Positions 1 to 44,731 of a stretch of 44,731 nt of DNA are shown piece after piece. The DNA comes from Lachnospiraceae bacterium C7 (GTDB taxonomy: Bacteria; Bacillota; Clostridia; Lachnospirales; Lachnospiraceae). The stretch spans positions 1 to 44,731 of the forward strand of contig FOPE01000027.1 of assembly GCA_900113385.1 (NCBI GenBank). Reading direction: 5' to 3'. Each line of letters begins with the position of its first letter. Positions within the stretch are counted from its first letter, which is position 1. The notes beneath the pieces are model-generated. The model made no database searches. It was not told where the DNA came from and was given only the letters and a program-made list of their open reading frames with translations. The position numbers and the translations under genes are program-made.

Positions 1-235
1 CATGCTCTTTTAATTGATGATATAAGGAATATCCAAGACATCCTGCTTCATATCCACAAACAAATGTAACTTCTCCATCATATCTGGAGCGAACCTGCTC
101 CATGTATTTAAGAACAAGTTTGTAATCTGATGGTATTGTCTGCTTATATTCAACCTTATCTGTTTCGTAACTGTAACAACAAAGTGTGTACTGTTCCTTA
201 TGGACATCCATCCCAACATAAACTATACTATTCAT
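1..235 (-). mobile_element. IS110-family transposase, N-terminal part (runs off left edge)
   Basis: Reading the minus strand from the ATG at 235 gives 78 codons that continue past the window edge. The protein starts MNSIVYVGMDVHKEQYTLC, and the GMDVHKE-type motif with the first acidic residue of the DEDD (RuvC-like) catalytic domain is typical of IS110-family recombinases. The later stretch with VCGYEAGCLGY also fits that family. A strong ribosome binding site (AGGAGG, 242-247 on the minus strand) lies just upstream, so the start is well supported. Only the first part is visible, so I cannot say whether the element is intact or whether it belongs to the IS110 or IS1111 subgroup. The family moves DNA using an RNA guide made from its non-coding end. 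Confidence 0.8.
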
Positions 236-400
236 ATGTGACCTCCTATTGTATGCGGTAATCCCTGTTACCTGATATTGTTTTTTCAATTAATATCTTA
301 CAGGTAAATCCACGAATCTACAATTGTGAGGTCACTTCATATTGTCTCTTTTCAAGTGCCTTTTAATAAAAGCCCTTGCCTTTACTAGTAGTTTGTAATA
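236..400 (-). ncRNA. Non-coding leader of the IS110 element, possible bridge RNA
   Basis: This gene-free stretch lies directly upstream of the transposase start, where IS110 elements keep their left end and encode the bridge RNA. On the sequence, 270-279 (ACCTGATATT) pairs with 292-305 (AATATC, a short bulge, then AGGT), giving a bulged hairpin with a 12-nt loop. The outer end of the element was not located, so the right limit given here is a guess. The hairpin is seen; its role as part of a bridge RNA is inferred from position. Confidence 0.35.
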
Positions 401-479
401 TTATTTTAAGTATAAGAATAAAGTGATGTAACTCACTCATTTATGTATTTCGAAAGAAAATAAGAGGGACTTTAGATAT

Positions 480-1613
480 ATGAAAAATGATTTATCAAAT
501 TTAAGAAATCAAATAGATGAAATTGATCATCAAATAGTAGATTTATATGAGAAAAGAATGAAAATATCAGAGCAAGTTGCTAATTACAAAATTCAAACAG
601 GTAAAAAAGTGCTAGATAAAGAGCGTGAAAAAGAAAAGCTAAAAGATTTAGGCGCTTTAGCATCAACAGAATATAATAAAAGTGGTATAGTTGATTTGTT
701 TCAACAAATTATGTCAATGAGTCGCAAAAAACAGTATCAATTATTGACAGAGCAAGGAATAATCAAAAAGCCAGAATTTAAAGCAGTTAAGGAACTTGAT
801 TTTAAGAATGCAAAGATAGTTTTCCAAGGAATTAAAGGAGCATATACAGAATTAGCCATGAAAGAGTATTTTGGAGAAAAATGTGACAATTTTCATGTAA
901 ATACTTGGAAAGAGGCTATGGAAGCTTTAAAAAATAATCAAGCAGATTATGCTGTTTTTCCATATGAAAATTCTAGTGCTGGTATTGTAGCCGAAAATTT
1001 TGATTTGCTTGTAGAGTATGATAATGTAATTGTTGGAGAACAAATTATAAAAATAGAACATTCTATTATGGGCACTTTAGATGCAACGCTAGATGATATT
1101 AAAACAGTTTATTCTCATCCACAAGCATTTATGCAGTGTAGTAATTATATGGAACATAATAAAAAATGGCAAAAGAAAGCTATGAAAAATACAGCTATGG
1201 CAGCTCAGAAAATTAAAGAAGATAATGATAAGTCAAAGGCAGCAATAGCAAGTAAATCATCTGCAAAAATTTATGGACTTAAAGTTTTAGCAGATGGTGT
1301 ACAAGATAATAAAGAAAATTATACTAAATTTATTATAGTAACAAATAAAAAAATATATAATAGCGAAGCAAATAAAATAAGTGTTTGTTTTGAGGCTCCA
1401 CATGAGACTGGTTCCCTTTATCATATGTTGTCTCATCTCATATATAATAATTTGAATATGGATATGATACAATCTAGACCAATTAAAGAAAAAAATTGGC
1501 AATATAGATTTTTTATTAATTTTGAAGGTAATTTATCAGATCCAGCAGTAGTAAATGCACTAATTGGATTAGAAGAAGATACAAAGACACTTAAGATATT
1601 AGGCAATTATTAG
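480..1613 (+). CDS. pheA: Bifunctional chorismate mutase / prephenate dehydratase (P-protein)
   Basis: Makes phenylpyruvate from chorismate in two steps of phenylalanine synthesis. Residues 1-85 are an AroQ-type chorismate mutase with the expected active-site pattern: R9, R26, K37, D46, R49 and E50. Residues about 107-285 are the prephenate dehydratase domain, starting at the IVFQG-KGAYTE motif; the catalytic T-x-F motif is T282-K-F. Residues about 299-377 are an ACT domain with ETGSLY and QSRP, which match the GALV and ESRP phenylalanine-binding motifs of the family, so feedback inhibition by phenylalanine is likely. The length (377 aa) is normal for the fused enzyme. A purine-rich stretch (AAGAGGG) about 12 nt before the ATG is a weak ribosome binding site. 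I saw no T-box or other attenuator upstream. Confidence 0.93.
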   Translation: MKNDLSNLRNQIDEIDHQIVDLYEKRMKISEQVANYKIQTGKKVLDKEREKEKLKDLGALASTEYNKSGIVDLFQQIMSMSRKKQYQLLTEQGIIKKPEFKAVKELDFKNAKIVFQGIKGAYTELAMKEYFGEKCDNFHVNTWKEAMEALKNNQADYAVFPYENSSAGIVAENFDLLVEYDNVIVGEQIIKIEHSIMGTLDATLDDIKTVYSHPQAFMQCSNYMEHNKKWQKKAMKNTAMAAQKIKEDNDKSKAAIASKSSAKIYGLKVLADGVQDNKENYTKFIIVTNKKIYNSEANKISVCFEAPHETGSLYHMLSHLIYNNLNMDMIQSRPIKEKNWQYRFFINFEGNLSDPAVVNALIGLEEDTKTLKILGNY

Positions 1614-1659
1614 AGATTATTTAAAAACACTAGTTTTTTACAGTAATTAACTTTAAACA

Positions 1660-1720
1660 AGCTAATTTTAAAAATAGAAATTAACGCAGTACTAGCTAAT
1701 TTTATAAACATAAATTAACA
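1660..1720. repeat. Imperfect 34-nt direct repeat, two copies
   Basis: AGCTAATTTTA at 1660-1670 returns at 1694-1704, and both copies are followed by a similar A-rich run ending in AAATTAAC. The period is 34 nt. The pair sits in the pheA-ppx gap, upstream of the ppx ribosome binding site, so it could be an operator or simply a duplicated AT-rich segment. Confidence 0.5.
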
Positions 1721-1784
1721 CGGCCAAAGAAGATGTTTTGACTAAAAGAAAAGCATAAAAACGTGGAGAAGAGGTGCGTAAAAT

Positions 1785-3320
1785 ATGGATATACATACAT
1801 TTGCAGCTATATATATAGGCTCATATGAAGTAAGTCTAAAGATATTTGAATTAGCAGTTAATAGTAAAAACAAAGAAATAGATCACGTTAGATATCATAT
1901 AGAATTAGGAAAAGACGCTTATTCTAATGGAAATATCGGATATGAGTTAGTAGAAGAGCTATGTACAAAATTAAATGATTTTTCAAAAATCATGAAAGGA
2001 TATAAAGTAACAGAATATGAGATATATGCATCAGCTGTTTTTAGAGAAGTAAAAAATGTAGCTTTTGTATTAGATCAAATCTTTTTAAGAACAGGATTTT
2101 CAATAAAATTAATTAACAATTCTGAACATCGATTTATTAGTTACAAGTCAGTTGCAGGAAGACAGAAGTTTGAAAAAATGATACAAACTTCTGCAGCAGC
2201 AATTGATGTTGGAGGATCAGGAACGCAGATCACACAATTTAAGGATGGTAATTTAATAACTACTCAGCACATAGGCCTTGGAACAATGAGAATACGCAAT
2301 TTGCTCGATAATAGGTCCATTTCTTTTGGCTCATATGTCAACCAAATGGAAGAGTACATTGAAAAAAAACTAGAGACATTTGCATCATTGTATCCAAGAA
2401 CAGTTAACCATATTATTTTTATGGGAGACTATGCCATGAATGTAATAAAAAAGGTAGAAAAAAATCATAAAGAAGGGGACGTAGTAAAAACTAAAAAATT
2501 TGTGGACTATATTTCTAAATTGCAGAAAAAAACAATAGAAGAAATTTCAACGGAATTGAATTTGTCAAACGATAGTGATCCACTAATTTTACCAGCCATT
2601 TTGCTGTTTAAAAATATTGCAGTGTCAATAAAGGCGGAAGATGTATGGGTACCGGGAGTTAATATTAACGACGGTATGGCATATGACTATGCTGAAAGAA
2701 ATCATTTAGTAAAGGTTACACATGATTTTGAAAAAGACGTAATTTCAGCAGCAAATGAGTTGTCCCGTAGATATAACAGCTATTCACCACATATAGATGC
2801 CTTGTGTACTTTATCAGTTAAAATTTTTGATACAATGAAAAAAATACATGGATTAAGCAACAGAGAAAGATTATTATTGCAGGTGGCAGCCATTTTGCAT
2901 GATAGTGGTAAATTTATCAGTTTGATTAATGCTCCAGAATGTGCATATCACATAATTATGTCCTCTGAGATAATGGGTTTAAGTCATAATGAAAGAAAAA
3001 TAGTTGCCTTAACTGTTTTATATAATTCATATCAACTAAATGAATTTGAATATTTAAGAAGTAAACTTGATCATAAAAGCTATTTAACGGTGGCTAAACT
3101 ATCAGCTATTTTACGTGTCGCAAATGCTTTAGACCAAAGCCATAAGCAGAAATTTACCAACATCAAAACAGCTATAAAAGGCAGAGAATTAGTTATTACA
3201 GTTGAAAGCTTTGAGGATATATCCTTAGAACAGACATTGTTTGAAGATAAAACAGAATATTTTGAAAACGTATTTAGTTTAAAACCTGTTTTAAAAGAAA
3301 AGCGTGTTTATCGAGTCTAG
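1785..3320 (+). CDS. Ppx/GppA-family protein fused to a C-terminal HD domain
   Basis: The N-terminal 300 or so residues follow the Ppx/GppA (exopolyphosphatase / pppGpp phosphohydrolase) fold of the actin-like ATPase superfamily. The second phosphate-binding loop is present as AIDVGGSGTQ around D141. The C-terminal 180 residues are an HD domain with LHDSGK at H372-D373. The gene directly precedes ppk1 (22 nt gap), which supports a role in polyphosphate turnover. The first phosphate loop, normally D-x-G-S-N-S, reads YIGSYE here (Y10 and Y14 replace Asp and Asn), and the usual SGxEEA segment is NSEHRF. Catalytic activity is therefore in doubt, and the protein could be a binding or sensor form. 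Ribosome binding site AGAGGTG precedes the ATG. The family is clear; the substrate is not. Confidence 0.8.
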   Translation: MDIHTFAAIYIGSYEVSLKIFELAVNSKNKEIDHVRYHIELGKDAYSNGNIGYELVEELCTKLNDFSKIMKGYKVTEYEIYASAVFREVKNVAFVLDQIFLRTGFSIKLINNSEHRFISYKSVAGRQKFEKMIQTSAAAIDVGGSGTQITQFKDGNLITTQHIGLGTMRIRNLLDNRSISFGSYVNQMEEYIEKKLETFASLYPRTVNHIIFMGDYAMNVIKKVEKNHKEGDVVKTKKFVDYISKLQKKTIEEISTELNLSNDSDPLILPAILLFKNIAVSIKAEDVWVPGVNINDGMAYDYAERNHLVKVTHDFEKDVISAANELSRRYNSYSPHIDALCTLSVKIFDTMKKIHGLSNRERLLLQVAAILHDSGKFISLINAPECAYHIIMSSEIMGLSHNERKIVALTVLYNSYQLNEFEYLRSKLDHKSYLTVAKLSAILRVANALDQSHKQKFTNIKTAIKGRELVITVESFEDISLEQTLFEDKTEYFENVFSLKPVLKEKRVYRV

Positions 3321-3342
3321 AATATAAGGAAAGGAGGAAAAT

Positions 3343-5466
3343 ATGGGGGAAAAGAATTTTAGTAACACAGAATATTATGAAAATAGAGAATTAAGCTGGT
3401 TAAAGTTTGACAGAAGAGTTTTAGAAGAGGCACAAGATGAAAACATACCATTACTTGAAAGAATAAAATTTTTAAGTATTGTTTCGTCAAATCTAGACGA
3501 ATTTTACATGGTAAGAGTAGCTTCATTAAAAGATATGGTCAATGCCAATTATAAGAAAAAAGATATAGCAGGATTAACAGCAGCTCAGCAACTTAATTTG
3601 ATAAATGCATCGACTAGAGAATTAGTAGGTGACCAGTATCATACATTTATGGAAACTGTAATTCCACTTTTGCGAAAAGAAGGAATTCATCTAATGGATC
3701 AACATGAAAAGTTATCTGAAGACCAAGCAAAATTTGTAGATAGTTATTTCATGGATAATATTTATCCAGTTTTAACGCCTATGGCAGTGGACGCATCAAG
3801 ACCATTTCCACTTATTCGTAATAAAACCCTTAATATAGCGGCTTTGCTTAGAAGTAAAAAAACTAATAAAGGTGTAATGTTTGCCACGGTTCAAGTTCCA
3901 GGCGTTTTAAAAAGAGTTATTCCAATTCCTAGCGAAGGTGATGACAAAAAAACATTTATTTTGTTAGAAGAGATTATAGAGCGAAATATAGAAAAACTTT
4001 TTTCAAATTATACTGTTTTATGTGCACATCCATACAGAGTTATGAGAAATGCTGATTTTACTATTGATGAAGATGAGGCATCAGATCTTTTACTAGAAAT
4101 TCAAAATAAATTAAAAATGCGTCAAAGAGGAGAAGCCATTAGGCTTGAAGTTGAGGACAAAATAGATGATAAACTTCTTGGAATTTTAAAAAAAGAATTG
4201 AAAGTATCTAATGATGATATTTTTAAAATTCCAGGACCAATTGACCTTACTTTTCTATCAAAGCTATATGGGATTGAAGGTTTTGACGAATTAAAATATG
4301 AGCAGTATATTCCACAACCAATTCCTGAGTTGAAAAATGGAAAGAGCATTTTTGAATGTATTAGAAAAGGTGATATTTTTTTACATCACCCTTATCAATC
4401 ATTTGAACCAGTTGTTCATTTCATTCGACAGGCAGCAGCAGATCCTAAAGTTTTAGCAATTAAGCAAACGTTATATAGGGTAAGTGGAAATTCTCCAATT
4501 ATATCCTCTTTAGCTCAAGCTGCTGAAAATGGCAAGCAAGTTACTGTTTTAGTTGAGTTAAAAGCTCGTTTTGATGAGGAACATAATATTGTTTGGGCAA
4601 AGAAATTAGAGCGAGCTGGATGTCATGTTATTTATGGACTAGTTGGTTTAAAAACTCATAGTAAAATTGCATTGGTTGTAAGGAGAGAAGAAGAAGGAAT
4701 ACGACGTTATGTTCATCTTGGAACAGGAAATTATAACGATTCTACAGCAAAGGTATATACAGATTGTGGTATTTTTACTTGCAAAGAATCCATAGGCGAA
4801 GATGCAACAGCCGTATTTAATATGCTTTCAGGATATTCTGAACCATTAACATGGAATGAATTAGTTTTAGCGCCTTATTGGTTAAGGAAAAAGTTTATAA
4901 AACTTATAAAGCGTGAAATAAAAAATGCAGAAAATGGTTTTGAAGCAAAGATTATTGCAAAAATGAATTCCTTATGTGATGCTGAAATAATTGAAAATTT
5001 ATACAAAGCATCAGCAGCAGGAGTTAAGGTTGATCTTATTGTAAGGGGAATTTGTTGCTTGAAAGTAGGAATTCCTGGAGTAAGTGAAAATATTACAGTA
5101 AGATCTATAGTGGGAAATTTCCTTGAACATAGTCGTATTTTTTACTTTTACAATAATGGCCAAGAAGATATATACATGGGAAGTGCAGATTGGATGCCAC
5201 GAAATTTAGATAGGCGAGTGGAAATTGTCTTTCCAGTAATTGATGATGAATTGAAAAAAGGTGCAAAACATATTCTTGATGTTGAATTGATGGACAATGT
5301 AAAAGCAAGAGTTTTAATGGCTAATGGAGAATACAAAAAGCAATATACAGAGGGTGATAAAAAAATTAATTCACAAAAAACTTTTTGTAAAGAGGCAAAA
5401 AGGCTTGTTAGAAAAGTCCAAAGTTCAAAAGCTAGAGTTTTTGTACCAGCAGAACCTGTTGACTAG
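3343..5466 (+). CDS. ppk1: Polyphosphate kinase 1
   Basis: Polymerises the gamma-phosphate of ATP into polyphosphate, and can run in reverse. The 707-aa length is typical. The N-terminal domain opens with NRELSWLKFDRRVLEEA, the usual Ppk1 beginning. The two phospholipase-D-like C-terminal domains carry the two conserved histidines: H439 in LKTHSK (the residue that becomes phosphorylated) and H596 in EHSRIFYF. VHLGTGNYND follows the first histidine as expected. A good ribosome binding site (AAAGGAGG) lies 8 nt before the ATG. It sits between the Ppx-like gene and a HAD phosphatase with short gaps, so the three are likely cotranscribed. Confidence 0.96.
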   Translation: MGEKNFSNTEYYENRELSWLKFDRRVLEEAQDENIPLLERIKFLSIVSSNLDEFYMVRVASLKDMVNANYKKKDIAGLTAAQQLNLINASTRELVGDQYHTFMETVIPLLRKEGIHLMDQHEKLSEDQAKFVDSYFMDNIYPVLTPMAVDASRPFPLIRNKTLNIAALLRSKKTNKGVMFATVQVPGVLKRVIPIPSEGDDKKTFILLEEIIERNIEKLFSNYTVLCAHPYRVMRNADFTIDEDEASDLLLEIQNKLKMRQRGEAIRLEVEDKIDDKLLGILKKELKVSNDDIFKIPGPIDLTFLSKLYGIEGFDELKYEQYIPQPIPELKNGKSIFECIRKGDIFLHHPYQSFEPVVHFIRQAAADPKVLAIKQTLYRVSGNSPIISSLAQAAENGKQVTVLVELKARFDEEHNIVWAKKLERAGCHVIYGLVGLKTHSKIALVVRREEEGIRRYVHLGTGNYNDSTAKVYTDCGIFTCKESIGEDATAVFNMLSGYSEPLTWNELVLAPYWLRKKFIKLIKREIKNAENGFEAKIIAKMNSLCDAEIIENLYKASAAGVKVDLIVRGICCLKVGIPGVSENITVRSIVGNFLEHSRIFYFYNNGQEDIYMGSADWMPRNLDRRVEIVFPVIDDELKKGAKHILDVELMDNVKARVLMANGEYKKQYTEGDKKINSQKTFCKEAKRLVRKVQSSKARVFVPAEPVD

Positions 5467-5484
5467 CTAATAAGGAGAAAGAAT

Positions 5485-6336
5485 ATGCAAAGAGATGGTA
5501 AAAGCAAAATCTTGTTTTCGGATTTAGATGGAACGTTATTAAATGATAATAAGACAATTTCAGAGACAAATCGAGATGCAATTCAAGAGATGCTAGATAG
5601 AGGACATTATTTTACAATATGTACTGGGCGTGCTGTAGAAAGTGGAAGAATTGTAGCTAAAGAGTTAGGGCTAAATAGGCCTGGATGTTATATGATTTGT
5701 TATAATGGAGCTGTTATATATGATTGCGCTTCGGATAGGATTATTCAACAAAAAAGACTACGTATTGAGGATGTTATAAGATTGTTTCAGGCAGCGGAAA
5801 AATCGGGCATTCATGTACAGACATATCAAGGGAATGATGTTATAGCTTTAGAGCATACTAAAGAACTAGACTATTATATTGAAAAGAGTAAGATGACTTT
5901 TAAAGTAAAAAGCGATTTAATATCTGCGATTGAAAGTGAACCTCATAAAGTGCTTTTAACAGATATTGACAAAACAGGAAAATTACAGCAGTTTCAGAAA
6001 GAAAATGAAAAATGGACTCAAAATACTATGAATTCATTTTTCTCATGTGAAGAATACCTTGAGTATTGTCCAAAGGATGTAACGAAAGCAACTGGTATTA
6101 AAGTTTTATGTGATATGTTAAATATTCCAATAAAAAATACGGTTGCTGTTGGTGATGAACGAAATGATATTCCTATGATTGTTGCAGCAGGTTGCGGGAT
6201 TGCTATGGCGAACGCATATCAGGATGTACTTTTTGTGGCAGATGCAATTACTGAAAATGACAATAATAATGATGCGATTGCAGAAGTTATAGAAAAGTAT
6301 ATTTTTAATGACGCAAAAATAGGCGCAAATGCATAA
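5485..6336 (+). CDS. Cof-type HAD-IIB family phosphatase
   Basis: A haloacid-dehalogenase superfamily hydrolase of the Cof/YidA group, which removes phosphate from small phosphorylated metabolites such as sugar phosphates. Motif I is D13-L-D15-G-T with the nucleophile and acid/base Asp pair. Motif II sits in ICTGRA, motif III contains the K of DVTKATG, and motif IV is VGDERNDIPM. The IIB-type cap lies between motifs II and III. The 283-aa length is usual. It follows ppk1 by 18 nt with its own ribosome binding site (AAGGAG), so it belongs to the polyphosphate operon by position. The exact substrate cannot be told from sequence. The last six codons and the stop overlap the first copy of an 18-nt tandem repeat, so the C-terminus may be recently altered. 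Confidence 0.88.
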   Translation: MQRDGKSKILFSDLDGTLLNDNKTISETNRDAIQEMLDRGHYFTICTGRAVESGRIVAKELGLNRPGCYMICYNGAVIYDCASDRIIQQKRLRIEDVIRLFQAAEKSGIHVQTYQGNDVIALEHTKELDYYIEKSKMTFKVKSDLISAIESEPHKVLLTDIDKTGKLQQFQKENEKWTQNTMNSFFSCEEYLEYCPKDVTKATGIKVLCDMLNIPIKNTVAVGDERNDIPMIVAAGCGIAMANAYQDVLFVADAITENDNNNDAIAEVIEKYIFNDAKIGANA

Positions 6337-6388
6337 AAAGGTGCAAATGCATAAAAAGGTGTAAACACGTAAAAAGGTGCAAATGAAT
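6317..6388. repeat. 18-nt tandem repeat, four copies, spanning a stop codon
   Basis: Four consecutive 18-nt units start at 6317, 6335, 6353 and 6371, with core aaaaaggtgcaaatgcat. Copies 1, 2 and 4 are nearly identical; copy 3 has drifted. Copy 1 supplies the last codons of the HAD phosphatase, and its stop codon (6334-6336) lies at the copy 1/copy 2 junction. The next stretch to infC (6389-6518) shows no further gene. Confidence 0.85.
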
Positions 6389-6518
6389 GGAAATTGTGCT
6401 AATAATAAGAAATTGAAATTTAACACTAGACAATCAATGCTATTTCGTGTATAGTATTATGTGTTATATGACGTGATCTGATAGAGATTATTAAACATGA
6501 AAAAATATATAAAAACTG

Positions 6519-6547
6519 TTGACAAAAACAGAATTATATGTTATCGT
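6519..6547 (+). promoter_or_regulatory. Promoter of the infC operon
   Basis: TTGACA (6519-6524) is a perfect -35 box. A 17-nt spacer leads to TATCGT (6542-6547), four of six matches to the -10 consensus. Transcription would begin near 6554, just before the paired leader described next. Confidence 0.65.
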
Positions 6548-6554
6548 ATACGAG

Positions 6555-6682
6555 TTGTTAGAAAAACAAGTAGAGTATCCACTCTCACCTAAGCGCAATT
6601 GAGCGACTTAGTGTCAATATTTCAAACATCATTTTTGTTTTGAGATTTTGTAGTGGATAGTCTGTCTATCCACTATTTTTTT
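6555..6682 (+). promoter_or_regulatory. infC-rpmI-rplT leader: transcription attenuator (L20-leader type)
   Basis: Three elements can be paired by hand. A hairpin joins 6589-6596 with 6603-6611. A perfect 10-bp hairpin (6651-6660 with 6666-6675) is followed by a T tract at 6676-6682, an intrinsic terminator ending directly before the infC ribosome binding site. A competing pairing joins TATCCACT at 6576-6583 with AGTGGATA at 6652-6659, which would break the terminator. This matches the logic of the Firmicutes L20 leader, where ribosomal protein L20 binds the leader and causes termination. The pairing is seen; L20 as ligand is inferred from the operon content. Confidence 0.8.
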
Positions 6683-6696
6683 GGAGGTGCAAAACC

Positions 6697-7203
6697 ATTA
6701 GCGAATTAATGATAAATGAACAAATACGAGATAAGGAAGTACGAGTTATAGGAGCAAACGGAGAGCAGGTTGGCGTAATGTCATCTAGAGAGGCTCAGAG
6801 ACTTGCAGATGAAGCAGGACTTGATTTAGTTAAAATCGCTCCTAACGCAAAACCACCTGTTTGCAAGGTGATTGATTACGGAAAATACCGCTATGAATTA
6901 GCTCGTAAAGAGAAGAGCGCTAAGAAGAAACAGAAGACTGTCGAAGTCAAGGAAATTCGTCTTTCACCAAACATTGAAGCGAATGACTTAAATACGAAGA
7001 TGAATGCAGCTAAGAAATTCCTTAAAAAAGGAAACAAAGTTAAGGTTACATTACGTTTTCGTGGACGTGAGATGGCACATATGAATAGTAGCCGACATAT
7101 CTTAGATGACTTTGCTGAGCAACTCGAAGAAATTGCTGTAGTGGAGAAGGCACCAAAGATTGAAGGCAGAAGTATCGGCATGGTATTGTCAGAGAAAAGA
7201 TAA
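6697..7203 (+). CDS. infC: Translation initiation factor IF-3, AUU start
   Basis: IF-3 binds the 30S subunit, keeps subunits apart and checks the initiator tRNA and start codon. The protein (168 aa) contains the family core [15 protein letters not shown] and the C-terminal domain with [10 protein letters not shown] place the start at ATT (6697-6699), not at the ATG at 6709. The strong ribosome binding site GGAGGTG (6683-6689) is 7 nt from the ATT but about 19 nt from the ATG, and the extra residues ISEL belong to the usual IF-3 N-terminus. AUU starts are the known basis of infC autocontrol, because IF-3 rejects non-standard start codons. First gene of the operon with L35 and L20. Confidence 0.95.
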
Positions 7204-7223
7204 CTTTTAAGGAGGATTTTAAA

Positions 7224-7421
7224 ATGCCAAAGATTAAGACTAAAAGAGCAGCTGCAAAACGTTTCAAAGTTACTGGAACAGGAAAATTAAAGAGAAATAA
7301 AGCATATAGAAGACATATCTTAACAAAAAAATCAACTAAACTTAAAAGAAGTTTAAGAAAACCAGGTATGGTTGATTCAACAAACGTTAAGACAATGAAA
7401 AAGATTTTACCATACGTGTAA
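7224..7421 (+). CDS. rpmI: 50S ribosomal protein L35
   Basis: A small basic protein (65 aa) of the large ribosomal subunit, opening [20 protein letters not shown], which is the standard L35 start. A consensus ribosome binding site (AAGGAGG) precedes the ATG. It lies between infC and rplT, the conserved bacterial order, and should be controlled by the attenuator in front of infC. Confidence 0.97.
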
Positions 7422-7445
7422 GATAGGTTAAGGAGGAAATAAACA

Positions 7446-7802
7446 ATGGCAAGAGTAAAAGGCGGTTTAGGCGCTAAAAAAAGACATAATAGAGTATTAA
7501 AATTAGCAAAAGGATACAGAGGCGCTAGATCTAAACAGTATAGAATAGCAAAACAGTCAGTTATGAGAGCCTTAACAAGTTCTTATGCTGGACGTAAACA
7601 GAGAAAGAGACAGTTCCGTCAATTATGGATCGCACGTATTAACGCTGCAGCAAGATTAAACGGATTATCATACAGCAAATTTATGTATGGTTTAAAATTA
7701 GCAAATATCGATCTTAACAGAAAAGTATTAGCTGAAATGGCTGTTTCTGATTCAGAAGGATTTGCTTCATTAGCAGAAATTGCAAAAGGAAAAATTGCTT
7801 AA
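7446..7802 (+). CDS. rplT: 50S ribosomal protein L20
   Basis: Large-subunit assembly protein of 118 aa, opening [19 protein letters not shown], with the conserved [10 protein letters not shown] and LWIARINAA blocks. In Firmicutes L20 also represses its own operon through the leader RNA, and this leader has the right architecture upstream of infC. A consensus ribosome binding site (AAGGAGG) lies 8-10 nt before the start. Last protein gene of the operon; no clear terminator directly follows, so transcription may continue into the structured region downstream. Confidence 0.97.
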
Positions 7803-8004
7803 TTAACTTTTATAAAGTTGATATAGATACACCGTAAGGTGCATAAAGCCACGGATAAAAAGTTTTGGATTGTTTTTATTATAGAAATTTCCAAGTTGAT
7901 TATGTTTTTTGAAAGAGTAGTAACGTAGGAAGTATGAAGTGAGTTTTTATACAGCGTCAGGAACTGGATAGAAATTATGAATTATGAACTAGGTAACTAC
8001 ACTT

Positions 8005-8034
8005 TTGAAAGACTAATCTAGAATTATTTATGTT
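8005..8034 (+). promoter_or_regulatory. Possible promoter for the stem-loop array
   Basis: TTGAAA (8005-8010) and TATGTT (8029-8034) are separated by 18 nt. Initiation would fall near 8041, at the base of the first stem. Matches are moderate and the spacer is slightly long, so this is a weak call. The alternative is readthrough from rplT. Confidence 0.3.
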
Positions 8035-8035
8035 T

Positions 8036-8436
8036 GTTTTATAATGCAACTCCGAGAGCATTATGGAATGAGAACGTATGCTTTCATAACTCCGATAGTG
8101 TGGCATACTATAAAGCAAAGCATAACTCCGAGAGTGTTTTGTTTTAATGACATGATGTAGTACAACTCCGAGAGTGCTACACATTGATATATAAGTTATA
8201 TATACCTGTTCCGAAAATGTTATATATAACCTTGGATGATCTGAAATTGAAGTGGGCTAAATCAAGCATATACTTGAATCCATATACTTGATTTAGATTA
8301 TGTAGATTAAAGACATTCATTATTGGAAATATAATAAGGATCCAATTTATTGTATTCAAATAATAAAAAAGAATCAAACAAAAGTATTCAAATAATAATA
8401 TAAAAGATTTAAACAAAAGTATTCAAATAAAAGTTT
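8036..8436 (+). ncRNA. Candidate structured RNA: tandem stem-loops with a shared 10-nt loop
   Basis: Four hairpins in a row carry the loop AACTCCGAGA, with one base changed in hairpin 2. Hairpin 1: 8041-8047 with 8058-8064, extendable to 8036/8069. Hairpin 2: outer stem 8076-8081 with 8103-8108, inner stem 8085-8087 with 8098-8100. Hairpin 3: 8111-8123 with 8134-8146, 13 pairs. Hairpin 4: 8156-8163 with 8174-8181. Loop starts are 40, 36 and 40 nt apart. A fifth hairpin (8195-8204 with 8221-8230) has the related loop core TTCCGAA. A sixth (8257-8266 with 8287-8296) is a 10-bp stem. The stem sequences differ between copies, yet all pair. The G-T pairs are allowed in plus-strand RNA but would be A-C mismatches in minus-strand RNA, so the plus strand is the likely transcript. 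A strong terminator closes the region. The part from 7803 to 8035 holds nothing I recognise. Function unknown. Confidence 0.6.
8353..8429. repeat. AT-rich direct repeats, three copies
   Basis: TATTCAAATA occurs at 8353, 8385 and 8420, and the last two are preceded by AAACAAAAG. Spacing is 32 and 35 nt. The copies lie between the stem-loop array and the terminator. They may be drifted tandem repeats or an unpaired spacer of the RNA. Confidence 0.6.
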
Positions 8437-8468
8437 AAAAGCTACGGATTAGCCCCGTAGCTTTTTTT
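8437..8468. terminator. Bidirectional intrinsic terminator
   Basis: AAAAGCTACGG at 8437-8447 pairs with CCGTAGCTTTT around 8455-8465, followed by a run of T on the plus strand. On the minus strand the stem is followed by TTTT. It therefore serves the rplT/array transcript and the convergent araC-type gene, whose last codons form one arm. Confidence 0.85.
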
Positions 8469-9279
8469 TATATTCCATGGGAGAAAGACCTTTGCGTTTA
8501 TGGAATGTTTTAGAAAAATAAAGACTATTGTCAAAGCCGATTGAATTGGCAATGGCAGTGAAAGTTAAATCTGTGTTTTCTATTAAATTACAAGCTTGTT
8601 TTATACGAAAATCAGTTAGATATTCTTTAGGCGAAACATTTAAAACAGTTTGAAATGTTCTAAATAAATGACTGCGACTTAATCCTACGTATGTTGCTAC
8701 GTCTTCAATTGTTATAGGGTATGAATAATTCTCAGAAATAAATTCAATAGCCTTTTGAACATAACTAACATTATTATTTGTGCATATTTTTTTTGAAGAA
8801 ATTTTTAAAAGCGAAGATAATAAAGTGTAAAGTTTACCAGTCATTGCAACAGCGCTTTCAAAGTTGTTTCCTCGTGAATCATAAATGCTTAAAATGTTTC
8901 GCTTGATTTCCTCGCCATTTTCAAGCTGCCTTATAAAAGGCGACTCCTTTGTGAAATCAGTGGATTGAAGAATTGTAGGCGCATCGCTTCCGGCAAAGCC
9001 AACCCAAGTGTATTCCCATGGAGCTGATGAATCAGATTTATAGGTTACTATACTGTTTGGAAAAACTAAAAAAGCATCTCCAGCAGATAAGGAGTATTCC
9101 TTACCATTTGCAATATATGTTCCTTTTCCGGAAATAATATAGTGAATAAGGTAGTGATCTCTAATTCCTGGTCCCCACTGGTAGTTTTGTTCACATTTTT
9201 GATAGCCAACATTATATACTGATAATGAAACAAGTTCCTTTTCGGAAACTTTGTATGAATTTTTGTAGTTTTTACCCAA
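8449..9279 (-). CDS. AraC-family transcriptional regulator with cupin sensor domain (MsmR-like)
   Basis: About 276 aa. The N-terminal half is an AraC-type cupin (HYIISGKGTYIANGKEYSL, then GDAFLVFPN), which binds an effector, usually a sugar. The C-terminal 100 residues hold the two helix-turn-helix motifs, with the signature around YVGLSRSHLFRTFQ and the second helix pair near SIGFDNSLYFSKTF. I chose a TTG start at 9279: GGGGAGG lies 7 nt upstream, and the resulting N-terminus (MGKNYKNSYKVSEKE) fits better than the hydrophobic 15-residue extension from the ATG at 9324. It diverges from galE, so control of galactose or other sugar genes is plausible but not shown. The last codons lie inside the shared terminator. 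Confidence 0.85.
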   Translation of the reverse strand: MGKNYKNSYKVSEKELVSLSVYNVGYQKCEQNYQWGPGIRDHYLIHYIISGKGTYIANGKEYSLSAGDAFLVFPNSIVTYKSDSSAPWEYTWVGFAGSDAPTILQSTDFTKESPFIRQLENGEEIKRNILSIYDSRGNNFESAVAMTGKLYTLLSSLLKISSKKICTNNNVSYVQKAIEFISENYSYPITIEDVATYVGLSRSHLFRTFQTVLNVSPKEYLTDFRIKQACNLIENTDLTFTAIANSIGFDNSLYFSKTFHKRKGLSPMEYKKKLRG

Positions 9280-9356
9280 AATTTTTCCTCCCCTAATAAA
9301 AAAATAGTTAAAATAATAATACATATACCTTTAAAATTGATAAGGCTATATGTGTA

Positions 9357-9385
9357 ATTATAAAATTTGAAACAAAAATATGCAA
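9357..9385 (-). promoter_or_regulatory. Promoter of the AraC-type gene
   Basis: On the minus strand TTGCAT (9380-9385) and TATAAT (9357-9362) are 17 nt apart. Initiation near 9350 leaves a leader of about 70 nt. The rest of the 348-nt gap to galE contains a 7-bp inverted repeat (about 9486-9506) and AT-rich sequence, but no gene. A weak plus-strand pair, TTGATT 9567-9572 and TAAATA 9590-9595, could serve galE. Confidence 0.65.
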
Positions 9386-9627
9386 CATTTTTACATATAT
9401 CGTGCACATTTTGGACTATACAAAACACAAGGCGTGATGTAAACTATAAAGTGTCGTAAGGACAAAGCGTTTTATTTACGTGAAGACTTTTAGTTTTATA
9501 AAAGTTTTGCAACAATTATAGAGAACAATAATTTATTGATGGCATTGCATTTATAGAAAATAAAAGTTGATTACTGATATGACGTATAATAAATATATAT
9601 ATTAGAATATAAAGGAGATATTTGATT

Positions 9628-10644
9628 ATGGCAATTTTAGTTACAGGTGGTGCAGGCTATATTGGAAGTCATACATGTGTAGAACTTCTTGAAGCAGGAT
9701 ATGATGTTGTGGTATATGATAATCTTTCAAACTCATCAGAGAAATCATTAGAAAGAGTAAAAAAATTAACTGGCAAAGAAGTTAAATTTTATAAAGGGGA
9801 TATTTTAGACAGAGACAGATTAGAAGAAGTATTTGCTAAAGAAAAAATCGAAAGCTGTATTCACTTTGCAGGATTAAAAGCAGTTGGTGAATCTGTACAA
9901 AAACCTTGGGAATATTATGAAAATAATATTTCAGGTACATTAACATTAGTTGATGTAATGAGAAAAAATAATTGTAAAAATATTATTTTCTCATCTTCAG
10001 CAACTGTTTATGGAGATCCAGCTCAAATTCCTATTACAGAAGAATGTCCAAAGGGACAATGTACAAATCCTTACGGATGGACAAAGTCAATGCTTGAGCA
10101 GGTACTTATGGATATTCAAAAAGCTGATCAAGAGTGGAATGTTATTTTATTAAGATATTTCAACCCAATTGGTGCACATAAGAGTGGAACAATGGGAGAA
10201 AACCCTAATGGAATTCCTAACAACTTAATGCCATATATTACACAGGTTGCAGTTGGTAAATTAAAAGAACTTGGAGTATTTGGAAATGATTATGACACTC
10301 CAGATGGAACAGGTGTAAGAGATTATATACATGTAGTAGACTTAGCAAAAGGACATGTAAAAGCTGTAAATAAACTTAAAGACAATTCAGGATTAAATAT
10401 TTATAATCTAGGAACAGGCCATGGATATAGTGTGCTTGATATAGTTAAGAATTTTGAAGCTGCTACAGGTGTTGAAATTCCTTACCAGATTAAACCAAGA
10501 AGAGCAGGAGATATTGCAACATGTTATTGTGATCCTTCTAAAGCAGAAAAAGAGCTTGGTTGGAAGGCAGAAAATGGTATTAAAGAAATGTGCGAAGATG
10601 CATGGAGATGGCAAAAAAATAATCCAAATGGATATGAAGCATAG
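9628..10644 (+). CDS. galE: UDP-glucose 4-epimerase
   Basis: Interconverts UDP-glucose and UDP-galactose using tightly bound NAD+. It supports the Leloir pathway and the supply of UDP-galactose for cell-surface sugars. The Rossmann motif GGAGYIGSH is at the N-terminus. The catalytic SSATVYG and Y-G-W-T-K (YxxxK) motifs are present, and the RYFNPIGAH block is typical of GalE. The length (338 aa) is normal. The ATG at 9628 is preferred over the TTG at 9622 because AAAGGAG (9611-9617) is 10 nt from it. The gene is alone, with a terminator behind it and a divergent AraC-type regulator in front. Confidence 0.95.
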
Positions 10645-10720
10645 AATAAAATAATAAAATAAAAAAAGCGAATTATTATGAGATGTAGTAATTTTATAAT
10701 ATAGCAATTTCGCAATATAG

Positions 10721-10763
10721 CAAAAAGGATGTTTTTATATTAAATATAAAAGCATCCTTTTTA
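10721..10763 (+). terminator. galE terminator
   Basis: AAAAAGGATG (10722-10731) pairs with CATCCTTTTT (10753-10762), and the stem is extended inside by an A/T stretch. The 3' arm itself supplies the T run. Stretch 10764-10847 shows nothing further. Confidence 0.75.
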
Positions 10764-10847
10764 CGTGGTTAAAACATTTTAAATGTTTAGTGCGTTTTAA
10801 TTTATTATTAGTTTATAGTAAAAATAAAATTACTATAAAAAGGGGGT

Positions 10848-10880
10848 AAAAAAAGACCTGCAAGCTTTCTTGCAAGTCTT
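10848..10880 (-). terminator. Terminator of the tRNA-Glu gene
   Basis: Read on the minus strand, 10869-10880 pairs with 10853-10864 (one G-U pair in the RNA) across a 4-nt loop, followed by seven T residues (10854-10848). Confidence 0.85.
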
Positions 10881-10916
10881 TAGTCGGGTTGGGCTATTCT
10901 TTAAAAATAATAGCAG

Positions 10917-10988
10917 CAGTTCGTACGGGAATCGAACCCGTGATTCCGCCTTGAGAGGGCGGCGTCTTAACCGCTTGACCAACGAACC
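10917..10988 (-). tRNA. tRNA-Glu, anticodon CTC
   Basis: Minus-strand cloverleaf of 72 nt. Acceptor GGTTCGT pairs with ACGAACT (G1-U72 wobble). The D arm contains GGTCAAGCGGTTAAGAC. The anticodon stem CCGCC/GGCGG encloses CTCTCAA, giving anticodon CTC for GAG codons. The T arm contains GGTTCGATTCC. The 3' CCA is not encoded, so it must be added afterwards. It is a single tRNA gene with its own promoter and terminator, away from any rRNA operon. Confidence 0.93.
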
Positions 10989-10995
10989 GTAAATG

Positions 10996-11024
10996 ATTAT
11001 AACACGCAAAAAATGAAAATGCAA
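10996..11024 (-). promoter_or_regulatory. Promoter of tRNA-Glu
   Basis: TTGCAT (11019-11024) and TATAAT (10996-11001) on the minus strand are separated by exactly 17 nt, placing the start of RNA a few bases before the mature tRNA. Confidence 0.75.
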
Positions 11025-11044
11025 GAGGAAAATATAAAAAAAAC

Positions 11045-11073
11045 TTGCATTTTATTAAATAAAGTGTTAGTAT
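11045..11073 (+). promoter_or_regulatory. Promoter of the rimP-nusA-infB operon
   Basis: TTGCAT (11045-11050), 17-nt spacer, TAGTAT (11068-11073, four of six). Its -35 box and that of the tRNA promoter form the two arms of an inverted repeat (11016-11025 and 11044-11053). Confidence 0.55.
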
Positions 11074-11092
11074 AAATTAAGATGTTAGTGAC

Positions 11093-11160
11093 TTGAGAGA
11101 GGACTTGTTCCTCTCTCAATTTACGTATTAGACAAGTTCGTTCGAATGGACGGACTTTTA
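11093..11160 (+). promoter_or_regulatory. rimP leader with two strong hairpins
   Basis: Hairpin 1 joins 11093-11103 with 11109-11119, 11 bp with a 5-nt loop. Hairpin 2 joins 11134-11143 with 11148-11157, 10 bp with the loop GAAT, followed by a short T-rich run. The second could be a weak attenuator before rimP. No known ligand class was recognised. Confidence 0.45.
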
Positions 11161-11187
11161 TATTGAAATGAAAAGAGGTGCAAGCGT

Positions 11188-11652
11188 ATGGCAAGAAGTA
11201 AATTTTATGAGGATAAAACTACAGAATTCCTTACACCAATTGTTGATAGATTGGGATTTAAATTGGTAGATGTTGAATTTGTAAAGGAAGGCAGCACCTG
11301 GTACTTGCGTGCATATATAGATAAAGAAGGCGGTATTTCAGTAAATGATTGTGAAGCTGTGGCACGTGAAATGAATGAGATTCTTGATAGAGAAGATTAT
11401 GTTGAAGAATCTTATGTATTTGAAGTGAGCTCACCTGGCCTTGGTAGACCACTTAAGAAAGAAAAAGATTATGTTCGTAATCTTAACAAAGAAGTGGAGA
11501 TTCGTACATATCGTTCAATAGAGCGTCGTAAAGAATTTGCAGGCACATTAAAGGCATATGATAAGGACACAGTTACTATTGAAGAAGATGGTAATGAAAT
11601 AGTGTTTAAAAAGTCTGAAATTGCCTTAATAAGAGAAAAAATAGATTTTTAG
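11188..11652 (+). CDS. rimP: Ribosome maturation factor RimP
   Basis: Needed for late maturation of the 30S subunit. The 154-aa protein has the RimP pattern: an N-terminal domain with LGFKLVDVEFVKEG and WYLRAYIDKEGGIS, the central DREDYVEESYVFEVSSPGLGRPL, and an SH3-like C-terminal domain. It is first in the classic order rimP-nusA-ylxR-L7Ae-infB-rbfA. A ribosome binding site (AGAGGTG) lies 8 nt upstream of the ATG. The gap to nusA is 32 nt. Confidence 0.95.
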   Translation: MARSKFYEDKTTEFLTPIVDRLGFKLVDVEFVKEGSTWYLRAYIDKEGGISVNDCEAVAREMNEILDREDYVEESYVFEVSSPGLGRPLKKEKDYVRNLNKEVEIRTYRSIERRKEFAGTLKAYDKDTVTIEEDGNEIVFKKSEIALIREKIDF

Positions 11653-11684
11653 CGTTAAATAACAACGTAGGAGGATATAGAAAA

Positions 11685-12890
11685 ATGAGTAGTAATGAGT
11701 TATTAGAGGCGTTAAATACCTTAGTTGAGGAAAAAAATATTAGCAAAGATATACTTTTAGAGGCGATTGAGACTTCATTAGTGACAGCTTGTAAGAATCA
11801 CTTCGGTACAGCAGATAATGTAAAAGTAGTAATTGATACAGAAAAGGGATCATTCCACTGTTATCAAGTTAAAAAAGTAGTAGAAGAGGTTTTTGATCCA
11901 GCTGAGGAAATTTCTTTAAGCAATGCTCAAGAAATTGATGGTGCTTATGGTCTTGACGATATGGTAAATGTAGAAGTAAAATCAAAAGAGTTTGGTAGAA
12001 TATCTACACAGATTGCTAAAAATGTAATTTTACAGAAAATTCGTGAAGAAGAAAGAAAATCTATTTTTGACGAGTACTATAGCAAAGAAAAAGAAGTAGT
12101 TACAGGTGTTGTTCAAAGATATATTGGTAAAAACGTTAGTATCAATTTAGGTAGAGCAGATGCTTTATTAACAGAAAATGAGCAAATCAAAGGTGAGAAA
12201 TTTAAACCAACAGATCGTGTTAAAGTTTACATCCTTGAAGTTAAGACAACTAATCGTGGACCAAGAATTCTTGTTTCAAGAACACATCCTGAACTTGTGA
12301 AGAGATTGTTTGAATCAGAAGTAACTGAAGTAAAAGATGGAATCGTAGAGATTAAATCTATTGCCAGAGAAGCTGGTAGCAGAACAAAAATTGCTGTATA
12401 TTCAAACAATCCAGATGTAGATCCAGTAGGTTCATGTGTTGGTATGAATGGCGCGCGTGTTAATACAATTGTTAGCGAACTTGGTGGCGAGAAAATTGAT
12501 ATTGTTACTTGGGATGAAAATCCAGCAATTTTAATTCAGAATGCTCTAAGCCCAGCAAAAGTAATTTCTGTAATCGCTGACGATGAAGAAAAGACAGCAA
12601 AAGTTGTTGTTCCTGATTATCAATTATCACTTGCAATTGGTAAAGAAGGACAGAATGCTAGACTTGCTGCTAGACTTACAGGATTTAAGATTGATATTAA
12701 GAGTGAAACACAGGCAAAAGAAGCAGGTGATTTACTTGACTATGAAAATGATTATGAGGATGATAATGCTTCAGATAGCGAAAATGAATTCTCAGAAGAA
12801 TTTGATAGTTTTGATGAAGATGCATTATTAGGCGATAGCTTTGAAGATGCTGATTCATTTGATGACGTAGATACTGCATCAGAAGAATAG
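11685..12890 (+). CDS. nusA: Transcription termination/antitermination protein NusA
   Basis: Binds RNA polymerase and nascent RNA and modulates pausing, termination and antitermination. In order: an N-terminal polymerase-binding domain (residues 1-130), an S1 domain (about 135-200), and two KH domains (about 230-345) with GSCVGMNGARV and AIGKEGQNARLAARLTG. It ends in an acidic tail of about 50 residues (DYENDYEDD, FDSFDEDA) instead of the acidic repeats of proteobacterial NusA. The 401-aa length is usual for Firmicutes with a short tail. A ribosome binding site (GGAGG) precedes the ATG. Confidence 0.96.
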   Translation: MSSNELLEALNTLVEEKNISKDILLEAIETSLVTACKNHFGTADNVKVVIDTEKGSFHCYQVKKVVEEVFDPAEEISLSNAQEIDGAYGLDDMVNVEVKSKEFGRISTQIAKNVILQKIREEERKSIFDEYYSKEKEVVTGVVQRYIGKNVSINLGRADALLTENEQIKGEKFKPTDRVKVYILEVKTTNRGPRILVSRTHPELVKRLFESEVTEVKDGIVEIKSIAREAGSRTKIAVYSNNPDVDPVGSCVGMNGARVNTIVSELGGEKIDIVTWDENPAILIQNALSPAKVISVIADDEEKTAKVVVPDYQLSLAIGKEGQNARLAARLTGFKIDIKSETQAKEAGDLLDYENDYEDDNASDSENEFSEEFDSFDEDALLGDSFEDADSFDDVDTASEE

Positions 12891-12898
12891 GAGTTAAA

Positions 12899-13174
12899 AT
12901 GGCTAACAAAAAAATCCCATTTAGAAGATGTGTAGGATGCGGTGAAATGAAAGAGAAAACAGAATTGATCCGCGTAATAAAAACTCCAGAAGATGAAATT
13001 ATAATTGATTCAACTGGTAAAAAGAATGGTAGAGGTGCTTACATATGTAACACAAAAGAGTGCTTCTCAAAAGCAAGAGCATCAAAAGGTTTAGAAAAGT
13101 CTTTAAAGACAGCTATTCCAGCAGAAACATATGATTCTCTTGAAAAGGAGATTACAGATAATGCAACAAAATAA
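12899..13174 (+). CDS. ylxR: YlxR / RnpM-family protein (DUF448)
   Basis: A 91-aa protein with the family signature RRCVGCGEMKEKTELIRV near the N-terminus and GRGAYIC followed by C and K residues. In Bacillus and Clostridium relatives YlxR (RnpM) binds the RNA part of RNase P and modulates it. It starts 8 nt after the nusA stop, with GGAG in the gap, and its end overlaps the next gene by 14 nt, so translation of the three is coupled. Confidence 0.9.
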   Translation: MANKKIPFRRCVGCGEMKEKTELIRVIKTPEDEIIIDSTGKKNGRGAYICNTKECFSKARASKGLEKSLKTAIPAETYDSLEKEITDNATK

Positions 13175-13463
13175 AACATTTTCCATGCTTGGTATATCAG
13201 CTAAAGCAGGAAAAGTGGCTAGTGGAGAATTCTCTACTGAAAAAGCCGTAAAAGAAGGTAAGGCATATCTTGTAATTGTATCTAATGAGGCATCAGATAA
13301 TACTAAAAAAAAGTTTACAAATATGACTAACTTCTATGAAGTACCTTACAAAGAGTTTGGTACAAAAGATGAACTTGGACACTATATAGGTAGACAATTT
13401 AGAGCCTCTCTTGCAATTACAGATGAAAATCTTGCTAAAGCGATATTGAAAACTTTAGACTAA
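13161..13463 (+). CDS. ylxQ: L7Ae/L30e-family RNA-binding protein (YlxQ-like)
   Basis: A 100-aa kink-turn-type RNA-binding protein of the L7Ae/YlxQ family, recognisable from SMLGISAKAGKVASGEFSTEKAV, VIVSNEASDNTKKKF and FGTKDELGHYIGR. The real start is the ATG at 13161: AAAAGGAG (13143-13150) is 10 nt upstream, and the sequence from there aligns with the family start. The longer frame from 13131 would lack a ribosome binding site. Overlaps ylxR by 14 nt. Its cellular target is not known. Confidence 0.85.
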   Translation: MQQNKTFSMLGISAKAGKVASGEFSTEKAVKEGKAYLVIVSNEASDNTKKKFTNMTNFYEVPYKEFGTKDELGHYIGRQFRASLAITDENLAKAILKTLD

Positions 13464-13492
13464 AAAATTGAATAATGGAGGTAACTTATTAT

Positions 13493-16312
13493 ATGGCAAA
13501 AATGAAAGTTCATGAACTTGCAAAAGAATTGAATATAAAATCAAAAGATATAATTGAAGCTTCAAAAGACACTTCTTATGAAGTGAAATCAGCTAATAGC
13601 GCATTAGATGATAATGCAATAGCTGAAGTTAGAAAAAAATTCGGAAGTGCAAATAAGTCCGAAGATAGACCTAAGAAAAAAGCATCAATTTCAGCTGTAT
13701 ATAATGCACAATATAGCAAATCCGGCCGTAAAACTACTGGAAAAGATTCAGTAAAAGGCGGCGAACAAAAGAAAAATAACAGAAACTCTAAAAATAGAAA
13801 AGAACAAGCAAGACCTGAACAACATGCTATTATTAAGCCACGTCCAGTTGGTGAGCGAGCTCTTAGACCTATTAGTGAGAGAACTGCTAATAATGGAGAC
13901 GAAGATTTGAGAAAAGATAATAATAAGACTGAAAACAGAGAACACCAGTCAAGACAAAACAGAAATAATGATAATCGCGGAGAAAGAAATAACAACCGCG
14001 GAGAAAGAAATAACGATAGAAGAGATAATCGTGGCGATAGAAACGATAGAAGAGATAATCGCGGCGATAGAAATGATAGAAGAGATAATCGCGGAGAAAG
14101 AAATGACAACCGCGGAGATAGAAACTTCAATCGTAACGACAGAAATAACGACAGAAGAGATAACCGCGGTGGTGATAGAAGAAATAACAATAACCGTGGA
14201 GACAGAAACTTCAATCGTAACGATAGAAACAATAACAGAGATAACGATAGAAGAGATAATCGTGGCGGAGATAGAAACTATAATCGTGGCGATAGAAATA
14301 ATGATAGAAGAAATGATAGAAATGGCAATCGCGGTGGTGATAGAAACCGTTTCGGTAACAAACCATCAGGATTTAGCAAAGATGTAATTGCTCCAGTTGA
14401 TGAGCCACGTAAAGAGACAAGAGATCGTGGAAATAACCGTAAAAATAATCGTAGAGATCATGATAAATTAGGTAAGAGACAAGAAAATTACATTAATTTA
14501 GAGAAACATGGCGGTAGAAAAAAACCACAACAACAGCCTAAGAAAGAAGATGATGATGTAATCAAAACAATTACATTGCCAGATTCTTTAACAATTAGAG
14601 AATTAGCTGATAAGATGAAAGTTCAACCAGCAGCTATCATTAAGAAGTTATTCTTAAAAGGCGAAATGGTTACAGTAAACCAAGATGTTGATTTTGATAA
14701 AGCAGAAGAAATTGCTTTAGAGTTCAATTGCATTTGTGAACATGAAGTAAAAGTAGACGTAATTGCTGAATTACTTAAAGAGGAAGAAGAAGATGAATCT
14801 AAGATGGTTTCTCGTGCACCAGTTGTTTGTGTAATGGGACACGTTGATCACGGTAAGACATCACTTCTTGATGCAATCAGATCTACACGAGTAACAGATA
14901 GAGAAGCAGGTGGAATTACACAGCATATCGGTGCGTCAGTTGTACCAATCAATGGACAAAACATTACATTCCTTGATACACCTGGTCATGAAGCATTTAC
15001 TGCAATGCGTATGAGAGGTGCTAATTCGACAGATATTGCTATCTTAGTAGTAGCTGCTGACGATGGTGTTATGCCACAGACAGTAGAAGCTATTAACCAT
15101 GCAAAAGCTGCAGGAGTAGAAATTATTGTTGCAGTTAACAAAATGGATAAACCAAGTGCTAACATTGAAAAAGTTAAACAGGAATTAGCTGAGTATGAAT
15201 TAATTCCAGAGGATTGGGGTGGAAGCACAATTTTCTGTCCAGTATCTGCTCGTTCAGGAGAAGGTATTACAAACTTACTTGAAATGATTCTTTTAACAGC
15301 TGAAGTACTTGAGCTTAAAGCTAATCCAAACAGAAATGCTAGAGGTATTGTAATTGAAGCTCAGTTAGACAGAGGTAGAGGATCTGTAGCTACAGTATTA
15401 GTACAAAAAGGTACATTACATGTAGGAGATCCAATTGCATGTGGATGTAGTTATGGTAGAGTACGTGCAATGGTTAACGACAAAGGTGAAAGAGTTAAAT
15501 CTGCAGGACCATCAACTCCAGTAGAGATTCTTGGTCTTAATAGCGTTCCAGAAGCAGGTGATACATTCGTATGTATGGATAATGAAAAAGATGCTAAGTC
15601 ATTTGCAGATACATTTATTGCAGAAGGAAAGAATAAGCTTCTTGAAGAAACTAAGACAAAGATGTCATTAGATGACTTATTCTCTCAGATTCAGTCTGGT
15701 AACATGAAAGAACTTGACATTGTTGTTAAGGCAGATGTTCAGGGTTCAGTAGAAGCCGTAAAACAGTCACTTGTAAAACTTTCAAATGACGAAGTTGTTG
15801 TTAAAGTTATTCATGGTGGTGTAGGTGCTATTAACGAATCTGATGTTATCCTTGCATCAGCTTCAAATGCAATTATCATTGGATTCAATGTTCGTCCTGA
15901 TCCAATTGCAAAACAGACAGCAGATCGTGAAGGCGTTGATGTAAGACTTTACAAAGTAATTTATAGCGCAATTGAAGATGTTGAAGCAGCTATGAAGGGA
16001 ATGCTTGATCCTGTATATGAAGAAAAAGTAATCGGACATGCAGAAATCAGACAAATCTTTAAGGCTTCAGGAATTGGTAATATTGCTGGTTCATACGTAT
16101 TAGATGGTTCATTCGAAAGAGGTTGTAAAGTTAGAATTTCTAGAGAAGGCAACCAAATCTTTGAAGGTGATTTAGCTTCACTTAAGAGATTTAAAGATGA
16201 TGTTAAAGAAGTTAAAGCAGGATTTGAATGCGGTCTTGTATTTGACGGATTTAATGAAATCAAAGAACTTGACGTTGTAGAAGCATACAAGATGGTTGAG
16301 GTACCTCGTTAG
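13493..16312 (+). CDS. infB: Translation initiation factor IF-2
   Basis: GTPase that brings initiator tRNA to the 30S subunit and promotes subunit joining. The start is the ATG at 13493 (939 aa): GGAGGT (13477-13482) is the ribosome binding site, and the earlier ATG at 13475 overlaps it. [18 protein letters not shown] is the IF2-N domain, and a second IF2-N domain ([11 protein letters not shown]) precedes the G domain. G1 is GHVDHGKT at about residue 449, with DTPGHEAF (G3) and NKMD (G4) following; domains II-IV are complete. Between the two IF2-N domains, residues about 155-290 are a low-complexity linker made of Arg, Asn, Asp and Gly repeats (unit [10 protein letters not shown]), encoded by a drifting 30-nt tandem repeat. 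Confidence 0.97.
13960..14345 (+). repeat. Tandem repeat coding the Arg/Asn/Asp/Gly linker of IF-2
   Basis: Units of about 30 nt, core GATAGAAGAGATAATCGCGG, recur with point changes and some deletions. They encode [10 protein letters not shown] and variants. The repeats stay in frame throughout, so the linker length may vary between strains. Confidence 0.85.
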
Positions 16313-16354
16313 TAATAACATCCTTTAGATTTAACGCTATTTGGAGGTATTAAT

Positions 16355-16714
16355 ATGAGAAAAAATAGTATAAAAAATATAAGAATTAATGAAGAAGTTA
16401 TGCGCGAATTGAGTAAAATCATTCGTGGCGAGATTAAAGATCCTAGAATTAATCCATTTACAAGCGTTGTAGCTGTTGAGGTCGCACCAGACCTTAAAAC
16501 AGCTAAAGCGTATATAAGTGTTCTAGGGGATGAAAAGTCTCAAGAGGATACAATGGCAGGTTTAAAATCTGCTGAAGGATTTGTCCGCAGAAAGTTAGCA
16601 AAAAATGTTAATTTAAGAAATACTCCAGAGATTAAATTCATCTTAGATCAGTCAATTGAGTATGGCGTAGAGATGTCTAGAAAAATTGATGAAGTAAACA
16701 AAAAAAATTCTTAA
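16355..16714 (+). CDS. rbfA: 30S ribosome-binding factor RbfA
   Basis: Cold-shock-type 30S maturation factor with a KH-like fold, 119 aa. Family features are the N-terminal RINEEVMRELSKIIRGEIKDPRI, the TAKAYISVLG strand, and the C-terminal LRNTPEIKFILDQSIEYG. Ribosome binding site GGAGGT is 7 nt before the ATG. It follows infB by 42 nt, the usual order, and a hairpin behind it may end part of the transcripts. Confidence 0.95.
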   Translation: MRKNSIKNIRINEEVMRELSKIIRGEIKDPRINPFTSVVAVEVAPDLKTAKAYISVLGDEKSQEDTMAGLKSAEGFVRRKLAKNVNLRNTPEIKFILDQSIEYGVEMSRKIDEVNKKNS

Positions 16715-16722
16715 TAATAAAA

Positions 16723-16765
16723 AGGTCTATGGTTAAGTGAGAAACTTCTCCATAGGCCTATTTTT
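16723..16765 (+). terminator. Hairpin terminator after rbfA
   Basis: AGGTCTATGG (16723-16732) pairs with CCATAGGCCT (16750-16759) across a 17-nt loop, then five T. The next gene starts 30 nt on, so termination is probably partial. Confidence 0.65.
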
Positions 16766-16795
16766 GAAATCAAATGCATTTATAGGAGGAGCTTT

Positions 16796-17752
16796 ATGAA
16801 TATTGACAAAATTATTCAAGGGAAAAAAGTAATAGGTATAGCAGGGCACATTAACCCTGACGGGGATTGCATTGGGGCATGCATGGGATTATATAATTAT
16901 ATAGTAGATAATTTTAAAGAAAGTGAAGTGCATGTTTATTTAGAACCCATACCTAATATTTTTAAATTTATGAAGCATTCTCAAATAATAGAAAGTGAAA
17001 TGACAGAAAATCATCATCATGATTTGTTTATTGCATTAGATTGTGGTGATACAGGTAGATTAGGGAAATTTTCTGAATATTTTATAGATGCAAAAGAAAC
17101 ATTTTGTGTAGATCATCATGAAACAAATAAAGGATTTGCTGATAATAATTATATTTTCCCAAAGGCTAGTTCAGCGTGCGAATTGATGTGTGAATTAGTT
17201 GAAGATGAAAAAATGACTAAAACTATTGCAGAATGTTTTTATACAGGAATTGTACATGATACAGCCGTATTTCAATATTCTTGTACATCATCTAAAACTA
17301 TGAATATAGCAGGTAAATTGATGGATAAAGGCATAGATTATTCTAAAATCATAGATGATACATTTTATACAAAAACTTATCATCAGAATCAAGTTATGGG
17401 AGAAGCATTAGTAAGAAGCAAATTATATTTAGATGGTAAATGTGTGGCATCATATATAGATGAGGAAGCAATGGAAAAGTATCACGTTTTACCTAAACAT
17501 TTAGATGGAATCGTAAATCAACTTCGAGTTACAAAAGATGTTAAAATTGCTATTTTTTTATATGAATTGACAAAAGGTGAATTTAAAGTAAGCCTAAGAT
17601 CTAATTGTGATATAAATGTGGCAAAGATTGCAGTGAAATTTGGAGGCGGAGGTCACGATAAAGCAGCTGGATTTTCTGCGTTTGATGAGCCAAATGAAAT
17701 CATAAATCGTGTAGTTTGCGAGATAGCAAATTATGTCAATAATGATAAGTAG
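16796..17752 (+). CDS. nrnA: DHH-family phosphoesterase, NrnA-type oligoribonuclease / pAp phosphatase
   Basis: Degrades very short RNAs and dephosphorylates pAp. The DHH domain has all metal-binding motifs: H18-x-x-x-D22-x-D24 in GHINPDGDC, the Asp of ALDCGD, and VDHHETN. The DHHA1 domain closes with GGGGHDKAAGFS. Length 318 aa is standard. A strong ribosome binding site (AGGAGGA) is present. The stop overlaps the ribosome binding site of truB (9-nt gap), so both are coupled, as in related Clostridia. Confidence 0.92.
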   Translation: MNIDKIIQGKKVIGIAGHINPDGDCIGACMGLYNYIVDNFKESEVHVYLEPIPNIFKFMKHSQIIESEMTENHHHDLFIALDCGDTGRLGKFSEYFIDAKETFCVDHHETNKGFADNNYIFPKASSACELMCELVEDEKMTKTIAECFYTGIVHDTAVFQYSCTSSKTMNIAGKLMDKGIDYSKIIDDTFYTKTYHQNQVMGEALVRSKLYLDGKCVASYIDEEAMEKYHVLPKHLDGIVNQLRVTKDVKIAIFLYELTKGEFKVSLRSNCDINVAKIAVKFGGGGHDKAAGFSAFDEPNEIINRVVCEIANYVNNDK

Positions 17753-17761
17753 GAGACAGAA

Positions 17762-18676
17762 ATGGTTACTGGTATTATAAATATATACAAAGAAAAAGGA
17801 TTTACTTCTTTTGATGTTGTTGCAAAAATGCGAGGTATTTTTCATCAAAAGAAAATTGGACACACAGGAACTCTTGATCCTGATGCGGAAGGCGTTCTTC
17901 CAGTTTGTCTAGGAAAAGCAACCCGAGTGTGTGATATGCTAACTGATAAAGACAAAGAATATAGGGCAGTACTTTTGCTTGGAAAAATGACAACAACTCA
18001 GGACATTTCAGGAGAAATTTTGAAAGAAGCAGAAGTTGATGTTACTAAAGAGCAAGTTGTAGAGACTATAAAAAGTTTTATAGGGGAAAGCGAACAAATC
18101 CCTCCAATGTACTCTGCCTTAAAGGTAAATGGGCAGAAATTAGTAGATTTAGCCCGAAAAGGTATTACAGTAGAAAGAAAAGCAAGACCAATTACAATTT
18201 ATGACATTAAAATCGAAAAGGTAGATTTACCAAGAGTTGAAATGACGGTAAGTTGCTCGAAAGGAACTTATATTAGAACAATTTGTAATGATATAGGTGA
18301 AAAATTAGGTTGTTATGGTTGTATGGAATCACTTGTCAGAACAAAAGCGGCAGGTTTTAAAATTGAAAATGCAATTAAATTATCGGATTTAGAAAAAATA
18401 GTTCAAAATAATGAGGCTAGTAAAGTTATAAATCCAATAGATAGCGTTTTAGGAGGCTTTCCCAAAATTGTTGCAAGTGAAAATGCACAAAAATTTGTTC
18501 GCAACGGTAATAAATTAATTATGGAAGAAATTTCCTTTGAGGATAACAGAAGTGTGGACTTAGAGGATGAGACTATACAATATAGATTATATGATTATAA
18601 AGGAGATTTCATTGGAATATATCGTTTTTTGACAGAGACAAAAGAGTTTAAGCCAGTGAAATTATTTATGGAGTAA
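17762..18676 (+). CDS. truB: tRNA pseudouridine(55) synthase
   Basis: Converts U55 in the T loop of tRNAs to pseudouridine. The catalytic Asp is D39 in GHTGTLDPDAEGVLP, the family signature. Further TruB blocks are QIPPMYSALKVNGQKLVDLARKG (split here across the active site) and CSKGTYIRTICNDIG. The 304-aa length is normal. It is tightly packed between nrnA and ribF, the latter starting one base after its stop. Confidence 0.95.
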   Translation: MVTGIINIYKEKGFTSFDVVAKMRGIFHQKKIGHTGTLDPDAEGVLPVCLGKATRVCDMLTDKDKEYRAVLLLGKMTTTQDISGEILKEAEVDVTKEQVVETIKSFIGESEQIPPMYSALKVNGQKLVDLARKGITVERKARPITIYDIKIEKVDLPRVEMTVSCSKGTYIRTICNDIGEKLGCYGCMESLVRTKAAGFKIENAIKLSDLEKIVQNNEASKVINPIDSVLGGFPKIVASENAQKFVRNGNKLIMEEISFEDNRSVDLEDETIQYRLYDYKGDFIGIYRFLTETKEFKPVKLFME

Positions 18677-18677
18677 T

Positions 18678-19592
18678 ATGGAATACATCAGAGAAACTTT
18701 AAACTTTAAAATAGAAAATCCAACAGCTATTACGTTAGGAAAATTTGATGGCTTACATAGAGGACACGAGTTACTAATGGATAATTTAATGAAAATTTCT
18801 AAAGAAGAAAATTTGAAATCAGTAGCATTTACGTTTGATATGGCACCAACTTATATTGTTGCAAATAAAGAGCCAGAGGTTCTAACTACTAACGAAGAAA
18901 AATATTACATTTTTGAAAAAACAGGTCTAGATTATCTGATAGAATGTCCTTTTACTAAAGAAGTAATGAATATGGAGCCAGAAAAATTCATTAAATGGTT
19001 AGTAAATGATATTAATGTTAGGTATTTTGTAGTAGGGAATGATTTCCATTTCGGACATAACAGAAAAGGTGATTATCATGTCCTAAAAAAATTTGCAGCA
19101 AAATATGGTTATAAGGTATTAGTACTTGATAAAATGCAAGATGAGCATAGAGACATAAGTAGCACTTATATAAGAGAAGAAGTAGTAAAAGGCAACATTA
19201 AAAAAGTAAATGAATTGTTAGGATATGATTTTTTCGTAAAAAGTGTAATAATACATGGAAATCAAATAGGAAGAACAGTAGGAATTCCAACAATTAATAT
19301 GAGTTTGCCAAAAGAAAAACTTTTACCACCTAAAGGAGTTTATGTAACAACGGTTTTATTAGATGATAAAACATATCGAGGAGTTACAAATATAGGAAAT
19401 AAGCCTACTATTTCTGAAAATAATCCATTAGGCGTAGAGACATTTATATTAGATTTTAGTCAGGACGTATATGGAAAAGAAGCTGTGGTAAGCTTTCATG
19501 ATTTTGTTAGACCTGAAATGAAGTTTGATTCTTTAGAAAAATTAAAAGAGCAGATGGAAAGAGATGTAGAATTTGCTAGAAAGTGGTCATAA
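18678..19592 (+). CDS. ribF: Bifunctional riboflavin kinase / FAD synthetase
   Basis: Makes FMN from riboflavin and then FAD. Residues 1-185 are the adenylyltransferase domain with the nucleotide motif GKFDGLHRGHE and the SSTYIREEVVKG segment. Residues 185-304 are the flavokinase domain with GRTVGIPTINM (the PTAN-type motif) and the GVTNIGNKPT block. FMN and FAD made here serve, among others, the Rnf subunits encoded later in the window. The gene starts one base after the truB stop, with GGAG inside the truB end. Confidence 0.94.
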   Translation: MEYIRETLNFKIENPTAITLGKFDGLHRGHELLMDNLMKISKEENLKSVAFTFDMAPTYIVANKEPEVLTTNEEKYYIFEKTGLDYLIECPFTKEVMNMEPEKFIKWLVNDINVRYFVVGNDFHFGHNRKGDYHVLKKFAAKYGYKVLVLDKMQDEHRDISSTYIREEVVKGNIKKVNELLGYDFFVKSVIIHGNQIGRTVGIPTINMSLPKEKLLPPKGVYVTTVLLDDKTYRGVTNIGNKPTISENNPLGVETFILDFSQDVYGKEAVVSFHDFVRPEMKFDSLEKLKEQMERDVEFARKWS

Positions 19593-19603
19593 AGATTTTC
19601 TTA

Positions 19604-19632
19604 TTTACAATAGGCTAGTTCTATGTTATACT
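19604..19632 (+). promoter_or_regulatory. Promoter of rpsO
   Basis: TTTACA (19604-19609), 17-nt spacer, TATACT (19627-19632). Initiation near 19639 gives a leader of about 85 nt with hand-paired hairpins (ATTC/GAAT at about 19654-19664, and an outer CC/GG). Such a leader could hold an S15 autocontrol site; I could not assign it to a known S15-leader class. Confidence 0.7.
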
Positions 19633-19723
19633 GTCAAAGTATGAATTACCTTTATTCGGTGAATGGAAGACTCCGACCTTTTGCTGAGTATTAGGTTGAT
19701 TAAAATTATTTGGAGGTACGATT

Positions 19724-19990
19724 ATGATCGCAAAAGACAAAAAACAAGCTATTATCAATGAATACGGAAGAACAGCTAATGACACTGGTTCACCAGAAGT
19801 ACAGGTAGCTATCCTTTCAGCTAGAATTCAAGAGTTAACAGACCACTTAAAAGAGAATCCAAAGGATCACCACTCAAGAAGAGGTATGTTAAAAATGATC
19901 GGTAAAAGACGTCGTTTATTAGCATACGTTAAAGATATTGATATTGAAAGATATCGTTCATTAATCGAGCGTTTAGGACTCAGAAAATAA
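19724..19990 (+). CDS. rpsO: 30S ribosomal protein S15
   Basis: Primary binding protein of the 16S rRNA central domain, 88 aa. The family signature is complete: [21 protein letters not shown], then [20 protein letters not shown] and a C-terminal [13 protein letters not shown] consensus ribosome binding site (GGAGGT) is present. It has its own promoter and terminator and is followed by pnp, the conserved order. Confidence 0.97.
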
Positions 19991-20004
19991 TAGTAAATGT
20001 TACG

Positions 20005-20036
20005 CAGAGTGGAGTTTTATATTCCGCTCTGTTTTT
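20005..20036 (+). terminator. rpsO terminator
   Basis: CAGAGTGGA (20005-20013) pairs over 9 bp with TCCGCTCTG (20023-20031), followed by five T. Some readthrough into pnp is likely, because no strong pnp promoter was seen in between. Confidence 0.85.
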
Positions 20037-20094
20037 CATGTGAAGATTTATTAAACAACAAAATAAACACCTACAGACTAGTTTTACCGAGACC

Positions 20095-20129
20095 ACTGAA
20101 GAATACAAGTAAATCTTGTGTTGCTCAGT
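20095..20129 (+). promoter_or_regulatory. Long stem-loop in the pnp leader
   Basis: ACTGA (20095-20099) pairs with TCAGT (20125-20129), and AATACAAG (20102-20109) pairs with CTTGTGTT (20115-20122). In enterobacteria an RNase III-cut leader hairpin lets PNPase control itself. This hairpin sits in the same position; the function is inferred. Confidence 0.45.
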
Positions 20130-20169
20130 AGTTTCGGAGTTCTGTAGAGTGAGAAAAAGGAGATTTAAC

Positions 20170-22266
20170 ATGTATAAAAGTTATTCACTAGAATTAGCGG
20201 GTAGAACATTAACAGTAGATATAGGAAGAGTATGTGCACAGGCTAACGGTGCTGCATTACTTAAATACGGAGAGACTACTGTTTTATCTACAGCAACAGC
20301 ATCAGACAAACCAAGAGAAGGAATCGATTTCTTCCCACTTAGTGTTGAGTATGAAGAAAAAATGTACTCAGTAGGTAAAATTCCAGGAGGATTTAACAAA
20401 AGAGAAGGTAAGGCATCAGAAAATGCAGTATTAACATCTCGTGTAATTGATAGACCTATGAGACCTTTATTCCCTAAAGATTATAGAAATGATGTTACAC
20501 TTAATAATATGGTAATGTCAGTTGATCCAGAGTGTAGACCAGAGCTTGTAGCTATGATTGGTGCAGCACTTGCAACAAATATTTCTGATATTCCTTTCGC
20601 GGGTCCATGTGCAATGACACAGTTAGGAATGGTTGACGGAGAGTTTATCGTTAACCCATCACAGGATCAGTGGGATAATGGTGATTTAAAACTTACAGTT
20701 GCTTCTACATCTGAGAAGGTTATTATGATTGAAGCTGGAGCAAATGAAATTCCAGAAGCAAAGATGATTGAGGCAATTTATAAATGTCATGAAGTTAACC
20801 AAAAGGTTATCGAATTCATTAACATGATTACAGCTGAAGTTGGAAAAGCTAAACACGAATATGAAAGTTGTGCAGTTCCAGAAGAATTATTCACTGCAAT
20901 TAAGGAAATTGTTCCACCAGCAGAGATGGAAGAAGCTGTATTTACAGATGAAAAACAAAAACGTGAAGATAATATTAGAGAGATTACAGATAGATTAGAA
21001 GAAGCTTTTGCTGAAAACGAAGAATGGTTAGCTGTTCTTTCAGAAGCAATTTATCAATATGAGAAAAAGACTGTTAGAAAAATGATCTTAAAAGATCGTA
21101 AACGTCCTGACGGAAGAGCAATTGATCAGATCAGACCACTTGCAGCTGAAGTTGATTTAATTCCAAGAGTTCATGGATCAGCAATGTTTACACGTGGACA
21201 AACTCAGATTTGTGATGTTGTAACATTAGCACCATTATCTGAGGTACAAAAGATTGATGGTCTTGATGCAAATATTACATCAAAACGTTATATGCATCAC
21301 TATAATTTCCCTGCTTATTCAGTAGGTGAGACAAAAGTTTCAAGAGGACCAGGTAGACGTGAAATTGGACATGGTGCTTTAGCAGAGAGAGCTCTTCTTC
21401 CAGTACTTCCATCAGTAGAAGAGTTCCCATATACAATTCGTGCCGTATCTGAGACATTTGAATCAAACGGTTCTACATCTATGGCTTCTACATGTGCATC
21501 ATGTATGTCACTTATGGCAGCAGGTGTTCCAATTAGAAAGATGGTAGCTGGTATTTCATGTGGTCTTGTTACAGGTGATACAGATGATGATTTCGTAGTA
21601 CTTACAGATATCCAAGGTCTTGAAGATTTCTTCGGCGATATGGACTTTAAAGTAACAGGTACTCATGATGGAATTACTGCAATTCAGATGGATATTAAGA
21701 TCCATGGTTTGACAAGAGAAATCGTTGAAGAAGCAATTTCTAGAACACGTGAAGCTCGTCTTTACATTATGGATGAAGTAATGAGTAAAGCAATTTCTGA
21801 GCCTAGAAAGAAAGTTAATGAGTTTGCACCTAAGATTGAGCAAATTGCAATTGATCCTTCTAAAATCGGTGATGTTGTTGGTCAAAAAGGTAAAACTATT
21901 AATGAGATTATTGCTAGAACAGGTGTTAAAATTGATATTTCAGATGAAGGAAATGTATCAATCTGCGGAACAGATGAGCAGATGATTAACTACGCTAAAG
22001 AAATGATCAGAATAATTACATCTGACTTCGAAAAAGGAGCAATCTTAAAAGGACAAGTTGTAAGTATTAAAGAATTTGGTGCTTTTGTAGAGTTCGCTCC
22101 TGGTAAGGAAGGTATGGTTCATATTTCTAAGATTGCAAAAGAAAGAATCAATCACGTAGAAGATGTACTTACATTAGGTGATGAAGTTACAGTTATTTGC
22201 TTAGGAAAAGATAAGATGGGAAGAATTAGTTTCTCAATTAAAGATGTTCCTGAAGATGCAAAATAA
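20170..22266 (+). CDS. pnp: Polyribonucleotide nucleotidyltransferase (PNPase)
   Basis: Phosphorolytic 3'-5' exoribonuclease and central RNA-decay enzyme. In order: a first RNase PH domain from the N-terminus, an alpha-helical linker (about 240-320), a second catalytic RNase PH domain with RGQTQICDVVTLA and FESNGSTSMAS, a KH domain (IGDVVGQKGKTINEI) and an S1 domain (GQVVSIKEFGAFVEFAPGKEG). I set the start at ATG 20170 (698 aa, MYKSYSLELAGRTL): AAGGAGA is 7 nt upstream. The longer frame from 20116 runs back into the leader hairpin and adds 18 residues foreign to the family. Confidence 0.96.
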   Translation: MYKSYSLELAGRTLTVDIGRVCAQANGAALLKYGETTVLSTATASDKPREGIDFFPLSVEYEEKMYSVGKIPGGFNKREGKASENAVLTSRVIDRPMRPLFPKDYRNDVTLNNMVMSVDPECRPELVAMIGAALATNISDIPFAGPCAMTQLGMVDGEFIVNPSQDQWDNGDLKLTVASTSEKVIMIEAGANEIPEAKMIEAIYKCHEVNQKVIEFINMITAEVGKAKHEYESCAVPEELFTAIKEIVPPAEMEEAVFTDEKQKREDNIREITDRLEEAFAENEEWLAVLSEAIYQYEKKTVRKMILKDRKRPDGRAIDQIRPLAAEVDLIPRVHGSAMFTRGQTQICDVVTLAPLSEVQKIDGLDANITSKRYMHHYNFPAYSVGETKVSRGPGRREIGHGALAERALLPVLPSVEEFPYTIRAVSETFESNGSTSMASTCASCMSLMAAGVPIRKMVAGISCGLVTGDTDDDFVVLTDIQGLEDFFGDMDFKVTGTHDGITAIQMDIKIHGLTREIVEEAISRTREARLYIMDEVMSKAISEPRKKVNEFAPKIEQIAIDPSKIGDVVGQKGKTINEIIARTGVKIDISDEGNVSICGTDEQMINYAKEMIRIITSDFEKGAILKGQVVSIKEFGAFVEFAPGKEGMVHISKIAKERINHVEDVLTLGDEVTVICLGKDKMGRISFSIKDVPEDAK

Positions 22267-22288
22267 TTAGTTATATAGGCAGTTATAA

Positions 22289-22325
22289 GAGCTACGTAAT
22301 TCTTTGGATTACGTAGCTTTTTTAA
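22289..22325 (+). terminator. pnp terminator
   Basis: AGCTACGTAAT pairs with ATTACGTAGCT over 11 bp with a 7-nt loop and is followed by a T run. Confidence 0.9.
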
Positions 22326-22341
22326 TAATAACGCAATTTAC

Positions 22342-22412
22342 TTTTGCTAGTAAATAAGGTTTTTGCTAGTAAATAAGGTTTTTGCTAGTAAATAAGGTTT
22401 TTGCTGGTATAT
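22342..22412. repeat. 19-nt tandem repeat, about three and a half copies
   Basis: The unit ttttgctagtaaataaggt recurs with GCTAG at 22346, 22365 and 22384, and a drifted GCTGG copy at 22403. The first three copies are essentially identical, so the array is young or unstable. It lies between the pnp terminator and cls; the remaining 100 nt show no gene. Confidence 0.85.
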
Positions 22413-22511
22413 ACAGTAAGGAATAAGACACTAGTGCTATGTATAGTATAATAATGTTCTTGCTAACACATCATAAATCTATTAAAATTTAATAAAGAGA
22501 GGTGTTTGCGC

Positions 22512-24137
22512 TTGAATAAATTTTTAAGTAGATTATTTGGAAGATTATCACTTACATTTTTAGCTATTGTTATTCAATTTTGCTGGATGGTTTTTTTGGT
22601 ATATCTCTTTAGTGAAAAGGTAGAATATGTGAATATATTTATACATATAATGTCTGCTGTTTTGGCAGTAATTGTTTTAAATAGAGATATTCAACCATAT
22701 AATAAAGTGTCATGGATTTTACTTATTTTGTGTCTACCAATTTTTGGCTGTATGTGTTATTACATATTTGGTAGACCAGAGTTGACTAAGAAGAATCGCA
22801 GAAAATTATATAGAACTCATAAATTTTATGAAAAATATTATGATGAAAACCAAAAAGAATTAGAACAAGTTAAACAAGAAAATTATTATGCATATAAGCA
22901 AGCAAGATATATTTCAAAATATGGAGATTATCCAATTTATCAGTCAGATGATATAGAATATTTTAGTAAAGTAGAGAATCTTTTCCCTAAGTTATTAGAA
23001 GATTTAGAAAATGCAAAAAGGTTCATTTTCCTAGAGTTTTTTATAGTTGATGAAGGATATATGTTGGATAAAATCATGGAAATTTTAACACGTAAAGTTA
23101 AAGAAGGTGTTGAGGTAAGATTTATTTATGATGATGTAGGATGCGTTAATACTATGTCTAGAAAAAAATGGGCAGATTTAGAAAAAAGAACTGGCGTTAA
23201 ATTTGCTATGTTTAATAAATTCAAACCAGTAATGTCTGTTGTGATGAATAACAGAGACCATAGGAAAATCGTTGTAATAGATGGAAAAACCTGCTATACA
23301 GGTGGGTTTAATTTAGCAGATGAGTACATTAATAAAATCGAACGTTTTGGTTATTGGAAAGATTCCGGTGTGCGATTTGCAGGGAAACCAGTTAAAAATT
23401 ATACTTTAATGTTTTTAGAAATGTGGAATTATATTAATGGAACATTTGAAGATGCTGATTTTTATATTAATATGTATGAAAATACTCAATCTATTAGTAA
23501 AGATAGTGCTGAAAATAGCATAAAAAATAATATTAACCAAGACAACATAGCACAAGAGAATATTAACCAAGACAACATTGCACAAAAGAATGCTTACATT
23601 CAACCTTATGGCGATTCTCCGCTAGACCATGAATATGTTGGAGAAAACGTATATATGACTATGATTAATAATGCGAAAGAATACGTTTATATTTTTACTC
23701 CATATCTGATAATTGGATCTGAATTGACCCAAAGTCTGATTAATGCAGCCAAAAGTGGCGTTGATGTTAGAATTGTTACACCAGGCATACCTGATAAAAA
23801 AGCTGTTTTCCTTTTGACACAGTCATCATATGAGCCATTAATAGAAGCTGGTGTTAAAATGTATCAGTATACGCCGGGGTTTATTCATGCAAAATGTTGT
23901 ATAAGTGATGATGAAAGCGGTATAGTAGGAACGATAAATTTTGATTTTAGAAGTTTATATATGCATTTTGAATGTGCAGTTTCAATGTTTAAGTGTAGCG
24001 CTATAAAGAGCTTAAAAAAAGATTTCATAGAAACGTTTGAAAAAAGTGAACTAATATCTATAGAATTTACGAAAAAAAGAGATTATATAGTAAGGTTTTG
24101 GCAAAGTATATTAAGAGCTTTTGCCCCACTACTATAG
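22512..24137 (+). CDS. cls: Cardiolipin synthase
   Basis: Makes cardiolipin from two phosphatidylglycerol molecules at the membrane. Two N-terminal membrane helices (about residues 13-35 and 40-60) precede two phospholipase-D domains. HKD motif 1 is HRKIVVIDGKTCYTGG (about residue 250); motif 2 is HAKCCISDDESGIVGTINFD (about 459). I chose the TTG at 22512 because AGAGAGGTG ends 7 nt before it; the TTG at 22506 is too close. An insert of about 40 residues (about 322-363) contains the duplicated INQDNIAQ and is unlike the rest of the family. It is coded by two nearly identical 30-nt units and lies in a loop between the two catalytic domains, so activity is probably kept. Confidence 0.92.
   Translation: MNKFLSRLFGRLSLTFLAIVIQFCWMVFLVYLFSEKVEYVNIFIHIMSAVLAVIVLNRDIQPYNKVSWILLILCLPIFGCMCYYIFGRPELTKKNRRKLYRTHKFYEKYYDENQKELEQVKQENYYAYKQARYISKYGDYPIYQSDDIEYFSKVENLFPKLLEDLENAKRFIFLEFFIVDEGYMLDKIMEILTRKVKEGVEVRFIYDDVGCVNTMSRKKWADLEKRTGVKFAMFNKFKPVMSVVMNNRDHRKIVVIDGKTCYTGGFNLADEYINKIERFGYWKDSGVRFAGKPVKNYTLMFLEMWNYINGTFEDADFYINMYENTQSISKDSAENSIKNNINQDNIAQENINQDNIAQKNAYIQPYGDSPLDHEYVGENVYMTMINNAKEYVYIFTPYLIIGSELTQSLINAAKSGVDVRIVTPGIPDKKAVFLLTQSSYEPLIEAGVKMYQYTPGFIHAKCCISDDESGIVGTINFDFRSLYMHFECAVSMFKCSAIKSLKKDFIETFEKSELISIEFTKKRDYIVRFWQSILRAFAPLL
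23533..23592 (+). repeat. 30-nt duplication inside cls
   Basis: Two adjacent, nearly identical 30-nt units (about 23533-23562 and 23563-23592) each encode INQDNIAQ with flanking residues. They are in frame and differ at only a few bases, consistent with a recent duplication. Confidence 0.75.
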
Positions 24138-24176
24138 GGTGTAAGCTAAATATAAGTAAAGTGTAAGGAGACCAAA

Positions 24177-25151
24177 ATGGAGATGACAGTAAAGTTGCAA
24201 GTCTTTGAAGGACCATTAGACTTGCTATTGTATTTATTAGAAAAAAACAAAGTAAATATATATGACATTCCAATTGTAGAAATAACGGATCAATACTTGG
24301 AATACATTGATGAAATGCGACGACAGGATTTAGATGTTATGAGTGAATTTCTCGTTATGGCTGCTACACTTTTATCTATTAAGGCAAAGATGCTTTTACC
24401 TAGAAAGAAAGATGAAGAAGAGGAAGAAGAAGATCCACGAGCAGAATTAGTACAACAATTGTTAGAATATAAAATGTACAAATATATGGCATATGAATTA
24501 AAAGATAGGCAAATTGATGCTGAAAGAGTAATGTATAAACCACCAACAATTCCAAAGGAGGTTGCATCCTATGAACCACCAATAGATTTGGAAAAAATGG
24601 TTGAAGGTGTTACATTAGCAAAACTTAATTCTATATTTAAAGACATTATGAAAAAGCAGGCCAATAAGATTGATCCTATTAGATCTAAATTTGGTAAAAT
24701 AGAAAAAGAAGAATTTTCTATGGAAGAAAAGATGGATTATATAGAAAAATACAGTCATATGCATTCAGAATACAGTTTTAGAAATTTGCTAGAAAGACAG
24801 TCGACGAAAACAGAAGTTATAGTAACTTTTTTAGCAATTTTAGAACTTATGAAAGTTGGAAAAATATCGGTATCCCAAGAAGAAATTTTTGGAGATATTA
24901 ATATTGTTTCAAATGTGTATGGCAAGGAACATTTAGATTTGCAGGTCGTTTTAGAAGAAAAAAACAAAACAAAAGTTGTGCTTGATGCAGATGGAGAGAC
25001 GGCTGTTCAAGAAGAATCTAATCAAGGAGCATCCAGTCAAGATAGATTTGCTCAAGAAGAATCTAATCAAGAAGCATTTGCTCAAGAAGTATATAGTCAA
25101 AACAGATCTGCTCAAGACACATTCAACAAAGAATCAGATGTGGAATCGTAA
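24177..25151 (+). CDS. scpA: Segregation and condensation protein A (kleisin), with a repetitive C-terminal tail
   Basis: Kleisin subunit that joins the two SMC heads; with ScpB it forms the SMC-ScpAB condensin. The N-terminus (VKLQVFEGPLDLLLYLLEKNKVNIYDIPI) and the Glu-rich stretch after MLLPRKKDEEEEEEDPR are typical. The C-terminal winged helix, which binds the SMC cap, lies around residues 205-260 (FLAILELMKVGKISVSQEEIFGDI). Residues about 278-324 form an extra Gln/Ser/Asn-rich tail with repeats of the type QEESNQ..AQ, absent from most ScpA proteins. Ribosome binding site AAGGAG is 9 nt before the ATG. scpB follows, the usual pair. Confidence 0.93.
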   Translation: MEMTVKLQVFEGPLDLLLYLLEKNKVNIYDIPIVEITDQYLEYIDEMRRQDLDVMSEFLVMAATLLSIKAKMLLPRKKDEEEEEEDPRAELVQQLLEYKMYKYMAYELKDRQIDAERVMYKPPTIPKEVASYEPPIDLEKMVEGVTLAKLNSIFKDIMKKQANKIDPIRSKFGKIEKEEFSMEEKMDYIEKYSHMHSEYSFRNLLERQSTKTEVIVTFLAILELMKVGKISVSQEEIFGDINIVSNVYGKEHLDLQVVLEEKNKTKVVLDADGETAVQEESNQGASSQDRFAQEESNQEAFAQEVYSQNRSAQDTFNKESDVES

Positions 25152-25214
25152 ATGCAATATTAGTTTTTTTAAATGCTAATATGCATAAATAAATATTTAG
25201 TACGGAGAGATATA

Positions 25215-25781
25215 ATGGAGAAAAATTACAAAGCAATAATTGAGTCCATTTTATTTACAATGGGTGAATCAGTTGAATTGTTTAAAATTGCTAATGCAAT
25301 TGATTTAAGTAAAGAAAAGACAAAAGAACTTTTAACAGAAATGAAAGAAGAATATGATAAAAGTGATAGAGGAATCACTATTTTAGAATTAGAAGATTCA
25401 TATCAAATGTGCTCGAAACCAGAAATGTATGAGTATTTGATAAATATTGCGAAACAGCCTAAGAAAAAAGTATTATCAGATGTTTTGTTAGAGACTTTAT
25501 CAATTATTGCATATAAGCAACCAGTTACAAAAGCAGAAATTGAAAAAATTAGAGGTGTATCTTGTGAACATGCAATTAGTAAATTAGTTGAATATAAGTT
25601 GGCATGTGAGCTAGGAAGATTAGATGCGCCAGGTCGACCACTTTTATTTGGAACTACAGAAGAGTTCTTAAGAGTATTTGGTGTAAAATCCTTGGATGAT
25701 TTACCAGTACTTAATCCGGTCCAAATAGAAGAATTTAAAGAAGAAGCCGTAAAAGAAATGAAAATACAATTAGATGTATAA
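25215..25781 (+). CDS. scpB: Segregation and condensation protein B
   Basis: Partner of ScpA in the SMC condensin, built of two winged-helix domains. The protein (188 aa from ATG 25215) opens MEKNYKAIIESILFTMGESVE, and the second domain contains ETLSIIAYKQPVTKAEIEKIRGVSCEHAI and the GRLDAPGRPLLFGTTEEFLRVFG block, all diagnostic. The start at 25215 has GGAGAG upstream; the frame from 25173 adds residues outside the family. It lies 63 nt after scpA. Confidence 0.95.
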   Translation: MEKNYKAIIESILFTMGESVELFKIANAIDLSKEKTKELLTEMKEEYDKSDRGITILELEDSYQMCSKPEMYEYLINIAKQPKKKVLSDVLLETLSIIAYKQPVTKAEIEKIRGVSCEHAISKLVEYKLACELGRLDAPGRPLLFGTTEEFLRVFGVKSLDDLPVLNPVQIEEFKEEAVKEMKIQLDV

Positions 25782-25804
25782 AAAAATATTTACTAAGTAT
25801 CTAT

Positions 25805-25934
25805 GGGAGGATGTGCAGAGATTTGAATAGAAAAATGTAAGCTATAGCTTACTCAAATTTCGTACCATGTTTCGCAAGGAAGATTAGAATTTACGAAAAG
25901 AGTGGAAATTATACAAAAATTCCACTCTTTTTTT
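25805..25934 (+). ncRNA. Structured 3' region or small RNA ending in a terminator
   Basis: Hand pairing gives GTAAGC/GCTTAC (25837-25842 with 25847-25852), stacked on ATTTGA/TCAAAT (25821-25826 with 25853-25858) with a 10-nt bulge. TTTCGTA (25858-25864) can pair with TACGAAA (25892-25898), enclosing a GCAA tetraloop hairpin. The region ends in a 12-bp terminator (25896-25907 with 25920-25931). Because the next operon's promoter lies after the terminator, this is either the scpB 3' region or a separate RNA. It was not matched to any family I know. Confidence 0.35.
25896..25934 (+). terminator. scpAB terminator
   Basis: AAAAGAGTGGAA pairs with TTCCACTCTTTT across a 12-nt loop, with a T run to 25934. 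Confidence 0.9.
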
Positions 25935-25972
25935 AGCGTAAACTGGAAATGTTTACACAATTAATTAAACTG

Positions 25973-26001
25973 TTGAAAAAAAACTATGAAAATTATATAA
26001 T
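25973..26001 (+). promoter_or_regulatory. Promoter of the decarboxylase operon
   Basis: TTGAAA (25973-25978), 17-nt spacer, perfect TATAAT (25996-26001). Initiation near 26008 gives a leader of about 34 nt with no obvious regulatory hairpin. Confidence 0.8.
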
Positions 26002-26041
26002 TTAATTATAAAAAAACTATAAAATATGTGGAGGAAATAAG

Positions 26042-27472
26042 ATGGGTAGTTACAAAGATAGCTTAGCTATGCAACGTATTAGCAGACTTGTAGATGAAAA
26101 AAGTTTCATCGAAATAGGTTCGCTAGTAACAGCTAGAAATACAGACTTCAATTTGACATCAGAGAAAACACCTTCCGATGGGGTTATAACGGGACATGGT
26201 TTAATTGATGGAAATTTAGTGTATGTATATAGCCAAGATGTGTCTGTTATGAATGGTACAATAGGCGAAATGCATGCAAAAAAAATAGAAGCTTTGTATG
26301 ATATGGCATTAAAAACAGGTGCACCAGTAATAGGATTCCTTGATTGCGGAGGAGTAAGACTTCAGGAATCTATAGATGCGTTAGATGGTTTAGGAAGAAT
26401 TTATGCTAAACAAGTAGAAAGTTCAGGAATTATTCCACAAATAACAGCTGTTTTTGGAAAATGTGGAGGAGGATTAACAACAGTAGCAGCACTTAGTGAC
26501 TTTGTTTTTGTTGAAAAAGAAAATGGAAAATTTTTCGTAAATCCAAAAAATGCAATTAAGAATAATGTCACTGTAGATACAGAAGATCCAAAATTCCAAA
26601 GTGAAGAGACTGGAGTAATAGATCAAGTTGGAACCGAAGATGAAATAATATGTAACATTCGTGAATTGGTAACAATTTTACCACTAAATAACGAAGGCGA
26701 TGTATATACTTCAGAATGTAGCGATGATTTAAACAGAGAATGTGAAAATATGGACGAGATGAAAGATAGCGCCAAATATTTGTTGCAAGAAATATCTGAT
26801 GATCATTTTATGTTTGAAGTAAAAAGAGATTATGCAAAAAATGTAGTAACAGGTTTTATTAAATTAAATGGAATGGTTGTAGGTGCAGTTGCAAATAATT
26901 TGGCATGCTATGATATTGACGGAAATGAAATTGAAAGATTTAGCAATAGATTAACAGCTAGAGAGTGCAATAAGATAACGGATTTCGTAGAATTTTGTGA
27001 TGCTTTCACTATACCAGTACTTACTTTAACAGATGTAAATGGATTTAATACGGGAATGTGTTCTGAAAAAAATCTAGCTAAAAGTGTAGCAAAAATGGTG
27101 TATGCTTTTTCAAGAGCAACAACTCCAAAAGTAAATATTGTAATAAGAGAAGCTTTTGGAAGCCCATATATTTGTATGAATTCTAAAGCATTAGGAGCTG
27201 ATTTTGTTTATGCATGGGAGAATGCAAAGATAGGTACAATGGAAGCTCAATTAGCAGCCAAAATAATGTATAATAACGCAAATTCAAGAAAATTAGCTGA
27301 AAAAACAAGAGAGTATACACAATTACAAAATAATGTATTAAGCGCAGCACGAAGAGGTGATGTGGATAAAATAATTAATCCAATGGATACGAGAAGATAT
27401 TTAATTAATACATTTGAAGTTTTATATACTAAGCACGTATTAAAACCAGCTAAGAAGCACGGAACAAAGTAG
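26042..27472 (+). CDS. Carboxyltransferase-domain protein (MmdA/PccB-like subunit of a sodium-pump decarboxylase)
   Basis: A 476-aa protein with the two crotonase-like halves of the biotin-dependent acyl-CoA carboxyltransferase family (MmdA, PccB, 12S subunit of transcarboxylase). The N half contains DGVITGHGLIDGNLVYVYSQD and CGGVRLQESIDAL; the C half contains GFNTGM, then TTPKVNIVIREAFGSPYICM and GADFVYAWENAKIGTM. In canonical members the corresponding places read GGARIQEG, CAGGAVYSPALTD and GFLPG. The divergence makes the acyl-CoA substrate uncertain; methylmalonyl-CoA, malonyl-CoA or another are all possible. It is first in a five-gene operon with OadG-, biotin-carrier-, OadB- and OadA-type genes. 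GGAGGA ribosome binding site. Confidence 0.8.
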   Translation: MGSYKDSLAMQRISRLVDEKSFIEIGSLVTARNTDFNLTSEKTPSDGVITGHGLIDGNLVYVYSQDVSVMNGTIGEMHAKKIEALYDMALKTGAPVIGFLDCGGVRLQESIDALDGLGRIYAKQVESSGIIPQITAVFGKCGGGLTTVAALSDFVFVEKENGKFFVNPKNAIKNNVTVDTEDPKFQSEETGVIDQVGTEDEIICNIRELVTILPLNNEGDVYTSECSDDLNRECENMDEMKDSAKYLLQEISDDHFMFEVKRDYAKNVVTGFIKLNGMVVGAVANNLACYDIDGNEIERFSNRLTARECNKITDFVEFCDAFTIPVLTLTDVNGFNTGMCSEKNLAKSVAKMVYAFSRATTPKVNIVIREAFGSPYICMNSKALGADFVYAWENAKIGTMEAQLAAKIMYNNANSRKLAEKTREYTQLQNNVLSAARRGDVDKIINPMDTRRYLINTFEVLYTKHVLKPAKKHGTK

Positions 27473-27487
27473 AAAGGTGAGTCGGAT

Positions 27488-28240
27488 ATGAAGAAAAAGT
27501 GTTTACTTGTAATTACTTTGTGTATTTTGTTATTCACTTTTTGTGCGTGTAGTTTTAATGATGAAAAAACACAAAATTACAACGGTTATTCATATGAAAA
27601 ACTAAAAAGCTTGTCTAGCCAATACGTAGAAGAGATAGATCAAATTGCAGAAGATGAAAACTATGATTCTATAAAAGAAAGTGGCCAGTTATCAGGTGAG
27701 CAAGTTAAAGCCATAGATAATTGGAAACAATCAAAAAAAGAGTATGGTGGAGAAGACTATAAATTTGGCAAATTTAGTGTAACTAAAACAGGAAAAACTT
27801 TAACAACAGATCAAGTTATACATCTAGAAAAAAGAGATGTGGAATTTGAATTAGTATACACATATAGCACAATGAAAGTTTCTTCATTTACATTTAATGT
27901 AGTGTATTCTTTAGGTGAAAAAATGGCAGATGCAGGAAAAAATACAATTGTATCAGTTTCGATTGTTTTTGGAATGTTAGCTTTAATAAGCGTTGTTATT
28001 TATTCATTTAAAATTTTTGCAGAACCAAACCAAAGCAAAAAAAATGTAAATAATGCTAATATGCAGGACGAAGCAAAAAAAACACAAGAAGTAAAACAAA
28101 CAATGAACTTGAAGAAAAATGAACTTGAAGAAAAAGAGCTAGAAGAAAAAGAATTAGTTGCTGTTATAGCAGCAGCTATTGCATCATATGAAGGACGACC
28201 AGTTAGCGATTTTATTGTTCGTTCAATTAAAAGACGATAA
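27488..28240 (+). CDS. OadG-family small subunit of a sodium-pump decarboxylase, probable lipoprotein
   Basis: 250 aa. The N-terminus is a signal peptide (KKK, then a hydrophobic run) ending in a Cys at about residue 21, probably a lipoprotein signal, though the lipobox (FCAC) is only fair. An extracellular domain of about 125 residues follows, then one membrane helix (about residues 154-178, NTIVSVSIVFGMLALISVV), the hallmark of OadG/gamma subunits. The cytoplasmic tail has a Glu/Lys-rich repeat (ELEEKELEEKEL) and ends ASYEGRPVSDFIVRSIKRR, the usual OadG C-terminus. The large outside domain is an addition seen in clostridial versions. Its role is to anchor the soluble carboxyltransferase to the beta pump. 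Confidence 0.78.
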   Translation: MKKKCLLVITLCILLFTFCACSFNDEKTQNYNGYSYEKLKSLSSQYVEEIDQIAEDENYDSIKESGQLSGEQVKAIDNWKQSKKEYGGEDYKFGKFSVTKTGKTLTTDQVIHLEKRDVEFELVYTYSTMKVSSFTFNVVYSLGEKMADAGKNTIVSVSIVFGMLALISVVIYSFKIFAEPNQSKKNVNNANMQDEAKKTQEVKQTMNLKKNELEEKELEEKELVAVIAAAIASYEGRPVSDFIVRSIKRR

Positions 28241-28257
28241 TTAGGAGGAAACTTAAA

Positions 28258-28644
28258 ATGAAGAGTTACACAATTACAGTAAATGGAAACGTATATGATG
28301 TTACAGTTGAGGAAAAAGCAGCAGGTTCATCAACTAGTAATTTAAGCAAAGTAAATCAACCAGTGGTTTCTAAATCAGTTCAGCCAGCACAACCTTCAAA
28401 GCCAGTTAGTTCATCAGGTGAAGGTGATATAGCTATTGATGCAAAAGCATCTGGAAAAGTGTTTAAAATAGAAAAAAATGTTGGAGATAAAGTTAAAAAG
28501 GGAGAAACAGTTTTAATTCTAGAAATCATGAAAATGGAAACACCTGTAGTTGCTCCACAGGATGGTGTTGTTGCAAGTGTTAACGTTGCAGTGGGAGATC
28601 AAGTTGAAGCTGGAAAAGTATTGGTAACATTAAACGAAGAATAA
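28258..28644 (+). CDS. Biotin carboxyl carrier protein of the decarboxylase
   Basis: 128 aa. The C-terminal 75 residues are a biotinyl domain with the biotinylation motif EIMKMETP; the modified lysine is K92, about 36 residues from the C-terminus as in other carriers. A Ser/Pro/Gln-rich flexible linker (about residues 25-60) joins it to a short N-terminal beta segment (YTITVNGNVYDVTVEE). It carries CO2 between the carboxyltransferase(s) and the OadB pump. Consensus ribosome binding site (AGGAGG). Confidence 0.94.
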   Translation: MKSYTITVNGNVYDVTVEEKAAGSSTSNLSKVNQPVVSKSVQPAQPSKPVSSSGEGDIAIDAKASGKVFKIEKNVGDKVKKGETVLILEIMKMETPVVAPQDGVVASVNVAVGDQVEAGKVLVTLNEE

Positions 28645-28659
28645 TAAGGGGGAATTAAA

Positions 28660-29805
28660 GTGAATAATATTGGGGATATCTTAAATAACCTCCTACACCA
28701 AACAGCTTTTTTGAACTTAACAGGTGGAAACTATTTGATGATTGCAGTTGCTTGTGTGTTCTTATATTTTGCAATTGCAAAAAAATGTGAACCTTTACTG
28801 CTTGTTCCAATTGCTTTTGGAATGTTATTAGTAAATATTTATCCAGATATCATTGCTGAACCTAGTTCAACAAGCAATGGAGTAGGAGGATTATTATATT
28901 ATTTTTATCAGCTAGATGAGTGGTCTATTTTGCCTTCATTAATATTTTTAGGTGTTGGTGCAATGACAGATTTTGGCCCTTTAATTGCTAATCCAATAAG
29001 TTTCCTTTTAGGAGCAGCAGCTCAATTTGGAATTTTTGCAGCATATTTCTTAGCAATTGCATTAGGGTTTAACGATAAAGCAGCAGCAGCTATCTCTATT
29101 ATCGGAGGAGCAGATGGACCTACATCAATTTTTTTGGCAGGAAAATTAGGACAATCATCTTTGATGGGGCCAATTGCAGTAGCAGCATATTCATACATGT
29201 CTTTAGTACCATTTATTCAAAGACCTATTATGAAATTACTTACTACAAAAGAAGAACGTTCCATAAAAATGGAAAATTTAAGACCAGTAAGTAAAAAAGA
29301 AAAAATTATTTTTCCAATAGTTGTTACAATTATTGTTTGCTTACTTTTGCCTACAACAGCACCATTAGTAGGTATGTTGATGTTAGGAAATTTATTTAGG
29401 GAAAGTGGTGTAGTAAGACAACTTCAAGAAACAGCTTCAAATGCTTTAATGTATATTGTTGTAATTTTATTAGGAACATCAGTAGGAGCTTCAACAAGCG
29501 CAGAGGCTTTTTTGAATTTTAGAACATTAGAAATTGTTTTATTAGGAGCAGTTGCTTTTGCTATTGGAACAGCGGCAGGTGTTTTATTTGGAAAATTATT
29601 ATGCCATATAACTCATGGAAAAATCAATCCACTTATTGGCTCGGCAGGTGTATCTGCAGTACCTATGGCAGCACGAGTGTCTCAAAAAGTTGGAGCAGAA
29701 GAGGATCCAACTAACTTCTTACTCATGCATGCAATGGGACCAAACGTAGCTGGAGTAATAGGTACAGCTATTGCAGCAGGTTGCTTTATGGCAATATTTG
29801 GATAG
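28660..29805 (+). CDS. Sodium-ion-translocating decarboxylase beta subunit (OadB/MmdB family)
   Basis: A 381-aa integral membrane protein with about nine to eleven helices. It takes the carboxyl group from biotin, releases CO2 and exports Na+. The conserved intramembrane motif [10 protein letters not shown] contains the ion-binding Asp, here D152, and the C-terminal half has [19 protein letters not shown] and [18 protein letters not shown], all standard for the family. The start is GTG (28660) after GGGGGAA. Presence of the motif predicts an active Na+ pump. The next gene begins 26 nt later. Confidence 0.93.
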
Positions 29806-29831
29806 TTATGAAAATGAATGGGAGGGCAAAA

Positions 29832-31265
29832 ATGAACATAGAAAATTCAAATTCAGAAGTAAAACCAGTAAAAATTACGGAAACAATATTACGAGATGCA
29901 CACCAATCAATGTTGGCAACACGTATGACAACGGAACAAATGTTACCAATCGTTGATAAAATGGATAAAGTTGGTTACCATGCTGTAGAGTGTTGGGGTG
30001 GAGCAACATTTGATGCTTGCCTTAGATTCCTTAAAGAGGATCCATGGGATCGATTAAGAAAATTAAGAGACGGTTTTAAAAATACTAAATTACAGATGTT
30101 ATTTCGTGGACAAAATATTTTAGGCTATCGTCCATACGCAGATGATGTAGTTGAATATTTTGTACAAAAATCAATTGCAAATGGAATAGATATTATTCGT
30201 ATTTTTGATTGCTTTAATGATCTTAGAAATCTTCAAACAGCAGTTACAGCTACGAATAAAGAAAATGGTCATGCACAAGTTGCATTATCTTATACACTTG
30301 GAGAATCCTATACATTAGATTATTGGACTAACATGGCCAAAAGAGTAGAAGATATGGGAGCTAATTCATTATGTATTAAAGATATGGCTGGATTACTTGT
30401 CCCTTATGAGGCAGAACAACTTGTACATGCATTAAAAGAGACAGTTGATATACCAATAGAATTGCATACTCATTATACATCAGGAGTAGCTTCTATGACA
30501 TTATTAAAAGCTGTAGAGTCAGGATGTGACATTATTGATACAGCAATGTCTCCACTTGCATTAGGAACTAGTCAGCCAGCTACAGAGGTTATGGTTGAAA
30601 CATTTAAAGGTACAGAGTTTGATACAGGATTAGATCAGAAGTTACTTGCGCAAATAGCTGATTATTTTAGACCAATCCGTGAAGAAGCAATAGAGTCTAA
30701 GCTATTGAATCCAAAAGTTTTAGGAGCTAATATCAAAACTTTATTATATCAAGTGCCAGGTGGAATGCTTTCAAATCTATTGTCACAATTAAAAGAGCAG
30801 GGAGCAGAAGATAAATACGAAGAGGTACTTGCAGAAGTTCCAAGGGTGCGAAAAGATTTAGGAGAACCACCACTTGTAACACCATCTTCTCAAATCGTAG
30901 GTACACAATCAGTGTTTAACGTACTTATGGGAGAAAGATACAAAGTTGCAACAAAAGAGACAAAAGATGTTTTAATGGGTAAATACGGTAAAACAGTTAA
31001 ACCATTCAATCCACAGGTCGTAGATAAGGTTCTATCAGCAGAAGAAAAGGCACAGACAATTACATGTAGACCAGCAGATTTGATTGAACCAGAATTACAT
31101 AAAATAGAATCAGAAATGAAACAGTGGAAGCAACAGGACGAAGACGTGCTTTCATATGCATTGTTTCCACAAGTTGCAACAGAATTTTTTAAATATCGCC
31201 AAGCTCAACAAACAGGTATTGATGATAATGTGGCAGATACAAAGAATGGAGCTTATCCAGTATAA
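29832..31265 (+). CDS. Oxaloacetate decarboxylase alpha-type carboxyltransferase subunit (no biotin domain)
   Basis: A 477-aa pyruvate/oxaloacetate carboxyltransferase with the TIM-barrel motifs ETILRDAHQSMLATRM, MLFRGQNILGYRPYADDVV, CIKDMAGLL (metal/carbamate lysine) and ELHTHYTSGVASM. It ends after the conserved PYC_OADA domain; the biotin domain found at the end of classical OadA is absent and supplied by the separate carrier gene. Start is ATG 29832 with GGGAGGG upstream; the frame from 29781 starts inside oadB. Together with the MmdA-like first gene this gives two carboxyltransferases for one carrier, as in transcarboxylase (5S plus 12S plus 1.3S). Confidence 0.92.
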   Translation: MNIENSNSEVKPVKITETILRDAHQSMLATRMTTEQMLPIVDKMDKVGYHAVECWGGATFDACLRFLKEDPWDRLRKLRDGFKNTKLQMLFRGQNILGYRPYADDVVEYFVQKSIANGIDIIRIFDCFNDLRNLQTAVTATNKENGHAQVALSYTLGESYTLDYWTNMAKRVEDMGANSLCIKDMAGLLVPYEAEQLVHALKETVDIPIELHTHYTSGVASMTLLKAVESGCDIIDTAMSPLALGTSQPATEVMVETFKGTEFDTGLDQKLLAQIADYFRPIREEAIESKLLNPKVLGANIKTLLYQVPGGMLSNLLSQLKEQGAEDKYEEVLAEVPRVRKDLGEPPLVTPSSQIVGTQSVFNVLMGERYKVATKETKDVLMGKYGKTVKPFNPQVVDKVLSAEEKAQTITCRPADLIEPELHKIESEMKQWKQQDEDVLSYALFPQVATEFFKYRQAQQTGIDDNVADTKNGAYPV

Positions 31266-31302
31266 AATATTTCAATAAAAAAGTGTTAAAAAAACTCTCT
31301 TT

Positions 31303-31336
31303 CAGAAAAAATGTATAGTATGAAAGAGAGTTTTTT
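31303..31336 (+). terminator. Terminator of the decarboxylase operon
   Basis: AACTCTCTTTCA (31303-31314) pairs over 12 bp with TGAAAGAGAGTT (31321-31332), followed by T residues. Confidence 0.85.
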
Positions 31337-31429
31337 ATTTTTAAGCAATTAACCCTTTTTTTAAGGGGCAAAATTTGTTATAATAAAAGGCGTGTGATTA
31401 ATAATGAATAAAATAGTAGGCGGTAGTAT

Positions 31430-32359
31430 ATGAGTAGTAAAAATGAATTATTAAATCGTATCAACGCTTCGTATAGCAGTATGAGCAAAGGTCAAAAACT
31501 ACTAGCAGCATATATAACAGATAATTATGATAAAGCAGTCTTTTTGACAGCAGCCAAATTAGGCGAAGTAGTAGGCGTATCAGAGTCTACAGTTGTTAGG
31601 TTCGCAACACATCTTGGATATAAAGGATATCCAGAGTTTCAATCATCATTGGAGGAGTTAGTTAGAAATAAACTTAACTCAATTCAGCGAATGGAAGTTA
31701 CATATGGAAGGATTAGCCAATCTGAGATATTAGAGACAGTATTACAATCTGATGCAGATAAAATAAAAAGTACTTTAGATAAAATTGATCATGAGGCCTT
31801 TGAATTAGCTGTAGATACTATTTTAGGAGCTAAAAATATATATATTGTTGGGATAAGAAGTTGTGCCCCTTTAGCAAGTTTTTTAGCTTTCTATTTAAAT
31901 CTTATGATAGATAATGTTCATCTTCTTCAGACAAGTAGTTCTAGTGAATTGTTTGAGCAGATGGTACGTATTAATGATAAAGATGTAATTATAGGTATAA
32001 GTTTCCCAAGATATTCTATGAGAACTTTAAAGGCGTTAGAATTTGCAAATAATAGAAACGCTAAGGTGATTACTATAACAGATAGTATTCATTCACCTAT
32101 GAATTTATATTCATCATGTAACTTGATAGCAGATAGCGATATGGCATCAATTGTGGATTCTTTAGTAGCACCACTTAGTGTAATTAATGCGCTTATAGTA
32201 GCGCTTTGCATGAAGAAGCAAAATGAAGTCGCTAAAACACTGACGATGTTAGAAGATATCTGGGATGAATATCAAGTCTATGAGAATGATGAGATAGATT
32301 ATATTGATGATTCAGTTAAATTAAGATATGCAAAATTAGGAGATATAAAGAATGAGTAA
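31430..32359 (+). CDS. RpiR/MurR-family transcriptional regulator
   Basis: 309 aa. The N-terminal 80 residues are an RpiR-type helix-turn-helix (TAAKLGEVVGVSESTVVRFATHLGYKGYPEFQ is the signature region, about 42-72). Residues about 120-260 are a SIS sugar-phosphate-binding domain (ILGAKNIYIVGIRSCAPLA, GISFPRYSMRTL). Such proteins sense phosphorylated sugars. A TATAAT box at 31379-31384 lies upstream but no good -35. It overlaps the next gene by 8 nt, so the pair is cotranscribed; the genes it controls are not evident from context. Confidence 0.88.
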   Translation: MSSKNELLNRINASYSSMSKGQKLLAAYITDNYDKAVFLTAAKLGEVVGVSESTVVRFATHLGYKGYPEFQSSLEELVRNKLNSIQRMEVTYGRISQSEILETVLQSDADKIKSTLDKIDHEAFELAVDTILGAKNIYIVGIRSCAPLASFLAFYLNLMIDNVHLLQTSSSSELFEQMVRINDKDVIIGISFPRYSMRTLKALEFANNRNAKVITITDSIHSPMNLYSSCNLIADSDMASIVDSLVAPLSVINALIVALCMKKQNEVAKTLTMLEDIWDEYQVYENDEIDYIDDSVKLRYAKLGDIKNE

Positions 32360-33611
32360 AGTACTTGTAATTGGTGGTGGACCAGCAGGTATGTTTGCTG
32401 CATATTTTGCAGCATCTAATGGAAACGAAGTTATTCTTCTTGAAAAGAATGAAAAGTTAGGAAAAAAATTATATATAACAGGAAAAGGACGCTGTAATGT
32501 TACAAATGCAAGTGATATGGATGTTGTTTTTTCAAATGTAGTAACAAACAGTAAGTTTTTATACAGCGCTTTTAACTCATATGATAATAAAATGGTATAT
32601 GATTTCTTTGAAGATCATAAAGTGCCACTTAAAGTAGAACGAGGAAATAGAGTTTTCCCAGTATCTGATCATTCTTCAGATGTTATTTCAGGTTTACAAA
32701 GAGCTTTAAAAGAGGTAAATGTTGACGTCAGACTTCATACAGAGGTCAAAGAACTTTTATATGAAGGATACATTCCTACCGAAAAAAAAGAGAAGTTTGA
32801 CAAGAAGATTACAGGCGTAAAACTTACAAATGGTCAAGAAATAAAAGCAGATCGTGTTGTGGTTGCGACTGGAGGATTTTCTTATCAGACAACTGGTTCT
32901 ACAGGCGATGGATATAGATTTGCAAAAGATTTAGGACATAAGTTCGTAGAAGTTTCTCCAGGACTTGTCCCTTTTGAAATTAAAGAAGAATGGGTCAAAG
33001 AACTTCAAGGATTATCCTTAAAGAATGTTTCAATAGAAGTTCATTCTGCAAAGAAAAAATTGTATGATGACTTTGGAGAGATGTTATTTACGCATTTTGG
33101 CGTAAGTGGTCCTATGATTTTGTCGGCAAGTGCCCGCATTAGACCAAAAGAGTTTGAAAAAGAACTAAAATTATACATAGACTTGAAACCTGCACTTGAT
33201 GAAAATGCTTTAGACAAAAGAATTTTAAGAGAATTTGAAGCAGGTATTAACAAACAATTTAAAAATGTATTAGGAAAATTGTTTCCAACTAAATTGATAC
33301 CCGTAATGATTAAGTTATCGCCTATTCCGGCCGATAAAAAGGTAAATGATGTGTCAAAAGAAGAACGTAAAGAATTTGTTAAATTAATTAAAAATCTTCC
33401 AATGACAATTATCGGTAAGAGAAGCTTTAAAGAGGCAATAATTACAAAAGGCGGTGTATCTGTAAAAAGCGTTAATCCATCCACTATGGAATCTAAAATT
33501 TGTAAAGACCTATTCTTCTGTGGAGAAGTATTAGATTTAGATGCTGTTACAGGCGGATATAATTTACAAATTGCGTGGTCAACAGGATATTTGGCAGGGA
33601 TTTCATGCTAA
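32352..33611 (+). CDS. FAD-dependent oxidoreductase of the HI0933/BaiN family
   Basis: 419-aa flavoprotein. The dinucleotide-binding motif VIGGGPAGMFAAYFAAS is at the N-terminus; GKGRCNVTN, VVATGGFSYQTTGSTGDG and the C-terminal CGEVLDLDAVTGGYNLQIAWSTGY are the family hallmarks. BaiN members have been linked to reduction of bile-acid intermediates, but most are widespread housekeeping proteins with unknown substrates, so no specific reaction is claimed. Overlaps the RpiR-type gene and lies 83 nt before cmk. Confidence 0.88.
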   Translation: MSKVLVIGGGPAGMFAAYFAASNGNEVILLEKNEKLGKKLYITGKGRCNVTNASDMDVVFSNVVTNSKFLYSAFNSYDNKMVYDFFEDHKVPLKVERGNRVFPVSDHSSDVISGLQRALKEVNVDVRLHTEVKELLYEGYIPTEKKEKFDKKITGVKLTNGQEIKADRVVVATGGFSYQTTGSTGDGYRFAKDLGHKFVEVSPGLVPFEIKEEWVKELQGLSLKNVSIEVHSAKKKLYDDFGEMLFTHFGVSGPMILSASARIRPKEFEKELKLYIDLKPALDENALDKRILREFEAGINKQFKNVLGKLFPTKLIPVMIKLSPIPADKKVNDVSKEERKEFVKLIKNLPMTIIGKRSFKEAIITKGGVSVKSVNPSTMESKICKDLFFCGEVLDLDAVTGGYNLQIAWSTGYLAGISC

Positions 33612-33694
33612 AGTTTCCAATTATATTGTTGTATTTCTACGATGTTATGACAAAGTAGTGAGGATTTATTATAAAGAAAACGAGGATACATAAG

Positions 33695-34366
33695 ATGAGT
33701 GTAAATATTGCAATTGATGGACCAGCAGGTGCTGGAAAGAGTACAATTGCTAAACGTTTAGCCAGTGAACTCGGTTATATTTATATCGACACAGGCGCAA
33801 TGTATAGAGCAATGGCTTATTATTTTTTGAAAAATGGTATTGATTCAAAAGATGAGGAGGCAATTAAGCAGTCTTGTCCAAAGATTGATATTACAATTAA
33901 ACACATAGATGGAGAGCAAGTTGTTATCCTTAATGGAGACAACGTTAATGGAGTTATCAGAAAAGAAGAAGTGGGAAAAATGGCTTCAGCAACAAGTATT
34001 TATCCTGCTGTTAGAACTAAATTGGTTGAACTTCAGAGACAGTTAGCAAGCCAAGAAAGTGTTATAATGGATGGTAGAGACATTGGTACAGTGGTATTAC
34101 CTGATGCTGATGTGAAAATATATTTGACAGCAAGTTCAAGAACAAGAGCACAGCGCCGATTTGACCAATTAAGTCAAAAAGGTGTAGAATGTGATATTGA
34201 GGTAATAGAAAAAGATATTATTGCTCGTGATGAGCAAGATATGAATAGAAAAGTGTCACCTCTAAGACAAGCTGAAGATGCTGTACTATTAGATTCATCG
34301 AATCTTGACATTGATGGTGTTGTATCTGCAATGAAAGATATTATCAATGATAAGATAAATAAATAA
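33695..34366 (+). CDS. cmk: Cytidylate kinase
   Basis: Phosphorylates CMP and dCMP. The 223-aa protein has the P-loop DGPAGAGKSTIAK, the YIDTGAMYRAM signature, the CMP-binding insert, and DGRDIGTVVLPDADVKIYL with a lid rich in Arg. Ribosome binding site GAGGA. It heads the cmk-ispH-rpsA group that is conserved in Clostridia. Confidence 0.96.
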   Translation: MSVNIAIDGPAGAGKSTIAKRLASELGYIYIDTGAMYRAMAYYFLKNGIDSKDEEAIKQSCPKIDITIKHIDGEQVVILNGDNVNGVIRKEEVGKMASATSIYPAVRTKLVELQRQLASQESVIMDGRDIGTVVLPDADVKIYLTASSRTRAQRRFDQLSQKGVECDIEVIEKDIIARDEQDMNRKVSPLRQAEDAVLLDSSNLDIDGVVSAMKDIINDKINK

Positions 34367-34376
34367 GGAGTGTATT

Positions 34377-35231
34377 ATGCAAGTAACATTAGCAAAAAGT
34401 GCTGGATTTTGTTTTGGTGTAACAAGAGCGGTAGATCTTGTATATCATCAGATTAAGGATAATGAAGGCCCAATATACACTTATGGTCCTATTATTCACA
34501 ACGAAGAAGTTGTAAAGGACTTAGAAAGTAAAGGAGTTCAGGTTGTAAATGACTTATCTGAACTTAAAAAATTAAAAAAGGGTACAATTATCGTTAGAAG
34601 CCACGGCATTAGCGAAAAAGAGTACCAATTAATAAAAGAAAACGGCTTCCAAATTGTAGATGCTACATGCCCATTTGTATTGAAAATCCACAAACTAGTT
34701 GAACAATACAGTAAAAAGGGGTATTATGTAATTATAATTGGAAACCAAGCTCATCCGGAAGTACAAGGTATTTGTGGATGGGTAAGCGGTAAAAATGTTT
34801 CAGTCATGAATAGCCTTGAAGAAGCCCAAAAATTTCAACTAGAGTCAGATATGCCAGTATGTATAGTGTCTCAAACAACCTTTAATCTTAATAAATTTAA
34901 AGATATGGTTGAAATTCTTCAGAAAAAAGGTTATGATATAATTGTTTTAAATACAATCTGTAGTGCGACTGAGGAACGACAGACAGAAGCAAGAGAACTT
35001 GCAAAGAAGTTGGATGCCATGATTGTTATTGGTGGAAAGAACAGTTCGAATACACAGAAGTTATTTGAAATATGTAAAAATGAATGTGCAAATACTTACT
35101 ATATACAAACGAGTGACGATATGGATTATACGAAGTTGAAATCCGTCAATAACGTAGGTATTACCGCAGGGGCATCAACCCCAAAGAATATTATTGAGGA
35201 GGTTTCAAAGAATGTCAGAAATGAGCTTTGA
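34377..35231 (+). CDS. ispH: 4-hydroxy-3-methylbut-2-enyl diphosphate reductase
   Basis: Last enzyme of the MEP isoprenoid pathway; a [4Fe-4S] protein producing IPP and DMAPP. The three cluster cysteines are visible: C12 in AKSAGFCFGV, the Cys of DATCPFV near residue 99, and the Cys of NTICSAT near residue 197. HNEEV and the C-terminal VGITAGASTPKNIIEEV are typical. The 284-aa length is normal. Its end overlaps rpsA by 20 nt, and the rpsA ribosome binding site lies inside its last codons. In some clostridia the two are fused into one protein; here they are separate. Confidence 0.95.
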   Translation: MQVTLAKSAGFCFGVTRAVDLVYHQIKDNEGPIYTYGPIIHNEEVVKDLESKGVQVVNDLSELKKLKKGTIIVRSHGISEKEYQLIKENGFQIVDATCPFVLKIHKLVEQYSKKGYYVIIIGNQAHPEVQGICGWVSGKNVSVMNSLEEAQKFQLESDMPVCIVSQTTFNLNKFKDMVEILQKKGYDIIVLNTICSATEERQTEARELAKKLDAMIVIGGKNSSNTQKLFEICKNECANTYYIQTSDDMDYTKLKSVNNVGITAGASTPKNIIEEVSKNVRNEL

Positions 35232-36285
35232 ACAAATGTTAGAAGAATCAATTAAAACTATCAGAAATGGAGAAGTGGTCGAGGGTACCGTTATTGACGT
35301 TAAACCAGAAGAAATCGTATTAAATATCGGCTATAAAGCAGACGGAATCATTACACGTAACGAATACACAAATGAACCAAATGTTGACTTGACCACAGTT
35401 GTTAAAGTTGGCGACGAAATGGAAGCAAAAGTCGTTAAAATCAACGATGGTGAAGGTCAAGTACTTTTATCATACAAACGTCTTGCAGCAGAAAAAGGCA
35501 GCGAGCGCTTAAAAGAAGCTTTCGAGAACGAAGAAGTATTAACAGCAAAAGTTAGCCAGGTACTTAATGGCGGAGTTTGCGTTAACGTTGATGAAACAAG
35601 AGTATTTATCCCAGCTAGCTTAGTTTCAGATACATACGAGAAAGACTTAAATAAATTCAAAGATCAGGAAATTAAATTCGTTATTACAGAATTTGATCCT
35701 AGACACAGAAGAATTATTGGTAACAGAAAGAAATTATTAGTTGCTAAAAAAGCAGAATTACAGAAGGAATTATTAGACAAACTTGCTGTAGGTGATGTAA
35801 TCGAAGGAACAGTTAAAAATGTTACAGATTTCGGTGCATTTATCGATTTAGGCGGAGTTGATGGTTTACTTCACATCTCAGAGATGTCATGGGGTAGAGT
35901 AGAGAATCCTAAGAAAATCTTCAAAGTAGGCGATTCAGTTAAAGTATTCGTTAAAGACATTAACGGAACTAAGATTGCTTTAAGTAAGAAATTTGAAGAT
36001 GAGAATCCTTGGAAAGACGCTGATCAGAAATTCGCAGTTGGTACAGTAATTAGCGGAAAAGTTGCTAGAATGACAGATTTCGGTGCTTTCGTTGAAATCG
36101 CACCAGGTGTAGATGCATTATTACATGTATCACAGATTTCTAAAGATCATGTTGAAAAACCAGCAGACGTTCTTTCAGTAGGACAAGAAATTGAAGCTAA
36201 GATTGTAGACTTTAATGAAGCAGACCACAAGATAAGCTTAAGTGTAAAAGCTCTTTTAGATGATTCTGAAGATACAGAAGAATAA
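35212..36285 (+). CDS. rpsA: 30S ribosomal protein S1 homologue (four S1 domains)
   Basis: 357 aa. Four S1 RNA-binding domains follow each other: GEVVEGTVIDVKPEEIVLNIGY (from residue about 16), a second divergent one (about 100-180), GDVIEGTVKNVTDFGAFIDLGG (about 197-265) and GTVISGKVARMTDFGAFVEI (about 280-350). Proteobacterial S1 has six; four is usual in Firmicutes, where its part in translation is less certain. The start is ATG 35212: GAGGAGG (35196-35202) is 9 nt upstream, and the longer frame from 35194 would run through this site. Translationally coupled to ispH. Confidence 0.92.
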   Translation: MSEMSFEQMLEESIKTIRNGEVVEGTVIDVKPEEIVLNIGYKADGIITRNEYTNEPNVDLTTVVKVGDEMEAKVVKINDGEGQVLLSYKRLAAEKGSERLKEAFENEEVLTAKVSQVLNGGVCVNVDETRVFIPASLVSDTYEKDLNKFKDQEIKFVITEFDPRHRRIIGNRKKLLVAKKAELQKELLDKLAVGDVIEGTVKNVTDFGAFIDLGGVDGLLHISEMSWGRVENPKKIFKVGDSVKVFVKDINGTKIALSKKFEDENPWKDADQKFAVGTVISGKVARMTDFGAFVEIAPGVDALLHVSQISKDHVEKPADVLSVGQEIEAKIVDFNEADHKISLSVKALLDDSEDTEE

Positions 36286-36379
36286 TTAAAAGAAAAACGC
36301 TTTTTAAAGTTGAATCTAGTTAGTCGATTAGCGATTAAATCGACGAATAAATTAAAATAATTAAAAAACATCAAACACG

Positions 36380-36412
36380 AAAAAGAGTGCAACGTAATGT
36401 TGCACTCTTTTT
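36380..36412. terminator. rpsA terminator
   Basis: A perfect 14-bp stem (36380-36393 with 36399-36412) encloses the loop GTAAT; the 3' arm ends in five T. An A run on the other side makes it potentially bidirectional. Confidence 0.9.
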
Positions 36413-36469
36413 CAATAATTAATTTATCTATTTAATAAAATCTTAAGAAATCAATTGTTATGAGTTTAC

Positions 36470-36496
36470 TCAAGTTGTTGGATTTTAGCCCGATAT
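36470..36496 (+). promoter_or_regulatory. Sigma-28 (SigD/FliA)-type promoter in front of cheR
   Basis: TCAAGTTG (36470-36477), an 11-nt spacer, then CCCGATAT (36489-36496). The flagellar/chemotaxis sigma factor consensus is TAAAGTTT, 11 nt, GCCGATAA (GCCGATAT in Bacillus). Matches are six of eight and seven of eight with exact spacing. The leader would be about 40 nt. Confidence 0.7.
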
Positions 36497-36544
36497 ATTT
36501 ATTAAGATTAGTAGCAAGATTTTTTCTTAAGGAGGCTTCTCAGT

Positions 36545-37315
36545 ATGTTGGATAATTATGAAAAATTTAAAAAAGACATTTTAAACATGACGAAGATAGA
36601 CTTGAATTGTTATAAAGAGAAACAAATGAGAAGACGTATTAATACGTTGATTACAAAAAATAAACTTCAAGATTATGATGGGTACGTTGATCTTATAAAA
36701 AAAGATAAAGAAAAGTTTGAAGAATTTGTAAATTTCTTAACCATTAATGTGTCTGAATTTTATAGAAATCCAGAACAATGGAAATTGTTAGATAAAGATA
36801 TTTTCCCAAAATTAGTTGAAGGTAAACGTCAAGTAAAGATATGGAGTGCAGCGTGTTCTACAGGAGATGAGCCTTATTCGTTAGCTATGGCATTATCAAA
36901 ACATATTGATTTAAATGGCATAAAAATAATTGCAACAGATATTGATAAGCAAGTGCTTTCACAGGCAAAGGTTGGATTGTATAACAAAAAAAGTATATCT
37001 GGTGTACCAGATGATATGAAGAAAAAATATTTAAAACAAGTAGGAGCTTCATATCAAGTTGCAGATGAGATAAAAAAATGTGTGCAATTCAAAGAACATA
37101 ATTTATTAAAAGATCCATATCCAACAGATTGCGACATGATAGTATGTCGAAATGTTGTAATTTATTTTACAGATGAAGCAAAAGATGAAATTTATAAGAA
37201 GTTCTATAAATCAATAAAACCAGGTGGATATTTATTCATCGGAAGTACTGAACAGATTATGAATTATAAGGAAATGGGATATATAAGACATAGTTCGTTT
37301 TTCTTTGAGAGATAA
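36545..37315 (+). CDS. cheR: Chemotaxis protein methyltransferase CheR
   Basis: Methylates glutamates of chemoreceptors using S-adenosylmethionine. The 256-aa protein has the N-terminal CheR helical domain (ERRIN-like KQMRRRINTLITKNKL), TINVSEFYRNPEQW, the SAM-binding IWSAACSTGDEPYSLAM, and the CRNVVIYF catalytic-domain block. No TPR extension or CheB fusion. It is alone, not in a che operon, with a sigma-28-like promoter in front and a hairpin behind, so it should be expressed with the flagellar regulon. Ribosome binding site AAGGAGG. Confidence 0.95.
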   Translation: MLDNYEKFKKDILNMTKIDLNCYKEKQMRRRINTLITKNKLQDYDGYVDLIKKDKEKFEEFVNFLTINVSEFYRNPEQWKLLDKDIFPKLVEGKRQVKIWSAACSTGDEPYSLAMALSKHIDLNGIKIIATDIDKQVLSQAKVGLYNKKSISGVPDDMKKKYLKQVGASYQVADEIKKCVQFKEHNLLKDPYPTDCDMIVCRNVVIYFTDEAKDEIYKKFYKSIKPGGYLFIGSTEQIMNYKEMGYIRHSSFFFER

Positions 37316-37399
37316 AAGATTATTTTGAAAATGAAGAGATGAATTTTTAGAAGAGAATATTATGATACTAGTACTTTGGTATCGTAATTACATATAAAT

Positions 37400-37427
37400 G
37401 GGCTTAGCTTTTTAGGCTAAGCCCTTT
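37400..37427. terminator. Hairpin between cheR and the convergent gene
   Basis: GGGCTTAGC (37400-37408) pairs with GCTAAGCCC (37416-37424); the loop holds five T and a short T stretch follows. Likely shared by both converging genes. Confidence 0.65.
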
Positions 37428-37465
37428 AAAATGTCAAGATAAAATAAAGCCAATCAAAACTAATC

Positions 37466-38614
37466 TTAATTACTATTAAGTTGTAAACTAATGATGTATT
37501 TTAAATATTCTAATACTTTTTCGTCACTTTCTAAAAAGTCAGGTGTGCAAAGAAAGTATGAAATTTTATTTTTATAATCAAGTTTGAACTGCGGTTCAAT
37601 AAATTCTGAATATTGAGGAAGAAAAACAGAGGCTTTTTTAGTATAACAATTACTAGCAGTAGCTTGAGTTCGATAATCCTTATCTATGTAGGTTGACAAA
37701 CTTTTGTGTATAGCATAATCCTCAGCTGGTAGATAATAGTAATTTTTATAATCCTTATAAAAATGCTTAAGTATTCCGCAAAATAGGGGAATACGTATAA
37801 TTGTTTGATCGCAACCAAGTTTAAAGTATATACCTTCTGTGTTAGGAGAAGCGAAAGATAAAGGTTTTGGCACTTTAAATAAATTATTTAAAGTAAACAA
37901 AAGCTCGATTTTATCTTCACCGTTAATATCTTTAAAAACATTTTGCTGAATTTTGTTTAAGGAGACATTTCCTTTAAAAAATAGCAAATAGCTTAAAATA
38001 GATAACAGTTTAAATAATCCTAAAACGTCATCATGATTGTGTAGTAGTAGCAAATCTAAGGCTTCTTGGGTAGGCTTTTCAACATAATTTTTGTAAATTT
38101 GAATTAAATCCCCACCACTGTATAAATCATCTCGGTCTATTCCTAAAAATTTTTCTATAGTTTTTTGCTTGTAATTTTCAAGTTGAAATATTTTCTTCTC
38201 CTTAAAAATTATTTTATAAATGTCTATGGATTTACAGTTGTCTAAAAAATTCATTTCAAAAGCAAGATCTAATTGAGAACATTTCTTTTTTAAAAAATTC
38301 ATGTCAAAGGCTTCGCCGTTAAAACTTATTAGGTTAGTCATAGCACTGTTTGATGAAAGTATTTTTACAAATTCTTTAATTAAGTTTGCTTCATCTGAAG
38401 GAGTTTCTGCAAAAAGTTGCTCAATAATAAGCGTATCCTTAACTCTATGGGCAAAACCAATTAGATATAAAGAAGAATAGTTTGCTGAAAATCCAGTTGT
38501 TTCAATGTCATAAAGAAAAGAGCCATCTATAAAAAATTTATCTAAAAGTTCAAAATTAAGGGATGGTGTTAATAAACCCTCAAGAATATTTATTTCTTCT
38601 CTTATGTGTTTCAT
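37466..38614 (-). CDS. Ribonuclease H-like domain protein (YprB-type, predicted exonuclease)
   Basis: 382 aa. The N-terminal half contains a DnaQ-like fold: DIETTGFS gives the D-x-E metal pair, SFNGEAFDMNFL the second Asp, and HNHDDVLGL the final conserved H-x(3)-D region. This matches the YprB RNase H-like group. The C-terminal third has no motif I know. Bacillus YprB lies beside the helicase YprA; here the gene stands alone and converges on cheR. Nucleic-acid target unknown. Ribosome binding site AGGAGG on the minus strand just before the ATG. Confidence 0.82.
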   Translation of the reverse strand: MKHIREEINILEGLLTPSLNFELLDKFFIDGSFLYDIETTGFSANYSSLYLIGFAHRVKDTLIIEQLFAETPSDEANLIKEFVKILSSNSAMTNLISFNGEAFDMNFLKKKCSQLDLAFEMNFLDNCKSIDIYKIIFKEKKIFQLENYKQKTIEKFLGIDRDDLYSGGDLIQIYKNYVEKPTQEALDLLLLHNHDDVLGLFKLLSILSYLLFFKGNVSLNKIQQNVFKDINGEDKIELLFTLNNLFKVPKPLSFASPNTEGIYFKLGCDQTIIRIPLFCGILKHFYKDYKNYYYLPAEDYAIHKSLSTYIDKDYRTQATASNCYTKKASVFLPQYSEFIEPQFKLDYKNKISYFLCTPDFLESDEKVLEYLKYIISLQLNSN

Positions 38615-38837
38615 AAATCCTCCTAGGAAAGTCTGTATTGCGTAAAAATAAAATGTACTCCAAATGCACGTAGTAAGTGCTTTATGTATAACTATAAGTT
38701 AAATATCATATAGATAAGTATACTACAAAATTATGGTAAAATGTTTGTTGTATATAACTAAAAAAATAACTTGTTTATAAATCAAACTTAGGAAAAACAA
38801 TGAAAATAAAGTATCTAAAAAAAAACAATTTATGATG

Positions 38838-38865
38838 TTTCAACAAAAAACAGTTGTGTTATAAT
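38838..38865 (+). promoter_or_regulatory. Probable promoter of the rnf operon
   Basis: TTTCAA (38838-38843), 16-nt spacer, perfect TATAAT (38860-38865). This leaves a leader of about 125 nt. The whole 380-nt gap (38615-38994) contains no gene; apart from this box it is AT-rich sequence with no clear operator. Confidence 0.5.
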
Positions 38866-38994
38866 AAAATTAACCGCAGATATGTAATGTAGTTTTAATA
38901 AACGAAATTAACATATACGGAAATGGGTCAACAGTTTATACATAAGATTTGACTTAAATGTTTTACAAAATTTCAGGAAAGTGGGGCGGAAAAG

Positions 38995-40317
38995 ATGAGT
39001 TCAAATACATTTAAAGGTGGAATTCATCCATATGAAGGTAAAGAACTTGCTAAAGATTCACCAATCAAAGAAGTTCTACCCAAAGGAGAACTTGTATTTC
39101 CAGTGTCTCAACATATTGGGGCACCAGCAAAACCTATTGTGGCGAAAGGCGATAGTGTTTTAAAGGGTCAGATGATAGCTGAAGCAGGAGGATTTGTTTC
39201 TTCTCCGATTTTTTCATCAGTATCTGGAACTGTAAAAGCAATTGAACCAAGAAGAGTTGCGGTAGGTGATATGGTTAATTCTATTGTTATTGAAAGCGAT
39301 GGAGAATTCAAGGAAATAGAGTATCAACCAGTAGACGATGTTACAAAATTGTCAAAAGAGGAAATTATTGAAAAAGTCAAAATGGCAGGCGTAGTAGGCA
39401 TGGGAGGTGCAGGATTCCCAACACATGTCAAATTATCGCCAAAAGAACCAAACAAAATTGATTACATTATTGCAAACTGTGCAGAATGTGAGCCATATTT
39501 GACAGCAGATTATCGTAGAATGATTGAAAATCCAAAAGAGTTAGTTGAAGGAATGAAAATCATTTTGCAATTATTTGACAATGCAAAAGGCATATTAGGA
39601 ATTGAAGATAATAAGCCAGATGCAATCGAAAAATTAAAAGAGTTAACAGCTGACGAACCAAGGATTGAAGTTTGTCCATTAGTGACAAAGTATCCACAAG
39701 GTGGTGAAAGACAGCTGATTTATGCAGTAACAGGACGAGCAATTAATTCTAAAATGTTGCCAGCAGATGCAGGATGTATAGTAGATAACGTAGAAACAAT
39801 AATCGCTGTATACAATGCTGTAAAACTAGGCAAGCCTGTTATGAAGAGAATTTCTACAGTGACTGGAGACGCAATTCAAAATCCAGGAAATTTCTTGTAC
39901 AGTATCGGTACAAGTTACTCAGAACTTATAGAAGCAGCTGGCGGCTTTAAAACAGAGCCAGAAAAGATTATTTCAGGTGGTCCAATGATGGGCTTTGCTA
40001 TGTTTAGTTTGGAGATACCAACTACAAAGACATCTTCATCAATTTTGTGTTTAGGAAAAGATGTGGTATCAAAGGAAGAAACATTGGCATGTATAAATTG
40101 TGGTAGATGTGTTGAGGCATGTCCAGAACAGCTTATTCCATCTAGATTACATAAGTTTGCAGATACCAAAAGAAGTGCACAGTTTGAGGCATGGCATGGT
40201 TTAGAGTGTATAGAATGCGGAAGTTGTTCTTATGTTTGTCCATCAAAGAGACAAGTTGCACAATCAATTAAAACCATGAAAAAGATGGTATTAGCAGAGA
40301 AACGTAAGAAAAAATAA
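38995..40317 (+). CDS. rnfC: Rnf electron transport complex subunit C
   Basis: Peripheral NADH/NAD+-binding subunit of the Rnf complex (ferredoxin:NAD+ oxidoreductase, ion-pumping). The 440-aa protein has the flavin/NADH-binding Gly-rich GVVGMGGAGFPTHVKL, the SLBB-type domain, and two ferredoxin clusters: CINCGRCVEACP (about residue 366) and CIECGSCSYVCPSK (about 404). RnfC is first in the clostridial order C-D-G-E-A-B, which is exactly found here. The ribosome binding site GTGGGGCGG is poor but no better start exists. Confidence 0.95.
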   Translation: MSSNTFKGGIHPYEGKELAKDSPIKEVLPKGELVFPVSQHIGAPAKPIVAKGDSVLKGQMIAEAGGFVSSPIFSSVSGTVKAIEPRRVAVGDMVNSIVIESDGEFKEIEYQPVDDVTKLSKEEIIEKVKMAGVVGMGGAGFPTHVKLSPKEPNKIDYIIANCAECEPYLTADYRRMIENPKELVEGMKIILQLFDNAKGILGIEDNKPDAIEKLKELTADEPRIEVCPLVTKYPQGGERQLIYAVTGRAINSKMLPADAGCIVDNVETIIAVYNAVKLGKPVMKRISTVTGDAIQNPGNFLYSIGTSYSELIEAAGGFKTEPEKIISGGPMMGFAMFSLEIPTTKTSSSILCLGKDVVSKEETLACINCGRCVEACPEQLIPSRLHKFADTKRSAQFEAWHGLECIECGSCSYVCPSKRQVAQSIKTMKKMVLAEKRKKK

Positions 40318-40352
40318 CATATTTAATAACAAGGAAGAAGAGGTGAATAATC

Positions 40353-41312
40353 GTGAGTGACATCAAAGAATCAACATATCAGGTTTCTTCATCACCACAT
40401 GTTCGTGCTAATGACACGACAGGCAAGATTATGTTATACGTAATTATAGGATTATTACCAACTACATTATTTGGAATCTATAATTTTGGAATTAGAGCGT
40501 TATTGCTTATTGCGGTAACAATTTTAACATGTATGGTTTCTGAATGGTGTTTTGATAAAATAGTTCATAAAAAAAATACCGTTAAAGATTTAAGTTGTGT
40601 AGTAACAGGACTTCTTTTAGCATTAAATCTTCCTGTTACACTTCCAGTGTGGGAAGCAGTAATAGGTGGTGTTTTTGCAATAATAATTGTAAAGATGCTT
40701 TTTGGAGGATTAGGACAAAACTTTATGAATCCAGCTTTAGGCGCTAGATGTTTTATGCTTATTGCCTTTGCTGCAGATATGACTAAATTTACAACAGATA
40801 CATACACAGGACCTACACCACTTGCATCAATAAGAAATGGCGGTCTAGATGATTTAAATACATTTAATATGGTAATCGGTAAAACAGCAGGTACTATCGG
40901 TGAAACATCAACAGTAGCAATAGTACTAGGAGCTATTTTCTTGATCCTAGTTGGAGTAATAGATTTAACAATTCCAGCAAGTTATATTATTACATTTTCA
41001 GCTTTTATTATGATTTTAGGAAAAAATCCAATGAACGTAAATTATTTAGTAGCAGAATTATGTGGTGGTGGATTAATGTTAGGTGCATTTTTCATGGCAA
41101 CAGATTATGCTACAAGCCCAATAACTCCAAAAGGAAAAATTATATTTGGAATATGTTGTGGTATTTTGACAGGTGTATTTAGATGTTTCGGTGCAAACGC
41201 AGAAGGCGTTTCATTTGCAATTATTCTAAGTAACTTATTTGTCCCAATTATTGAAGATCTTACTATTCCAAAACCATTTGGACATGTTAAGGAGGCGAAA
41301 AAGGATGAATAA
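40353..41312 (+). CDS. rnfD: Rnf complex membrane subunit D
   Basis: Integral membrane subunit that carries a covalently attached FMN and is thought to take part in ion movement. 319 aa, about eight to ten helices. The flavinylation site is the Thr in YTGPTPLA, here about T155. GLGQNFMNPALGARCF is a typical block. The start is GTG 40353, with AGAGGTG 7 nt upstream. The end overlaps rnfG by 8 nt, so translation is coupled. Confidence 0.94.
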   Translation: MSDIKESTYQVSSSPHVRANDTTGKIMLYVIIGLLPTTLFGIYNFGIRALLLIAVTILTCMVSEWCFDKIVHKKNTVKDLSCVVTGLLLALNLPVTLPVWEAVIGGVFAIIIVKMLFGGLGQNFMNPALGARCFMLIAFAADMTKFTTDTYTGPTPLASIRNGGLDDLNTFNMVIGKTAGTIGETSTVAIVLGAIFLILVGVIDLTIPASYIITFSAFIMILGKNPMNVNYLVAELCGGGLMLGAFFMATDYATSPITPKGKIIFGICCGILTGVFRCFGANAEGVSFAIILSNLFVPIIEDLTIPKPFGHVKEAKKDE

Positions 41313-41907
41313 AAAAATCGTACATGATGCATTAGTATTAACTGCCTTTACACTAGTTCTTGGTTTTATATTAGGAGCAGTTTATGATATTACAAAGGGA
41401 CCTATCAAAGCGGCAGAGGATGCTACAAACCAGAAAGCATACAAAGCGGTTTTTCATGACGCAGATTCCTTTAAAAAATATGATTATGACAAAGAAAAAG
41501 CAAACAAATTAGTAGCTAAATTAGGATATGATGACACAATTGATGATATTGAAGAAGCTAAAAAAGGCGGAAAATCAGTAGGTTATGTAATTACAGTAAC
41601 AGCAAAAGATGGAAGCCAAGGAAGTATCACTTTTTCTATGGGCATAAAAAACGATGGAACAATTAATGGTTACTCAATTACTTCATCAGGAGAGACACCA
41701 GGTTTAGGATTAAAAGCTAGCGAAAAAGAATTCTATAGCCAATTTGAAAACAAAAATGTTGACAAATTTACAGTAGTTAAACAGAAACCTTCTTCAGATG
41801 ACGAAATCGAAGCTATTACAGGTTCAACAATTACATCAAAAGCAATGGCTAATGGATGTAATGCCGGAAAAGCATACTTTAATAGCGAGTTAAAGGGAGG
41901 TAAATAG
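41305..41907 (+). CDS. rnfG: Rnf complex subunit G
   Basis: 200 aa with one N-terminal membrane helix (ALVLTAFTLVLGFILGAVYD) and an extracytoplasmic FMN-binding domain. The covalent FMN site is the last Thr of TGSTIT, T177. GYVITVTAKDGSQGSITFSMGI and ETPGLGLKA are family blocks. The start is ATG 41305: GGAGG lies 10 nt upstream. The longer frame from 41239 overlaps rnfD by more than 70 nt and adds a charged stretch foreign to RnfG. The stop is one base from rnfE. Confidence 0.93.
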   Translation: MNKKIVHDALVLTAFTLVLGFILGAVYDITKGPIKAAEDATNQKAYKAVFHDADSFKKYDYDKEKANKLVAKLGYDDTIDDIEEAKKGGKSVGYVITVTAKDGSQGSITFSMGIKNDGTINGYSITSSGETPGLGLKASEKEFYSQFENKNVDKFTVVKQKPSSDDEIEAITGSTITSKAMANGCNAGKAYFNSELKGGK

Positions 41908-41908
41908 G

Positions 41909-42649
41909 ATGAGTAAAAATACAGAACGATTATACAACGGTATAATAAAGGAAAATCCAGTTTTTGTATTGATGCTTGGTATGTGTCCAACTCTTGCAGT
42001 TACATCATCAGCAATCAACGGTATTGGTATGGGACTTTCGACAACAGTAGTTCTAGTTTTATCAAACCTTATAATCTCAGCTTTTAGAAAAGTTATTCCA
42101 AACGGTGTAAGAATGCCAGCTTATATCGTAATTGTAGCTTCTCTTGTAACAGTTGTTGAGTTTATGATGAAAGCATATTTTGCAGCACTATCAGCAGCAT
42201 TAGGTGTTTATATTCCACTTATTGTTGTTAACTGTATTATTTTAGGTCGTGCTGAAAGTTATGCTTCAAAAAACAAAGTAGTTCCATCTATTTTTGATGG
42301 ATTAGGTATGGGACTTGGCTTTACAATTGGTTTAATGTGTATTGGATTAGTTCGTGAACTTTTAGGTGCAGGTACTTTATTTGATTTACCTGTATTAAAA
42401 CAATTTGCGTGGTTTACACCAATTACTATTTTTATCATGGCACCAGGTGCTTTCCTTGTTTTAGCTTTTTTAGTTGCAGGAATGAATATAATTAGACGTA
42501 AAATGGATGCGAAAGGTACACCACTTGCACCACCTTCAGGATGCTTAACAGGAGCATGCCTTGGATGTGCAAATGCTGGAAAATGTAGTGGAGTAGAAGA
42601 AACACCAGTAAAAAAAGTACCAGAAGCTAAGAAAACTGACAAAAAGTAA
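41909..42649 (+). CDS. rnfE: Rnf complex membrane subunit E
   Basis: Membrane subunit of the NqrDE/RnfAE family, 246 aa, six helices. Opens with ERLYNGIIKENPVFVLMLGMCPTLAV. The conserved Cys-containing loops (GMCPTLAV, and VVNCIILGRAE) help hold an iron centre at the RnfA-RnfE interface in relatives. The C-terminus adds a Cys-rich tail (CLTGACLGCANAGKC) of about 40 residues, seen in clostridial RnfE. Overlapping ribosome binding site GGGAGG at the rnfG end. Confidence 0.94.
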   Translation: MSKNTERLYNGIIKENPVFVLMLGMCPTLAVTSSAINGIGMGLSTTVVLVLSNLIISAFRKVIPNGVRMPAYIVIVASLVTVVEFMMKAYFAALSAALGVYIPLIVVNCIILGRAESYASKNKVVPSIFDGLGMGLGFTIGLMCIGLVRELLGAGTLFDLPVLKQFAWFTPITIFIMAPGAFLVLAFLVAGMNIIRRKMDAKGTPLAPPSGCLTGACLGCANAGKCSGVEETPVKKVPEAKKTDKK

Positions 42650-42668
42650 AAATAAGGAGGAATAAATC

Positions 42669-43244
42669 ATGAAGGAATTACTACTAATTGCAGTAGGATC
42701 AGCCATTGTCAACAATGTGGTTTTAAGTCAATTCCTTGGAATTTGTGCTTTCCTTGGAGTATCTAAGAAAAAAGAAACCGCAGCTGGAATGGGTGGCGCT
42801 GTTGTGTTTGTAATAACAATTTCAGCGTTTATAACAAGTTTAATTTATAAATTTATATTAGAACCATTAGATTTAGTATATTTAAAAACAATTGTATTTA
42901 TTTTGGTAATCGCAGCATTGGTACAATTTGTTGAGATGTTCCTAAAAAAATCAATACCTTCGCTTTACAAAGCCTTAGGTGTATATTTACCATTAATTAC
43001 AACAAACTGTGCAGTTCTTGGTGTAGCATTAAATAGTGTTACATATGAGTACAATGTATTAGAAAGTGTTGTATACGGATTTGCAACAGGTATCGGATTT
43101 TTGATTGCAATTGTCCTAATGGCTGGTATACGTGAAAAAATTGAATATAATGACATACCAAAGACATTTCAGGGAACAGCAACTGTTCTTCTAACAGCAT
43201 GTTTGATGTCAATTGCGTTCATGGGATTCTCAGGTATGATTTAG
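42669..43244 (+). CDS. rnfA: Rnf complex membrane subunit A
   Basis: 191-aa paralogue of RnfE with six helices in opposite topology. Diagnostic are NNVVLSQFLGICAFLGVSKK near the N-terminus and VYLPLITTNCAVLGVAL in the middle, each with the conserved Cys. Forms the membrane core with RnfE and RnfD. Ribosome binding site AAGGAGG; gap of 19 nt to rnfE and 12 nt to rnfB. Confidence 0.95.
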   Translation: MKELLLIAVGSAIVNNVVLSQFLGICAFLGVSKKKETAAGMGGAVVFVITISAFITSLIYKFILEPLDLVYLKTIVFILVIAALVQFVEMFLKKSIPSLYKALGVYLPLITTNCAVLGVALNSVTYEYNVLESVVYGFATGIGFLIAIVLMAGIREKIEYNDIPKTFQGTATVLLTACLMSIAFMGFSGMI

Positions 43245-43256
43245 GAGGAATGACAA

Positions 43257-44051
43257 ATGAATATTACTGCGATATTAATAGCCGCATTAGTTGTAGGCTG
43301 CGTAGGTATTTTAATTGGATTTTTCCTAGGTATAGCTGGGGAAAAATTCAAAGTACCTGTAGATGAAAGAGAAGAAAAGATTCTTGATGTACTTCCCGGA
43401 AATAATTGTGGTGGTTGTGGATATGCAGGATGCTCTAGTCTTGCAGCTGCTATTGCAAAAGGTGAAGCACCAGTTAATCAATGTCCTGTAGGTGGAGCTC
43501 CTGTAGCTGCCTTAGTTGGCGAAATCATGGGAGTTAAAGCCGAAGAAGGAGAGAAAAAAGTAGCATTTGTAAAATGTGCAGGAACATGTGATAAAGCAAA
43601 ATCAAATTATGATTATACAGGAGTAAAAAGCTGTTCAGCATTAAAATTTGTTCCAGCAGGTGGACCAAAGGCTTGTACATATGGATGCTTAGGATTTGGA
43701 GAGTGTGTAGAAGCTTGTCCATTTGATGCTATTCATATTACAGAAGGCGGAATTGCACAGGTTGATCCAATGGCATGTAAAGCATGTGGAAAATGTATAG
43801 AAGCATGTCCACAAAACATAATTGAATTGGTACCATATAATGCAGATCACATCGTACAATGTAGTTCAAAAGATAAAGGTAAAGATGTAATGAAAGCATG
43901 TTCAGTAGGATGTATAGCTTGTCATTTGTGTGAAAAGAATTGCCCTTCAGATGCAATTCATGTTGTAGACAACATAGCATATATTGATCAAGATAAATGT
44001 ACAGGATGTGGAATATGTGCTCAGAAGTGTCCAAAGAAGATTATTTTATAA
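43257..44051 (+). CDS. rnfB: Rnf complex ferredoxin-type subunit B
   Basis: Entry point for electrons from ferredoxin. 264 aa: one N-terminal membrane helix, then a Fes domain with CGGCGYAGC and a later CP, and several [4Fe-4S] ferredoxin repeats: CLGFGECVEACP, CKACGKCIEACP, CIACHLCEKNCP and CTGCGICAQKCP. The rich cluster content suits a long electron wire. Last gene of the operon. Ribosome binding site GGAGG. A terminator follows. Confidence 0.96.
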   Translation: MNITAILIAALVVGCVGILIGFFLGIAGEKFKVPVDEREEKILDVLPGNNCGGCGYAGCSSLAAAIAKGEAPVNQCPVGGAPVAALVGEIMGVKAEEGEKKVAFVKCAGTCDKAKSNYDYTGVKSCSALKFVPAGGPKACTYGCLGFGECVEACPFDAIHITEGGIAQVDPMACKACGKCIEACPQNIIELVPYNADHIVQCSSKDKGKDVMKACSVGCIACHLCEKNCPSDAIHVVDNIAYIDQDKCTGCGICAQKCPKKIIL

Positions 44052-44092
44052 TTTTATAACTAAATTGTAGTTTTACAATTTTACAAATTAGA

Positions 44093-44150
44093 GACTATAA
44101 AGGCTAAAGTGATAATGTATAAAGTCAAATTAGCATTTATAGTCTTTTTT
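44093..44150 (+). terminator. Terminator of the rnf operon
   Basis: GACTATAAA (44093-44101) pairs with TTTATAGTC (44136-44144), with GCTAA/TTAGC (44103-44107 with 44130-44134) inside, then six T. Confidence 0.85.
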
Positions 44151-44233
44151 GTTGACTTAAAAAAATAAATATGATAGTCTAAAAAAGTACAAATTAGTTA
44201 AAAAAATAAAAATATTTGTAATGGAGGAGAATT

Positions 44234-44548
44234 ATGTTATTAGTTAACACAGAATATATTAGTGGTCAAAATTTACAAATGCTTGGATTAGTAAAGGGAA
44301 GTACTATCCAGTCAAAAAATATCGGTAGAGATTTTACTCAAGGCTTGAAGACAATTATAGGTGGAGAACTTAAAGCTTATACTGACATGATGAATGATGC
44401 TAGAGCTTTAGCAACAAATAGAATGGTTGAAGAAGCAATGAATCTTGGAGCGGATGCTGTTGTAAATGTAAGATACGCATCATCAGCAATTATGCAAGGA
44501 GCAGCTGAGGTAATTGCATATGGAACAGCTGTAAAGTTTGTTCAGTAA
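44234..44548 (+). CDS. YbjQ/UPF0145-family protein
   Basis: 104 aa, homologous in pattern to YbjQ (heavy-metal-binding-type domain of unknown role): LVNTEYISGQ, LGLVKGSTIQSKNIGRD, and EEAMNLGADAVVNVRY followed by the EVIAYGTAVKF end. These proteins form small oligomers; the function is not established. A weak promoter (TTGACT 44152-44157, TAGTCT 44175-44180) and a good ribosome binding site (GGAGGAG) stand before it. Confidence 0.85.
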   Translation: MLLVNTEYISGQNLQMLGLVKGSTIQSKNIGRDFTQGLKTIIGGELKAYTDMMNDARALATNRMVEEAMNLGADAVVNVRYASSAIMQGAAEVIAYGTAVKFVQ

Positions 44549-44641
44549 TTATTTAACTACATGATGTTAGAATAACGATTAATAAAGATTGTGTAAAGAA
44601 GTTTGTGTAAATACTTCTTCAAAAGTGACCTTGTTTATAAG

Positions 44642-44731
44642 TTACATGAACATCGCTTCTAGTTCAGAACGACATTCTTTAAAGCCTCTATGTACACGAC
44701 GGTCCATTGTCTGGTTATAGTCGCAATAAAA
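44642..44731 (-). CDS. C-terminal end of an unidentified gene entering from the right
   Basis: The minus-strand frame from the right edge is open for 29 codons and stops with TAA at 44642-44644 (ends ...SELEAMFM). The visible piece is rich in Arg and Glu and shows no motif I can name. Base use looks like coding sequence of the neighbours but the piece is too short to be sure. A 7-bp inverted repeat at about 44597-44622 lies downstream of the stop and could be a weak terminator. Confidence 0.3.
   Translation of the reverse strand, partial: FYCDYNQTMDRRVHRGFKECRSELEAMFM

Follow-up and report, generated by a model that had tools for sequence, protein, structure and literature searches.

A tandem array of hairpins with a nearly invariant loop in the putative rplT 3′ UTR of Lachnospiraceae bacterium C7

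In the genome of Lachnospiraceae bacterium C7, the gene for ribosomal protein L20 (rplT) is followed by a row of hairpins that carry nearly the same loop on stems of differing sequence. The question raised by this locus is whether the row is a functional RNA element or a passive family of DNA repeats and, if the former, what the repeated loop would contact. The locus was analysed within a window of 44,731 nucleotides, to which all coordinates below refer. An earlier note on this DNA, made from its letters alone, had described four of the hairpins.

Layout of the array and its place behind rplT

The row is composed of four hairpins, probably with a fifth (Table 1). The loop positions given in the earlier note, including the single change in hairpin 2, proved exact to the letter; the loop-to-loop steps are 40, 36, and 40 nt, within the range of 36–40 nt that it had stated, and the loops of hairpins 1–4 depart from one another in a single letter of 40. 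The stems were said to differ completely in sequence while pairing in each copy. Pairing is indeed found in every copy, but the difference is not complete: the 8-nt stem arms share 1–5 of 8 letters between copies on the 5′ side and 2–5 of 8 on the 3′ side, and the letters adjacent to the loop are partly common to the copies.

Table 1. Features of the rplT–terminator region, in window coordinates
Feature	Position	Strand	Description
rplT (ribosomal protein L20)	7446..7802	+	Upstream gene, identified by Pfam
Long 3′ UTR of infC-rpmI-rplT	7803..8436	+	Holds the array; presumed to be transcribed by read-through from rplT
Weak sigma-70-like promoter match	8005..8034	+	TTGAAA, 18, TATGTT; 9/12 matches; directly before hairpin 1
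Hairpin 1	8036..8069	+	Loop AACTCCGAGA at 8048-8057; minimum-energy fold of 8036-8181 gives 12 pairs, 15 when further wobbles are counted
Hairpin 2	8076..8108	+	Loop AACTCCGATA at 8088-8097; stem interrupted by a mismatch and a bulge
Hairpin 3	8111..8146	+	Loop AACTCCGAGA at 8124-8133; 13 pairs
Hairpin 4	8152..8184	+	Loop AACTCCGAGA at 8164-8173; 8 pairs, then 3 past a bulge
Hairpin 5, probable diverged member	8195..8230	+	10 pairs; 16-nt apical region with TTCCGAAAA, TCCGA at 8210-8214
Terminator-like hairpin	8437..8465	+ (both strands listed)	Found by terminator scan

In the minimum-energy fold of 8036-8181, every one of the four loops lies in a separate hairpin. In a strand-neutral alignment, the stem of hairpin 2 contains 11 pairs (9 Watson–Crick and 2 G-U), interrupted by a mismatch and gaps. 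The pair count of hairpin 3 agrees with the maximum of 13 bp claimed for it; its minimum-energy fold has a three-base bulge, and ACUC and GAGU are paired within the loop with CGA left open, this intra-loop pairing replacing the two innermost stem pairs. Hairpin 5, whose apical part contains UUCCGAAAA, is counted as a probable diverged member of the array, since it retains the core UCCGANA and its offset of 43 nt from hairpin 4 fits the spacing. A further hairpin is found 3′ of the array at 8257-8296, in which a 14-nt stretch is directly repeated almost exactly (CATATACTTGAATC / CATATACTTGATTT) and whose loop is without the UCCGA core, and an A-rich 35-nt tandem repeat of 2.4 copies occupies 8359..8441 (+) between the array and the terminator.

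According to Pfam, the locus has IF-3, L35, and L20, followed by an AraC-type regulator in convergent orientation and an NAD-dependent epimerase (gene at 9622). The placement of the array 3′ of rplT and 5′ of the terminator at 8437, as first described, was confirmed, and because it lies between the two, the array would be carried by the ribosomal-protein operon. Promoter matches comparable to the one preceding hairpin 1 are common in the region (18 in 7700-9600, against a mean of 11.0 in shuffles).

Pairing, strand, and folding energy

The array is real and non-random. On the plus strand of the window, 10-nt sites flanked by eight of eight pairs have a frequency of 0.0008; three of the four loops are such sites, hairpin 2 having 5 of 8 when no bulge is allowed. 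A scan for hairpin pairs (10-nt loops with at most two loop mismatches, and unbroken stems of at least 6) returned the array alone on the plus strand of the window and none on the minus strand, and gave a mean of 0.05 pairs per strand in 60 first-order Markov sequences of the window length. The 10-mer AACTCCGAGA occurs five times in the genome, three of them within the array, and its backward pattern four times.

When G-U and A-C were given equal score in a strand-neutral count, the five hairpins together had 51 Watson–Crick, 12 G-U, and 2 A-C pairs, a bias expected from pairing of a plus-strand RNA and not from a palindrome at the DNA level. Each of the five is also individually more stable on the plus than on the minus strand. 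The plus strand is thus the more likely one for the array to be read from, as the earlier note had judged from the G-U pairs. The folding energy of the region is moderate (z-score, −2.93 for 8036-8181; −2.39 on the plus and −1.10 on the minus strand for 8030-8240). In a sliding scan (200-nt windows with 40 shuffles each; 594 values, plus two for the closest relative, G443), the array region was not among the extremes, and the window at 8101 (8101-8300) gave z-scores of −2.07 on the plus and −2.83 on the minus strand, contrary to the plus-strand reading.

The same scan gave z-scores below −5, on one or both strands, at window starts 10651, 10801, 10951, 13951, 14101, 16351, 19951, and 36301, all eight exceeding the folding signal of the array; the windows at 10801 and 10951 overlap a tRNA at 10917-10988. 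Closer to the array, the upstream half of the UTR (7803-8035) folds well into a branched structure (z-score, −3.89), though sliding windows over the upstream UTR gave only −2.39 at 7801 and −0.67 at 7951.

Loops that are identical at 39 of 40 letters, on arms that share only 1–5 of 8 letters and yet pair, indicate that the loop and the pairing have been kept and the stem letters have not. Comparison of the copies within this one array of a single genome would therefore point to selection on the RNA, and the locus would offer a compact case in which copies within an array, instead of species, provide the evidence of kept pairing. A functionless origin of the row in a rapidly evolving spacer, through duplication or template switching at palindromes, appears quite unlikely. 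The occurrence of the array in one genome only of the samples searched, the 35-nt tandem repeat adjoining it, and the absence of the neighbouring AraC-type gene from the locus in the closest relative would all suit such an origin; unconstrained copies, however, are not expected to retain nearly all of their loop letters while the arms diverge, and palindrome repair should yield Watson–Crick pairs, not a 12:2 wobble bias towards one strand.

Possible partners of the loop and comparison with known RNAs

The locus most likely holds a regulatory RNA that is multivalent and young, within a long rplT 3′ UTR that is not common to relatives. For its mode of action, our tentative first choice is a lineage-specific riboregulator that base-pairs at several sites through its repeated identical loops. 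The array would be a plus-strand element in the 3′ UTR of the infC-rpmI-rplT mRNA, derived from one hairpin module that was duplicated in tandem and whose stems then drifted with pairing and loop letters kept. One RNA would then display four to five copies of a site with the core UCCGA, mostly AACUCCGAGA, in line with the earlier suggestion of several identical sites on one RNA, which the repetition of the loop across the copies bears out. An RNA derived from, or resident in, the 3′ UTR may thereby contact its partner at several sites simultaneously, in a mode likened to that of the SmelA075/SmelA099 and CcsR RNAs, and the loop half ACUCC could pair with sequences of the GGAGU type, for instance weak Shine-Dalgarno (SD) sites.

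Sites of this kind do exist: the genome has 132 matches to the pattern GGAGTTN{4,9}ATG, which allows a 6-nt pairing with AACUCC, and 69 to the backward control, an excess expected in any SD-using genome. The longer CGGAGTT before ATG is hardly enriched (22 sites, among them the opposite strand of the array itself, and 16 for the control); none of the nine sites examined out of the 22 starts a plausible gene, their frames having 1–55 codons and the longest lying within a long open frame. Outside the array, the full 10-nt loop complement has two sense occurrences, both of them within long reading frames, and this is no more than chance, because the backward pattern is found four times. Moreover, only 5–6 loop nucleotides match the SD complement, which leaves the conserved GAGA half unexplained. 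An anti-SD action with extended pairing was dropped on the counts of 22 against 16 and the lack of plausible starts among the nine sites. Loop–loop kissing was likewise set aside: a self-duplex around a C-C mismatch has an energy of −6.6 kcal/mol, and this reading is weakly backed at best, because 179 of 2000 shuffled loops pair equally well. The loop may also bear some resemblance to those of PyrR and ANTAR RNAs.

The design of repeated hairpins is already known. SmelA075 and SmelA099 of the Rhizobiales have three and four hairpins with CCUCCUCCC loops on more variable stems, and their family is presumed to block ribosome binding sites through an anti-Shine-Dalgarno loop, SmelA075 being suggested to be stress-induced and to occur in processed forms (PMC3927594). 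They follow the same design as the array, that is, one loop motif on variable stems, but occur in several copies per genome and are spread over the Rhizobiales, whereas the array is found at one locus of one genome in another bacterial group. Of their loop CCUCCUCCC and the AACUCCGAGA/AACUCCGAUA of the array, only CUCC is common, and because the motif differs, the array is not a member of this family and resembles it in design only. The loop motif of the CcsR RNAs is also CCUCCUCCC. In Rhodobacter sphaeroides, these four RNAs (CcsR1-4) originate in the 3′ UTR of the ccaF1 mRNA (PMC8625941); they share with the array the 3′ UTR position and the design, but not the loop. Listeria LhrC carries repeated CU-rich motifs whose pairing targets are AG-rich and close to ribosome binding sites; it consists of two stem-loops and a single-stranded joiner, whereas the array has one loop on different stems (PMC13350326).

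Instead of an RNA, each loop might bind one copy of an RNA-binding protein, the array soaking up copies as RsmZ does for RsmE. We regard this as a real but limited possibility. Conservation of the entire 10-nt loop, beyond its SD-like part, would be accounted for, and RsmZ likewise has a terminator and four stem-loops that share a single loop motif (PMC4005645). Against this stands the lack of a candidate protein: CsrA is encoded in the genome (one match; E-value, 2.9e-25), but the plus-strand loops of the array, in contrast to the RsmZ/CsrB type, are without GGA. The minus-strand loops have CGGA but are without A(N)GGA in all five, and the hairpins are less stable on that strand; a minus-strand CsrA sponge was accordingly dropped (A(N)GGA in 0 of 5 loops). 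Since its loop differs, the array is assigned to none of the SmelA, CcsR, and RsmZ groups.

Repeat length and the presence of a terminator are points of likeness to the antitoxin RNAs of type III toxin–antitoxin systems (ToxI and CptI). Such RNAs also consist of short repeats (PMC8860590, PMC4627078). This candidate was dropped, as no toxin gene lies downstream on the plus strand and the next gene is the convergent AraC-type regulator. The guanidine-II riboswitch has the loop ACGR and is located upstream of genes, in contrast to the AACUCCGAGA loop and downstream position of the array. It is formed by two stem-loops whose loops are thought to interact (mini-ykkC; PMC7544219). The loop of the array matches no known family. 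The earlier note, which did not recognise the class, was borne out as to the loop, for which no Rfam match was found, but the design itself had been described in the Rhizobiales (PMC3927594).

The position directly behind the L20 gene also suggests autoregulation by mimicry, in which the loop would copy an L20-bound piece of 23S rRNA; we find this hardly credible. The 8-mer-level match on which it draws, AACTCCGA, is present in 23S rRNA from other members of the genus; the C7 and G443 assemblies gave no 23S match. Some 8-mer common to that 23S, however, was found in 14% of shuffled loops, and the corresponding stretch of E. coli 23S rRNA, matched by eye, begins at 909, a position that we take to be distinct from the helix 40-41 junction. 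It is this junction that is named for the L20 C-terminal domain (PMC6962249), and the known L20 control sites are leaders 5′ of genes (PMC6097659, PMC10931766). No L20 leader was found in the window or at 20 rplT loci, and the array is situated behind the operon instead of ahead of it. Mimicry was dropped after the 23S comparison and the shuffled-loop control.

Occurrence in relatives and the rplT 3′ region across the genus

A check for an existing family, also proposed in the earlier note, returned only a tRNA for the whole window at the gathering score of Rfam 15; for 7700-8600, searched to an E-value of 10, the 12 matches were weak and all far under their gathering scores. The homologous arrays in related Clostridia for which the note had looked to a covariance model were not found by such a model in the genus, or by patterns in the genus, family, and order sets searched (each including C7, with one genome per species; these are samples, not whole families). 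The tandem-loop pattern matched only C7 and one other (G173) of the 397 genomes of the family sample, the locus of the latter being without a 6-pair stem, and only C7 of the 246 genomes of the order sample. A looser pattern matched 8 of the 62 genus genomes, and the 11 matches in the seven others had stems of 0–3 pairs. A single-hairpin covariance model gave four matches in C7 (29–37 bits); among the 61 other genus genomes, where filters were stricter and no more than 124 candidates were scored in each, 18 had matches at an E-value of 1 or less, and the best of these (24 bits, L297) was rejected since it lies within a long reading frame. No homologous array being found in any sample, an outcome that the earlier note had named as one that would speak against it, the claim of a selected RNA draws on the loop and pairing kept within this array of one genome.

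Outside these samples, a scan of wider genome contigs with the loose pattern yielded at least 120 matches, and only near-identical tandem repeats (L017 and L104) and single hairpins were among those listed. Viral sequences gave two matches in the strict scan, neither of them a hairpin pair, and at least 120 in the loose one; plasmid and phage records did not match the array pattern. In a DNA search of C7 and its closest relative, no listed match covered a loop, and the matches outside the array locus fell mostly in the A-rich terminal part of the UTR, apart from short ones with E-values of at least 0.1. No paper on the array was found in a literature search whose coverage excluded most subscription papers.

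The 3′ UTR that would hold the array is itself unusual in length. From the rplT stop to the terminator, C7 has 634 nt, whereas the distance is 79 nt or less in 26 of the 32 genomes measured. An rplT match was obtained in 52 of the 60 genus genomes drawn, and when 52 downstream regions (C7 included, G443 represented twice, and one region extending only 2 nt past the stop) were scanned for terminators under strict settings, 33 values were obtained, namely 26 at 79 nt or less, 219 nt for G443 (twice), 634 nt for C7, and 224, 318, 425, and 733 nt for the remaining four genomes, with no value in 19 regions. In those four, a terminator-like hairpin missed by the scan is present in the sequence at about 70 nt or less. 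Within the first 700 nt 3′ of rplT, a conserved-loop array was found in C7 only among 51 regions. G443, the closest relative by L20 (92%), has neither the array nor an AraC-type gene at the locus, and its 215-nt rplT 3′ UTR has a folding z-score of 0.75.

These data bear on the idea that the stems act in cis, setting the 3′-end processing or decay of the infC-rpmI-rplT mRNA with no partner in trans, which we consider unlikely. The location of the array between rplT and the terminator, and the good predicted fold of the preceding half of the UTR (7803-8035), agree with a cis element, but the UTR of the closest relative is without comparable structure. Barriers to decay, moreover, depend on stems and are not known to need a conserved 10-nt loop.

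For a riboregulator with repeated loops, occurrence in a single genome may indicate a young RNA, one that would help to show how such RNAs begin. If real, the design of repeated identical loops, known from anti-SD RNAs of Alphaproteobacteria and CsrA-type titrators, would have arisen separately elsewhere, built on a different loop and linked to the mRNA of a ribosomal protein. It is conceivable, though doubtful, that the duplicated UCCGA-loop hairpins represent a new lineage-specific class of multivalent RNA, carried on a ribosomal-protein mRNA in an amount tracking ribosome synthesis, with a protein or RNA partner outside the known families.

A different conserved loop was noticed in the rplT 3′ regions of the genus. 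The sequence GGACAACC, absent from both strands of the window, occurs within 110 nt past the rplT stop in 14 of the 51 genus 3′ regions, that of C7 being among the 51 (loci L267, L270, L271, L321, L323, L326, L328, L330, L331, L332, L338, L339, L340, and L341). In most cases it forms the loop of a terminator-like hairpin whose stems vary between species, and this hairpin may be a conserved-loop terminator of the infC operon, possibly a structured RNA by itself.
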